Shown here: one piece after another, positions 1 through 48,343 of the stretch
How positions within the stretch are numbered: the first letter of the stretch is position 1
How the letters are laid out: every line of letters starts with the position of its first letter
Position numbers and translations under genes: made by a program
The notes under the pieces: generated by a model
The model's input: the letters and a program-made list of their open reading frames with translations, nothing else
Told to the model about the DNA's origin: nothing
Database searches by the model: none
Source: Bacteroidota bacterium
Lineage (GTDB): Bacteria; Bacteroidota; Ignavibacteria; UBA10030; UBA8401
Length of the DNA: 48,343 nt
Assembly: GCA_027622375.1 (NCBI GenBank)
Contig: JAQCAB010000012.1
Span: forward strand, 1-48,343
Direction of reading: 5' to 3'

Positions 1-1250
1 GTTGGAACTGGACAGTTGGCGAAAGATTTTTAACTTGGGCAAATGCTGATGGATTAGGTTTTGAAGGATTCCGTGGTACAGCTGGTTGGGCAACCCCAGC
101 GAATTATTTTTATGGAGTTGCAAAATCTGTTACTGCATCAGATTTAAAAAAGATAGAATTCAGATTTGCTCCTTTAACCCATACTTCAGATACAACCGCA
201 ACATTCGATAATACGCATGCTAATGTATCAAAAGCATACAGATATTTAAGAGGAGCCACGGGTGCAGCAGCACAAGCAAGATTTGAACCATTTATTATAA
301 ATAAAACAGGTGGTTATGCTTTCCAAGATTTTAATAGAAGTGTGCCACTTTCTGTTTGGAATGTGGATGCAACTCCTCCAGTAAGATTAAAAGTAGCGTT
401 TATGGAAAATAACGCAATTCTAGGATTAGTTGATGGTCAATATGTTCCACCATTATATACTATTAGAAATAATACTGCTGGTAACGGACCTAGAGAATGG
501 CTCTTTGTTATGAATGAACCATACTCAGAAACAGCAAGTGCTACCGCACGTGATATTCTCAGTACTGACGGGAAAATTATGTACTGGTTCACATGGAATT
601 TACAGAATACAAATGCATGGAAAGATACAGATAGATTGATATTAACACCTGCAAAAAGCCCACCTATACCAGTTTTTCCTCCATCTGGTATGGCAGATAG
701 ATCAATAAATGAATTATTAATATGGAAGAAAATATATGGATGGAATCAATATCATTTACAGTTATCAACTAACAATAATTTTACTGAACTTGAAAGAGAT
801 TATGTTGTTACAGATAGTTCTAAATCAGTAATTAATTTAAAAGCACTTACTAAATATTATTGGAGGGTTCAAGTTTTATTGTCACCTACTATTGGTGGCT
901 TGTGGGGAGTTGATAGTTTTACAACTGGTATAAGACTTACAGATGTAAATGAAAATAATAATCTTCCAAAAATTTATTCTCTTTCACAAAATTATCCTAA
1001 TCCCTTTAATCCTACAACCGCAATAAAATTTGATTTACCATTTGATAGTAATACAAAACTTGAAATTTTTAACACATTAGGCCAATTAATTAAAACTGTA
1101 ATTGATGATAATTTAAATGCAGGTTATCATAAATATCAATTTAATTTAGTGCTACCGACTGGAATTTATTTTTATCGAATTACATCGAAATCTTTAACTA
1201 ATGAGAAAAAAACATTTATCCAAACAAAAAAAATGGTTTTACTGAAGTAA
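1..1250 (+). CDS. Secreted protein with FN3-like domain and T9SS type A sorting domain (5' truncated)
   Basis: The reading frame is open from the left edge (first full codon at base 3), so the GTG at 342 is not the real start; 415 residues are visible. Visible residues about 230-308 resemble a fibronectin type III domain of the kind common in Ignavibacteria surface proteins (YHLQLSTNNNF, YYWRVQV, DSFTT). The last 90 residues are a type IX secretion C-terminal sorting domain, with NYPNPFNPTT, then FNTLGQLIKT, then GIYFYRI and a basic end. Such tails direct export through the Por/T9SS machinery and are usually cleaved at the cell surface. The upstream part, including any signal peptide and catalytic domain, lies outside the window, so the molecular function is unknown. 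The gene ends just before a strong terminator. Confidence 0.87.
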   Translation, partial: WNWTVGERFLTWANADGLGFEGFRGTAGWATPANYFYGVAKSVTASDLKKIEFRFAPLTHTSDTTATFDNTHANVSKAYRYLRGATGAAAQARFEPFIINKTGGYAFQDFNRSVPLSVWNVDATPPVRLKVAFMENNAILGLVDGQYVPPLYTIRNNTAGNGPREWLFVMNEPYSETASATARDILSTDGKIMYWFTWNLQNTNAWKDTDRLILTPAKSPPIPVFPPSGMADRSINELLIWKKIYGWNQYHLQLSTNNNFTELERDYVVTDSSKSVINLKALTKYYWRVQVLLSPTIGGLWGVDSFTTGIRLTDVNENNNLPKIYSLSQNYPNPFNPTTAIKFDLPFDSNTKLEIFNTLGQLIKTVIDDNLNAGYHKYQFNLVLPTGIYFYRITSKSLTNEKKTFIQTKKMVLLK

Positions 1251-1277
1251 TCAATAAAAGAAATAGAAGTAACAATA

Positions 1278-1313
1278 AAAGGCTTGACTAAAAATCAGGC
1301 CTTTTTTATTTTT
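1278..1313 (+). terminator. Rho-independent terminator
   Basis: AAAGGCTTGA (1278-1287) pairs with TCAGGCCTTT (1295-1304) with one G-T wobble around a 7-base loop. A T-rich run follows to 1313. It sits 27 bases after the T9SS substrate's stop codon and should end that transcript. Confidence 0.85.
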
Positions 1314-1429
1314 AGCAAACGATAAATCATAATCCTCTAGAAGGCCCTTCAAATTCACCTCCGCTACAATAAATAAATCCTTGTATTGAGTTAGAAAATT
1401 TAGTTAATTTAAAAGAGAAAATATTTTGA

Positions 1430-1571
1430 GAGCATCAAACTAATGAATAATTTTACAAAAAATAGAGCATCAAACAAACACGCGGATGCTTAATTTTATT
1501 TTAATCAATGTTTATTAATGCCAAAACAGCACATCAAACAACCTGTCTTATGCAACAGCCAGAGCATCAGC
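1430..1571. repeat. Degenerate GAGCATCAAAC repeats in the only long intergenic gap
   Basis: The 1314-1613 gap has no convincing gene. It contains GAGCATCAAAC at 1430 and 1465, GCACATCAAAC at 1529 and GAGCATCAGCC at 1562, so starts are 35, 64 and 33 bases apart, close to a 32-35 base period with one unit missing. AGCATC (1466-1471) can also pair with GATGCT (1485-1490) across a 13-base loop. The copies are short and diverged and the sequence between them is not conserved. It could be a decayed repeat element, or chance in an AT-rich gap. Confidence 0.35.
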
Positions 1572-1613
1572 CAGTTGTATTGGTGTGTTCAAAAAAACAC
1601 AATAAATACATCT

Positions 1614-1687
1614 GCACCCGTAGCTCAACTGGATAGAGCATTACGCTTCGGACGTAAGGGTTGGGGGTTCGACTCCCTCCGGGTGTA
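1614..1687 (+). tRNA. tRNA-Arg (anticodon TCG)
   Basis: A complete cloverleaf can be drawn. The acceptor GCACCCG (1614-1620) pairs with CGGGTGT (1680-1686), the first pair being G-U. The D stem is GCTC/GAGC. The anticodon stem TTACG/CGTAA encloses the loop CTTCGGA, giving anticodon TCG. The T stem GGGGG/CCCTC encloses TTCGACT. The discriminator is A at 1687, and CCA is not encoded. The D loop carries the A20 expected for arginine tRNAs. The amidohydrolase start codon is only 27 bases downstream. Confidence 0.96.
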
Positions 1688-1714
1688 CTTTTACAAACAA
1701 ACGAAAGAATAAAT

Positions 1715-4700
1715 ATGAAAAAAATTCTCAGTCTTTTTATTTTTTGTGCTAATATAATTTTAGCGCAAACTTTTCCTGCAGAAGGAATCAGATCAAATCA
1801 ACCTGCACAACACGCATTAATAAATATTTCAGTTTATGTTACTCCCACAAAAAAAATTGATAACTGTAAAATTTTAATTTCGGATGGTGTTATAAAAGAT
1901 GTTGGAGAAAATATAACAATCCCGCAAAGCGCTCGCATTTGGGATTGCGCCGGTTTAACTGCTTATCCAGGTTTTATAGATTTATCAACTGACTACGGTC
2001 AACCAAAACGCCCGCAACCAACAGCACCAACTAGCATGCAGCAAGCAATGATGATGCAGCAAACACAAGCAACACCAACAAGAGGTTCGGTTTATTGGAA
2101 TAATAGAGTTCGGCCGGAAAATTTAGCATCAAATAATTTTTTGCCGGATAAAGATGCTGCCGAAAAACTTAGAGCCCTCGGATTTTCAACAGTAGTTTCT
2201 GCGCCATCAAGTGGATTTATTCGCGGCACAAGCGCAGTTGTAAATTTAGGAGATGGAAATCCGCATTCGCAAATTATTAATTCAAATTTATTTCAGCACA
2301 TCACTATTGAGCGCGAACAAATGTCTCAAGGGTATCCAAATTCTTTGATGGGTGCAATTTCTTTAGTTCGCCAAACTTTGTTGGATGGTCAGTGGTATTT
2401 AAAAGCAAATTCGGTTTACAAAAAAAATACTTCACAAACTAAACCTGAAGAAAATTCTTCTCTCGCTGCTTTGGAAGCAGTTGTATCAAATAAACAAAAA
2501 GTAGTTTTTGAAGTGAATGATGAATTAAATTCAATTCGCGCAGGATCATTGGCAAAAGAATTTAATCTGAATTATTTATTACGTGGAAATGGATATGAGT
2601 ATCGTCGGCTCTCGGCAATTAAAGGATTAAATGTTCCGATTATTTTGCCAGTAAACTTCCCCGATGCACCAAATGTTGAAACTCCGCAACTTGCATTAAA
2701 TGTTGAATTGGACGCGCTCAGGCATTGGGATTTTGCTCCAGAAAATCCTGTAAAATTAAAAAATGCTGGAATTAATTTTGCATTAACAACTTCACAATTA
2801 AAAGATGTAACTAAATTTAGAGAAAATTTAATTAATGCTGTCAATCGTGGATTAAAAAAGGAAGATGCAATTGCTGCATTAACAACAATCCCGGCAGAAT
2901 TAATTGATATGGAAAATAAACTTGGAACAATTGAAAATGGTAAAATTGCAAATTTAGTTTTAACTACAGGTGATTATTTTGTAGAGAAAACAAAAATTAG
3001 AGAAGTTTGGGTTGCAGGAAAAAGATTTGAAGTTAAAGCTGCGCCAAAAGTTGATGCACGTGGTGTCTGGAATGTTCAACTTGGAAATTTAAAAGATACT
3101 TTAACTTTTGATATTACAGGAGAAGCTGAAACTCCATCAGTTTCAATATCACTTGAAAAAACAAAAATAAAACCAACTGTTTCAAAAATGGATGGATCAA
3201 ATTTGATACTTTCATTTCAAGGTGATTCAATAAAATTAAAAGGGGTCGTTCGACTAACTTTGAATGTAGAAAAAAATAATTTATTTGGAAGAGGAGAGCT
3301 TTCAGACGGATCTGAAATTTTAACATCTGCAACTTTAAAATCATCTTTTGTTGAAAAACCTGATACTACAAAACCAGTAATAGTTGAAAAAGCACTTTAT
3401 GATGTTGTTTATCCTGAAGGTGCTTTTGGATTTGCAAAATCGCCAGAGCAACCAAAAAATATTTTATTTACAAATGCTACAATTTGGACATCTGAAACTG
3501 AAGGAATTTTACAAAACACAGATTTATTAATTGAACAGGGAAAAATAAAAGAGATCGGAAAAAATATTTCAGCACCAAAAAATACAATTGTAATTGATGC
3601 AACCGGAAAACATTTATCACCCGGATTAATTGATTGCCACTCTCACGCAGCAATTTCGGATGGAGTAAATGAATCTGGACAAGCAATTACATCAGAAGTT
3701 AGAATTGCTGATGTTGTTAATTCTGACGATATGAGTGTTTATCGACAACTTGCAGGTGGATTAACAAGCGCAAATTTATTACATGGCTCAGCGAATGCAA
3801 TTGGTGGACAAAATCAAGTTATAAAATTAAAATGGAGTTTGTTGCCGGAAGAAATGAAAATTAAAGAAGCAAAACCGGGAATTAAATTTGCATTGGGTGA
3901 AAATCCTAAACAATCAAATTGGGGCGAACAATTTAATACTCGTTATCCACAAACAAGAATGGGTGTTGAGCAAATTATTCGGGATGAATTCCGCGCTGCG
4001 CAAGATTATAAACTTGCAAAGTCTCAAGCTGCAAAAAATCCAAATTTAATCCCTGTAAGAACAGATTTGGAACTTGAAGCACTTGAAGAAATTTTAGATA
4101 GCGAACGACTTGTCCACGCGCATTCTTACAGGCAAGATGAAATTTTAATGTTAATGAGAGTTTCGGATGATTTTAAATTTAACATTGCAACTTTTCAACA
4201 TGTTTTAGAAGGATATAAAATTGCAGAAGAAATTGAAAAACATAAAATTGGTGCATCATGTTTTAGCGATTGGTGGGCTTATAAATACGAAGTCGTTGAT
4301 GCAATTCCTTATGCCGGAACAATTATGAATAATGTTGGAGTTAATGTCTCTTTCAATTCTGACTCGAATGAAATGGCTCGTAGAATGAATCTTGAAGCAG
4401 CAAAAGCAGTTCGTTATGGCGGAATGAGTGAAGAAGATGCGCTGAAGCTTGTTACAATAAATCCTGCAAAGCAATTGCATTTAGAAAATAAAATTGGTTC
4501 AATTAAAGTTGGAAAAGATGCAGATCTAGCAATTTGGTCAGCATCACCATTATCTACAAAAGCATTATGCGAACAAACTTGGATTGATGGCAGAAAATTT
4601 TATGATAGAAAAGATGATGAGATTGCAAAACTTGATGTTGCTAAACAACGCACAGAATTAGTTCAAAAAATTCTCAGAACAAAAAAATCACCATCACAAC

Positions 4701-4780
4701 CATCAATTCCAACTCCAATGCCACGAAGAAGTTATTCGTACGATTGCGATGGGGAAGTATTTACAGGAGGATCACGATAA
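1715..4780 (+). CDS. Exported tandem amidohydrolase (imidazolonepropionase-like), N-terminal half degenerate
   Basis: The protein has 1021 residues. The start is the ATG at 1715, which gives a signal peptide (MKKILSLFIFCANIILAQ); the longer frame would run back into the tRNA. It holds two amidohydrolase-fold units. In the first (about 20-440) the usual metal-binding HxH after PGFID is replaced (PGFIDLSTDYG), so it probably has no catalytic metal site. In the second (about 590-990) the ligands look intact: H642 and H644 in PGLIDCHSH, H801/H803 in VHAH, H829 and D883. Composite closing segments (IGSIKVGKDADLAIW) are typical of the COG1228 / HutI-like family. Substrate unknown; cyclic amides or exported dipeptide-like compounds are possible. 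It is coupled to the next gene by a TAATG overlap and a good RBS. Confidence 0.85.
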   Translation: MKKILSLFIFCANIILAQTFPAEGIRSNQPAQHALINISVYVTPTKKIDNCKILISDGVIKDVGENITIPQSARIWDCAGLTAYPGFIDLSTDYGQPKRPQPTAPTSMQQAMMMQQTQATPTRGSVYWNNRVRPENLASNNFLPDKDAAEKLRALGFSTVVSAPSSGFIRGTSAVVNLGDGNPHSQIINSNLFQHITIEREQMSQGYPNSLMGAISLVRQTLLDGQWYLKANSVYKKNTSQTKPEENSSLAALEAVVSNKQKVVFEVNDELNSIRAGSLAKEFNLNYLLRGNGYEYRRLSAIKGLNVPIILPVNFPDAPNVETPQLALNVELDALRHWDFAPENPVKLKNAGINFALTTSQLKDVTKFRENLINAVNRGLKKEDAIAALTTIPAELIDMENKLGTIENGKIANLVLTTGDYFVEKTKIREVWVAGKRFEVKAAPKVDARGVWNVQLGNLKDTLTFDITGEAETPSVSISLEKTKIKPTVSKMDGSNLILSFQGDSIKLKGVVRLTLNVEKNNLFGRGELSDGSEILTSATLKSSFVEKPDTTKPVIVEKALYDVVYPEGAFGFAKSPEQPKNILFTNATIWTSETEGILQNTDLLIEQGKIKEIGKNISAPKNTIVIDATGKHLSPGLIDCHSHAAISDGVNESGQAITSEVRIADVVNSDDMSVYRQLAGGLTSANLLHGSANAIGGQNQVIKLKWSLLPEEMKIKEAKPGIKFALGENPKQSNWGEQFNTRYPQTRMGVEQIIRDEFRAAQDYKLAKSQAAKNPNLIPVRTDLELEALEEILDSERLVHAHSYRQDEILMLMRVSDDFKFNIATFQHVLEGYKIAEEIEKHKIGASCFSDWWAYKYEVVDAIPYAGTIMNNVGVNVSFNSDSNEMARRMNLEAAKAVRYGGMSEEDALKLVTINPAKQLHLENKIGSIKVGKDADLAIWSASPLSTKALCEQTWIDGRKFYDRKDDEIAKLDVAKQRTELVQKILRTKKSPSQPSIPTPMPRRSYSYDCDGEVFTGGSR
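4765..4770 (+). promoter_or_regulatory. Shine-Dalgarno site for the second amidohydrolase
   Basis: AGGAGG lies 9 bases before the ATG at 4780. This is one of only two clear SD sequences noticed in the window. It fixes the start at 4780, where TAATG overlaps the upstream stop, rather than at the in-frame ATG at 4744. Confidence 0.7.
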
Positions 4781-6093
4781 TGAAAACTTTAAAAATATTT
4801 TTATCGATTATAATTTTAAACTTAAATTTATTTTCTTCCGATCAAATCCCGGGAAGAAAACAAACAAAACCAATTGCGTTAATAAATGGTTCAATCCACA
4901 CAGTTACAAATGGAACTTTAAATAAAGGAACAATTCTTTTTGAAAATGGAAAAATTACTGCAATTGGAGAATCAGTTGTAATTCCATCAAATGCAGAAGT
5001 AATTGATATTTCCGGAAAACATGTTTATCCAAGTTTAATTAGCATTACATCTCAAATTGGATTAGTTGAAATTGAAGCAGCACGACCAACAAGAGATAAT
5101 ATTGAAACTGGAAAATTTAATCCAAATGTTCGCGCAGAAATTACTGTAAATCCAGATGGCGAATTAATACCAACAACTCGCACTAATGGAATTTTATTGA
5201 CGCACACAATGCCCGAAGGTGGAATTGTAAGTGGTAAAAGCGCAGTTTTAAAAATGGATGGATGGACGCAAGAAGATATGGTTCTTGATGCTCCAACTGG
5301 CTTGGTTGTAAATTGGCCAAACATGACACCAAGTCAATCTCCATTTCTACGTGCGACAGAAGAAGAACAGAAAAAAGAAAGAGATAAAGATATAAGTGAT
5401 TTAAAAAATCTTTTTGAAAATGGAAAAGCATATCAATTATTAAAGAAGAATGGGAATTATAAAACTGATTTAAAATTAGAATCATTGGAACCATTTATAA
5501 ACGGAAATAAACCACTTTATGTTTCGGCAAATTCGCAATTACAAATTGAATCTGCAGTTCAGTTTGCAAAAGAATTAAATTTAAAAATTGTAATTGTTGG
5601 AGGAGGAGAAGCAATTCGAGTTTCGGATTTATTGAAAAAAGAAAATGTTCCTGTAATTTTAACTGATATTTACCAGTTACCAAGTAAGAATTGGCACGAT
5701 CCTGATTATAATTGGGAGTTGCCAAAAAAAATGTACGAAGCAGGATTGCAATTTGCTGTCGGAATGAGAGGTGAAAATTCGCAAGAAAGAAATATTCCAT
5801 TCCACACAGGTTTTGCAGTTGCGCATGGTTTGCCTTATGATGAAGCTTTAAAATCAATTACAATAAATGCAGCAAAAATTTTAGGTATCGAAAACAAAGT
5901 TGGAAGTTTGGAAGTTGGAAAAGATGCAACTTTATTTATTTCAAATGGCGATCCGCTTGAAATTACAAGTAATGTTGAGCGCGCTTTTATTGATGGAAGA
6001 ATAGTTGATTTAACAAGTCATCATACTGAATTGCGTGATAAATATATTCGTAAATATGAAGATTTAGGAGTTTTGAAAAAGAAATTAAAATAA
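4780..6093 (+). CDS. Exported amidohydrolase-like protein lacking the HxH metal motif
   Basis: The protein has 437 residues and a signal peptide (MKTLKIFLSIIILNLNLFSS). It has the family's beta-sandwich start (ALINGSIHTVTNGTLNKGTI) and closing segments (NAAKILGIENKVGSLEVGKDATLFI, broken here only by normal family variation). Where active members have PGLIDxHxH it reads YPSLISITSQIGLVEI, so the first metal ligands are absent. A late conserved segment with FAVAHGLPYDEALKSITINAA is kept. It resembles the degenerate first half of the preceding protein more than the second half. Together the two genes encode three amidohydrolase folds of which one looks metal-competent. It may be a partner subunit or an enzyme with altered chemistry. 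Confidence 0.82.
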   Translation: MKTLKIFLSIIILNLNLFSSDQIPGRKQTKPIALINGSIHTVTNGTLNKGTILFENGKITAIGESVVIPSNAEVIDISGKHVYPSLISITSQIGLVEIEAARPTRDNIETGKFNPNVRAEITVNPDGELIPTTRTNGILLTHTMPEGGIVSGKSAVLKMDGWTQEDMVLDAPTGLVVNWPNMTPSQSPFLRATEEEQKKERDKDISDLKNLFENGKAYQLLKKNGNYKTDLKLESLEPFINGNKPLYVSANSQLQIESAVQFAKELNLKIVIVGGGEAIRVSDLLKKENVPVILTDIYQLPSKNWHDPDYNWELPKKMYEAGLQFAVGMRGENSQERNIPFHTGFAVAHGLPYDEALKSITINAAKILGIENKVGSLEVGKDATLFISNGDPLEITSNVERAFIDGRIVDLTSHHTELRDKYIRKYEDLGVLKKKLK

Positions 6094-6128
6094 AAAATCT
6101 TTTTACCAAAAAAGAGTTTAGATTTTTT
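6092..6128 (+). terminator. Possible AT-rich terminator hairpin
   Basis: AAAAAATCT (6092-6100) and AGATTTTTT (6120-6128) are exact inverted repeats immediately after the amidohydrolase stop. The stem has only two G-C pairs, and the T tract is the stem arm itself, so function is uncertain. Confidence 0.35.
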
Positions 6129-6195
6129 CGTTTGATATTTTTTTATCAAAGTTGGTAAAATTGCAACTCCTTTTATAAAGATTTATTTTAAATAA

Positions 6196-7245
6196 ATGAG
6201 AGAGTTGCCGCAAAAAATATTAGTAATAAGATTAAGTTCAATTGGTGATATTATTTTAAGCTCACCACTTTTAAGAACTCTTCGTAAAAAAGTTGGTAAT
6301 AATGCAAGAATTGATTTTGTAGTTAAAAAAGAATTTGCTGAACTTGTAAAATTCAATCATCATATCAGCATAACTCACGAGCTTGATACAGCACTCGGTT
6401 TTAAGGGATTGCAAGAACTAAAAAATCAACTCCAAAAAGAAAATTATGAGCTTGTAATTGATTTGCAAAATAATTTTCGTTCAATTTTTTTAAGAAATTT
6501 AATTGGATTAACAGATGTTGTTCAAGTAGATAAATTAATTTGGAAAAGGATGCAATTAGTTTATTTTAAAAGAAATATTTTCAACGGAATAATTCCTGTT
6601 CCAATTAGATATTTAAAAACATTGAATGGTTACGAAGTTTTTGATGATGGCAAAGGATTGGAAGTATTTGTTCCGGATGAAATACAATTTTCTGTTTCCG
6701 GAAAAATTGCATCTTTAAAATTGAATCAATACGAAAAAACAATTGCACTTTGCCCAGGTGCAAAACATGCTACAAAAAAGTGGCAAAAAGAAAAATTTAT
6801 TGAATTAGGAATCGAGCTCTCGAAAACATATAATGCTAAAATAATTTTATTTGGTTCAAAAGAAGAAGAGCCGCTTTGTGCTGAAATTGAAAATAAAATT
6901 AATTCGACTTTTAAAAATAGTTGTACAAGTTTTGCCGGACAATTTTCAATTTTAGAAAGCGTTGCAGCAATTGAATTTTGCGATCTTGTTGTTACAAACG
7001 ATTCAGCTTTAATGCATATTGCGTGCGCAAAGCATAAAAAAATTATAGCAATTTTTGGTTCAACAGTTAAAGAATTTGGATTTATTCCTTTCCAAACTGA
7101 ATCAGTTATAGTTGAAAGAAATGATGTTGAATGCAGGCCATGTTCTCACATCGGTAAAAATGAATGCCCAAAAGGGCATTTTAATTGTATGGAATTAATT
7201 ACAGTTGATGATGTTAAAAGTGAAGTTAAAAACTTGTTAAATTGA
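6196..7245 (+). CDS. Glycosyltransferase family 9 (heptosyltransferase-like)
   Basis: The protein has 349 residues and the two-Rossmann (GT-B) layout of ADP-heptose:LPS heptosyltransferases. The N-terminal motif ILVIRLSSIGDIILSSPLLR is diagnostic for GT9. The C-terminal half has LCPGAKHATKKW and the nucleotide-sugar segment VVTNDSALMHIACA followed by IIAIFGST. It probably transfers a heptose or related sugar to lipopolysaccharide core at the inner membrane. Whether it is WaaC, WaaF or WaaQ type cannot be told from the sequence, and no other LPS gene is adjacent. Its stop overlaps the next start as TGATG, at the head of a six-gene run ending with acpS. Confidence 0.9.
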   Translation: MRELPQKILVIRLSSIGDIILSSPLLRTLRKKVGNNARIDFVVKKEFAELVKFNHHISITHELDTALGFKGLQELKNQLQKENYELVIDLQNNFRSIFLRNLIGLTDVVQVDKLIWKRMQLVYFKRNIFNGIIPVPIRYLKTLNGYEVFDDGKGLEVFVPDEIQFSVSGKIASLKLNQYEKTIALCPGAKHATKKWQKEKFIELGIELSKTYNAKIILFGSKEEEPLCAEIENKINSTFKNSCTSFAGQFSILESVAAIEFCDLVVTNDSALMHIACAKHKKIIAIFGSTVKEFGFIPFQTESVIVERNDVECRPCSHIGKNECPKGHFNCMELITVDDVKSEVKNLLN

Positions 7246-7661
7246 TGATTGAAATATCAATTGAAACTAAAGAGCTTGTAAGAAAAATAAATTTATTATC
7301 AAATAACAAATTACATTTTGTGGATGATGTTGCAAATTTGGTTGAACTCTCAAAAATAAATTCAAATCAAAAATTATTTAATGAACTTATTTTTATTTCT
7401 AAATTTATGACTAAAGTTTTATCGATAATAAAAAAATATGGTACAACAGTTGATGGTTACGATAAATTAATTTCGGAATACAATTCCGGAATGGAAAAAA
7501 TAAAAATTAATCTTAATTTAATGTTCGTAAATAATTTTGAAGATGAATGGAACGTTTTTCAAAAAAAATATTTTGATATAAATAATGAAAGTTTATCAAA
7601 TACAATTAATTTATTAAGTGATTTAAGTTGGGTTAAAAATTGGAAATTAGAAAATAAATGA
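7245..7661 (+). CDS. Unknown 138-residue protein in the GT9-acpS operon
   Basis: I do not recognise a family. The start is ATG 7245, overlapping the GT9 stop (TGATG); the TTG at 7242 is less likely. The protein is soluble, Lys/Asn/Leu-rich and probably all-helical (for example KELVRKINLLSNNKLHFVDD, then a long hydrophobic-heptad stretch), with no signal peptide, membrane segment or Cys/His cluster. Its tail is Trp-containing (LSWVKNWKLENK). The next gene begins inside its stop (ATGA). It may be a small accessory protein of the operon; no function can be assigned. Confidence 0.75.
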   Translation: MIEISIETKELVRKINLLSNNKLHFVDDVANLVELSKINSNQKLFNELIFISKFMTKVLSIIKKYGTTVDGYDKLISEYNSGMEKIKINLNLMFVNNFEDEWNVFQKKYFDINNESLSNTINLLSDLSWVKNWKLENK

Positions 7662-8170
7662 AAAAAGAAAATTTAATTTTATTATTTCTAGTTTTTAGTT
7701 TTTTATTATGGATTGCGGGAGATGCTTCTCGTTTAATATTAAGTTCTGAAATGTTATCTGGTAAAAATTTTGCATTCACACCGCCGGCATCATTAAATAC
7801 AGAGAGGATGCTTTACTCACTTTTATCAAAAAGTATTATAATTGGATTAATTGGTTTTACATTAACAGTTCCTTTTGCAATATTTTATTTAAATTCAAAA
7901 AAATATATTTTAAAAAATGAAGGTTGGCTTTTAATTTCAATTGTTCTTTTTACTATTTTATTACCGATCGAATTATTTACATTTTGGCTCGATTATAAAT
8001 TTATTATTTCTGAAATGACTTTAAATATTGATATAAACGAGCTAAGAAAACTTTTTGTGCATCGCATTTATGCATTAGCTGGCGCTCCTTATATGACAAT
8101 ATTATCTGTTGCAACAATAATTATAATGATAATTTTTAAACCTCTGAAAAAAACTTTATATGACTCCTGA
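7658..8170 (+). CDS. Unknown four-helix membrane protein
   Basis: The protein has 170 residues and four predicted transmembrane segments, near residues 5-25, 50-73, 88-110 and 137-160. Between the third and fourth lies a charged loop (MTLNIDINELRKLFVHR). The start ATG overlaps the upstream stop (ATGA), and its end overlaps the next gene by 11 bases, so translational coupling is likely. I see no catalytic motif and do not recognise the family. It is an inner-membrane protein by topology. Confidence 0.75.
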   Translation: MKKENLILLFLVFSFLLWIAGDASRLILSSEMLSGKNFAFTPPASLNTERMLYSLLSKSIIIGLIGFTLTVPFAIFYLNSKKYILKNEGWLLISIVLFTILLPIELFTFWLDYKFIISEMTLNIDINELRKLFVHRIYALAGAPYMTILSVATIIIMIIFKPLKKTLYDS

Positions 8171-8426
8171 AAACATTTTAAAAAATTTAGAATCACTTGG
8201 CACTCAATTCGGAATAGAAATTAGAAACGAAAAAGGAGATTTTGATGGTGGATATTGTATTTTAAAATCCGAAAGAGTAATTGTTATAAATAAAAAACTT
8301 TCACCACAAAGAAAGATAATTGTTATTTCAAAAGCTTTCGAAAATTTTGGAATGCCAAAAAATGAAATATCAAAAGAATTACGGGAAGCTATTGAAGATG
8401 AATTCGCAAAATTAAAAGCATCATGA
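8160..8426 (+). CDS. Unknown 88-residue protein
   Basis: A small soluble alpha/beta protein that starts inside the previous gene and overlaps the HAD gene by ATGA. Its centre (GDFDGGYCILKSERVIVINKK) reads as two beta strands around a Gly-Gly turn, followed by a helical, charged C-terminus ending ELREAIEDEFAKLKAS. The strand-turn arrangement and the polar C-terminus suggest a conserved small fold. No catalytic residues can be assigned, and the family is not one I can name. Confidence 0.72.
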   Translation: MTPENILKNLESLGTQFGIEIRNEKGDFDGGYCILKSERVIVINKKLSPQRKIIVISKAFENFGMPKNEISKELREAIEDEFAKLKAS

Positions 8427-9106
8427 TTAAAGCTGTTGTATTTGATTTGGATAATACTTTGGTGGACTTCATGAAAATGAAGAAAGAGTCAATTTCAGCT
8501 GCGATAAACGCAATGATTGATGCCGGACTTGATTTAACTTTTGAAGAAGTTCAATCAAGAATAAATCATATTTACAAAGAAAAGGGAATTGAATTCCAAA
8601 ATGTTTTTGATGAATTACTTTTTAACAAATTTAAAAAAGTTGATTACAAAATTTTATCTGCCGGAGTAATTGCATACAGACGAGAGCGAGAAGCATCATT
8701 AGTTCTGTATCGACATGTTTACTCAACTTTAATGTGGTTAGTAAAAAATGGAATTAAACTTGCAGTAGTTTCCGATGCACCATCTCGGGAAGCGTGGCTT
8801 AGATTAACTTATTTAAAGCTCCATCAAATTTTTGATACTGTTGTAACTTTTGATGACACAGGAAAACGCAAACCACATCCCGCTCCATTTAAAAAAGCTT
8901 TAGATGGATTAAAAGTTAAACCTCAAGAAGCATTAATGATTGGTGATTGGGCTGAGCGTGATGTTGTCGGCGCATCAAAAGTTGGAATGAAAACTATTTT
9001 TGCCCGTTATGGTGATACTTTTGGCACAATTGAATCGCACGCAGATTATGAAGTAAACGACATCATAGAACTAATTGAAATTGTTAAAAAATTAAATTCA
9101 AAATGA
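8423..9106 (+). CDS. HAD superfamily (subfamily IA) phosphatase
   Basis: The protein has 227 residues. Motif I is VVFDLDNTLVD (D8 nucleophile and D10 acid/base). A helical cap follows at about residues 17-90. Motif II is the Ser in VVSDAP, motif III the Lys of GKRKPHP, and motif IV is GDWAERDVVGA. All HAD catalytic residues are therefore present. It resembles phosphoglycolate-phosphatase / haloacid-dehalogenase-type members (the TIGR02253-like group), but the substrate cannot be read from sequence. It overlaps both neighbours by ATGA, placing it in the acpS operon. Cytoplasmic. Confidence 0.88.
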   Translation: MIKAVVFDLDNTLVDFMKMKKESISAAINAMIDAGLDLTFEEVQSRINHIYKEKGIEFQNVFDELLFNKFKKVDYKILSAGVIAYRREREASLVLYRHVYSTLMWLVKNGIKLAVVSDAPSREAWLRLTYLKLHQIFDTVVTFDDTGKRKPHPAPFKKALDGLKVKPQEALMIGDWAERDVVGASKVGMKTIFARYGDTFGTIESHADYEVNDIIELIEIVKKLNSK

Positions 9107-9468
9107 TAAAAGGGATTGGTGTTGATAATATCGAAGTTTCAAGAATTGAAAAAACTATAAAAAATTATGGCGAAAGATTTTTAAATCGGATTTATACTAA
9201 AAAGGAAATCGAATATTGCATCAAAAAACCACACGCAGCTGAGCATTTTGCCGCCCGATTTGCCGCAAAAGAAGCTTTTGGTAAAGCTTTGGGGGCTGGT
9301 GTTTTTTATAAATTCAGCTGGAAAGATGTTGAAGTAACTCGCCACTCTTCCGGAAAGCCGGAAATAAAATATACCGGCTATTTTAAAGATAAATTAAAAG
9401 GAAATATTTTTCTTTCTTTAACTCACACTTCAAAAGAAGCAATTGCAGTTGTTGTGATTGAAGAATAA
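9103..9468 (+). CDS. acpS: Holo-[acyl-carrier-protein] synthase
   Basis: The protein has 121 residues, the usual AcpS length. It transfers 4'-phosphopantetheine from CoA to the serine of acyl carrier protein, switching on fatty acid synthesis. GIGVDNIEVSRI carries the Mg-binding Asp (D8). HFAARFAAKEAFGKALG carries the second metal ligand Glu and the CoA-binding Lys. SLTHTSKEAIAVVVIE is the closing beta segment. It starts within the HAD stop (ATGA) and is the last gene of the run. Other acyl-chain genes follow downstream (FakA-FakB fusion, plsY). Confidence 0.96.
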   Translation: MIKGIGVDNIEVSRIEKTIKNYGERFLNRIYTKKEIEYCIKKPHAAEHFAARFAAKEAFGKALGAGVFYKFSWKDVEVTRHSSGKPEIKYTGYFKDKLKGNIFLSLTHTSKEAIAVVVIEE

Positions 9469-9485
9469 ATAATAAACTAATTTAT

Positions 9486-9493
9486 TATTTTTG
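9486..9493 (+). promoter_or_regulatory. Possible TAnnTTTG promoter element
   Basis: TATTTTTG matches the Bacteroidota -7 consensus TAnnTTTG, 52 bases before the next start codon. A TTG at 9458-9460 is farther than the usual spacing, so only the -7 element is supported. Confidence 0.3.
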
Positions 9494-9544
9494 CTGCAAT
9501 ACTTTTTTTAAAGTAGTTTGCAAATATTAAATTAACAATTATTT

Positions 9545-11626
9545 TTGAAAGTGAATAAAAAACAAAATCGTTTAATAAAAGAGCAAAGCCCATATTTACT
9601 TCAGCATGCATATAATCCAGTTGATTGGTTTAGTTGGAGCGATGAAGCTTTTGAGAAATCGAAAAAAGAAAATAAACCGATTTTTCTTTCAATCGGATAT
9701 TCAACTTGCCATTGGTGTCATGTTATGGAACGGGAATCATTTGAAGATATTGATGTAGCAAAGTTGTTGAATGAAAATTTTATCTCAATAAAAGTTGATC
9801 GTGAAGAACGTCCAGACATCGATAATATTTATATGCAATTTTGCCAAATTACAACTGGAAGTGGTGGTTGGCCATTAACTGTAATTTTAACTCCAGATAA
9901 AAAACCTTTTTTTGCCGGTACTTATTTTCCAAAATATTCTGTTCATGGAAGAATTGGAATAATGGAATTATTACCTCGAATAAATCAAACGTGGAAAGAT
10001 AAAAGAAGTGAAGTTGAAACCTCTGTAAATCAAATTGTAGAATATTTAAAACGCGATATTGAGCCAAGTTTACAACCAATTGACGATTCAGTTATTGAAA
10101 AAGCTTTTAACCAACTTTCAAATAATTTTGATAATGAATTTGGAGGATTTGGTATAAAACCAAAATTCCCGACACCTCACAATTTTTTATTTTTACTCAG
10201 ATATTGTAAAAAAACAAAAAACAATAAAGCTCTTGAAATAGTTTTAAAATCTTTACACAAAATAAAATATGGAGGAATTTGCGATCATATTGGATTTGGT
10301 TTTCACAGATATTCAACGGATAAAGAATGGTTAGTTCCGCATTTTGAAAAAATGTTGTATGATCAAGCAATGCTTGCAATGGCATATATTGAAACTTACC
10401 AATTTACTAATAATAAATTTTTTCTCGATTCTGCTGAAGAAATATTTAAATATGTATTACGGGATATGACTGATTCTTCTGGAGGATTTTATACAGCAGA
10501 AGATGCTGATAGTGAAAATGTTGAAGGTAAATTTTATATCTGGGAATTGGAAGAAATTAAAAGTCTTTTAGGAGATGATGAAAAGATTATTTCCACAATA
10601 TACAATTTAAGAGAAGAAGGTAATTTTAATATTGAGGGAACAAATAGAAAAAGTGGTAAAAATATTTTTAATTTAAAAGAATCAATAGATAAATTAGCAA
10701 TTAAATTAAATTTATCAATTGATGATTTAAAAATAAAATTGGAATCAATTCGCCAAAAGTTATTTATTGAGCGCGAAAAAAGAATTCACCCATTAAAAGA
10801 TGATAAAATTTTAACAAGCTGGAATGGACTAATGATTGCAGCTTTAGCAAAAGGGTGCTTATTATATAACGAAACAAGTTACCTGGAAGCAGCTAAAAAA
10901 TCTGCAAATTTTATTCTTCAAAAATTATTTATTAATGGAAAATTATTGCATCGCTATCGCAATGGCTATGCTGGAATTGATGGCAACCTGGATGATTACT
11001 CATTTTTTATTTGGGGGTTGCTCGAACTTTATGAATCTTCACTTGATGAAGAATATCTGATGCAGGCAATTGAATTAAATAACAGTGTAATTAGTACTTT
11101 TTGGGATGAAGAAAATTCGGGTTTTTATTTTACATCTGCAGAAAATAAAGATGTAATTGCAAGGCAAAAAGAAATTTATGATGGTGCGATACCTTCGAGT
11201 AACTCAATCCAATTACAAAATTTAATTTGGATTTACAAAATTACTTCAGATGAAAAATTAAAAATCAAAATTGATTTAATGTTAAAAACTTTTACAAAGA
11301 ATATTAATAACTCACCGCAATCGTTTACACATTTTATTAGTTCTTATTATTTATTAATCCAAAAATCTACTGAAATTATAATTGTGAATAATGAAAATAC
11401 TGCCGAAGTAACTAATATTATAAAAGCTATCAAAAAAGAATTTTTGCCAAATAAAATTATTCTTTTCAAAAATCTAAAAAATCAAAACCTGATTTCTAAA
11501 ATGTCACCTTTTACTGAAAACTATAAAACCATAAATAATAAACTGACTATTTACGTTTGCGAAGATTATAAATGCAACCCACCCACAAACGATTTAAGCA
11601 AAGCTTTTCAATACTTAAAAAATTAA
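9545..11626 (+). CDS. Thioredoxin-fold / six-hairpin protein of the YyaL (DUF255, spermatogenesis-associated 20) family
   Basis: The protein has 693 residues, typical of the family. The N-terminus has the hallmark [20 protein letters not shown], then a thioredoxin-like domain with STCHWCHVM (C55, C58) and [11 protein letters not shown]. The middle and C-terminal parts form an (alpha/alpha)6 region ([56 protein letters not shown]). Family function is poorly defined; a redox or sugar-epimerase-like role has been suggested from fold alone. The start is either TTG at 9545 or GTG at 9551; neither has an RBS. It stands alone between acpS and the FakA fusion. Confidence 0.9.
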
Positions 11627-11748
11627 AATTGCATAAAAAATTGAATATTGTTATCATCAATTTCTGAGATGAATAATAATTCTTTTAAAATATATATTTT
11701 CAGATGCAATTCTAAAAACTTTTCTGATTAGTTATCAAAAAAAATTTA

Positions 11749-13539
11749 ATGTCAATACTTTATTTAGATGGAATAAGATTTAAAAACGGATTGATTTCGG
11801 GATTTAGGCAAGTAATTGCTCAAAAAGATTATTTAAATAAAATAAATGTTTTTCCCGTTCCTGATGGTGACACGGGAACTAATATGGCCTTTACGCTTTT
11901 GGGAATCCAAAATGCAATCTCTCGGCAAACGCACTCAAATATAAATGAGATGAGTCAAATTGTAGCTGAGAGCGCGCTTGATGGTGCTCGTGGAAACTCA
12001 GGCGCAATTTTAGCGCAATTTTTTGTTGGCGTTGCAGATGGATTAAATAATAAAATTCGTGTTAACGCAATAGATTTTACAAATGCAGTTAAAAAAGGAA
12101 AACTTTATGCCTACGATGCGCTAATTACACCGAAGGAAGGAACAATTTTAACAGTAATCAACGATTGGGTTGATGAATTAGAAAAATTAAGTCAACAACT
12201 TGACAACTTTAAAATTATTTTGGAGAAAGCCTTACATAGAGCAAAAATTTCTTTAAAAGAAACAACTTCAAAACTTGAAGTACTCGCAAAAGCGGGAGTT
12301 GTTGATGCAGGCGCTCAAGGATTTGTTGAACTTTTAAATGGAATACAACAATATATTGATTCAGGTTTTATTCCTGAGCATTTGCAAGTTAATGAAGATG
12401 CAAATAATGTTTTCATAAATAAACCAGAAATTTTAGAAGAGTTTCAATTTTGTACCGAATGTTTAATTGATGGTAAAGAAATCAACAGAGTTAGTTTAAA
12501 AGAAGAAATAATGAATTTGGGAAATAGTATAATTCTTGGTGGTACAAAAAATAAAATTAAATTACATATCCACACAAATAATCCAAAAATTATTTTTGAA
12601 ATTTGCGCTAAGTATGGAATTGTTTCAAGCGAAAAAGCTGATGATATGTTGCAACAACAAACTGATGTTTTAAAGGTGCATGAAAATATTGCACTGGTTG
12701 TTGATTCGGGCTGCGATTTGCCGGAAGAAATATTGCATGAATATAATATTCATATGGTTCCTGTTCGGTTAAATTTTGGTGATAAACATTATGTTGATAA
12801 ACTTACGATTACAACAAAAGAATTTTGGGACGAAGTAAAATCAAATCCAATTAATCCAACAACATCCCAACCAACACCGGGTGATTTTAAAAGACAATAT
12901 CAATTTTTATCTGGGCATTATAAAAGTGCAATTTCACTTCACTTGCCAAGTAAATTAAGTGGAACTTATCAATCTGCAATTACAGCTGCAAAAGGAATTC
13001 CGGATTTTCAAATAAAAGTTATTGAAGCTTTCAATGGAAGTGTTGGAATGGGATTAATTGCAATTAGAATTATTGAAGCAATTAAAAAAAATAAAACAAT
13101 TGAAGAGGTTGAAAAAATTGCAAATCAAGCAATTACTAATTGCAACGTTTATGTTTCACTTGATACCTTAGAATTTGTTGTTCGTGGCGGAAGATTACCT
13201 GCATCCAAAAAAAGATTAGCCGATTTGTTAAAGTTGAATCCAATTTTAACTTTTACAGAAAATGGAGTTAAAGCATCAGGTTTTACTTTTGGCTCGCAAG
13301 ATAAATTCAAAAAATTCAAAAAATTTATTTCAAAAAAAATTCCAAAAATTCCTTTCCGTGTTGGGATAGCGCACGCAGTTGCTGAAGAAAACGCAGTCGA
13401 ATTAAAAAATTTTTTCAAATCAATTAAAGAATGTGACGAAGTAATTTTTACAAATATTGGTCCCGCGCTTGGAGCGCATTCTGGACCAAATGCAATTGCT
13501 GTTGCAATCCAAACTTTAAATGATGATTTATCAAATTAA
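11749..13539 (+). CDS. DAK2-DegV fusion: fatty acid kinase (FakA) fused to fatty-acid-binding FakB domain
   Basis: The protein has 596 residues. Residues about 1-205 are a DhaL/DAK2 kinase domain with NVFPVPDGDTGTNM (D39 and D41 bind Mg-ATP) and SALDGARGNSGAILAQ. Residues about 225-305 match the FakA middle domain (ECLIDG, GNSIILGG, IKLHIHTNNP). From about 312 a complete DegV/FakB lipid-binding domain follows (VVDSGCDLPEE, NPTTSQPTPGDF, YVSLDTLEFVVRGGRLP). In Firmicutes FakA and FakB are separate proteins that phosphorylate exogenous or recycled fatty acids to acyl phosphate, the substrate PlsX/PlsY use. Here kinase and fatty-acid carrier are one chain, and plsY lies just downstream, which fits that role. 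Confidence 0.9.
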   Translation: MSILYLDGIRFKNGLISGFRQVIAQKDYLNKINVFPVPDGDTGTNMAFTLLGIQNAISRQTHSNINEMSQIVAESALDGARGNSGAILAQFFVGVADGLNNKIRVNAIDFTNAVKKGKLYAYDALITPKEGTILTVINDWVDELEKLSQQLDNFKIILEKALHRAKISLKETTSKLEVLAKAGVVDAGAQGFVELLNGIQQYIDSGFIPEHLQVNEDANNVFINKPEILEEFQFCTECLIDGKEINRVSLKEEIMNLGNSIILGGTKNKIKLHIHTNNPKIIFEICAKYGIVSSEKADDMLQQQTDVLKVHENIALVVDSGCDLPEEILHEYNIHMVPVRLNFGDKHYVDKLTITTKEFWDEVKSNPINPTTSQPTPGDFKRQYQFLSGHYKSAISLHLPSKLSGTYQSAITAAKGIPDFQIKVIEAFNGSVGMGLIAIRIIEAIKKNKTIEEVEKIANQAITNCNVYVSLDTLEFVVRGGRLPASKKRLADLLKLNPILTFTENGVKASGFTFGSQDKFKKFKKFISKKIPKIPFRVGIAHAVAEENAVELKNFFKSIKECDEVIFTNIGPALGAHSGPNAIAVAIQTLNDDLSN

Positions 13540-13542
13540 AAA

Positions 13543-13902
13543 ATGAAAAATTATTTTAAGCAATCAAATCCATTTAAAGTTCCGACAAATGACAATAAAT
13601 TAATTGAAGAGCATTTTGGAATTGTTGCAAATGGTGAAAAAAATTACAGCATCGCGCATATGGTTGCTCCACCAAAATGGATTGAACCACAACAAAATCC
13701 CGAGTTCGATGAAATAACAATAATGATTCGCGGTGCAAAAAAAATTATTATTGATGATGAAGAAATTTTTTTGAAAAAGGGAGAATCACTTTTTGTAAAA
13801 AAAGGTTCGAGAGTTCAATATTCAAATCCATTTGATGAGGAAGCTGAATATTGGAGTATTTGTTTGCCAGCTTTTACAATTGAAAAAGCAAACAGAAAAT
13901 AA
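13543..13902 (+). CDS. Cupin-domain protein
   Basis: The protein has 119 residues and starts 3 bases after the FakA-FakB stop, so it is probably co-transcribed. It has the cupin pattern: PEFDEITIMIRGAKKIIID, then EEIFLKKGESLFVKKGSRVQYSN (without long identity to a named family), then EYWSICLPAF. The usual first-motif His pair is not evident (EFDEI instead of HxH), so metal binding may be altered or absent. It might be a small-molecule sensor or an isomerase-type cupin. Function unassigned. Confidence 0.8.
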   Translation: MKNYFKQSNPFKVPTNDNKLIEEHFGIVANGEKNYSIAHMVAPPKWIEPQQNPEFDEITIMIRGAKKIIIDDEEIFLKKGESLFVKKGSRVQYSNPFDEEAEYWSICLPAFTIEKANRK

Positions 13903-13978
13903 ATAACAATATATTACTTTTTTAGATGCTCTGACATTCTTTAATTAATTTTTATATATTTACTCGAGTGAATAAAAT

Positions 13979-13986
13979 TATCTTTG
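13979..13986 (+). promoter_or_regulatory. Possible TAnnTTTG promoter element for plsY
   Basis: TATCTTTG matches the Bacteroidota -7 consensus, 25 bases before the plsY ATG. No TTG is found at the expected upstream spacing, so support is partial. Confidence 0.35.
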
Positions 13987-14011
13987 TAAAAATAAATATC
14001 ATATTGTAGTT

Positions 14012-14608
14012 ATGGTTGAATCATCAAATTTAGTTAAGATTGAACATTATTTATATTTTGTTTTATGTTATTTATTTGGGTGTATAATTTTTGGTTTAAT
14101 ATTAACAAAATTTTTTTATCACGGAGATATTCGGCTACAAGGTAGTGGTAATATTGGTGCGCGGAACGTTGGCCGTGTTTATGGTAAATCAGCTTTTGTA
14201 ATTACTTTTATCGGTGATGCATTAAAGGGAATTGCACCAATTGTTGTTGCTCGATTATTAAATTATTCTGAATCCATTCAACTTGCAGGACTTGCATTTG
14301 CAACTTTAGGTCATATAAAACCAGTTACATTAAAATATAAAGGTGGAAAAGGTCTTGCAACTTTTAGTGGCGGGATAATTATTTTTAATCCAATTGTAGT
14401 TCCATTTTTTATTTTATCCTTTGGTGTACTTTATGCATTCATTAAAAACTTTAATATTGCAGGATTGATTTCGTTAATTATTATACCGGCAGTTTTATAT
14501 TATAAACAAAACAATTTGTTGAGTTGTATTATAGTTTTTGGAATTATTATATTGATTTTTTTAGCGCACTTAAAAAATATCAAAGATTGGGTTAAGTTAA
14601 ATGACTAA
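14012..14608 (+). CDS. plsY: Acyl-phosphate:glycerol-3-phosphate acyltransferase
   Basis: The protein has 198 residues. PlsY is a polytopic inner-membrane enzyme that makes 1-acyl-glycerol-3-phosphate from acyl phosphate, the first committed phospholipid step. Diagnostic motifs are GSGNIGARNVGRVYGK (family: GSGN-GATN--R), FIGDALKG and LGHIKPVTLKYKGGKGLAT. About five hydrophobic segments are visible. The N-terminal tail before the first membrane segment is slightly long; starts farther in are possible. It overlaps the following GNAT-aminotransferase gene by 8 bases, so the two are translationally coupled. Confidence 0.95.
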   Translation: MVESSNLVKIEHYLYFVLCYLFGCIIFGLILTKFFYHGDIRLQGSGNIGARNVGRVYGKSAFVITFIGDALKGIAPIVVARLLNYSESIQLAGLAFATLGHIKPVTLKYKGGKGLATFSGGIIIFNPIVVPFFILSFGVLYAFIKNFNIAGLISLIIIPAVLYYKQNNLLSCIIVFGIIILIFLAHLKNIKDWVKLND

Positions 14609-16205
14609 TAACAATCTATATTTTTATAAAATTGCAAATTCCGAAAAAGAATTTGAACAAATCCATAAACTAAACTATAAAACTTTTTCAGAAGAAATTC
14701 CGCAGCATCAAAAAAACTCAGAGCAAAAATTGATTGATCAATTCCATGATCAAAATAAATATATTATATGTTTAAAGGATGAAAAATTAGTTGGAATGGT
14801 TGCGATACGTGGGAATAGACCATTTTCACTCGATAAGAAAATTGGTTCAATTGAAAAATCACTCCCATTTTTTGTAAAAAATCCATGTGAGTTTAGATTA
14901 TTAGCTATTAATAAAGAATTACGTAATGGTCGAGTACTTTTTGGATTGTTTCAATTTATGAATAAATATTGTTTAAAAATGGGTTATGATATTGCTGTTA
15001 TTTCTGGAACTGTTCGACAGTTAAAATTATACAAACAACTTGGTTTTAAACCATTTGCGCAATTAACCGGAACTGATGGCGTAATGTTTCAACCGATGTA
15101 TTTAACAAAACAAACTTTTGAAGAATCAATTGAAGAGAGAATTATTCAAAAAACTTTACAATTTTTACCTGGACCGACAGAAATATCAAAAAATGTAATG
15201 ACGGCATTTTGCAATAAACCAATTTCACATCGTTCAATAGATTTTAAAGAAGAATTCGAAAAAACAAAGTCATTACTTTGTAAACTTGTAAATTGTAAAA
15301 ATGTTCAAATTCTTTTAGGTACCGGATCTTTAGCAAATGATGTTGTTGCAGCACAACTCTCATTAGAAAAAGGAGAAGGATTAATTTTATCAAATGGTGA
15401 GTTTGGTAACAGAATAATTGAACAAGCAAATCGGTTTGGATTAAAATTTGAAATTATTCAAAAAGAATGGCGAGAGTCTTTTTCAAAAAAAGAAATCATT
15501 TCAAAAATAAATAAAAAAATAAAATGGCTTTGGGTTGTTCACAGCGAAACTTCAACCGGGATACTTAATGATATCGAAATGCTGAAGCATATTGCAAAAG
15601 AAAAAAATATAAAACTTTGTTTAGATTGCATAAGTTCAATAGGTGCAATTAAACTTGATTTATCGGATATATTTTTAGCAACAGGTGTAAGTGGAAAGGG
15701 ATTGCATGGGCTCACCGGTCTATCATTTGTATTTCATAATCACAATGTTAAACCATCAACAAAACTTCCAAAGTATATTGATTTGGGATATTACCAACTA
15801 AAAGATAGTATTCCATTTTCACATTCATCAAATCTTGTTGAAGCACTTTTAGTTGCATTGGAAAATTTCTCGGAAGAGAGTATTAAAAAAGTAAAAACAA
15901 CACACAAATTCTTGAAGAACGAATTAATAAAATCAGGATATAAAATAATCAACAAAGAAAATGCTTCACCAACTATTATTACAATAGAACTTCCTCCAAA
16001 AATTTCTTCAATAATTTTATGTGATCTTTTATTTTACAATGGATATCAGTTGCACTATGAAAGCAATTATTTAACAAAGAGAAATTGGATTCAAATCGCC
16101 TGTTTGAATGATTACGATAAAACTGATTTGAAGAGGATGATTCAGTTATTAAAATTAATAACAGCTTATGAGCTGAATAACAACGCCAAAACTAGATTTA
16201 ATTAG
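14601..16205 (+). CDS. GNAT (N-acyltransferase-like) domain fused to class V PLP aminotransferase
   Basis: The protein has 534 residues in two domains. Residues 1-175 look like a GNAT fold of the N-acyl amino acid synthase / autoinducer-synthase type: HKLNYKTFSEEIPQH, VGMVAIRGNRPF, CEFRLLAINKELRNG, and the closing LYKQLGFKPF. Residues about 188-530 are a fold-type I aminotransferase of the alanine-glyoxylate/serine-pyruvate group: PGPTEI (190-195), SHRSIDF, GTGSLANDVVAAQL, D342 in LCLDCISSIGA (pyridine-N contact), and K366 in GVSGKGL as the PLP lysine. It starts 8 bases inside plsY. I know no characterised enzyme with this pairing next to plsY. It may make an amine or amino acid by transamination and acylate it for a membrane lipid or signal; this is inference. 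Confidence 0.85.
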   Translation: MTNNNLYFYKIANSEKEFEQIHKLNYKTFSEEIPQHQKNSEQKLIDQFHDQNKYIICLKDEKLVGMVAIRGNRPFSLDKKIGSIEKSLPFFVKNPCEFRLLAINKELRNGRVLFGLFQFMNKYCLKMGYDIAVISGTVRQLKLYKQLGFKPFAQLTGTDGVMFQPMYLTKQTFEESIEERIIQKTLQFLPGPTEISKNVMTAFCNKPISHRSIDFKEEFEKTKSLLCKLVNCKNVQILLGTGSLANDVVAAQLSLEKGEGLILSNGEFGNRIIEQANRFGLKFEIIQKEWRESFSKKEIISKINKKIKWLWVVHSETSTGILNDIEMLKHIAKEKNIKLCLDCISSIGAIKLDLSDIFLATGVSGKGLHGLTGLSFVFHNHNVKPSTKLPKYIDLGYYQLKDSIPFSHSSNLVEALLVALENFSEESIKKVKTTHKFLKNELIKSGYKIINKENASPTIITIELPPKISSIILCDLLFYNGYQLHYESNYLTKRNWIQIACLNDYDKTDLKRMIQLLKLITAYELNNNAKTRFN

Positions 16206-16230
16206 TTTAGTGGAAAACGCAAATCAATAA

Positions 16231-17016
16231 TTAAATTAAAGATAGGATATTAATTTTTTGTAAAACTTGTTTTACAAAAAGGGGATCGTCGGCAATAATT
16301 CCATCAACTTTAAATTTCCAAGCGCGAGAGACGTCGGCTTCGGTTTTGATTGAATAAACATAAACTAAAAAATTATTTTTATGAGCATTTTCAACAACCT
16401 CACTTTGTAATTGATGTTTATTGCAAATAAAAATATCCGCATTATATTTTTTGCAAAGTTGAGATGGGGAATGTCTAAAATTTGTAATTGGATTAAAAAT
16501 AATTCCTGTAGTTATATGTGGCGATAAATCCTTTAGTAGCTTCATTTTATGATGATTAAAAGAAGTTACAATTACCCGATCGACTAAATTAAATTTTAAA
16601 ATAATATCAACAAGTTTATTTTCTGCAGTTTTTAGTGAACTACTTTCAACATTTGATTTTAATTCAATATTTAAAATTATTGATTGCGGAAGCCATTTGA
16701 TTAATTTTTCAAGAGGAACAATTTTTTCATTTTTAAATTTATTACTAAACCATTCTCCATTTTTTAAAGATCTAATTTCACTAAAAAGTTTAGAATATAT
16801 TTTACCATCTCCATTTGTAGTTCTATTTAATTTTTCATCGTGAATTATAACAAACTTGTTATCTTTACTTAATCTGATATCGCATTCAATCATATCAACT
16901 TTTGCATTTGCAGCTGCTTCAAAAGCTGCCATTGTATTTTCCGGGGCAATTTGTGAATAACCACGATGCGCAATTATTAACGGATTTTGAGGCGTTCCTA
17001 ATTTAGTTAGCTTCAC
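16231..17016 (-). CDS. Glycerophosphodiester phosphodiesterase
   Basis: The protein has 261 residues and a GTG start overlapping the adk stop (GTGA). It is a TIM-barrel GDPD enzyme that hydrolyses glycerophosphodiesters (deacylated phospholipid head groups) to glycerol-3-phosphate and an alcohol. Seen: IAHRGYSQIAPENT (catalytic His, Arg and Glu), DMIECDIRLSKD (Glu and Asp metal ligands), VIIHDEKLNRTTNGDG (second catalytic His), and ILNIELKS (late Glu). No signal peptide, so it is probably cytoplasmic. It could return glycerol-3-phosphate to PlsY, encoded convergently 1.6 kb away. Confidence 0.93.
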   Translation of the reverse strand: MKLTKLGTPQNPLIIAHRGYSQIAPENTMAAFEAAANAKVDMIECDIRLSKDNKFVIIHDEKLNRTTNGDGKIYSKLFSEIRSLKNGEWFSNKFKNEKIVPLEKLIKWLPQSIILNIELKSNVESSSLKTAENKLVDIILKFNLVDRVIVTSFNHHKMKLLKDLSPHITTGIIFNPITNFRHSPSQLCKKYNADIFICNKHQLQSEVVENAHKNNFLVYVYSIKTEADVSRAWKFKVDGIIADDPLFVKQVLQKINILSLI

Positions 17017-17669
17017 TTTTTTGTTAAAATATTAATTTGCTCTCGTAATTTATTTTGGATTAAATCAATCCCACCATCTCCATCAATATTATGAAGTAAA
17101 TTTTTCTCTAAATAGAAATTTTTTACAGGTTCAGTAAGTTCGCTATAAACTTTTAAGCGTCGTTTTACAGTTTCAGGCTTATCATCTTCACGTTGAAATA
17201 AATCGCCACCACATTTGTTACATTTATCATTTAAAGAAATATTATCTAATTTTTGACTAAAAACTTTTGAACAATTTTTACAACTTAATCTATCATTTAA
17301 TCTGTTAATTATTTTTTGTTCATCAACATTAAAATTAATTACAATTGGTTTTTTAAAATTCAGGTCATTAAAAATATTATCAAGTTCGATTGCTTGTGGC
17401 AAAGTTCTTGGGTATCCATCTAAAATAAATCCCTTTTCAAAATTTGGGTTTGCTAATCCTTCACGAACAATCCCGAACATCACTTCGTCCGGAACTAAAT
17501 TTCCGGCATTCATAAATTGCTCAGCTTTTTTACCAAGCTCGGTTTCATCTTTGATTGCTACTCTTAAAATATCACCTGTTGAAATGTGCGGAATATTAAA
17601 ATGTGTTGCTAAAATTTTTGCTTGTGTACCTTTGCCAACTCCGGGAGCGCCGAATAAAATTATTTTCAT
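17013..17669 (-). CDS. adk: Adenylate kinase with zinc-type lid
   Basis: The protein has 218 residues and makes 2 ADP from ATP and AMP. The P-loop is GAPGVGKGT (residues 7-15), AMP-binding segments are ISTGDILR and FILDGYPRTLPQA, and NDRLSC begins the lid. The lid carries four cysteines (C130, C133, C150, C153) in two CxxC pairs, so a structural zinc is expected, as in Gram-positive and many other long-form enzymes. The downstream glycerophosphodiesterase starts inside its stop, and rlmN ends 11 bases upstream, so the three form one minus-strand operon. Confidence 0.97.
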   Translation of the reverse strand: MKIILFGAPGVGKGTQAKILATHFNIPHISTGDILRVAIKDETELGKKAEQFMNAGNLVPDEVMFGIVREGLANPNFEKGFILDGYPRTLPQAIELDNIFNDLNFKKPIVINFNVDEQKIINRLNDRLSCKNCSKVFSQKLDNISLNDKCNKCGGDLFQREDDKPETVKRRLKVYSELTEPVKNFYLEKNLLHNIDGDGGIDLIQNKLREQINILTKK

Positions 17670-17680
17670 TCTTTAAATTA

Positions 17681-18763
17681 TTATTGATAATGTGTAAATG
17701 CAAGTTGTCCGCAAGCTGCTTCAATATCTTCTCCGGCACTTAACCTTTGAAAAACTAAAATTTTATTATTTCTTAAGTGATTTACAAAATTAGTGCTTCT
17801 CTCGATTGATGATGGTTTCAAATTTTTAGAAAATCCTTCAGGATGAGTAAACTCTATTGAGTGAAATGGAATAATGTTAATTCGTGCATTTAATTTTCTG
17901 CATACTTTAACTATTAAATCTGCATCTTTAATACTATCATTTAGTTCGTTAAATAAAATGTATTCAAACATTATACTTCTTTTTGTTTTAGTTTGATAAT
18001 AGTAAAGAGAGTCCAATAATTCTTCAACCGAGAATTTATTTGTAATTGGCATTAATTTTTTTCGAACTTCATTTTTAAGCGAGTGAAGTGAAAGTGCAAG
18101 ATTAACTTTTATTTTTTCATCTCCCATCTTTCTAATTTTATCAGCATAGCCGGCAGTTGAAATTGTAATTTTGCTTGAACTAATTCCAATTCCTTTTTGA
18201 TTTGTCAAAATCTCAATCGATTGCATTACATTTTCATAATTTAACATTGGCTCACCCATTCCCATATAAACTATATTTGTAATTTTTTTTTCAGAAACTT
18301 TTTGAAGTTGATAAACTTGATCAACAATTTCACTTGATGTTAAATTTCTTTTAAAATCAATTGTGCCAGTTGCACAAAATTTACAATCAAGTGGACAGCC
18401 AACTTGAGTTGAGATGCAAACGGTTAATCTTTTATCAAAATCTATGGCTTCAAGTCGTGGTGGTATTAAAACTGCTTCAACTAAATTTAAATCTTTTAAT
18501 TCAAATAAATATTTTATTGTACCATCTTTACTTTGTAAGGTGTGCTTAGAAATTTTTAAATTTCCGATTTCTGCTAATTCATTAAATTTATCATGAAGCT
18601 CGTGTGGAATATTTTTCATCTCATTAAATGAATCCACTTTATTTTTATGTATCCAATTAAAAACTTGTTCAGCTCTGTATGGTTGCAAGTTATTTAACTT
18701 CATAAACTCTTTTAATTTTGATATTGTAAGCCCCTTAAAATCGACTTTTTTGATGACGTCCAT
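17681..18763 (-). CDS. rlmN: Dual-specificity RNA (adenine-C2)-methyltransferase
   Basis: The protein has 360 residues. RlmN is a radical-SAM enzyme that methylates C2 of A2503 in 23S rRNA and A37 of some tRNAs. The N-terminal helical domain begins with DFKGLTISKLKEFM and YRAEQVFNWIH. The iron-sulfur motif is GCPLDCKFCATG (C123, C127, C130). YMGMGEPMLNYENV and ISTAGYADKIRKM follow. The C-terminal EDIEAACGQL carries the cysteine used for the covalent RNA intermediate. It is the first gene of the rlmN-adk-GDPD operon, divergent from the phosphatase gene. Confidence 0.96.
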   Translation of the reverse strand: MDVIKKVDFKGLTISKLKEFMKLNNLQPYRAEQVFNWIHKNKVDSFNEMKNIPHELHDKFNELAEIGNLKISKHTLQSKDGTIKYLFELKDLNLVEAVLIPPRLEAIDFDKRLTVCISTQVGCPLDCKFCATGTIDFKRNLTSSEIVDQVYQLQKVSEKKITNIVYMGMGEPMLNYENVMQSIEILTNQKGIGISSSKITISTAGYADKIRKMGDEKIKVNLALSLHSLKNEVRKKLMPITNKFSVEELLDSLYYYQTKTKRSIMFEYILFNELNDSIKDADLIVKVCRKLNARINIIPFHSIEFTHPEGFSKNLKPSSIERSTNFVNHLRNNKILVFQRLSAGEDIEAACGQLAFTHYQ

Positions 18764-18879
18764 TAAAAAAAATACTTAAGGATTAGTGTTTAATCAAACT
18801 AATTATAAACTTTTTAATTTAAACTATAAATAAAGTTGATGTATATTGTATAAAATTTATTTATTAAAGAGAATTTATT

Positions 18880-20526
18880 ATGAAAAAGCTATTCACTTTA
18901 TTTGCCATTGTAACACAATTTTTAGTTTCTTATCCAAAGCCAAAACTTGTTGTATTCATAAGTATCGATCAATTTCGGTATGAATATTTGGAACGATTCG
19001 AAAAGCATTTTAGCAAAAGGGGATTTAGATTATTTTTAGATAATGGTGCAAATCTAAATAATTCGAAATTTTTACATTCATCAAATGAAACTGGACCGGG
19101 ACATGCTGTGTTAATGAGTGGCTCGTATGCAAATGTAAATGGTATTATTGCAAATGAATGGTTTAATAATATTACAAAACAAAAAGTCTATTGTGTTGAA
19201 GATACAATTTATCCGATTTTAGGGATTTCAAGCGTCAAGTTTCGTTCACCTCGAAATTTTCATGGAACTACTGTAGGTGATGAATTAAAACTTTCATCCA
19301 ATTTTAAATCCAAAGTATTTTCTGTTTCATTAAAAGATCGTTCAGCAATATTAATGGGGGGAAAATTAGCAGATGCTGCATATTTTATGAACGAGGAATA
19401 TGTTTTCACAACTTCAACTTATTATTTAAATAATCTTCCAAAATGGGTTTCAAATTTTAATAGTAGTGGAAAAATAACTTCGTTTGTTGGAAAGAGTTGG
19501 ACGAAATTATTGCCTGAAAAAGAATATGAGTTTATGGGAAATGATGATGTTGTTGGCGAAAGCGCACCATTAGGCATGAGTCGCTCCTTTCCACATAAAA
19601 TTGATAGTTATACAAAGATAATAAATTCACCATTTGGAAATGAATTCTTATTTAAATTCACATTGAATTTAATTAATGAAGAAAAATTAGGCGAAGATGA
19701 AATCACAGATTTACTTTGCGTTGGACTTTCAAGTAATGATTATGTCGGCCATACATTCGGACCGAACAGTCACGAAGTTATGGATATGACAATAAGAACA
19801 GACAGGCAGCTTGAAGAATTTTTTAATGTACTTGATAAAAAAATTGGACTTAATAATATTTTGATTTCACTTTCAGCGGATCATGGAATTGCACCTATTC
19901 CAGAAATTATTTTGGAAAAGAAACCATTAGCAAATGCAGGACGAGTTCCTTGGGATGTATTAATTTCTGCAGTTGAAAATGTACTTATAGATAACTTTGG
20001 AAAATTATCTACAAGTCAGAAATGGTTATCAAATATTAATGGGAATAATATTTATCTGAACAGAGAAGCATTAAAATCTCATAAAATTGAAATTGAGGAT
20101 GCTGCTAAAATTATATCAGACACACTTTTAACTTTTGAAGGGATTGCAGCAGTTTATTCTTCGGAGCAGTTACAAGAGGGAGCAGTTTCAACAAAAATTG
20201 GAAAGCAAGCAGTTAATTCTTTTTATCCAACGAGAAGTGGAGATTTATTTTTTCAACTCTCACCAAATTATGTTGGAACTTATAAACCATCTAAACAAGT
20301 AGGTAAGGCGATTTTAACTAAAGATTTTTCTGAAGGAGCAAGCCATGGCGAACCATGGGATTATGATTCTCATGTTCCTGTACTTTTTTATGGTGTTGGA
20401 ATTAAAAAAGGAGATTATCCATTTAATTCAAGTCCGGCAGATATTGCACCAACTCTAAGTTACATTCTTGGAATTTCTTCAACAAGTGGAAATCAGGGAA
20501 ATATACTTTATCAGATTCTAAAATAA
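18880..20526 (+). CDS. Exported PafA-like alkaline phosphatase
   Basis: The protein has 548 residues with an N-terminal signal peptide (MKKLFTLFAIVTQFLVSYPK). It is in the alkaline phosphatase superfamily, closest to PafA-type phosphate-irrepressible phosphatases common in Bacteroidota. D30 in SIDQFRYEYL and T71 in NETGPGHAVLMSG are the zinc ligand and threonine nucleophile. LSADHGIAPIPE and GASHGEPWDYDSHVPVLFYG give the remaining Asp/His ligands. It probably releases phosphate from organic monoesters in the periplasm. A nucleotide-pyrophosphatase-type specificity cannot be excluded. uvrA starts 19 bases after its stop. Confidence 0.9.
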   Translation: MKKLFTLFAIVTQFLVSYPKPKLVVFISIDQFRYEYLERFEKHFSKRGFRLFLDNGANLNNSKFLHSSNETGPGHAVLMSGSYANVNGIIANEWFNNITKQKVYCVEDTIYPILGISSVKFRSPRNFHGTTVGDELKLSSNFKSKVFSVSLKDRSAILMGGKLADAAYFMNEEYVFTTSTYYLNNLPKWVSNFNSSGKITSFVGKSWTKLLPEKEYEFMGNDDVVGESAPLGMSRSFPHKIDSYTKIINSPFGNEFLFKFTLNLINEEKLGEDEITDLLCVGLSSNDYVGHTFGPNSHEVMDMTIRTDRQLEEFFNVLDKKIGLNNILISLSADHGIAPIPEIILEKKPLANAGRVPWDVLISAVENVLIDNFGKLSTSQKWLSNINGNNIYLNREALKSHKIEIEDAAKIISDTLLTFEGIAAVYSSEQLQEGAVSTKIGKQAVNSFYPTRSGDLFFQLSPNYVGTYKPSKQVGKAILTKDFSEGASHGEPWDYDSHVPVLFYGVGIKKGDYPFNSSPADIAPTLSYILGISSTSGNQGNILYQILK

Positions 20527-20545
20527 GTTAGTAAAATATTTTTTT

Positions 20546-23368
20546 GTGAGCAGACAGGGAGTTTCGAAGAAAAAGTTAACCGACAATCCAATTATAAAAC
20601 CGCCAATTGTTTTGAAGGGCGTTCGTGTTCATAATTTAAAAAATATATCTGTACAAATTCCGCGCAATAAATTTACAGTTATCACCGGAGTTAGTGGCTC
20701 GGGGAAATCGAGTTTGGCATTTGACACAATTTATGCTGAAGGGCAGAGGCGTTATGTAGAAAGTTTATCAGTTTATGCTCGACAATTTCTTGAAAGAATG
20801 GATAAACCTGATGTTGATTTTATTCAAGGAATGAGTCCTGCAATTGCGATTGAACAAAAAACAATTTCACGAAATCCAAGATCAACCGTAGCAACAACAA
20901 CTGAAATTTATGATTATTTGAGATTGCTTTATGCGAGAATTGGAAAAACAATTTGCCCAATTTGTAATTCATTTGTAGTAAAAGATTCTGTTCAAACAAT
21001 AATTGAAGAACTAAAATATTTTGAATTGGGAAAATATTATATAACAGCACCATTCCCAAGTCATAAACAAGAATCAATTGAAAACGAAATTAATTTATTA
21101 CGCAAAGAAGGATTTTTTAGATTATTTATTAATTCAAAAATTTATAATGTAGATGAAGAAAAAATTCCGAAAGTTGATAGAAGTGAAATAAAAATTTTAG
21201 TTGATAGGTTTACATTAAATCAAGATTATAAAATTGATTCACGTGTCGCTGATTCATTACAAATTGCGTTCGAAGTAGGAAATGGAAATTTGAATTTATT
21301 TAATATTGAAAAAAATATTTGGTTTAGTTTTAATCAATATTTTGAGTGCGCAAAAGATAAAATTCGTTTTCCCGAACCCACACCACAAATGTTTTCGTTT
21401 AATAATCCAATCGGGGCTTGCCAAAAATGTCAAGGCTTTGGTCGGTCAGTTGGAATTGATTTGGATTTAATAATTCCTGATAAATTAAAAACTCTTCACG
21501 AGGGAGCAATACAACCTTGGACAACACCTGGTTATTCAGATTTTTATGAAGAATTGGTTTCAATTGCGAGTGAAGCAAATGTTAGATTAGATATTCCATT
21601 TAAAAAACTTACAAAAGAAGAATTACAAATAGTATTGCAAGGATATGGAAAAAAATTTATCGGGATATTTCCTTTTTTTAAATGGTTAGAAAGAAAAAAT
21701 TATAAAATTCAAGTTCGTGTTTTATTAAGCCGATACCGAGGTTACACAATGTGCGATGAATGCCACGGAACCAGATTACGAAGCGAAACAGAAAATATAC
21801 AAATCGGGAAGAAAAAAATCGGAGAAGTTGTAGCAATGACGATAAATAATTCTCAAAAATTTTTTGAAGATTTACAATTATCAAAATTTGATCAAAATGT
21901 TGCTAAAAGAATTTTAGAAGAAATTAAAAAACGACTTAACTTTTTAGTTGATGTCGGAGTTGGATATTTATCTTTGGATCGATTATCGATGACGTTATCT
22001 GGCGGAGAATCGCAAAGAATAAATTTGGCAACTTCAATTGGTAGTTCGCTTGTTGGTTCAATTTATGTTTTGGATGAACCAAGTATCGGTTTGCATCCAG
22101 TTGATAATGAAAGATTAATAAATATTTTGCACAAACTTCGTGATTTAGGGAATACAGTTATTGTTGTCGAGCATGATTCAGATATGATTAAAAATGCTGA
22201 TTTCATTATTGATTTGGGGCCAAAAGCTGGCGAGTTAGGAGGTGAAGTTGTTGCAACTGGCTCACCCAATGAAATTTCAAACTCAAAAAAATCATTAACA
22301 GGAAAATATTTATCACATAAAATAAAAATTCCAATTCCAACAAAAAGAAAAAAACCAAATGGAAAATTTCTGAAAATTGTTGAAGCATCCGAAAATAATT
22401 TGAAACAACTTTCAATTGATATACCATTAAATTTAATTGTTTGCATAACTGGTGTTAGCGGATCGGGAAAAAGTACATTAGTTGAACAAGTAATTTATGC
22501 AAACCTTAAAAAAAGATTTGGTGGATATAAAGAAAAAGCTGGAAAAGTTAAATCAATCTTTGGAACAGAACTTATTTCAAATATTGAACTTGTTGATCAA
22601 TCACCAATCGGAAGAACACCGAGATCGAATCCGATTACTTATATAAAAGTTTTTGATGAAATTCGAAATTTATTTGCAAGTACTTCAATTGCAAAAAGAA
22701 ATGGATATTCCTCCGGATATTTTTCTTTTAATGTCTCAGGTGGAAGATGTGATGCTTGTGAGGGAGATGGCTACCAAAAAATCGAAATGCAATTTATGGC
22801 AGATTTATATTTATTGTGTGATGTTTGTAAAGGAAGTCGGTACAAAAAAGAAGTGCTCGAAGTTTTTTGGAATAATAAAAATGTAAGTGACATTCTTCAT
22901 TTAACAGTAAATGAAGCGATTGAATTTTTTGGTAAATATCGTGAGTCATTAAAAATTGTAAAAAAATTAAATGTACTTCAGCAAGTTGGCCTCGGTTACA
23001 TTCGTTTAGGGCAATCGGCAACAACACTTTCTGGTGGCGAAGCGCAAAGGATGAAATTAGCATCTTTTTTAACTTTGGATGATGGAAATAAAACTTTATT
23101 TATTTTTGATGAACCAACAACTGGTTTGCACTTTGACGATATTGCAACTTTACAAAAATGTTTTAATCAATTAATTTTGAAGGGAAATTCGGTTGTGATA
23201 GTTGAACATAATTTAGATATTATTAAATGTGCAGATTATGTTATTGATCTCGGACCCGAAGGAGGAGAAAATGGTGGAAGAGTTGTTGCAATTGGTTCGC
23301 CTGAAGAAGTTGCGCAAAATAAAAATTCATACACAGGAAAATTTTTAAATCAAATTTTAATTAAATGA
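20546..23368 (+). CDS. uvrA: Excinuclease ABC subunit A
   Basis: The protein has 940 residues, normal for UvrA, and a GTG start. It is the damage-sensing ATPase of nucleotide excision repair. Two ABC modules are visible. Walker A motifs are GVSGSGKSSLAFDT near residue 50 and GVSGSGKSTLVEQV near 635. Signature motifs are LSGGESQRINLA and LSGGEAQRMKLA, with Walker B YVLDEPSIGLHP and FIFDEPTTGLH. UvrB/DNA-interaction segments include GQRRYVESLSVYARQFL. The C-terminal zinc site (CDACEGDGY, CDVCKGSRY) is intact. The first zinc module has only CQKC plus a single upstream Cys, a reduced form I believe is common in this phylum. The next gene overlaps its stop by ATGA. Confidence 0.98.
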   Translation: MSRQGVSKKKLTDNPIIKPPIVLKGVRVHNLKNISVQIPRNKFTVITGVSGSGKSSLAFDTIYAEGQRRYVESLSVYARQFLERMDKPDVDFIQGMSPAIAIEQKTISRNPRSTVATTTEIYDYLRLLYARIGKTICPICNSFVVKDSVQTIIEELKYFELGKYYITAPFPSHKQESIENEINLLRKEGFFRLFINSKIYNVDEEKIPKVDRSEIKILVDRFTLNQDYKIDSRVADSLQIAFEVGNGNLNLFNIEKNIWFSFNQYFECAKDKIRFPEPTPQMFSFNNPIGACQKCQGFGRSVGIDLDLIIPDKLKTLHEGAIQPWTTPGYSDFYEELVSIASEANVRLDIPFKKLTKEELQIVLQGYGKKFIGIFPFFKWLERKNYKIQVRVLLSRYRGYTMCDECHGTRLRSETENIQIGKKKIGEVVAMTINNSQKFFEDLQLSKFDQNVAKRILEEIKKRLNFLVDVGVGYLSLDRLSMTLSGGESQRINLATSIGSSLVGSIYVLDEPSIGLHPVDNERLINILHKLRDLGNTVIVVEHDSDMIKNADFIIDLGPKAGELGGEVVATGSPNEISNSKKSLTGKYLSHKIKIPIPTKRKKPNGKFLKIVEASENNLKQLSIDIPLNLIVCITGVSGSGKSTLVEQVIYANLKKRFGGYKEKAGKVKSIFGTELISNIELVDQSPIGRTPRSNPITYIKVFDEIRNLFASTSIAKRNGYSSGYFSFNVSGGRCDACEGDGYQKIEMQFMADLYLLCDVCKGSRYKKEVLEVFWNNKNVSDILHLTVNEAIEFFGKYRESLKIVKKLNVLQQVGLGYIRLGQSATTLSGGEAQRMKLASFLTLDDGNKTLFIFDEPTTGLHFDDIATLQKCFNQLILKGNSVVIVEHNLDIIKCADYVIDLGPEGGENGGRVVAIGSPEEVAQNKNSYTGKFLNQILIK

Positions 23369-23865
23369 AAAATTCAAAACAATTAATTTATTTATCATCT
23401 TTTTATGGTTCACTTTTAGTTGCGGGAATATGGAATGTTCCAGGTTTAAATTTTATAAATGCATTTTGTTGTGTTGGAACAATTTCTGGAAGTCTTTTGG
23501 CAATATTTTTATATAAAAAAGAAATTGGTCAAACTAATCTACAACTAACAAAAGATGTTTGTTTGCAAATAGGTATTTTTACAGGACTTTTTGGAGCCGT
23601 TGCATCGAGTTTTCTTTCAGTTGTAATTGAACTTTTATTCGGGAATTTAGCTTTAGAAATTATGATGCAATTAGTCCCATGGAATAATATTGACGTGCCT
23701 GACTTTTTTAATGAAATAATAAATGAAGCGCGAAATCAACATATGTCAATTTATTATGCTGTGCCTGCATTTTTAATGGGTTCAATTTTTTACACTTTTA
23801 TTTTGACACCATTTACAATTATTGGCGGGCTAATTGGGTGGGGAATTTTTAAAGATAAAAATTAA
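23365..23865 (+). CDS. Unknown four-helix membrane protein (DUF4199-like topology)
   Basis: The protein has 166 residues, and the start overlaps the uvrA stop (ATGA). Hydrophobic segments lie near residues 8-26, 31-51, 65-93 and 131-162. Between the third and fourth is a longer amphipathic stretch with VPWNNIDVPDFFNEIINEARNQHM (read as two parts around the Pro). Topology and Gly-rich helices resemble DUF4199-type Bacteroidota membrane proteins, but I cannot confirm the family. Its stop overlaps that of the convergent sensor kinase by four bases. Confidence 0.75.
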   Translation: MKNSKQLIYLSSFYGSLLVAGIWNVPGLNFINAFCCVGTISGSLLAIFLYKKEIGQTNLQLTKDVCLQIGIFTGLFGAVASSFLSVVIELLFGNLALEIMMQLVPWNNIDVPDFFNEIINEARNQHMSIYYAVPAFLMGSIFYTFILTPFTIIGGLIGWGIFKDKN

Positions 23866-25079
23866 CTCCTGTCAAGAATAATTCTAAAAATTGTTCCTTT
23901 TTGTGGAGAACTTTCTAAAACAAAAAGTTTTCCTTTGTGATAAATTTCGATAATTCTTTTTGATAAACTTAAACCTAAACCCCAACCTCGTTGTTTGGTT
24001 GTAAAGCCGGGACGAAAAATATCTTTCCTCATTAAGTTCAACATTCCGCGACCATCATCTTTAATATCAATAAAAATTTTATTTTCTTTTTCAAGAATAT
24101 TAAATGTTATGCTTCCTTCATTTTGTTCGATTGCATCAATTCCGTTTTTAATTAAATTTTCAATAACCCATTCAAATAGTTCTTTATTTAAAAATGCTTT
24201 CGATTTTAAATCACCTAAAATGTGAAATTGAATTCTTGAATTTAAATTAATTGATGAATTTATTCTCTCTTCAAAATAATCAACAACTTGTTCAATAACT
24301 TCAGATGGAGTGTGTGATTGAAGAATTGGCTTTGAACCAATTTTTTGAAATCTATCAGCAATTTTTTTTAGTCGCTCAAGATCATTTTCCATATTGCTGA
24401 TTGTATTACTAAACTCAGAATTTGAAAAATTATTTTTTGATATTTTATCTTTTAAAATTTCAATCCAGCCGAGTAAACTAGAAAGTGGTGTACCAAGTTG
24501 ATGTGCAGTTTCGCGCGACATACCAACCCAAATATTTCCTTGTTCAATTTTTTTTATATAACTAAAAGAAATATATCCGATAAAAATAAACATCAATCCA
24601 GCAATCACTTCAATAAAGGGTAAAATTCTAAGTTGGGTGATTAATCTTGATTCGCTATAATGAATATTACTTAATATAATTTGATTATTAAATTTAACTG
24701 CAATTGGTGGATGAATTTGGTCCATCAATAAAACTTCTCCAACTAAAAAATCATTAATTTCTTTCTCACTCAAATTGTTTTCTAAATTAATATTTCGGAA
24801 ACCTTTTATAATTTTATTTGTAGAATCGGTTTCAATAATTGGAAAATTAATATTTCTAATCAGCTCGTTAAAAACAAAACTATAATCACCCCCAGTGTTA
24901 CTATTTGCAATGTACGAAAGTGATTTTGCATACATATCAGCAAAATAATTTTCACGTTCACGCAGTTCTTGAGTTAAATTATGAGTGTAAATAAAAATCG
25001 GGATAACAATAATAAAAGCAAATACTAATAAGAGTATTTTTATTTTTGCTGAACGTGGGTTTTGTTCACGAACATTCAT
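23862..25079 (-). CDS. Membrane sensor histidine kinase
   Basis: The protein has 405 residues. Transmembrane segments at about 13-32 and 153-175 enclose a periplasmic sensor of about 120 residues. The H-box is RETAHQLGTPLSSLLGW with H193 as phosphoacceptor. The ATPase domain (about 300-403) has the N-box ENLIKNGIDAIEQN, the G1 box DDGRGM, an F-box region IFRPGFTT and the G2 box GWGLGLSLSKRI. The AHQLGTPLSSL variant of the H-box is common in Bacteroidota NtrB/NtrY-like kinases. No response regulator is adjacent, so it is an orphan in this window. It ends the purA transcript, 2 bases after purA's start side in gene order. Confidence 0.92.
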   Translation of the reverse strand: MNVREQNPRSAKIKILLLVFAFIIVIPIFIYTHNLTQELRERENYFADMYAKSLSYIANSNTGGDYSFVFNELIRNINFPIIETDSTNKIIKGFRNINLENNLSEKEINDFLVGEVLLMDQIHPPIAVKFNNQIILSNIHYSESRLITQLRILPFIEVIAGLMFIFIGYISFSYIKKIEQGNIWVGMSRETAHQLGTPLSSLLGWIEILKDKISKNNFSNSEFSNTISNMENDLERLKKIADRFQKIGSKPILQSHTPSEVIEQVVDYFEERINSSINLNSRIQFHILGDLKSKAFLNKELFEWVIENLIKNGIDAIEQNEGSITFNILEKENKIFIDIKDDGRGMLNLMRKDIFRPGFTTKQRGWGLGLSLSKRIIEIYHKGKLFVLESSPQKGTIFRIILDRS

Positions 25080-25081
25080 TT

Positions 25082-26350
25082 TTAACGAATTATTGTTTCA
25101 TTCCTTTTTGGACCAACAGATACAAAAGTAATTTTTGTGTTTATTAAATTTTCAATTGCTTTAATATATTTTTTACATTCTGTTGGTAGCATAATAAATT
25201 TTTTTCTATCTGAAATTATATCTCTCCATCCTCTAAAACTTGTATAAATTGGTTTAACTTTTTCTAGTGTATTTACATCTGTTGGGAATTGTGAAATATT
25301 TTTACCATCTAATTCGTATCCAGTACAAATAGATATTTCTTCAAATGAACTTAACACATCAAGTTTGGTTAAAGCAATTTCATCAACACCATTTATTGTG
25401 AGAGAATAATTTAAACTAAAAGTATCAAGCCAACCACATCTTCGTGGACGGCCAGTTGTTGCACCAAATTCGTGTCCAATTTTTCTTAAATTTTTACCAA
25501 TGTTATTATTTAATTCTGTCGGGAATGGACCATTTCCAACTCGGGTTGAATATGCTTTAACAATTCCAATAATTTTTGAAACACTTGTTGGTGGAATTCC
25601 AAGTCCCGTGCATGCACCACCACTTGTTGGATTAGAAGAAGTTACAAAAGGATATGTTCCGTGATCAACATCCAACAATGCACCTTGCGCTCCTTCGGCT
25701 AATATATTTTTTCCTCTTTTGATTGCGTTGTTCAAAAAAAGTGATGTGTCAGTAACATATGTGTCAACTTTTTTATCAAAATCAATATAAGTATTTATAA
25801 TTTGATCGACATCTAATTCTTCTTTTTCGTAAATATTTTTAAATAATTTATTTTTTTCGTTGATATTGGAAATTAATTTTTCGCGTAAAGTTTTTTTATC
25901 TAATAAATCAACCATTCTAATTCCAACTCGCATATATTTATCAATGTAACATGGACCAATACCACGACCAGTAGTTCCAATTTTAGTTGATGATTCTTCA
26001 CGAAGTGAATCTAAAAGTTTGTGATATGGCATAATTAAATGTGCGTTATGACTTATTTTTAAACGATTATTTATTTTTACACCGAGTGATTCGATCATTT
26101 TTATTTCATCCAACAATGCAACAGGATCAATAACAACACCATTGCCGATTACACATGTAACTTTTTTGTGGAAAATACCAGATGGAATTAAATGCAGAAC
26201 AACTTCTTTATCATTTACAATAATAGTGTGGCCAGCATTTGCACCCCCTTGGTATCTGGCAACAATGTTAATTTGCTTGCTGATTAGATCAACAATTTTT
26301 CCTTTTCCTTCATCTCCCCATTGAGCTCCGACAATAATAGTTACTGACAT
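25082..26350 (-). CDS. purA: Adenylosuccinate synthetase
   Basis: The protein has 422 residues, the usual length. It makes adenylosuccinate from IMP, aspartate and GTP, the first committed AMP step. Seen: GAQWGDEGKGKIVD (GTP P-loop variant with catalytic Asp), YQGGANAGHTI (catalytic His), GIGPCYIDKYMRVGIRM, EGAQGALLDVDHGTYPFVTSSNP, STRVGNGPFPTEL and TTGRPRRCGWLD. The sensor-kinase gene follows with a 2-base gap, so the two are probably one operon. Downstream purine partners are absent here; adk on the same strand is 8 kb away. Confidence 0.98.
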   Translation of the reverse strand: MSVTIIVGAQWGDEGKGKIVDLISKQINIVARYQGGANAGHTIIVNDKEVVLHLIPSGIFHKKVTCVIGNGVVIDPVALLDEIKMIESLGVKINNRLKISHNAHLIMPYHKLLDSLREESSTKIGTTGRGIGPCYIDKYMRVGIRMVDLLDKKTLREKLISNINEKNKLFKNIYEKEELDVDQIINTYIDFDKKVDTYVTDTSLFLNNAIKRGKNILAEGAQGALLDVDHGTYPFVTSSNPTSGGACTGLGIPPTSVSKIIGIVKAYSTRVGNGPFPTELNNNIGKNLRKIGHEFGATTGRPRRCGWLDTFSLNYSLTINGVDEIALTKLDVLSSFEEISICTGYELDGKNISQFPTDVNTLEKVKPIYTSFRGWRDIISDRKKFIMLPTECKKYIKAIENLINTKITFVSVGPKRNETIIR

Positions 26351-26368
26351 AATTTAAATATAATAATT

Positions 26369-26448
26369 GTTAGTTTGTTTTAGAATTTTAATTTGAACAT
26401 TTTTTCTAAATTAACAAGTTAAGGCATGATATCTAACTATTTAGTTAA
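26369..26448. promoter_or_regulatory. Cluster of TTAAC/GTTAA half-sites between purA and merR-like gene
   Basis: The divergent 160-base gap holds TTAAC-AA-GTTAA (26411-26422) and TAACTA-TT-TAGTTA (26434-26447), two dyads with centres 24 bases apart, plus GTTAG at 26369-26373. This could be an operator for the adjacent MerR-type regulator or for purA. AT richness makes chance dyads possible. Confidence 0.3.
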
Positions 26449-26510
26449 GAAATTTTGTTTAAGTTTATTATTTGCAATTAAGTTGCGTTTTTTATAATTT
26501 CATTACTGAA

Positions 26511-26930
26511 ATGCAAAAAGGCAACGGTATAAAAAAACTTTATTACTCAATTAGCGAAGTAAGTAAAATTACCGAGCTAGAACAATATGTGCTTCGATAT
26601 TGGGAATCTGAATTCGTACAATTGAGTCCCGCAAAAAACAGAGCGGGTAACAGAGTTTACACAAGTAAAGATATAAAATTAATTTTGATGATTAAAGATT
26701 TGTTGAAGGAAAAAAAATATACAATTGAAGGTGCAAGACAACTACTTCAAACTATATTAAATGAATCTGAAACGGGGAAACAACCTGATATTTTTGATTC
26801 GGCACTTTCAAATGGTTCACAAGCATCAAACGAAGTTGAAAATAAAACTGAAGTTTTGTCTGGAAATATTAAAGAAGAATTAAAATCAATTAAAAGTTTA
26901 TTACAAACACTTCGCTCTAAGTTATCGTAA
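26511..26930 (+). CDS. MerR-family transcriptional regulator
   Basis: The protein has 139 residues from the ATG at 26511; an upstream in-frame TTG at 26472 would add 13 unrelated residues. The N-terminal winged helix-turn-helix reads YYSISEVSKITELEQYVLRYWESEF, then NRAGNRVYTSKDIKLILMIKDLL (MerR wing and second helix). After KKYTIEGARQLL it has a disordered middle and a short helix (ELKSIKSLLQTLRSKL) that probably dimerises. There is no cysteine-based metal site and no effector domain, like the short MerR proteins of Bacteroidota. The divergent position next to purA and the dyads upstream suggest local regulation. Confidence 0.88.
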   Translation: MQKGNGIKKLYYSISEVSKITELEQYVLRYWESEFVQLSPAKNRAGNRVYTSKDIKLILMIKDLLKEKKYTIEGARQLLQTILNESETGKQPDIFDSALSNGSQASNEVENKTEVLSGNIKEELKSIKSLLQTLRSKLS

Positions 26931-26973
26931 TGGATTGCGATATAAAATTTCTTTAGTCAAATTAAAACAAGAG

Positions 26974-27047
26974 TCGGAACGGCGGGATTTGAACCCGCGA
27001 CCCCTTGCACCCCAAGCAAGTGCGCTACCGAGCTGCGCCACGTTCCG
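26974..27047 (-). tRNA. tRNA-Pro (anticodon GGG)
   Basis: On the minus strand the acceptor CGGAACG pairs with CGTTCCG. The D stem is GCGC/GCGC with loop AGCTCGGTA. The anticodon stem CTTGC/GCAAG holds the loop TTGGGGT, giving GGG. The T arm is GCGGG TTCAAAT CCCGC, with discriminator A. The C1-G72 pair and A73 are normal for bacterial proline tRNAs. CCA is not encoded. It lies between merR and the L,D-transpeptidase gene, opposite to both. Confidence 0.96.
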
Positions 27048-27077
27048 TTTACTTTATAATCAAATATAAAAATAAAG

Positions 27078-27815
27078 ATGAAAAAAACCTCTTTCTATGT
27101 TTTGCTTTTCTTTATTTTAACTACAAAAAATATTTTCTCACAAATTGAAAACTCATCACAATTAATTGTTGTAATTACAGAAAATTGGGAAGATGAAGAA
27201 GGAAAATTATTTTTATTTGAAAAAGAAAGTCAAAATTGGAAAAAAATTAACAATCCATTTTATATTAAAATTGGATTAAATGGATTAGCGTGGGGGAGTG
27301 GAATAAATAATTTTGAAAAAGGAAATCCAAAAAAAGAGGGAGATAAAAAATCACCTGCCGGTATTTTTAATATCGGTAATGCTTTTGGGTATGATTCACT
27401 TCCCCCAAAAGAAACAAAATTAAATTACACTCACTCAACAAAAAATATTAAATGTGTCGATGATGTTAATTCTAAATTTTATAATCAGATAGTCGATCAA
27501 GAAAAAATCTCAAAGGATTGGAATTCTGCAGAAAATATGAAGTTTGATGACTCAGATTATAAATATGGAATTGTTATTTTAAATAATCATAAAAATATTT
27601 CAGGAAATGGAAGTTGTATTTTCTTACATTGCTTTGGAAAAAATAAAAATGCCACAGTCGGTTGCACAGCAATGAGCGAAGAAAATATTCTAACTTTATT
27701 TAAATGGATTGATCCTAAATTATTTCCAAAAATTGTACAACTTCCTAAAAAAGAATATTTGCATTTACAAAAAAAATGGAATCTGCCACTTTTAACTTTG
27801 TTTGAGGAAAAATGA
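27078..27815 (+). CDS. Exported L,D-transpeptidase (YkuD-type) family protein
   Basis: The protein has 245 residues with signal peptide MKKTSFYVLLFFILTTKNIFS. The catalytic region has KSPAGIFNIGNAFGYD, then CIFLHCF with H184 and TVGCTAMSE with C196, matching the HxxG/A-x-GC core of YkuD / COG3786 enzymes. These cross-link or remodel peptidoglycan through a cysteine acyl-enzyme. The core has an insertion between PAGIF and the His motif, so it belongs to the larger periplasmic subgroup. It is coupled to the next gene by ATGA, suggesting a joint envelope function. Confidence 0.85.
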   Translation: MKKTSFYVLLFFILTTKNIFSQIENSSQLIVVITENWEDEEGKLFLFEKESQNWKKINNPFYIKIGLNGLAWGSGINNFEKGNPKKEGDKKSPAGIFNIGNAFGYDSLPPKETKLNYTHSTKNIKCVDDVNSKFYNQIVDQEKISKDWNSAENMKFDDSDYKYGIVILNNHKNISGNGSCIFLHCFGKNKNATVGCTAMSEENILTLFKWIDPKLFPKIVQLPKKEYLHLQKKWNLPLLTLFEEK

Positions 27816-30244
27816 GACGAACTTCAAAAACAGTTTTAAATATTTTAATTACAATAGTAATTTTACTTGTTGGAACTTTTTTTGTTATCCGGTATTTAGT
27901 TGTAAAATCACTTCCAAATTATAATGAAGAAACTGAAATTTCTGGATTAAAAAACAATGTTGAAGTTTACTTTGATGATTTTGCAGTGCCCCATATTTAT
28001 GCCGAAAATGATGATGATTTAATTTTTCTTCAAGGTTTTCTTCACGCGCAAGATCGTTTATGGCAAATGGATTTAATTAGACGTGCTGGTGAAGGAAGAT
28101 TATCTGAAATTTTAGGAAAAGCAACTATTGATTTTGATAGGCAAATAAGAGTTTTGGAAATTAAACAAATTGCTAAAAAAATTGAAAACACTCTTTCAGA
28201 TGAAGATAAAAAATTGTTACAAAGTTATGCAAATGGGGTAAATACTTTTATCAAATCTCACAAAGGAAAACTCCCACTTGAATTTGATATGTTGAATTAC
28301 TCACCTGAAAATTGGGAGCCTTTCCACACACTTATGATTTCTCGATTAATGGCATTTGAATTAAATATAAGCTGGTATGTTGATGTAACTTTGGGAGAAA
28401 TTATAAATAAAGTTGGTTTTGAAAAAGCAAAGGAAATTTTTCCAACTTATCCTGACAATGCACCTGTTACGATTCCAATTGCAACAAATATTTTATCGGA
28501 TGAATTTCAAAAAAGCATTTCAGTTTTAAATGAGTTAGTAAAAATTGATATTGATCGAAGAAAATTTTTAGGGACATCTGGAATGCATATCGGGAGCAAT
28601 TCTTTTGCAGTTTCTTCTAAAAAATCTTCAACAGGATTTGCGTTACTCGCAAGTGACCCACATTTAGCTTTGGCATCTCCGGCAAAATGGTACGAAGTGC
28701 ATTTAGTAAGTCCCGAAATTAATTTACATGGAATGAGTTTGCCGGGAGTTCCACTTGTTGTAATTGGTAACAACACTTCAATCGCATGGGGGTTAACCAA
28801 TGTAATGCTGGATGATTCTGATTTTTATATCGAAGAAGTTGAAAAATCAAATCCAAATAATTATATAGTAGATGGAAAATCGCATCCATTTACAAATATT
28901 GTTGATTCAATTTTTGTTAAAGATTCAGGATTTGTAATATTAAATTATCGAACTTCAAAACATGGCCCTATTGTAAATGATATAAATCCAATTTTAAAAA
29001 AAATTAATTCTCCACCAATAGCAATGAAGTGGAGTGCAAGTGATTTAACTGCCGAAATAAAAACTTTTAAACTTTTAGCAAAAGCTAATAATTGGAATGA
29101 TTTTAGAAATGCAGTTAAAAACTTTGGCGTGCCTGCACAAAATTTTATTTATGCTGATAAATTTGGGAATATTGGTTTCCAATTTGGTGGGAATATCCCA
29201 ATCCGATCACAAAATAATCCAACAATTCCAATGAATGGAAATAATTCTCAAAACGATTGGAAAGGATATGTACCGTTTAATGAATTGCCATCTATTTATA
29301 ATCCAGAGCAAAATTTTATTGCGAATGCAAATAACAAAACAACAAATAAAAATTTTCCATATCATATTTCAAATCTTTGGGAGCCTCCTTCAAGAATTCA
29401 ACGAATTACAGAAATGCTTTCTGTTGAAAATAATATTTCGCCAGAAGATCTTAAAAAAATTCAAAATGATAATTTTTCTTTTTTTGCAAAAAATCTGACC
29501 AGCCACATTTTAGAAACTTATAAAAACCAACCAGTCGATGGGAATTTAGAAATTGTATTAAATTATTTAAAAAATTGGAATTACATTGTTTTATCGAGTG
29601 AAGTTGCCCCTTCAATTTATGCTGTTTTTTTTAATATGATAATTAAAAATACACTACATGACGAAATAGGGGATAATTTATTGAATGGATTTCAACATCT
29701 TTCAAATATTCCGTACAGAGTAATTTTAAATTTATTGGAAAAAGAAAATTCTGTTTGGTTTGATGATATTAAAACTGAAAATGTTGAAACAAAATCTGAA
29801 ATAATTAAAAAAAGTTTAGATGAAACAATTTTGTTTTTAACAAATAAACTTGGTTCAGATATTAAAAATTGGAAGTGGGGGAAATTACATTCAATCACAT
29901 TTAAACATCCAATTGGCTCGCAACCACCATTTGGAATTTTATTTAATATTGGTCCATTTGAAATGAACGGAGATGGCGTTACAGTTAATAATGCTGAATA
30001 TTCTTTAAATCGCCCATATGAAATGATTCTCGGGCCATCAATGAGGAGAGTTGTTGATTTCGGGAATTTGGATAATTTGCAAACTGTAATTACAACCGGG
30101 CAATCAGGTCAACCTTTAAGCGAACATTACAAAGATCAAGCTTTATTTTGGGTGAATGGGAATTATAAAACAACATCGATGAGTAAATCAAAAATAGAAA
30201 AGGAAGCAAAGTATAAAAATGTTTATAATTCCGAAAAAAAATAA
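27812..30244 (+). CDS. Penicillin acylase family (Ntn) hydrolase
   Basis: The protein has 810 residues. An N-terminal membrane anchor spans about 8-31. The A-chain region begins VYFDDFAVPHIYAENDDDL and has GFLHAQDRLWQMDLIRRAGEGRLSE (seen as two conserved blocks). The precursor is cut before S262 in HIGSNSFAV, which becomes the N-terminal nucleophile, followed by LLASDPHLALASPAKWYEVHL and VIGNNTSIAWGLTN. Late Asn-rich segments complete the B chain. Members hydrolyse amides: penicillins, acyl-homoserine lactones, N-acyl lipids or peptides. The substrate is unknown. The start overlaps the transpeptidase stop, so a periplasmic, membrane-tethered enzyme is likely. Confidence 0.9.
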   Translation: MRRTSKTVLNILITIVILLVGTFFVIRYLVVKSLPNYNEETEISGLKNNVEVYFDDFAVPHIYAENDDDLIFLQGFLHAQDRLWQMDLIRRAGEGRLSEILGKATIDFDRQIRVLEIKQIAKKIENTLSDEDKKLLQSYANGVNTFIKSHKGKLPLEFDMLNYSPENWEPFHTLMISRLMAFELNISWYVDVTLGEIINKVGFEKAKEIFPTYPDNAPVTIPIATNILSDEFQKSISVLNELVKIDIDRRKFLGTSGMHIGSNSFAVSSKKSSTGFALLASDPHLALASPAKWYEVHLVSPEINLHGMSLPGVPLVVIGNNTSIAWGLTNVMLDDSDFYIEEVEKSNPNNYIVDGKSHPFTNIVDSIFVKDSGFVILNYRTSKHGPIVNDINPILKKINSPPIAMKWSASDLTAEIKTFKLLAKANNWNDFRNAVKNFGVPAQNFIYADKFGNIGFQFGGNIPIRSQNNPTIPMNGNNSQNDWKGYVPFNELPSIYNPEQNFIANANNKTTNKNFPYHISNLWEPPSRIQRITEMLSVENNISPEDLKKIQNDNFSFFAKNLTSHILETYKNQPVDGNLEIVLNYLKNWNYIVLSSEVAPSIYAVFFNMIIKNTLHDEIGDNLLNGFQHLSNIPYRVILNLLEKENSVWFDDIKTENVETKSEIIKKSLDETILFLTNKLGSDIKNWKWGKLHSITFKHPIGSQPPFGILFNIGPFEMNGDGVTVNNAEYSLNRPYEMILGPSMRRVVDFGNLDNLQTVITTGQSGQPLSEHYKDQALFWVNGNYKTTSMSKSKIEKEAKYKNVYNSEKK

Positions 30245-31685
30245 ACTCCGGAAGAATATTGAGCGTAAAGTTCAAGGAAAAACAAAAATAGTTTGTACGC
30301 TCGGTCCATCTACATCTTCTGAAGAAATGATTATCAGAATGTGCAGAGCAGGGATGGATGTAGCAAGATTAAATTCGTCTCACAGCAATTTAAAAGAGCA
30401 AGCAGATTTGATAAAAAAAATTAGACGAGCATCCCAAATAACGGGTGAACCAATTGCAATTTTACAAGATCTTCAAGGACCAAAAATTAGAATAGGTTTT
30501 TTAGAAAATAAATTTGTTGAACTTAAAACTGGTTCTAAATTTGTTTTAACATCAACGGAATTACTTGGAAATGATAAAATTGTAACCATCTCATATAAAA
30601 AACTTTCAAAAGAAATTGAAGTTGGAAATAAAATTTTATTGGATGATGGATTATTGCAATTAAAAGTTATTGGTGTTACAGAAAAAGATATTGTTACTGA
30701 AGTTATTTATGGTGGAATTTTAAAAGAAAAAAAGGGAATTAATTTACCCGGTGTTAAATTAAATGTTCCAGCATTTACAGAAAAAGATTTAATAGATTTA
30801 GAATTTGGAATAAAAAACGAAGTTGATTATGTGGCTCTTTCATTTGTAAGAAGCGCAAATGATATAAAACAATTAAAAAGTTTTATTGTCTCAAAAATTG
30901 CATCGGGAAGAAGACTCCCAATTATAGCAAAAATTGAAAAAATTGAAGCTCTTCAAAATATTGATGAAATAATTGAGGAAGCAGACGGAATTATGGTTGC
31001 CCGTGGAGATTTGGGAGTTGAATGTGAATTGCAGGAAGTTCCGATTGCACAAAAATTAATCTGCAAAAAAGCAAATGATTCAAATAAGCCGGTAATAATT
31101 GCAACTCAAATGTTGGAATCAATGATTAATAATCCTCGACCAACTCGTGCAGAAGCGAATGATGTTGCCAATGCAGTTTTAGATGGTGCAGATGCAGTTA
31201 TGCTAAGTGGCGAAACTTCTGTCGGAAACTTCTCAATTGAAACAATTAAAATTATGGAATCAATTGTGCGAAGAGCGGAAATAACTTTAGATGAAAAATT
31301 TGATACAACAGTAACAGAAAATATTTCAACTTCAAAAGCAATTGCAAGATCTGCATGTATTCTGGCAAAAGAAGTTGATGCAAGTGCAATTATTGTGATA
31401 ACTTATTCTGGTGATACTGCATGCTTAATTTCACGGCACAGACCAAAAGCTAGAATTATTGCTATTACTGATCGACAAAAAATAATGCAGCGATTAAATT
31501 TAATTTGGGGAATTAGATCAGTAAATATAAAAAAAATAAAAGAAACTGATAAAACTTTGGAAAAAATTTATAATTTACTTGTTGAACAAAAATTTGTTTC
31601 TAAAGGAGAAAAAGTTGTAGTAACAGCAGGTATTCCACTTTTAAAACGTGGAAGTACAAACATGCTTAAAGTTGAACAACTTTAA
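30219..31685 (+). CDS. pyk: Pyruvate kinase
   Basis: The protein has 488 residues. It makes pyruvate and ATP from phosphoenolpyruvate and ADP. Seen: KTKIVCTLGPSTSS, MDVARLNSSHS, ILQDLQGPKIRIG, the active-site block IIAKIEKIEALQNIDEI with the catalytic Lys/Glu, IMVARGDLGVE, and ATQMLESMINNPRPTRAEAND, plus a C-terminal allosteric domain (RHRPKARIIAITDRQK). The only plausible start, ATG 30219, lies 26 bases inside the preceding gene and gives an extra basic N-terminus of about 18 residues. It probably relies on the upstream operon or a promoter within it. Confidence 0.97.
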   Translation: MFIIPKKNKLRKNIERKVQGKTKIVCTLGPSTSSEEMIIRMCRAGMDVARLNSSHSNLKEQADLIKKIRRASQITGEPIAILQDLQGPKIRIGFLENKFVELKTGSKFVLTSTELLGNDKIVTISYKKLSKEIEVGNKILLDDGLLQLKVIGVTEKDIVTEVIYGGILKEKKGINLPGVKLNVPAFTEKDLIDLEFGIKNEVDYVALSFVRSANDIKQLKSFIVSKIASGRRLPIIAKIEKIEALQNIDEIIEEADGIMVARGDLGVECELQEVPIAQKLICKKANDSNKPVIIATQMLESMINNPRPTRAEANDVANAVLDGADAVMLSGETSVGNFSIETIKIMESIVRRAEITLDEKFDTTVTENISTSKAIARSACILAKEVDASAIIVITYSGDTACLISRHRPKARIIAITDRQKIMQRLNLIWGIRSVNIKKIKETDKTLEKIYNLLVEQKFVSKGEKVVVTAGIPLLKRGSTNMLKVEQL

Positions 31686-31828
31686 GATTCCAAATAATCA
31701 GAATTATCGTAGCGGATATTTTTTTTCAATTCATCAGAAACTTTTTTCTTTTTCCGAATTAAAAACGGAATTGAAAAAACCCCTGCAAGCATTAAAATTA
31801 TTTTAAAAAAATTTAATTTCTTTTTCAT
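31682..31828 (-). CDS. Small single-pass membrane peptide (48 residues)
   Basis: This gene is too short for most callers. It begins at ATG 31828 with MKKKLNFFKIILMLAGVFSI, has one hydrophobic helix (about 7-24), a strongly basic patch IRKKKKVSDELKK, and a polar acidic end (YDNSDYLES). Its stop overlaps the pyruvate kinase stop by a few bases, tail to tail. It lies 53 bases after the NagB fusion on the same strand, so it may be the last gene of that operon. The clean lysine-helix-lysine layout is what a real membrane peptide looks like, but no family can be assigned. Confidence 0.55.
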   Translation of the reverse strand: MKKKLNFFKIILMLAGVFSIPFLIRKKKKVSDELKKNIRYDNSDYLES

Positions 31829-31881
31829 TTTCCCTGCACATTATAATATATCTTTAAACAATCTCCAATAACTAGATCTAA

Positions 31882-34218
31882 TTAATATCCTGTAATATTT
31901 TTTAATTCTGTTGAATATTTATAAAGTTCATTTATAGTTAATTTCTTAATATAACACAATCCGAATGCAGCGCGGATACGAGGATGCGAATGTTGAACAA
32001 AAAATTCTTTTCCCAAACATTTACGGATAGCTTCATACTGTTGAACAAAAATATTTTGAGCTAAACGTGAAAAAGGGCCATCAAATTCCCAAGAAGGGAA
32101 ACTTGCATTACGTTGTGAACCATAACAATAGTGGAACACATTTTCCATAATTGCCATCGAATTTAAACTAACTGGAATAAATAAATTTGCTTCGCTTGGA
32201 TGAAATTTATTCCAAACATTTCTATAACCCCAAATAACTAAATTATTATTTTTATTTTCAGCAACATAAAGTTTTATGGCTTCAGTTGTTGCTTGTAAAA
32301 CTTTATAGTGTGTGTCTGGCCCACTCCCTTCAGGGTCGAGTGCTAAAGTTACAATTGTTGGTTTTATTTTTCTTAAAAGATTTAAAATTGGTGCCACATC
32401 TCGTTTAATTTCAGGAGATTCATTAAATATATTTCCCTGATAAAACTTTAATCGTAAATGAGAAACATCTTGTGAATTAAATCCATAAAACGCCCAAACA
32501 AGTTCTTCCTCAAATTCTCGAATCATTCCTTTTAATTTTTGAACAGAAGGTTTATCTTTTTGACCAGGATATTGATTTTCAAAATATTTAATCAAACTTT
32601 CAATTTTGGCTTTAAGTAAATTAAAATTTTTGATTTTGAAGATTTTAATAATATTTCTTAATAATCTTTTTGAAGTGGCTTCATCCCGGATAGTTTTACT
32701 ATGTTCTGCAATCCCAACTAAATATTGGTTGATTTCAAAATTACGACCTTCAATATTTTTGGGATTAAAATAATTGTGATAAAATTTTATTTTAAAATCT
32801 TTATTTAAAATAATCTGATTTAATTTATTTAGTAACTCCACAGTATAAATATTTGTAACAGAAGTAAACCCACTTGTAAAGGTTGAAAAGTGATGTTTAT
32901 TACTTGGTTCACGGACTAAATGAGTGATGTATGGAATATAACCCAACATAATATCATCATGGTGTGGTGCGGTATGCAATATAACTTGATCTGTTAATTG
33001 TCCCATCCCACTTTCGAGTGATGAAATAATATTTTTATAGATCTCAAAACAAATATTTTTATATGAAGTGTATTTTGATGTTAAAATATAATTTGTAAGA
33101 ATATTTGACTTTATATCATTAACAGTTAATTCTTTCAAACTTTTATTTTTTTCAATAGATAAATTAATAACAGCCCGTTCGATAGAATCTTGTGAAATTG
33201 GTTTTTCTTTTTTAACAAAATGCAATCTTCTTTCAATTAATCTGAATGCAGCTCCATTTGTAATATAAAATCTGGCATTGGGAATATTTTGAAAAACTGT
33301 AGCTGGATATTTATTTGATTTTTCTTTTTGAATTGAATCCCTAATTATATTTGATTTTGATTCTCCAGCTGCAATAATTATTGCAGTAACATTTTTATTA
33401 AATGTAATTGTGCCAAGGCCGATAGTAATAACTAATCGATTTCTTGAAATCTCAATTCCACCTAAATCGGTAGCAGAGGCTGCCTGTGTTTCGTAATTTG
33501 TGTTTGTTAGTCTCGTCGTAGAAAAATGGTCGCTACCTTTTACATTAAAACCAATATGTCCATCTGGTCCAATGCCTCCCAAAAAAAATCCGATTCCACC
33601 TAAATTTTGAATTTTATTTTCATACTCTGAACAAAACTGATCAACTTTTTGAATTACATCTTTTTGTAATCTCTCAATTCTGTTTGAAGGCCAGCGAGTT
33701 CTTAAGCTTAAATCTACTTTATTGTTTGGGAAAATTTTATCAAATGAAATATTTTTTGGTTTTCCAATTTTTTCAGGATTTATTAATATTGAATTCTTTT
33801 TTTTAATTCCCCACTTTGATAAATAGTATTTATTAATGTAAAAGTAAAAACTATTATGTTGTCTAGGATTGATCGGGTAAAACTCATCTATTTGCACAAA
33901 TTTTAAATTTGAAAGATCAGGTTTTTTTCTATTCACGAAATTAGTCTCATCTAAAATCTTTTTTACATTTTTTGATTCCCAATTAAACAGAAGATAATCA
34001 ACCCATTTTATAAAATATTCAGGCGTTTTACCCGTTGGTAATGAAATTACCCCATCATGATTTTGACCAACCCATTCTAAAAATCTTAATGCGGTTAATT
34101 TCCCCAATTCTGGGAAATTGGGAACTTGAATAACCGGAATTTTTTCTGTCGGAGAATAAATTAACCTTAATCCAGATTTTGTTAAATAATATTTTTCAAC
34201 AGTTGAATCTAGATGCAT
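31882..34218 (-). CDS. Glucosamine-6-phosphate deaminase (NagB)-PIG-L deacetylase fusion
   Basis: The protein has 778 residues. Residues about 40-340 are NagB-like: ISLPTGKTPEYF, VQIDEFYPINPRQHNSF, and FLGGIGPDGHIGFN (the catalytic Asp/His block). Residues about 405-770 are a PIG-L/LmbE-type deacetylase with LHTAPHHDDIMLGY as the AHPDD-like zinc motif and a late DTHYKVLQA block. The fusion occurs in Bacteroidota. A parsimonious reading is that one chain removes acetate from GlcNAc-6-phosphate (or a related amino sugar) and then deaminates glucosamine-6-phosphate to fructose-6-phosphate. No NagA, transporter or chitinase gene is adjacent. Cytoplasmic. Confidence 0.9.
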   Translation of the reverse strand: MHLDSTVEKYYLTKSGLRLIYSPTEKIPVIQVPNFPELGKLTALRFLEWVGQNHDGVISLPTGKTPEYFIKWVDYLLFNWESKNVKKILDETNFVNRKKPDLSNLKFVQIDEFYPINPRQHNSFYFYINKYYLSKWGIKKKNSILINPEKIGKPKNISFDKIFPNNKVDLSLRTRWPSNRIERLQKDVIQKVDQFCSEYENKIQNLGGIGFFLGGIGPDGHIGFNVKGSDHFSTTRLTNTNYETQAASATDLGGIEISRNRLVITIGLGTITFNKNVTAIIIAAGESKSNIIRDSIQKEKSNKYPATVFQNIPNARFYITNGAAFRLIERRLHFVKKEKPISQDSIERAVINLSIEKNKSLKELTVNDIKSNILTNYILTSKYTSYKNICFEIYKNIISSLESGMGQLTDQVILHTAPHHDDIMLGYIPYITHLVREPSNKHHFSTFTSGFTSVTNIYTVELLNKLNQIILNKDFKIKFYHNYFNPKNIEGRNFEINQYLVGIAEHSKTIRDEATSKRLLRNIIKIFKIKNFNLLKAKIESLIKYFENQYPGQKDKPSVQKLKGMIREFEEELVWAFYGFNSQDVSHLRLKFYQGNIFNESPEIKRDVAPILNLLRKIKPTIVTLALDPEGSGPDTHYKVLQATTEAIKLYVAENKNNNLVIWGYRNVWNKFHPSEANLFIPVSLNSMAIMENVFHYCYGSQRNASFPSWEFDGPFSRLAQNIFVQQYEAIRKCLGKEFFVQHSHPRIRAAFGLCYIKKLTINELYKYSTELKNITGY

Positions 34219-34256
34219 TAAAATTAATTTAGGTTTATTTCTAAAAATGAAATCAA

Positions 34257-35429
34257 TTAGTTTATAAAAACTTTTGCAACATCAATAATTAAAGAGGGCT
34301 CACGCCATAATGCTTTTCTAAAAATTGCGGCAAGAGTTCTATCTTCTATTGGTAATTTAACAATAGCTTCTGCAATTGTGTCCATTGATTCATCCTTAAT
34401 TCCACCAAAAACATTTTTAAAATTATAAAAAATCTCATGTCGCCAACCGAGTCTTTTTTGGAATTTGACTCCGTAGTCTTTTAAATTTTGTAAATCATTT
34501 TTTAATATTGAATCCGCCGCAACTTCGCCTGCAATCATTCCACCAATCATACCTGTAATAATTCCACCGCCAGAAACAGGATTAACTTGGTGCGCTGCAT
34601 CGCCAACTAGCATAACATTATTTTTTACCATTACTTTATTTGGTTTTGCACATGGCACGCCACCAGCAATTCTTGTCAAAAGTGATGCATTTGGAAATTG
34701 TTTTTCTAAAAAATCATTTAAATATGAAATTGCCGATTTATTTTTAGCTTCTTCAACCGATACTCCTATTCCAATATTTGCTGAGTTTTTACCTTTGGGA
34801 AAAATCCATAAATACCCACCTGGAGAAGTTTTTTTACCAAAATAAAGATCGAGTGTGTCATCGTCAAAATTAATTCCGCTAACAGTAACTTGGGCACAAC
34901 TCTCCATATCACGAATATGGCAAGTTGTATCGATGCCACCCCATTTGCCAACACGAGATTCAACTCCATCGGCAGCAATAACTACTTTTGATTTTATTTC
35001 AACTTTTTCATCTTTTATTAAAGCTTTAACTCCGATTGCCACCCCATTTTCATTTTTTAATAAATCATAAACATAAGCTTTTGTAACAACCTCGGCACCA
35101 TTATTGGCTGCTAATTTTGCAAGCTCATAATCAAAAATTCTTCTTTCCAAAACATATCCAATATTTCTATCTATTGGCATTGTAATTTTAATATTTGATG
35201 GAGAAATAAAATTCATTTTTGTAATTGTGCTTGCAATCCATTTTTGATCTGGTTCAATAAATTGTAACACTCCTTCGTGACTTACAGCTTCACCACAACG
35301 AACTGGATATCCAACGTCACGATCTTTTTCTAAAAGTAAAACCGATGCACCATTTTTTGCTGCATATCTTGCGGCTGTTGAACCAGCTGGTCCTGCACCG
35401 ACAACAATAATATCATATTCTTTTTTCAT
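34257..35429 (-). CDS. Geranylgeranyl-reductase-family FAD oxidoreductase
   Basis: The protein has 390 residues, starting at ATG 35429 (the TTG at 35432 adds one residue), overlapping the ferredoxin stop as TGATG. The N-terminal Rossmann motif is DIIVVGAGPAGSTAARYAA. Then come VGYPVRCGEAVS, the hallmark of the GGR family, and the late FAD motif VMLVGDAAHQVNPVSGGGI. The family reduces isoprenoid double bonds: archaeal lipid chains, chlorophyll phytyl chains or menaquinone tails. With an adjacent ferredoxin as probable electron donor, a lipid or quinone side-chain saturase is plausible. Substrate not determinable. Confidence 0.92.
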   Translation of the reverse strand: MKKEYDIIVVGAGPAGSTAARYAAKNGASVLLLEKDRDVGYPVRCGEAVSHEGVLQFIEPDQKWIASTITKMNFISPSNIKITMPIDRNIGYVLERRIFDYELAKLAANNGAEVVTKAYVYDLLKNENGVAIGVKALIKDEKVEIKSKVVIAADGVESRVGKWGGIDTTCHIRDMESCAQVTVSGINFDDDTLDLYFGKKTSPGGYLWIFPKGKNSANIGIGVSVEEAKNKSAISYLNDFLEKQFPNASLLTRIAGGVPCAKPNKVMVKNNVMLVGDAAHQVNPVSGGGIITGMIGGMIAGEVAADSILKNDLQNLKDYGVKFQKRLGWRHEIFYNFKNVFGGIKDESMDTIAEAIVKLPIEDRTLAAIFRKALWREPSLIIDVAKVFIN

Positions 35430-35689
35430 CAACTTAAAGATTTTGAAAATTGATTTTCATCTAAAGAATTTACTTTTGTTGATAAATTATTTATTCCATC
35501 TTTGTGGAATTCGATAACTTCCCAAGGACAAGCCCAAACGCATTTTTTACAATTTGTACAACGCTCTTCAATTATTGAAATTTCGGATTCTTTTAATTCA
35601 ATCGCATCTTCTGGACAAACGCCAACACAACATCCGCAAAAATCGCATTTGTCTGGTAAAATATGAATCATTAAATGTGGTTTCGCCAT
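35429..35689 (-). CDS. Two-[4Fe-4S] ferredoxin
   Basis: The protein has 86 residues with two cluster motifs, CDFCGCCVGVCPEDAI and CTNCKKCVWACPWEVI, each CxxCxxCxxxCP. A C-terminal tail of about 30 residues lacks cysteines. The gene overlaps the GGR-like flavoprotein by one base, so the pair is co-translated and the ferredoxin is the likely electron donor. Cytoplasmic. It is preceded on the same strand by the hup terminator, so it probably has its own promoter. Confidence 0.95.
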   Translation of the reverse strand: MAKPHLMIHILPDKCDFCGCCVGVCPEDAIELKESEISIIEERCTNCKKCVWACPWEVIEFHKDGINNLSTKVNSLDENQFSKSLS

Positions 35690-35746
35690 TTGATTATTGA
35701 ATTATTTGAATTTTTATTTTAAATATTAACTAATTCTTTGCAATAT

Positions 35747-35783
35747 AAAAAAAAATCCATGCACTTAAATTGTGCATGGATTT
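35747..35783 (-). terminator. Rho-independent terminator of the HU gene
   Basis: Read on the minus strand, AAATCCATGCAC and GTGCATGGATTT form an exact 12-bp stem (35753-35764 with 35772-35783) and a 7-base loop, followed by a run of T. It lies about 25 bases after the HU stop and is the cleanest terminator in the window. Confidence 0.92.
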
Positions 35784-35806
35784 GTAATTTAAAAAAGTAC
35801 TTTAAA

Positions 35807-36100
35807 TTAGAATGAAGGAATTCTTGATAGAATTGCTTCTTTTGCTACTTTTGAAACTTTGAATTTTACAACTTTCTTTGCAGGTATTTGAATTGATTCG
35901 CCTGTTTTAGGATTTCGTCCCATTCTTGCATTACGTTGAACTAAAACAATTTTGCCCAATCCTGGTACAGAAAATTGATTTGGTGCTTCACGATATGCTA
36001 ATTCGGATAACTCATCAAAAAATGAAGCAACTGCTCTTTTCTTCATTGCAAATTTTGTTGCAAAGTGGTTGATAATTGCTGTTTTAGACATTCCTGGCAT
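35807..36100 (-). CDS. HU/IHF-family DNA-binding protein
   Basis: The protein has 97 residues. It has the conserved HU arm sequence GRNPKTGESIQIPAKKVVKFK with preceding FSVPGLGKIVLVQRNARMG. It binds and bends DNA as a dimer in the nucleoid. The N-terminus reads MPGMSKTAIINHF; the alternative start at residue 4 is closer to the usual HU start but lies 13 bases from the strong SD. The gene has a complete set of signals: a promoter, AGGAGG and a terminator, indicating a highly expressed single-gene unit. Confidence 0.95.
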   Translation of the reverse strand: MPGMSKTAIINHFATKFAMKKRAVASFFDELSELAYREAPNQFSVPGLGKIVLVQRNARMGRNPKTGESIQIPAKKVVKFKVSKVAKEAILSRIPSF

Positions 36101-36104
36101 AAAA

Positions 36105-36110
36105 CCTCCT
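36105..36110 (-). promoter_or_regulatory. Strong Shine-Dalgarno site of the HU gene
   Basis: The minus strand reads AAGGAGGTTTTATG, so AGGAGG sits 4 bases before the first ATG and 13 before the second. Spacing is suboptimal for both, so the start choice remains open. Most other genes here show no SD. Confidence 0.7.
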
Positions 36111-36169
36111 TTTTGTTATGTGAATAAATTAAAGTTAATTGTTATAAACATCTTCCTAACTCGTTATTT

Positions 36170-36200
36170 TAAACTTACAACTCAAAATAAGAAAAAGCAA
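36170..36200 (-). promoter_or_regulatory. Probable promoter of the HU gene
   Basis: On the minus strand TTG (36198-36200) is followed after 20 bases by TAAGTTTA (36170-36177), a 7-of-8 match to the Bacteroidota pattern TTG-N19-23-TAnnTTTG. It would give a leader of about 60 bases before the HU gene. Confidence 0.5.
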
Positions 36201-36327
36201 GTGTTTATTGAAGAAATTTTAATATTTATTTTTAATCAATAAAATCAATGGTTTTATTCAAATTTAATTTTATATTGTATCTATTGAACTCTATTGCAAT
36301 ACTAAAAAATAACCAATAATTTCAACT

Positions 36328-37515
36328 ATGTTTGAAGAGCATATAAATCTATTAAAAGAAAAAATTAGGATGAACTCAATTGATTCAAATGAATCAATAA
36401 TATTAAGGGTAATTCTTGAGTCAAATATTCCTCAATCAATTAAAGTCTATTTTCGAGCACAAGTAAAAGATATTATTAGAAGAGAAAAAGAGAATTTAAT
36501 TTATTCTGATAAATTGCCTTTTTCAAATCAGGATGTAATTACACTACAAAATCAAATTGATTTGTTATTATTCCACAATTATAAATTCTCAAAAGATGAT
36601 TTTTTTTCAACTTTAGATCAAGGAATAAATTTTTCACTTAATTATTTAGTGAGACCGCAATGGACTTTAAAGGAATTTTTATTTCAGAAGAGTCAATTTT
36701 TAACATCAAATGAAATTGAAGATTATTTTCATTTTTGTGCAGATTTCAGTTACTATGGATCCATCCTCAAACAGTTTTTTGAAACTAAAGAAGATTCATA
36801 TCAACTAAGCATTGAAGAATTACAAAGTTTACTTAAAAAAATTGATCTTGAAGTTTTAAGTGAACATTCAAGTATTGAGCTAGCAAAAGTATTTACTCCA
36901 CTTTTTAAATTGATTTCATACACATCAAATGAAAAAATAGAAGAAGTTAAAATCCCCACAAAAGCAGCAATTTTATTTTTTGAAGATAAAGGAATGACAA
37001 GTTTTGCAAGTCGTTTATCGAGTGAAAAGCAAAACGGATTAAATTTAATTACACTTCCAATTCTCGCAACAATATTAGAGAGAGTAAAAACTGGAAATAA
37101 TGAATTTATTGCACTTCCTGAACTCTTCAAAGAAAATGAAGAACCAAAATTTGAATTCACTTCTTCTAAATTACCTGAACCAATTAAACCTGAAGCTATT
37201 CAACAGGATCCTGACGTTGAAATTGATTTACAAAATGAAGTTGAAAAAAAACTTGAGATTTATCCAACAACGCAACCGTTAATGCCAATGTTTACTTTAC
37301 AAGAAAAACAACAAATTATTTATCAAATTTTTGATGGTAATGAAAATGAATGCGATAGTTTTATTGTAGATATTTTAGATGCAACTGATTTAGAAAATGC
37401 TACAGAAATAATTAATATTTATTTTGATGAAAATAAATTAGATGAAGATTCGCAAACTGCCCAAAATTTTATTAAGACTCTTAAAGAGAGATATTTACTT
37501 TTAAGAAGTGTATAA
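36328..37515 (+). CDS. Unknown 395-residue protein upstream of obgE
   Basis: I do not recognise a family. The protein is soluble and largely helical, with no signal peptide or membrane segment. An N-terminal helical part (about 1-120) is Ser/Glu/Ile-rich (SIILRVILESNIPQSIKVYF). A middle part reads IELAKVFTPLFKLI and AAILFFEDKGMTSF. A Pro/Glu-rich linker spans about 265-310 (KLPEPIKPEAIQQDPDVEID), and the C-terminal domain (about 315-395) is acidic (FTLQEKQQIIYQIFDGNENE). The linker-plus-domain layout suggests a protein-binding tail. obgE follows 27 bases downstream, so an association with the ribosome or a GTPase is possible. Confidence 0.72.
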   Translation: MFEEHINLLKEKIRMNSIDSNESIILRVILESNIPQSIKVYFRAQVKDIIRREKENLIYSDKLPFSNQDVITLQNQIDLLLFHNYKFSKDDFFSTLDQGINFSLNYLVRPQWTLKEFLFQKSQFLTSNEIEDYFHFCADFSYYGSILKQFFETKEDSYQLSIEELQSLLKKIDLEVLSEHSSIELAKVFTPLFKLISYTSNEKIEEVKIPTKAAILFFEDKGMTSFASRLSSEKQNGLNLITLPILATILERVKTGNNEFIALPELFKENEEPKFEFTSSKLPEPIKPEAIQQDPDVEIDLQNEVEKKLEIYPTTQPLMPMFTLQEKQQIIYQIFDGNENECDSFIVDILDATDLENATEIINIYFDENKLDEDSQTAQNFIKTLKERYLLLRSV

Positions 37516-37542
37516 CGGAATTCAAAATTATAATAATTTCTA

Positions 37543-38538
37543 ATGTTTATTGATTCCGCAAAAATTTTTATTCGTTCAGGTTCCGGTGGAAATGGAATTA
37601 TACATTGGAGAAGAGAAAAATTTATTCCAAAAGGTGGTCCTGATGGAGGAAATGGTGGAAAAGGGGGAGATGTCTTTACTAAGGCAAATAAACAACTTAC
37701 AACACTTCTCGATTTTAAATATAAACGCAGGTACATTGCTAAAGATGGAAATAGAGGAGAGGGCTCAAATAAAGAAGGGCGTTCCGCGGAAGATTTAATT
37801 ATTCAAGTTCCATGCGGTACAATAATTCGAAATATCGAAACTGAGGATATTCTTGCAGATTTAACAATTGATGGTGATGAATTTTTAATTGCAAAGGGGG
37901 GAAGAGGTGGAAAAGGAAATTCTGAATTCGCCACACCAAGTAACCGCGCTCCAAGAATCGCTACAAATGGAGAAAGTGGAATTGAATTAAATTTAGAGTT
38001 AGAATTAAAATTATTAGCTGATGCCGGTTTAGTTGGTTTATCAAATGTAGGTAAATCAACATTAATTTCTACAATTTCTGCTGCACGACCAAAAATAGGA
38101 AACTATCTTTTTACAACTCTTGTTCCAAATTTGGGAATGGTTTATTACAAAGAAAATGCAAGTTTTGTTGTTGCAGATATTCCAGGTTTAATTGAAGGAG
38201 CTCATTCAGGAAAAGGACTCGGAATTCAATTTCTGAAACACATCGAAAGAACAAAAATTTTAGTTTATTTACTTGATGGTACTTCAAATGATATTTTAAA
38301 AGATTTTAAAATTTTACAACAAGAATTATTTAGTTTTAATAAAAAATTACCAAATAAAAAAAGTATAGTTGCAATTACAAAGCTCGATATTCTTTCAGAA
38401 AAAGAAATAAAAAATATTAATAAAATAAAATTTCCGGGCAAGTTACCCATACATTATATCTCATCAATTACAAAAAACGGAATACCAAAATTTATTTCTC
38501 AAATTTGGAAAACCCTTCAATCAGCAAACGATGAATAA
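37543..38538 (+). CDS. obgE: Obg GTPase
   Basis: The protein has 331 residues. Obg is an essential ribosome-assembly and stress GTPase. The glycine-rich OBG domain is clear ([49 protein letters not shown]). The G domain has G1 [10 protein letters not shown]3 [12 protein letters not shown] (DxPG) and G4 TKLD. G1 and G4 differ slightly from the usual FPNAGKST and NKxD. There is no long C-terminal OCT extension. Its stop overlaps ruvB by 8 bases, linking ribosome maturation and recombination genes in one operon. Confidence 0.97.
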
Positions 38539-39577
38539 AAAAAGAGAAAAAGAAGTTGTTTCTCCCGAAGCATTGACAACTGAAGTTGAATTTGATTCAG
38601 CGCTTCGTCCAAAAAAATTAAATGAGTTTGTCGGGCAAAAATCCATTGTAAGTAATTTAAAAATTTTTATAGTAGCAGCTCAACAAAGGAATGAAACTTT
38701 AGATCATGTTTTATTAACTGGTCCACCAGGGCTTGGAAAAACAACTTTGGCAAATATAATTTCGAATGAAATGAATTCAGGATTAAAATCAACTTCTGGT
38801 CCCGTGCTTGATAAACCGGGTGATTTGGCAGGAATTTTAACTGAATTACAAGATGGCGATATTCTATTTATTGATGAGATTCATCGTTTAAGTCCAATTG
38901 TTGAAGAATATTTATATTCCGCAATGGAAGAATTTAGATTGGATATTGTTGTTGATTCAGGACCAAGCGCTCGTACAATTCAATTAAAACTACCAAGATT
39001 CACCTTAATTGGCGCGACAACGCGTGCAGGTTTATTAACTGCTCCACTTAGAGCAAGATTTGGTGTATCAAATCGCTTAGATTATTATAATCCAATTGAT
39101 TTAGAAAAAATTATTGATCGATCTTCCAAATTATTAAATATTCAAATCACAGATGAAGGAAAATCTGTAATTGCACATCGCTCACGCGGAACTCCAAGAA
39201 TTGCAAACAGATTATTAAGACGCTGTCGCGATTTTGCTCAAGCTGATATCGAATTAAAAAAATATAATTCTGTAATTACAAAAGAAGTTGCTGAATATTC
39301 ACTTCGTGCACTCGAAGTTGATATTCACGGTTTAGATGAGATGGATAAAAGAATTTTAAAAGTTATTATTGAAAAATATAATGGCGGTCCTGTTGGTGTA
39401 TCAACAATTGCAGTTGCTGTTGGAGAAGAACAGGGAACAATTGAAGAAGTTTACGAACCATTTTTAATTCAAGAAGGATTTATCAAACGGACACCGCGCG
39501 GGAGAGAAGCAACTCAGATTGCTTATAAACATTTTGGTTTAAAATTTAAAAACTCAAACCAAGAACAACTTTTATAA
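38531..39577 (+). CDS. ruvB: Holliday junction branch-migration helicase
   Basis: The protein has 348 residues, the usual length. RuvB hexamers drive branch migration with RuvA. Seen: [15 protein letters not shown], Walker [14 protein letters not shown], Walker [30 protein letters not shown] (sensor/arginine finger block), [17 protein letters not shown], and the C-terminal winged helix [24 protein letters not shown]. It starts 8 bases inside obgE. A small gene faces it convergently 1 base after its stop. Confidence 0.98.
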
Positions 39578-39578
39578 A

Positions 39579-39779
39579 TTAATTTTTAGTTAATTCAAAA
39601 CGGTGAATCACTTTTGAATCACCACCATCTAATTTAATTATTAAAGCCGTATCAGCACCACTTGTTTCAAGTTTTGATTTTGCTAATTCAATTGCGTCAG
39701 CTTCAGATGTTGTTACAGTTTCAGAAGCAATATTTTTCGGTACATCTAAAAATTTTGTAAAAACAACTCTGTAAATCAT
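39579..39779 (-). CDS. Unknown 66-residue protein
   Basis: A small soluble protein with predicted beta-alpha-beta character (YRVVFTKFLDVPKNIASETV, then an amphipathic helix ADAIELAKSKLE, then TALIIKLDGGDSKVIHRF). It lies 3 bases after the HdrD-like gene on the same strand, so it is probably in that operon. No cysteines and no recognised motif. The size and composition resemble small domain-like proteins encoded beside oxidoreductases, but no function can be given. Confidence 0.62.
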   Translation of the reverse strand: MIYRVVFTKFLDVPKNIASETVTTSEADAIELAKSKLETSGADTALIIKLDGGDSKVIHRFELTKN

Positions 39780-39782
39780 AAT

Positions 39783-41750
39783 TTAATTTCTCTCAATTGA
39801 TTCTAAAATAATTTCAGCAATATCTTTAACAACAACTTTATCTGCAGCATTTTTTGCTTTAACACCGTCAGTCAACATTGTTAAACAAAATGGGCAAGCA
39901 ACTCCAATTGTTTTTGCATTTGTAGATAAAGCCTCTTCAGTTCTTTCAATATTGATTCTCTTTCCAGTTGTTTCTTCCATCCACATTCTGCCGCCGCCAG
40001 CACCACAACAAAATGTTTTATCTTTCGATCGAGACATTTCAATAATTTCAAGTCCGGGAACAGAATTTAATGCCTCTCTTGGCGCATCAATTATATTGTT
40101 ATAGCGTGCAAGATAGCAAGAATCATGATAAGTTAATTGCTCTTTATTTATTTTGTTTAGATTTAATTTTCCATCATTAATTAGTTGTGATATAAACTCT
40201 GTATGATGAATAACTTCATAATTTCCACCAAATTGTGGGTATTCTTTTTTTAATGATTGCAAACAATGTGGGCAAGTTGTAACTATTTTTTTAATGTTGT
40301 ACGAATTTAAAGTTGTAACATTTTCTGTAATCAACATTTGAGCTAAATATTCATTTCCCATTCTTCTTGCGGGATCGCCCGTGCATTTTTCTTCTTTTCC
40401 TAAAATTGCAAAATTAATTTTTGCCAAATTCATAAGTTCCGCAAAAGATTGAGTAACTTTTTTATATCTATCATCATAAGCGCCAGCGCAACCAACCCAA
40501 AAAAGTATTTCAACTTTTTTTTGTTCAAGTTCAGTTAAATTAAAAAATGAATTTATATTTTTTCCTTCGCTCCAATTTGCGCGAGCTTCGTGAGGAAATC
40601 CCCAAGGAGAAAAATTTCTTTCCAAATTATCAAATGTAGTTTTTAATTCAGGTGGGAAATTAGAATCATTCAAAACCATTCCTCTTCTTAAATCTACAAT
40701 TTCATCAACATGCTCAATTAAAACCGGACATTCATAAACACAAGCCATGCATGTTGTGCAAGCCCAAAGTTCTTCCTCGCTAATAAAATTATAAAGTAAA
40801 GTTGAATTAGAGTTTGAATTTAAATTATCTGCGCGATTTCGAGTATCAGTAATAATTTTTCTTGGAGAAAGTGCCTTGCCAGTTAAAGTAGCTGGGCAAA
40901 CAGAATCACATCTTCCACATTCTGTACAAGTGTAACTATCGAGTAATTGCTTCCAAGTTAAATCCTGAACATCTTTTGCGCCAAAAGTTGTGATAGTTTC
41001 ATCTGACAAATTTATTGGCTTTAACGCACCAATTGGATTTAAATTTGTAAAAAAAACATTCGGTATTGAGGTAAGTATATGCAAATGTTTTGAGTTTGGT
41101 AAATAATTTAGAAAACCCAAAACTAAAATAATATGTGACCACCAAAATATCTGTTCATAATTTAAAGTTGAATCAAAGTTTGTAAAATTATTTGCTAAAA
41201 TTGATGAAATAGGATATTGAACTGAACTATTTAATTCCGAAAGTGAGATTCTAGTCGCATTTTGAAATAGTAAAGTTGTTACTATTAAACCAATCCAAAT
41301 TAAAATTAATGCAGCGTCAATTGAACCATACTTATCAACTTGAAGACGTTTTATTTTTGAAACAAATCTACGCCAAAGAGAAAAAATAATTGATAAAATC
41401 ACAATCAAACAAAAGATTTCTTGCGAAAAAGTTATCCATTTATAAAATCCACCTAAAAAAGAAAAACTAAAATTTCCAAATCCAAAAATACCTTCTCCGA
41501 GGGATTCTAAAACTGCAATTAAAAGAACAATAAATCCCCAATAAATTCCAAGATGCAATAAGCCTGGAATTGGATCTCGTAATAATTTAGTTTGAGCAAA
41601 TGCAATTATTAAAACTTTTTTAATTCTTGCTGGTATATTATTAAAACGATTTTCAGGTTTTCCTTTTTTTATTTTCTTGATTAATGAATTAACATTAATT
41701 GCAAAACCTGTAAAACTTGTTAAAACAATTATGGCAAAAATTAATTTCAT
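39783..41750 (-). CDS. Membrane-anchored HdrD-like Fe-S oxidoreductase with CCG domains
   Basis: The protein has 655 residues. The N-terminal third has several membrane segments (about 1-20, 65-90, 100-125 and two more near 145-220), resembling the nitrate-reductase gamma / b-type domain. Then come two [4Fe-4S] motifs, CTECGRCDSVCPA and CTTCMACVYECPV. Two CCG domains follow, with WVGCAGAYDDR, TCPHCLQSL, SCYLARYNN, FCCGAGGGRM and ACPFCLTML. This is the heterodisulfide-reductase D / EtfQO-linked electron-transfer type. It probably moves electrons between a soluble donor and quinone. It overlaps the upstream propeller gene by ATGA. Confidence 0.92.
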   Translation of the reverse strand: MKLIFAIIVLTSFTGFAINVNSLIKKIKKGKPENRFNNIPARIKKVLIIAFAQTKLLRDPIPGLLHLGIYWGFIVLLIAVLESLGEGIFGFGNFSFSFLGGFYKWITFSQEIFCLIVILSIIFSLWRRFVSKIKRLQVDKYGSIDAALILIWIGLIVTTLLFQNATRISLSELNSSVQYPISSILANNFTNFDSTLNYEQIFWWSHIILVLGFLNYLPNSKHLHILTSIPNVFFTNLNPIGALKPINLSDETITTFGAKDVQDLTWKQLLDSYTCTECGRCDSVCPATLTGKALSPRKIITDTRNRADNLNSNSNSTLLYNFISEEELWACTTCMACVYECPVLIEHVDEIVDLRRGMVLNDSNFPPELKTTFDNLERNFSPWGFPHEARANWSEGKNINSFFNLTELEQKKVEILFWVGCAGAYDDRYKKVTQSFAELMNLAKINFAILGKEEKCTGDPARRMGNEYLAQMLITENVTTLNSYNIKKIVTTCPHCLQSLKKEYPQFGGNYEVIHHTEFISQLINDGKLNLNKINKEQLTYHDSCYLARYNNIIDAPREALNSVPGLEIIEMSRSKDKTFCCGAGGGRMWMEETTGKRINIERTEEALSTNAKTIGVACPFCLTMLTDGVKAKNAADKVVVKDIAEIILESIERN

Positions 41751-42595
41751 AATTTTGAAATATCAAAAACGGAAATAGTTGATTTTTCTTTTAAGATATA
41801 TAAATTATTCCCATCTATAAAGAAGCTATCAGGAACAATGTTTGGAGTTTCTTTATTCAAAATAGTTTTAAAAATTAATTTATTCTTCAATTCGTCTATA
41901 ATTGAAAATTGGTGCAGAAAATTTAAACTACCTTCTATTGTTTTAATTTGTTGAGTGTGAAAACTGAAGAAAATAAAATTATTCCATTTTGTCATCTCAA
42001 TTGAACCTTTAATTTTATCAAACGGAATAAATTTTGATAATTTATTTTTTAAATCAATATTTATTTCAGCAGGTTGCGGATAAATAAAATTTGTTCTTCC
42101 TGTAAAATCTTTTTCTGCTAAATAAGTTTCAGGTAATTGGTTAAATTCCTGAACAAGCTCACCATTATTTATATCAATCAAATAATAAACTCTTTTTTCA
42201 AAAAAATCTCTGAATGCACAAATAAATTCTTGATTTGCGGAAAGAACCGAAATGTCATTCCGGAACCATAATTCTTTTCCACTTTTTAAATCAACAACAG
42301 AAATTTTATGTTGCTCGGGCATATCAGGTTTTCTGAAACCATGAATAAAAAGTTTGTTCGCAATAATTCCTTTAACAGCCGACCAAAATGGATCACAAAA
42401 AGTTAAATCGCGCCAAAGTACATTTCCATTTTTGGAATCCAAACAAAAATATGTTACAACTTTTTTATCAACATCACGATCTTCACCAACAATAAAACCA
42501 TTTGATGAAAAAGTAATGCGCCAAAGGACACCATCTGTTTTGTATTCCCAAATTGGTTTTTTAACTCGATTTCCGAAAATAGAAGAAAAAATCAT
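41747..42595 (-). CDS. Beta-propeller-like protein (possibly DUF4905)
   Basis: The protein has 282 residues with repeated strand units around tryptophan/glycine turns: PIWEYKTDGVLWRI, LDSKNGNVLWRDLTF, VVDLKSGKELWF, LIDINNGELVQEF. This pattern is typical of PQQ/WD-like propeller blades. It has no signal peptide. I think it matches the Bacteroidota DUF4905 family, but cannot confirm. It overlaps the HdrD-like gene (ATGA), so it may be an assembly or docking partner of that oxidoreductase. Confidence 0.75.
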   Translation of the reverse strand: MIFSSIFGNRVKKPIWEYKTDGVLWRITFSSNGFIVGEDRDVDKKVVTYFCLDSKNGNVLWRDLTFCDPFWSAVKGIIANKLFIHGFRKPDMPEQHKISVVDLKSGKELWFRNDISVLSANQEFICAFRDFFEKRVYYLIDINNGELVQEFNQLPETYLAEKDFTGRTNFIYPQPAEINIDLKNKLSKFIPFDKIKGSIEMTKWNNFIFFSFHTQQIKTIEGSLNFLHQFSIIDELKNKLIFKTILNKETPNIVPDSFFIDGNNLYILKEKSTISVFDISKL

Positions 42596-42599
42596 TAAT

Positions 42600-42607
42600 C
42601 AAATATA
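42600..42607 (-). promoter_or_regulatory. TAnnTTTG element abutting the start codon (possible leaderless start)
   Basis: The minus strand reads TATATTTG, then ATTA, then the ATG at 42595. Transcription about 7 bases after a TAnnTTTG element would begin at or just before the start codon, which implies a leaderless transcript. Confidence 0.4.
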
Positions 42608-42613
42608 CTTTTG
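42606..42613 (+). promoter_or_regulatory. Possible TAnnTTTG promoter for the ammonia-lyase operon
   Basis: TACTTTTG fits the consensus, 70 bases before the hutH-like ATG, overlapping the opposite-strand element by two bases. No clear TTG lies at the usual upstream spacing. Confidence 0.3.
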
Positions 42614-42683
42614 ATTTTTCAAAAATAAAACTTTGTAATTCTAAACATTGTAAATTGAGAGTTAGGTTGCTAAATTAATTAAA

Positions 42684-44198
42684 ATGAAGAAATTACTACT
42701 TGACGGAAAAAACTTAAATCATCAAAATTTTTTTGAAGCTTTATCAGGAAAAATCAAAATTGAAATTTCCAAAAGCGCGATTCCAAATATAAAAAGTTCG
42801 CGAGCACTTGTAGAAAGTTGGATGAAGAAAAATGAAAAAATCTATGGAGTAACAACAGGTTTTGGAGTTTTTAGTAATATCGTAATCCCAAAAGAAAAAG
42901 TTGAAGAGTTGCAAAAAAATTTAATTTATAGTCACTCTGCTGGTAGTGGCGAACCTTTGCCAGATAAAGTTGTGCGAGGAATGTTGATACTTAGAATAAA
43001 TACTCTCGCAAAAGGTTATAGTGGTGTTCGATTAAGTTTGTTAAAACAAATGGTTGATTTTCATAATTCAGAGATTATTCCTCAAATTCCATCAAAAGGA
43101 TCAGTTGGTTCGAGCGGAGATTTAATTCCACTTGCGCATTTAACTTTAGTAATGATGGGAAAAGGAAAATGCAAATTGAATTCTAAAATTATTTCTGCAT
43201 CAACTGCATTAAAAAAGAAAAAATTAACGCCGATTAAATTAAGCGCAAAAGAAGGATTAGCATTAGTTAACGGAACGCAGATGATGACTTCGTACGCGGG
43301 ATTAATTTTAAAACAATCTCTCGATTTATTAGATTTTGCAGATTTAGCTTGCGCATTAAGTGTTGAAGCTTTAAAAGGAACCGACACTCCATTTTTGGAT
43401 GATATTCACAAAGTTCGTCCGCATGAAGGACAAATAACTTCTGCAAAAAATATTTTAAAATTTTTAAAGGGAAGTGTAATTAGAGAGTCTCATAGATTTA
43501 ATGATGATCGCGTTCAAGATTCATACTCATTAAGATGCGCGCCGCAAGTTCACGGAGCTTCAAGAGATGCAATTAATTATGTAAAAAAAATAATTACAAC
43601 TGAAATGAATTCCGCAAATGATAATCCTTTAATTTTTGTTGAAGGCAAAAAACATCTTGAAGGTGGAAATTTTCATGGACAACCAATTGCGCTTGCAATG
43701 GATTTTGCTGCAATTGGACTTTCAGAAATTGCAAATATTTCAGAAAGAAGAATTGATAAAATAATAAGTGGTTCTTGGAAAGAGTTGCCAAAATTTTTAA
43801 CTAAAAAAGGGGGATTGAATTCCGGTTTTATGATGACGCAATATTTGGCTGCAGCTTTGGTTTCCGAAAATAAAGTTTTAGCTCATCCGGCTTCAGTTGA
43901 TTCAATTCCAACTTCTGCAAATCAGGAAGATCATAATAGTATGGGTTCAATCAGTGCTCAAAAATGTTGGAGTATTTTACAAAATGTTCAAACAGTTATT
44001 GCTCTCGAAATTTTAGTTGCTTGTGGCGCGATTGATTTTTACAGACCGATGACTTGCGGAAAAGTCACTGAAAAAGTTTATCAATTTATTCGTTCAAAAA
44101 TTAAACCACTAACAAACGATAGAATTTTACAAAATGATATTGATTTAATTTTAAAGATTGTTCAAAATGGGGATTTGTTGAAATTCCTGAAAAATTAA
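42684..44198 (+). CDS. Histidine ammonia-lyase homologue with Ser-Ser-Gly cofactor triad
   Basis: The protein has 504 residues, normal for HAL. Family features include YGVTTGFG (Y54), SHSAGSGEP (S83-H84, the position that reads Ser-His in histidine lyases rather than His-Leu of tyrosine lyases), NGTQMMTSYAGL, QVHGASRDAI, ANDNPLIF, GNFHGQPIA and QEDHNSMG. The MIO cofactor forms from three residues that are normally Ala-Ser-Gly; here they are S143-S144-G145 in GSVGSSGDL. Histidine to urocanate is the best guess. hutU, hutG and a clear hutI are not adjacent, so it may act on another amino acid. It leads a five-gene operon. Confidence 0.88.
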   Translation: MKKLLLDGKNLNHQNFFEALSGKIKIEISKSAIPNIKSSRALVESWMKKNEKIYGVTTGFGVFSNIVIPKEKVEELQKNLIYSHSAGSGEPLPDKVVRGMLILRINTLAKGYSGVRLSLLKQMVDFHNSEIIPQIPSKGSVGSSGDLIPLAHLTLVMMGKGKCKLNSKIISASTALKKKKLTPIKLSAKEGLALVNGTQMMTSYAGLILKQSLDLLDFADLACALSVEALKGTDTPFLDDIHKVRPHEGQITSAKNILKFLKGSVIRESHRFNDDRVQDSYSLRCAPQVHGASRDAINYVKKIITTEMNSANDNPLIFVEGKKHLEGGNFHGQPIALAMDFAAIGLSEIANISERRIDKIISGSWKELPKFLTKKGGLNSGFMMTQYLAAALVSENKVLAHPASVDSIPTSANQEDHNSMGSISAQKCWSILQNVQTVIALEILVACGAIDFYRPMTCGKVTEKVYQFIRSKIKPLTNDRILQNDIDLILKIVQNGDLLKFLKN

Positions 44199-44202
44199 AT
44201 TT

Positions 44203-44964
44203 ATGTTTTTAAAAATTTTGAAAATATTTTGTTTGTGGAGTTTAACATTTATTCCAAAAATTAATTCACAAAATTTACCATTTAGTGTTGGCGAAAATTT
44301 AAAATATGAAGTCAAATTTGGATTTATTAATGCGGGAAACGCTGAGCTTTCAATCCCCAATTATTTTTTTATAGATGGGAATGAAACTTTCCAAGTGACT
44401 TTTACTGTTCGTTCAAACAGTGCATTTGATTTATTTTATAAAGTTCGGGATTCGTATCAATCATTTATTGATTCAAAAGGAATTTTCTCGAGAAAGTTTG
44501 ATCAAAATATTAGTGAAGGAAAATTTAAACGCTCGTATAGTGCAGATCTTTATCCGGAAGAAGGATATGCGCGCTCAATAAACGGGAATTTCCAAATCGA
44601 AAAAAATACGCAAGATATTCTTTCAGCATTTTATTTTATAAGATCAGTTAATTTTGAAAATTTAAAACCAGGTAATAAAATAAAACTTAAAAATTTTTAC
44701 AAAGATAAAATGCACAACTTGGAGGTAATTTATGTGGGTAATGAACAAATTCAAGTTGACGCCGGTACTTTTAATTGTTTAAAACTCGAACCAGTAATTA
44801 TGGCTGGCGGATTATTCCGTGCCGAAGGAAAAGTTATTTTATATCTTACGAATGATGAAAGGCGATTGCCAATTCGTGTTGAAACAAAAATTATTATCGG
44901 TTCAATTGTTGCAGATTTAGTTTCTTTTAAAGGATTAAATGGGGAATTGAAAGCAAAAAAATAA
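44203..44964 (+). CDS. Exported DUF3108-domain protein
   Basis: The protein has 253 residues with an N-terminal signal peptide (hydrophobic residues 3-18). The body matches the DUF3108 pattern: LPFSVGENLKYEVKFGFINAG, then DSYQSFIDSKGIFSRKFDQ (separate conserved blocks), then PGNKIKLKNFYKD and a closing LTNDERRLPIRVETKI. DUF3108 proteins are all-beta periplasmic proteins of uncertain role, often in envelope operons. It starts 4 bases after the ammonia-lyase stop and 2 bases before the protease gene, so it belongs to the same operon. Confidence 0.88.
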   Translation: MFLKILKIFCLWSLTFIPKINSQNLPFSVGENLKYEVKFGFINAGNAELSIPNYFFIDGNETFQVTFTVRSNSAFDLFYKVRDSYQSFIDSKGIFSRKFDQNISEGKFKRSYSADLYPEEGYARSINGNFQIEKNTQDILSAFYFIRSVNFENLKPGNKIKLKNFYKDKMHNLEVIYVGNEQIQVDAGTFNCLKLEPVIMAGGLFRAEGKVILYLTNDERRLPIRVETKIIIGSIVADLVSFKGLNGELKAKK

Positions 44965-44966
44965 GA

Positions 44967-45851
44967 ATGAACCAATTTTTAGAAACTGAACAAAAAATAA
45001 AATTCAATCCATTCAAATTTGGAATCATTTCAATTTTTGCAATAATGCTTTTTTATCAACTTGCGGGAGTTTTACTTTATACTGTTTTTGATTTTTTTAT
45101 TTCTTCAGAGGCCGTTCTTTTACGTTCAAGCGCTTTTATAGGTCAACTTGTTTTTATGCTGATACCAACTTTAATATTAATCAAGTGGCAACATGGAAAA
45201 ATAAAAACTTCAATTCCATTTAGAATCCCAACAATTACAGAAGTTTTTGTGACAATTTTATTAATTCTAACTTTGCAATTTGTAATGGAAGGTTTTATTT
45301 ATTTTGAAATGAAGTTGCCATTCCCAGATTTTGTGAAAAATATATTTGATGTAATTGATAAAGCCTTTGAAGGAATTTATCGGCAGTTAATAATTGCAAA
45401 TTCAATTCCTGAATTATTTTATGTTTTATTTGTAGTTGCGCTTGTTCCAGGGATTTGTGAAGAGGTTTTATTCCGCGGATTATTTTTAAAAAATTTATTA
45501 ATTACAAAAACAACAAGTGACTCAATTATCTTTTCCGGAGTTATTTTTGCGCTTCTTCATTTTAATCCGATTGCGCTTCTTCCTTTAATTTTTCTTGGAA
45601 TGTATTTGGGATTTTTATTAATCCGCACGAAAAGTATTTTTATTCCGATTATAGCACATGTTACAAATAACGCAGTTACAACTTTAAAAGTTTACTTTAA
45701 TCCCGAATTAATTAAACAAAACTCGACTTCTTTTAATACCACCGATGGTAATGAGTTAAGTTTAATTATTGTGATAGTCATTGCCTCAATTATTTTTTAT
45801 TTTCTTCATAAATATTTTAATAAAATAACTTCAACTATATCAGAAAATTAA
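44967..45851 (+). CDS. CPBP-family intramembrane metalloprotease
   Basis: The protein has 294 residues and about seven membrane segments. The Abi/CPBP motif 1 is GICEEVLFRGLF (two Glu and Arg), motif 2 is FALLHFNP, and motif 3 is IAHVTNN with the His and Asn residues. These form the zinc or glutamate-based site of CAAX-prenyl-protease-like enzymes. Substrate unknown; such proteins process or mature membrane proteins and sometimes give bacteriocin immunity. It sits between the DUF3108 gene and cdsA, suggesting an envelope role. Confidence 0.9.
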   Translation: MNQFLETEQKIKFNPFKFGIISIFAIMLFYQLAGVLLYTVFDFFISSEAVLLRSSAFIGQLVFMLIPTLILIKWQHGKIKTSIPFRIPTITEVFVTILLILTLQFVMEGFIYFEMKLPFPDFVKNIFDVIDKAFEGIYRQLIIANSIPELFYVLFVVALVPGICEEVLFRGLFLKNLLITKTTSDSIIFSGVIFALLHFNPIALLPLIFLGMYLGFLLIRTKSIFIPIIAHVTNNAVTTLKVYFNPELIKQNSTSFNTTDGNELSLIIVIVIASIIFYFLHKYFNKITSTISEN

Positions 45852-45852
45852 A

Positions 45853-46815
45853 ATGAGTTCAGAACATAAATCAAATTTAAAAACAAGAATTATGGTTTCG
45901 GTAGTTGGAATTCCATTTTTACTTTATTCTGCATATTTGGGTGGAATTTTATTTTTGCTGACGATTTTAACAATCTCAATTTTTGCCACATGGGAATATT
46001 TTGATTTAGTTAAATTACAAGGTGTTAAAATTATTCGCGCAACTGTGTTGATTTTTATTATTGCACTTCATTTAACTTTTTTTCATGAAAAATTATTTGG
46101 CTTTTTTATACCAATTTTAAATCCCTCGGGATTAATACCGAGCTTTTCAAAATTACAATTGTTTTTAGTTGTACTTGTAGCTGCGATTTTAACTCTACTT
46201 TTACAGGAAATAATTTTAAAATCCAAAAACCCTTCATACTCAAATGTTGGAGTTGCATTCGTTGCATTATTATGGATCGGTCTTGGTGGTGGTATGCTTG
46301 TAGGTATTCGTGAACTTTTTGGAAAAGAATTTCCATTCTGGATTTCACAAAAATATTTTAATGGAATAACTTCTTTTGACGATCAATTAATTTCAAAAAC
46401 TTACGAGTTTGGCGGAATAATGATTATCGGAATTTTTATTACACTTTGGATTTGTGATACTGCGGCATATTTTGTTGGCAAAAGTGTTGGCAAAAATAAA
46501 ATTTCAGAAATATCTCCAAAAAAAACTTGGGAAGGGGCAATTGGTGGATTTATTGCAGCAATTTTAACTTCTGTTTTTATTGTAAAACCCTTACTACCAT
46601 TTATTTCAGTTTTTGATTCAATTATTTTGGGAAGTTTAATTGGTATTTTTGGACAAATGGGAGATTTTGTTGAATCAAAATTTAAACGCGATGCGAATGT
46701 AAAAGATTCATCAACTTTAATTCCCGGCCATGGCGGAATGTTAGATAGATTTGATAGTTTACTTTTTGCTGCGCCACTACTTTATCTTTATATCGATTTT
46801 GTAATTTTAAGTTGA
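45853..46815 (+). CDS. cdsA: Phosphatidate cytidylyltransferase
   Basis: The protein has 320 residues and is a polytopic inner-membrane protein. It converts phosphatidic acid and CTP to CDP-diacylglycerol. The C-terminal signature is intact: CDTAAYFVGKSVGKNKI, SPKKTWEGAIGGFI, GQMGDFVESKFKRDANVKDSS and IPGHGGMLDRFDSL. The operon position is 1 base after the CPBP stop, with the SDR overlapping by TGATG. Together with plsY, acpS and the fatty acid kinase fusion it covers acyl activation to CDP-DAG. Confidence 0.97.
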   Translation: MSSEHKSNLKTRIMVSVVGIPFLLYSAYLGGILFLLTILTISIFATWEYFDLVKLQGVKIIRATVLIFIIALHLTFFHEKLFGFFIPILNPSGLIPSFSKLQLFLVVLVAAILTLLLQEIILKSKNPSYSNVGVAFVALLWIGLGGGMLVGIRELFGKEFPFWISQKYFNGITSFDDQLISKTYEFGGIMIIGIFITLWICDTAAYFVGKSVGKNKISEISPKKTWEGAIGGFIAAILTSVFIVKPLLPFISVFDSIILGSLIGIFGQMGDFVESKFKRDANVKDSSTLIPGHGGMLDRFDSLLFAAPLLYLYIDFVILS

Positions 46816-47549
46816 TGAATTCTGTTTTTATTACCGGAGCTTCAAGCGGTATTGGGGAACACCTCGCTTATTTTTACGCGCAAAAAAAAATAACTCTTGG
46901 TTTATCTGCTCGTCGTCGAGAAGAATTAACTAGAGTTGCAAAAAAATGTGAGTCTCTCGGCGCAAAAGTCTTTTTTTATCAACTTGATGTAAAAAATAGT
47001 GATGATGTAAAAAATGCAATTCAAAATTTTACAACAAAAATTGTAACCCTTGATTGTGTTATTGCAAATGCTGGGATTGGAAAAGATGAGAAAATATTAA
47101 TTGGCAATCCTGAAATAATTAATAGCGTACTGGAAACAAATATTTTGGGAGTTACAAATACACTTTTGCCGGCAATCCCGATTATGAAAAATCAAAATTT
47201 TGGAAAACTTGTTGCAATAAGTTCTGTTGCATCATTTATTCCGACACCAAATAATTCAGGTTATTCGGCATCAAAAGCCGCAGTAAAAATGTTGATGGAT
47301 GGTTTTAGATTAAAGCTGTCTCAATATGATATCGAGTGTATTACAATTTGCCCCGGATTTATTGATACACCAATTGTTACAAAAAATAAACCAACACCTA
47401 TGATGCTTGATGTTGAAAGTGCAGTAAAAAAAATTGCGAGAGCAATTAATCAAAACAGAAAAACTTTTATTTTTCCCTGGCAGTATAAAATTATTTTACC
47501 GATTCTTAAATTAATTCCTGATTGGGTGATAAAAAAACTTATTGCTTAA
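46815..47549 (+). CDS. Short-chain dehydrogenase/reductase
   Basis: The protein has 244 residues, starting at ATG 46815 (TGATG overlap with cdsA; TTG 46812 is less likely). It has the classical SDR features: TGASSGIGEHLA cofactor motif, ANAG at the fourth strand, the active-site Ser in ISSVASF, and YSASK with catalytic Tyr and Lys. The end (IFPWQYKIILPILKLIPDWV) is hydrophobic, as in SDRs that act on lipid substrates at the membrane. Substrate unknown. Last gene of the hutH-cdsA operon, convergent with msrA. Confidence 0.92.
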   Translation: MNSVFITGASSGIGEHLAYFYAQKKITLGLSARRREELTRVAKKCESLGAKVFFYQLDVKNSDDVKNAIQNFTTKIVTLDCVIANAGIGKDEKILIGNPEIINSVLETNILGVTNTLLPAIPIMKNQNFGKLVAISSVASFIPTPNNSGYSASKAAVKMLMDGFRLKLSQYDIECITICPGFIDTPIVTKNKPTPMMLDVESAVKKIARAINQNRKTFIFPWQYKIILPILKLIPDWVIKKLIA

Positions 47550-47555
47550 AAAAGT

Positions 47556-48167
47556 TTATTCCTTTTTCAATTTACCACTAAACTCTTTTTTAAACTTCGC
47601 AAGTTTGGGGTTTATCACAATTGTGCAATATGGCTGGTATTTATTTTGGTTGTAATAATTTTGGTGGTAATCTTCTGCTTTATAATAATTTTGAAATTGA
47701 AGAATTTCGGTTACAATTTTATTTTCCCAAATTTTTGAATCTTCAATTTGCTTTTTAACATTTTCAGCAATTTGTTTTTGCGCGTTTGTGTTATAAAAAA
47801 TTACAGAACGATATTGCGTTCCATAATCAGCTCCTTGATAATTTAAAGTTGTGGGATCATGAGTTTTAAAAAAAATATCTAATATTTCAGCAAAGCTAAT
47901 TTTAGAATTATCAAATTTAATTTGTATAACTTCTGCATGCCCGGTGTTTCCGCTCGAAACATCCTCATAAGTTGGATTTTTTATTTTTCCACCAGAATAA
48001 CCTGACTCGACTTTTTCAACGCCATCAAGTTTTTGGAAAATTGCTTCAACGCACCAAAAACATCCACCCCCAAGAGTTACAGTTTCAAAATTATTTTTCA
48101 TTTTAGTTTGCTTTTGTTTTGGTAAAATTAGTTGCACCGCAATCAATAATAAGAAAAGAGCTTTCAA
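47556..48167 (-). CDS. msrA: Peptide-methionine (S)-S-oxide reductase, exported form
   Basis: The protein has 203 residues. The catalytic core has GGGCFWCVEAIFQKLDGV with the Cys nucleophile, SGYSGGKIKNPTYEDVSSGNTGHAEV, and YQGADYGTQYRS. It repairs methionine sulfoxide in proteins using thioredoxin-type donors. The N-terminus MKALFLLLIAVQLILPK is hydrophobic like a signal peptide or anchor, suggesting an envelope location. A cytoplasmic start at M23 is the alternative. No msrB is seen. It lies between the SDR and the interrupted tRNA. Confidence 0.96.
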   Translation of the reverse strand: MKALFLLLIAVQLILPKQKQTKMKNNFETVTLGGGCFWCVEAIFQKLDGVEKVESGYSGGKIKNPTYEDVSSGNTGHAEVIQIKFDNSKISFAEILDIFFKTHDPTTLNYQGADYGTQYRSVIFYNTNAQKQIAENVKKQIEDSKIWENKIVTEILQFQNYYKAEDYHQNYYNQNKYQPYCTIVINPKLAKFKKEFSGKLKKE

Positions 48168-48229
48168 GGTTTTTATTTTAATGCAATTTAAAGATTAAAA
48201 AATTAGTTCTCAAACTGCCAAACATTTTG

Positions 48230-48237
48230 TAAATTTG
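48230..48237 (+). promoter_or_regulatory. TAnnTTTG promoter element of the terminal tRNA gene
   Basis: TAAATTTG matches the Bacteroidota -7 consensus exactly and lies 12 bases before the tRNA 5' end, the spacing expected for a tRNA start. No clear TTG was found upstream. Confidence 0.5.
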
Positions 48238-48249
48238 CGTTTGTTTAAA

Positions 48250-48286
48250 GGGCCCTTAGCTCAGTTGGTTAGAGCAAAGGACTCAT
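48250..48286 (+). tRNA. tRNA-Ile (CAT)-like gene, 5' exon only
   Basis: The acceptor GGGCCCT, D stem GCTC/GAGC and loop AGTTGGTTA, then the anticodon-stem 5' strand AAGGA and CTCAT are normal and match the minor isoleucine (CAT) type. The complementary 3' half (AATCCTT, T arm, AGGGCCC) is not found in the remaining 57 bases, although a normal tRNA would be complete by about 48325. The gene is therefore interrupted, and the exon boundary is placed after the anticodon (T at 48286). Elongator methionine cannot be fully excluded. Confidence 0.75.
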
Positions 48287-48343
48287 AATCCGTTTTATCG
48301 GATTGTCCAAAGCTCTGAAACGCAATAAAATCAAAGCTTGTAG
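48287..48343 (+). ncRNA. Start of probable group I intron in the tRNA anticodon loop (truncated by window)
   Basis: AATCCG (48287-48292) pairs exactly with CGGATT (48299-48304) over the loop TTTTAT, directly after the anticodon CAT. In this register the exon's last T (48286) faces G48305 and A48285 faces T48306, which is the U-G pair required at a group I 5' splice site. GGATT could also pair with the expected 3' exon start AATCC. The site equals that of the group I intron known in tRNA-Ile(CAT) of Azoarcus. The next exon base does not pair (C-C), and the conserved core lies beyond the window. Alternatives: insertion of another element, or a broken gene. Confidence 0.45.

Follow-up and report, generated by a model that had tools for sequence, protein, structure and literature searches.

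Our study revealed, in a stretch of 48 343 nucleotides from a Bacteroidota genome (referred to here as the window), a pair of overlapping genes that recurs in several bacterial phyla: plsY2, a paralogue of the gene for the glycerol-3-phosphate (G3P) acyltransferase PlsY, and a gene whose product joins a GNAT-type acyltransferase domain to a class V PLP-dependent enzyme. We put the probability that the two genes together form a transferable module that makes an N-acylated amino lipid at roughly 50 %, and the lipid that such a module builds is probably one so far undescribed. This reading is supported by the close coupling of the two genes, their co-occurrence and joint transfer, the FeeM fold of the acyltransferase domain, the altered pocket of PlsY2, a glutamine (Gln498) at a substrate position of the PLP domain and the presence of lipid-type neighbours.

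Architecture of the fusion and its acyltransferase domain

An earlier note on this DNA had placed the start of the fusion gene 8 bases inside plsY, and the coordinates bear this out, as the two reading frames share 8 bases (Table 1). Its assignment of a GNAT domain and a class V PLP enzyme to a single chain also held, since Pfam FeeM (PF21926; residues 21–168, 34.2 bits against a cut-off of 27) and Aminotran_5 (PF00266; residues 207–385, 59.1 bits against 21.5) both matched the window fusion above cut-off. The PGPTEI and SHRS motifs that it listed were both found in the fusion, and the PLP lysine that it described as intact, K366, was invariant in all 81 aligned members. Structure prediction, which it had put forward as a check, gave a confident AlphaFold2 fold for the whole fusion (mean pLDDT 93.2, pTM 0.88). 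The recurrence of the same architecture across many phyla, along with uniform PhnW-type and FeeM profile matches, puts the fusion far above chance.

Table 1. Features of the plsY2–fusion gene pair and its surroundings, in window positions
Feature	Position	Strand	Remarks
plsY2	14012..14608	+	198 aa, stop included; paralogue of glycerol-3-phosphate acyltransferase PlsY
GNAT–aminotransferase fusion	14601..16205	+	534 aa
FeeM/LuxI-like N-acyltransferase (GNAT) domain of fusion (predicted)	14601..15140	+	residues 1–180; Pfam FeeM, fold
Class V PLP-dependent enzyme domain of fusion	15150..16176	+	residues ~184–525; K366, Q498
Insertion with only plsY2 and the fusion gene	13903..16230		comparison with congener
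FakA-like kinase fused to DegV (FakB-like) domain, host gene	11749..13539	+	Pfam Dak2, FakA-like_M and DegV

The N-terminal domain is predicted, from profile matches and modelled fold, to be a FeeM-type N-acyltransferase domain. The FeeM model was matched by 38 out of 38 GNAT parts of family members (Pfam, E≤0.001). Because matches to the PLP domain dominate fold searches with the complete model, the GNAT domain was also folded alone (pLDDT 92.7), and its top fold match was FeeM itself (2g0b; Z 18.8, rmsd 2.8, 166 residues aligned). Within one Z unit, FeeM is level with a plain GNAT (5jph, Z 17.9), and the AHL synthases TofI, BjaI and LasI come next in the ranking (Z 17.5–17.7). Both the Pfam match and the fold ranking thus support the FeeM/LuxI-like N-terminal domain claimed in the earlier note, and the outcome that it had set against the claim, a domain unrelated to acyltransferases, did not occur.

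The GNAT fold is common to the fusion and to FeeM/LuxI-type enzymes, which comprise N-acyl amino acid synthases and AHL synthases; the fusion differs from these in that its GNAT domain shares a chain with a PLP enzyme and its gene is coupled to plsY. To our knowledge, the known FeeM/LuxI-type N-acyltransferases are all single-domain enzymes. In PntC-AEPT (6pd1) and Mycoplasma penetrans MetRS (9os7), a class V aminotransferase likewise carries another enzyme at its N terminus, but this partner is nucleotidyltransferase-like rather than GNAT (PMC13215547), and 9os7 (‘methionine-tRNA ligase’) was ruled out as a GNAT–aminotransferase fusion on this ground.

Distribution, linkage and horizontal transfer

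A pattern scan based on an alignment of three members, run over 84 980 species genomes, returned 328 related stretches, and the fusion frame was present in 79 of the best 80, which were kept (the exception being L164). Overall, the fusion is encoded at no fewer than 80 loci. These 80 span Bacillota, Verrucomicrobiota, Planctomycetota, Acidobacteriota, Deltaproteobacteria/Desulfobacterota, Sumerlaeota and Dadabacteria. A genome scan with the single window protein as query found nothing, and no fusion relatives were found in the viral contigs scanned. Nearer to the window, none of its 60 nearest relatives gave a full-length fusion match; they match the PLP part only, in unrelated transaminases. 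Across the phylum, good matches to the GNAT part were found in few of 395 genomes: one carries the fusion (G150), one has the two halves as adjacent genes (G073) and in one the gene is cut by a contig end (G187).

Linkage was assessed at 82 loci: the window, G073, a locus on a C. spongiae plasmid and the 79 from the scan. At 63 of them the gene immediately upstream of the fusion, in the same orientation, is a plsY homologue, and in 58 of the 63 the two genes overlap or are separated by no more than 30 bp. A second sample, the best 30 of 65 Bacillaceae matches, had plsY near the fusion at 26 loci. The other neighbours differ between genera, and the commonest family after plsY occurs at only 17 of the 82 loci, where it follows local synteny. 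The survey of plsY-adjacent copies proposed in the earlier note therefore found the linkage conserved and the fusion recurring in several phyla, and neither form of lost conservation that it had named against its claim was seen.

Several neighbours may be recorded individually. Acyl-ACP synthetase or PlsC-type proteins are encoded near the fusion at L134 (by similarity), L141 and L162 (both by Pfam). Directly downstream of the fusion in five Bacillota loci (L064:19608–21461, L131, L147, L168 and L169) is an LTA-synthase-like gene (Pfam Sulfatase). Both kinds of neighbour fit lipid work. At one locus each, the fusion lies next to an IF-2B family gene (L161:9651–10706), which we take to be MtnA-like, and to a class II aldolase (L138:7127–7780); MtnA-like and class II aldolase types act in routes releasing dihydroxyacetone phosphate (DHAP).

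Co-occurrence was quantified in 151 genomes of the Neobacillus family (Bacillaceae). The GNAT part of the fusion was found in 65 of these, in frames of >500 aa in all but two. PlsY2, called present at ≥162 bits with the addition of G480 (149.5 bits), whose copy adjoins the fusion, was detected in 64 of the 65 fusion genomes and in 26 of the 86 without the fusion (Fisher P=6e-20, with relatedness ignored). The sole fusion genome without PlsY2 (G486) has a short frame. Chance adjacency of the two genes was rejected by the neighbourhood and co-occurrence counts.

These distributions also bear on a second explanation, in which the product of the fusion is a soluble or secreted N-acyl amine, such as a signal, surfactant or antibiotic of the kind made by FeeM and LuxI enzymes, and the coupling to PlsY2 does no more than keep acyl supply or membrane synthesis in balance. 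Among the top fold matches are FeeM and AHL synthases, and each gene can be found alone, PlsY2 in the 26 fusion-free Bacillaceae genomes and the fusion in several phyla. However, genes for regulators, receptors or export are not recurrent neighbours of the pair at the 82 loci, a special PlsY paralogue held by 64 of 65 genomes is not obviously needed by a metabolite gene, and the PLP domain is unneeded for homoserine-lactone chemistry. We consider this explanation possible, if unlikely. The signal that the earlier note listed among the potential products is unsupported by gene context, as no partner but plsY recurs widely.

The pair in the window was acquired horizontally from a Neobacillus-like donor, into a site that is still empty in a congener. 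The window fusion groups inside a Neobacillus/Pseudoneobacillus clade (16 rows, support 97), and a matching clade (13 rows, support 99) contains the window plsY2. In the congener (G001) a cupin gene and a GDPD gene lie one base apart, and in the window the same two genes flank the pair. The GC3 values of the two genes (0.15 and 0.18) resemble that of their neighbours (0.18), and the transfer is therefore not very recent. Assembly contamination was considered and is unlikely, given the similar GC3 and flanks that are syntenic with the congener.

The recipient genome (1.73 Mb in 48 contigs, completeness rating 100 %) and that of its congener are small, at 1.7 Mb compared with 2.9–4.5 Mb in other members of the family, and this small-genome lineage still gained the module. 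The FakA–DegV fusion gene located 0.47 kb upstream of the pair is also found in the congener, which has no module, and a FakA-type gene was unseen at the other fusion loci, save for one DegV-type match (L127). Fak makes acyl-phosphate for phospholipid synthesis (PMC9136124), and it is plausible that this host protein is an acyl-phosphate source outside the inserted module.

Substrate positions of PlsY2 and of the PLP domain

The window PlsY2 belongs to the same family as canonical PlsY, with a Pfam G3P_acyltransf (PF02660) match of 131.4 bits (E 4.5e-38; cut-off 24.1), and falls under the cut-off of both NCBIfam PlsY equivalogs (117.8 bits against 199 and 112.6 against 137.2). A canonical plsY is encoded elsewhere in the window genome (G000:C42), as are PlsX and PlsC-type genes. 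In the tree, 13 canonical PlsY sequences are split from all linked and family copies by a branch with support 99. The fusion-linked PlsY is a separate paralogue with two substrate-pocket positions changed, while the phosphate clamp and the His92 and His177 positions are mostly kept.

Positions were numbered as in Aquifex aeolicus PlsY, by alignment to the solved structure 5xj5. T41 of that enzyme binds the acyl-phosphate carbonyl and S142 touches the 2-OH of G3P, and among PlsY homologues T41 is conserved in 86.4 % (R in 3.0 %) and S142 in 52.6 % (A in 33.0 %, G in 5.2 %) (Li et al. 2017, PMC5700162). The window PlsY2 has Arg at the first position and Gly at the second. The same changes dominate the 63 linked PlsY2 sequences, which have Arg at the T41 position in 55 (T in 6, K in 1, one gap) and Gly at the S142 position in 61, whereas T41 and S142 are both retained in 26 of 38 other PlsY copies, the remaining 12 being PlsY2-like, divergent or partial. 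As S142 is variable among PlsY homologues in the conservation figures just cited, S142G alone argues only weakly for a new substrate. The residues of the G3P phosphate clamp (S35, R45, K104 and N180) and H177 are all present in the window PlsY2, and all five are found in 49 of the 63 linked copies.

The dependence between the two genes is one-sided. The whole clamp is retained in only 5 of the 16 PlsY2 copies retrieved from the 26 fusion-free Bacillaceae genomes, some of whose plsY2 loci share synteny with Neobacillus loci that carry the fusion; no fusion remnants were found near plsY2 by tblastn at 20 Bacillaceae loci. This fits a fusion that needs PlsY2 and a PlsY2 that loosens once the fusion is lost, although shared ancestry could look alike. 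That 26 genomes keep PlsY2 without the fusion indicates that PlsY2 has, or had, another use. For the 19 loci lacking an adjacent plsY, 17 genomes were searched together, G073 was searched separately and L156 was left out. Five of the 17 have an unlinked copy with R41 and G142, one has a copy with R41 and M142, and 11, several of which are MAGs, have neither, from which it follows that PlsY2 is not always needed.

The adjacency could also be historical, with PlsY2 serving as a spare G3P acyltransferase and the fusion acting elsewhere. In keeping with this, PlsY2 persists in the syntenic position in Neobacillus-like genomes that lack the fusion, and S142 is variable among PlsY homologues (PMC5700162). 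However, the tight coupling is seen in several phyla with flanking genes that differ between genera, the two genes entered the window genome jointly and co-occur in 64 of 65 genomes, and the full clamp is far less frequent in fusion-free than in linked PlsY2 (5/16 vs 49/63). A purely historical adjacency is therefore improbable.

A different PlsY-like paralogue was observed in G002–G005 (L076, L077, L079 and L080), with Glu at the R45 position and Arg at the K104 position, and its neighbours are presumably sulfur-amino-acid and other genes. It is probably not an ordinary G3P acyltransferase.

The PLP domain resembles PhnW, AGAT and related class V transaminases in fold (Z about 40–42), and it has the PLP lysine and the ETSTG and SGKG-type motifs in common with PhnW and AGAT/BhcA. 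It differs from them, besides the fused GNAT domain, at one substrate position. Gln498 is invariant in all 81 aligned fusion members, whereas the aligned residue is Arg in 31 out of 31 control class V enzymes and in five aligned PDB relatives (PhnW, AGAT and others). We take this Arg to be the anchor for the substrate carboxylate or phosphonate in class V aminotransferases, and the invariant Gln in its place argues for an unusual substrate. Nevertheless, an ordinary amino donor could still be accommodated through another of the domain's invariant arginines (R211, R271 or R278).

Two further explanations concern the reaction of this domain. Were it a 2-aminoethylphosphonate (AEP) transaminase, the GNAT domain would acylate AEP, and the product would be an N-acylated phosphonate or the head group of a phosphonolipid. 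PhnW-type models were the best NCBIfam matches for 45 out of 45 members of one fusion alignment, and PhnW structures are among the best folds. However, the window fusion scored 129.4 bits against the PhnW/AEP transaminase equivalog (TIGR03301), below its cut-off of 360.8, and the substrate-position Arg of PhnW is the one replaced throughout the family. Furthermore, PEP mutase was above cut-off in just 2 of 14 fusion-bearing genomes and a profile search of the window genome gave no match to it, so phosphonate metabolism is unlikely. The phosphonate reading was set aside on the scarcity of PEP mutase and the TIGR03301 score, and we regard it as highly improbable. Alternatively, the domain may be a lyase, decarboxylase or desulfurase that supplies the amine to the GNAT domain, still within a lipid pathway. 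The loss of the Arg would be in line with another substrate and another reaction, and fusion members give weaker matches to the SerC, IscS and EgtE models, but the best sequence and fold relatives are all transaminases, which makes this quite unlikely.

A proposed route to an N-acylated amino lipid

In the two-gene module that we favour, the PLP domain would transaminate a carbonyl compound that lacks the usual carboxylate or phosphonate anchor, and the FeeM-like domain would then N-acylate the resulting amine with a fatty acyl group taken from ACP or CoA, in the same polypeptide and before release. PlsY2 would O-acylate the same molecule or its precursor with acyl-phosphate, to give an ester-linked chain. 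A substrate with the phosphate and primary hydroxyl of G3P but a different C2 would explain why PlsY2 has an intact clamp and an altered C2 contact; candidate substrates include serinol phosphate, N-acylserinol phosphate and DHAP. Much more tentatively, by analogy and from the residues described above, the substrate might be DHAP or 1-acyl-DHAP, aminated at C2, in which case the product would be 1-O-acyl-2-N-acyl-2-amino-2-deoxyglycerol-3-phosphate, an amide analogue of phosphatidic acid. There is a precedent for the transamination of DHAP to serinol phosphate in RtxA, a DHAP aminotransferase that, by its described reaction, would share the first step if DHAP is the substrate; RtxA is joined to a dihydrorhizobitoxine synthase domain, unlike the window fusion (PMC3222319).

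The closest described counterparts are the aminolipid systems OlsB/OlsA, GlsB/GlsA and OlsF, in which a GNAT-type N-acyltransferase likewise has an adjacent second acyltransferase. These systems use a PlsC-like O-acyltransferase (PF01553, or in OlsF PF19576) and take a free amino acid as the amine (PMC11631085). The window pair has a PlsY paralogue as the partner and a PLP domain built in, and the gene adjoining the fusion is of PlsY type rather than PlsC-like (PF01553). The earlier note knew of no described pathway with this architecture, and we likewise found no paper on a GNAT–class V aminotransferase–plsY architecture in the open-access literature.

The pair is common, with the fusion in 65 of the 151 sampled Neobacillus-family genomes, is present in several phyla and moves between them. 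If its product is a membrane lipid, current maps lack part of the lipids of soil Bacillaceae, Verrucomicrobiota and Planctomycetota, and if that product is an amide phospholipid, the module would add a third bacterial route to two-chain amide backbones, alongside those of sphingolipids and amino-acid lipids. Should DHAP or 1-acyl-DHAP prove to be the substrate, several phyla would possess a parallel, ceramide-like phospholipid backbone made without serine palmitoyltransferase, and the usual head-group enzymes of phospholipid synthesis could draw on the amide analogue of phosphatidic acid. The pair also gives functional access to a PlsY subfamily whose pocket is altered.

Our study also detected a second GNAT fusion, at L042:1453–3039 and L044:322–2028 (genomes G344 and G364), which combines a FeeM/OlsB-like GNAT with a class I/II aminotransferase. 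No plsY was found in the neighbourhoods of these two genes, and their GNAT part is ~30 % identical to that of the window fusion. This fusion is apparently independent, which suggests that this kind of acyltransferase has been joined to an amine-making enzyme twice.
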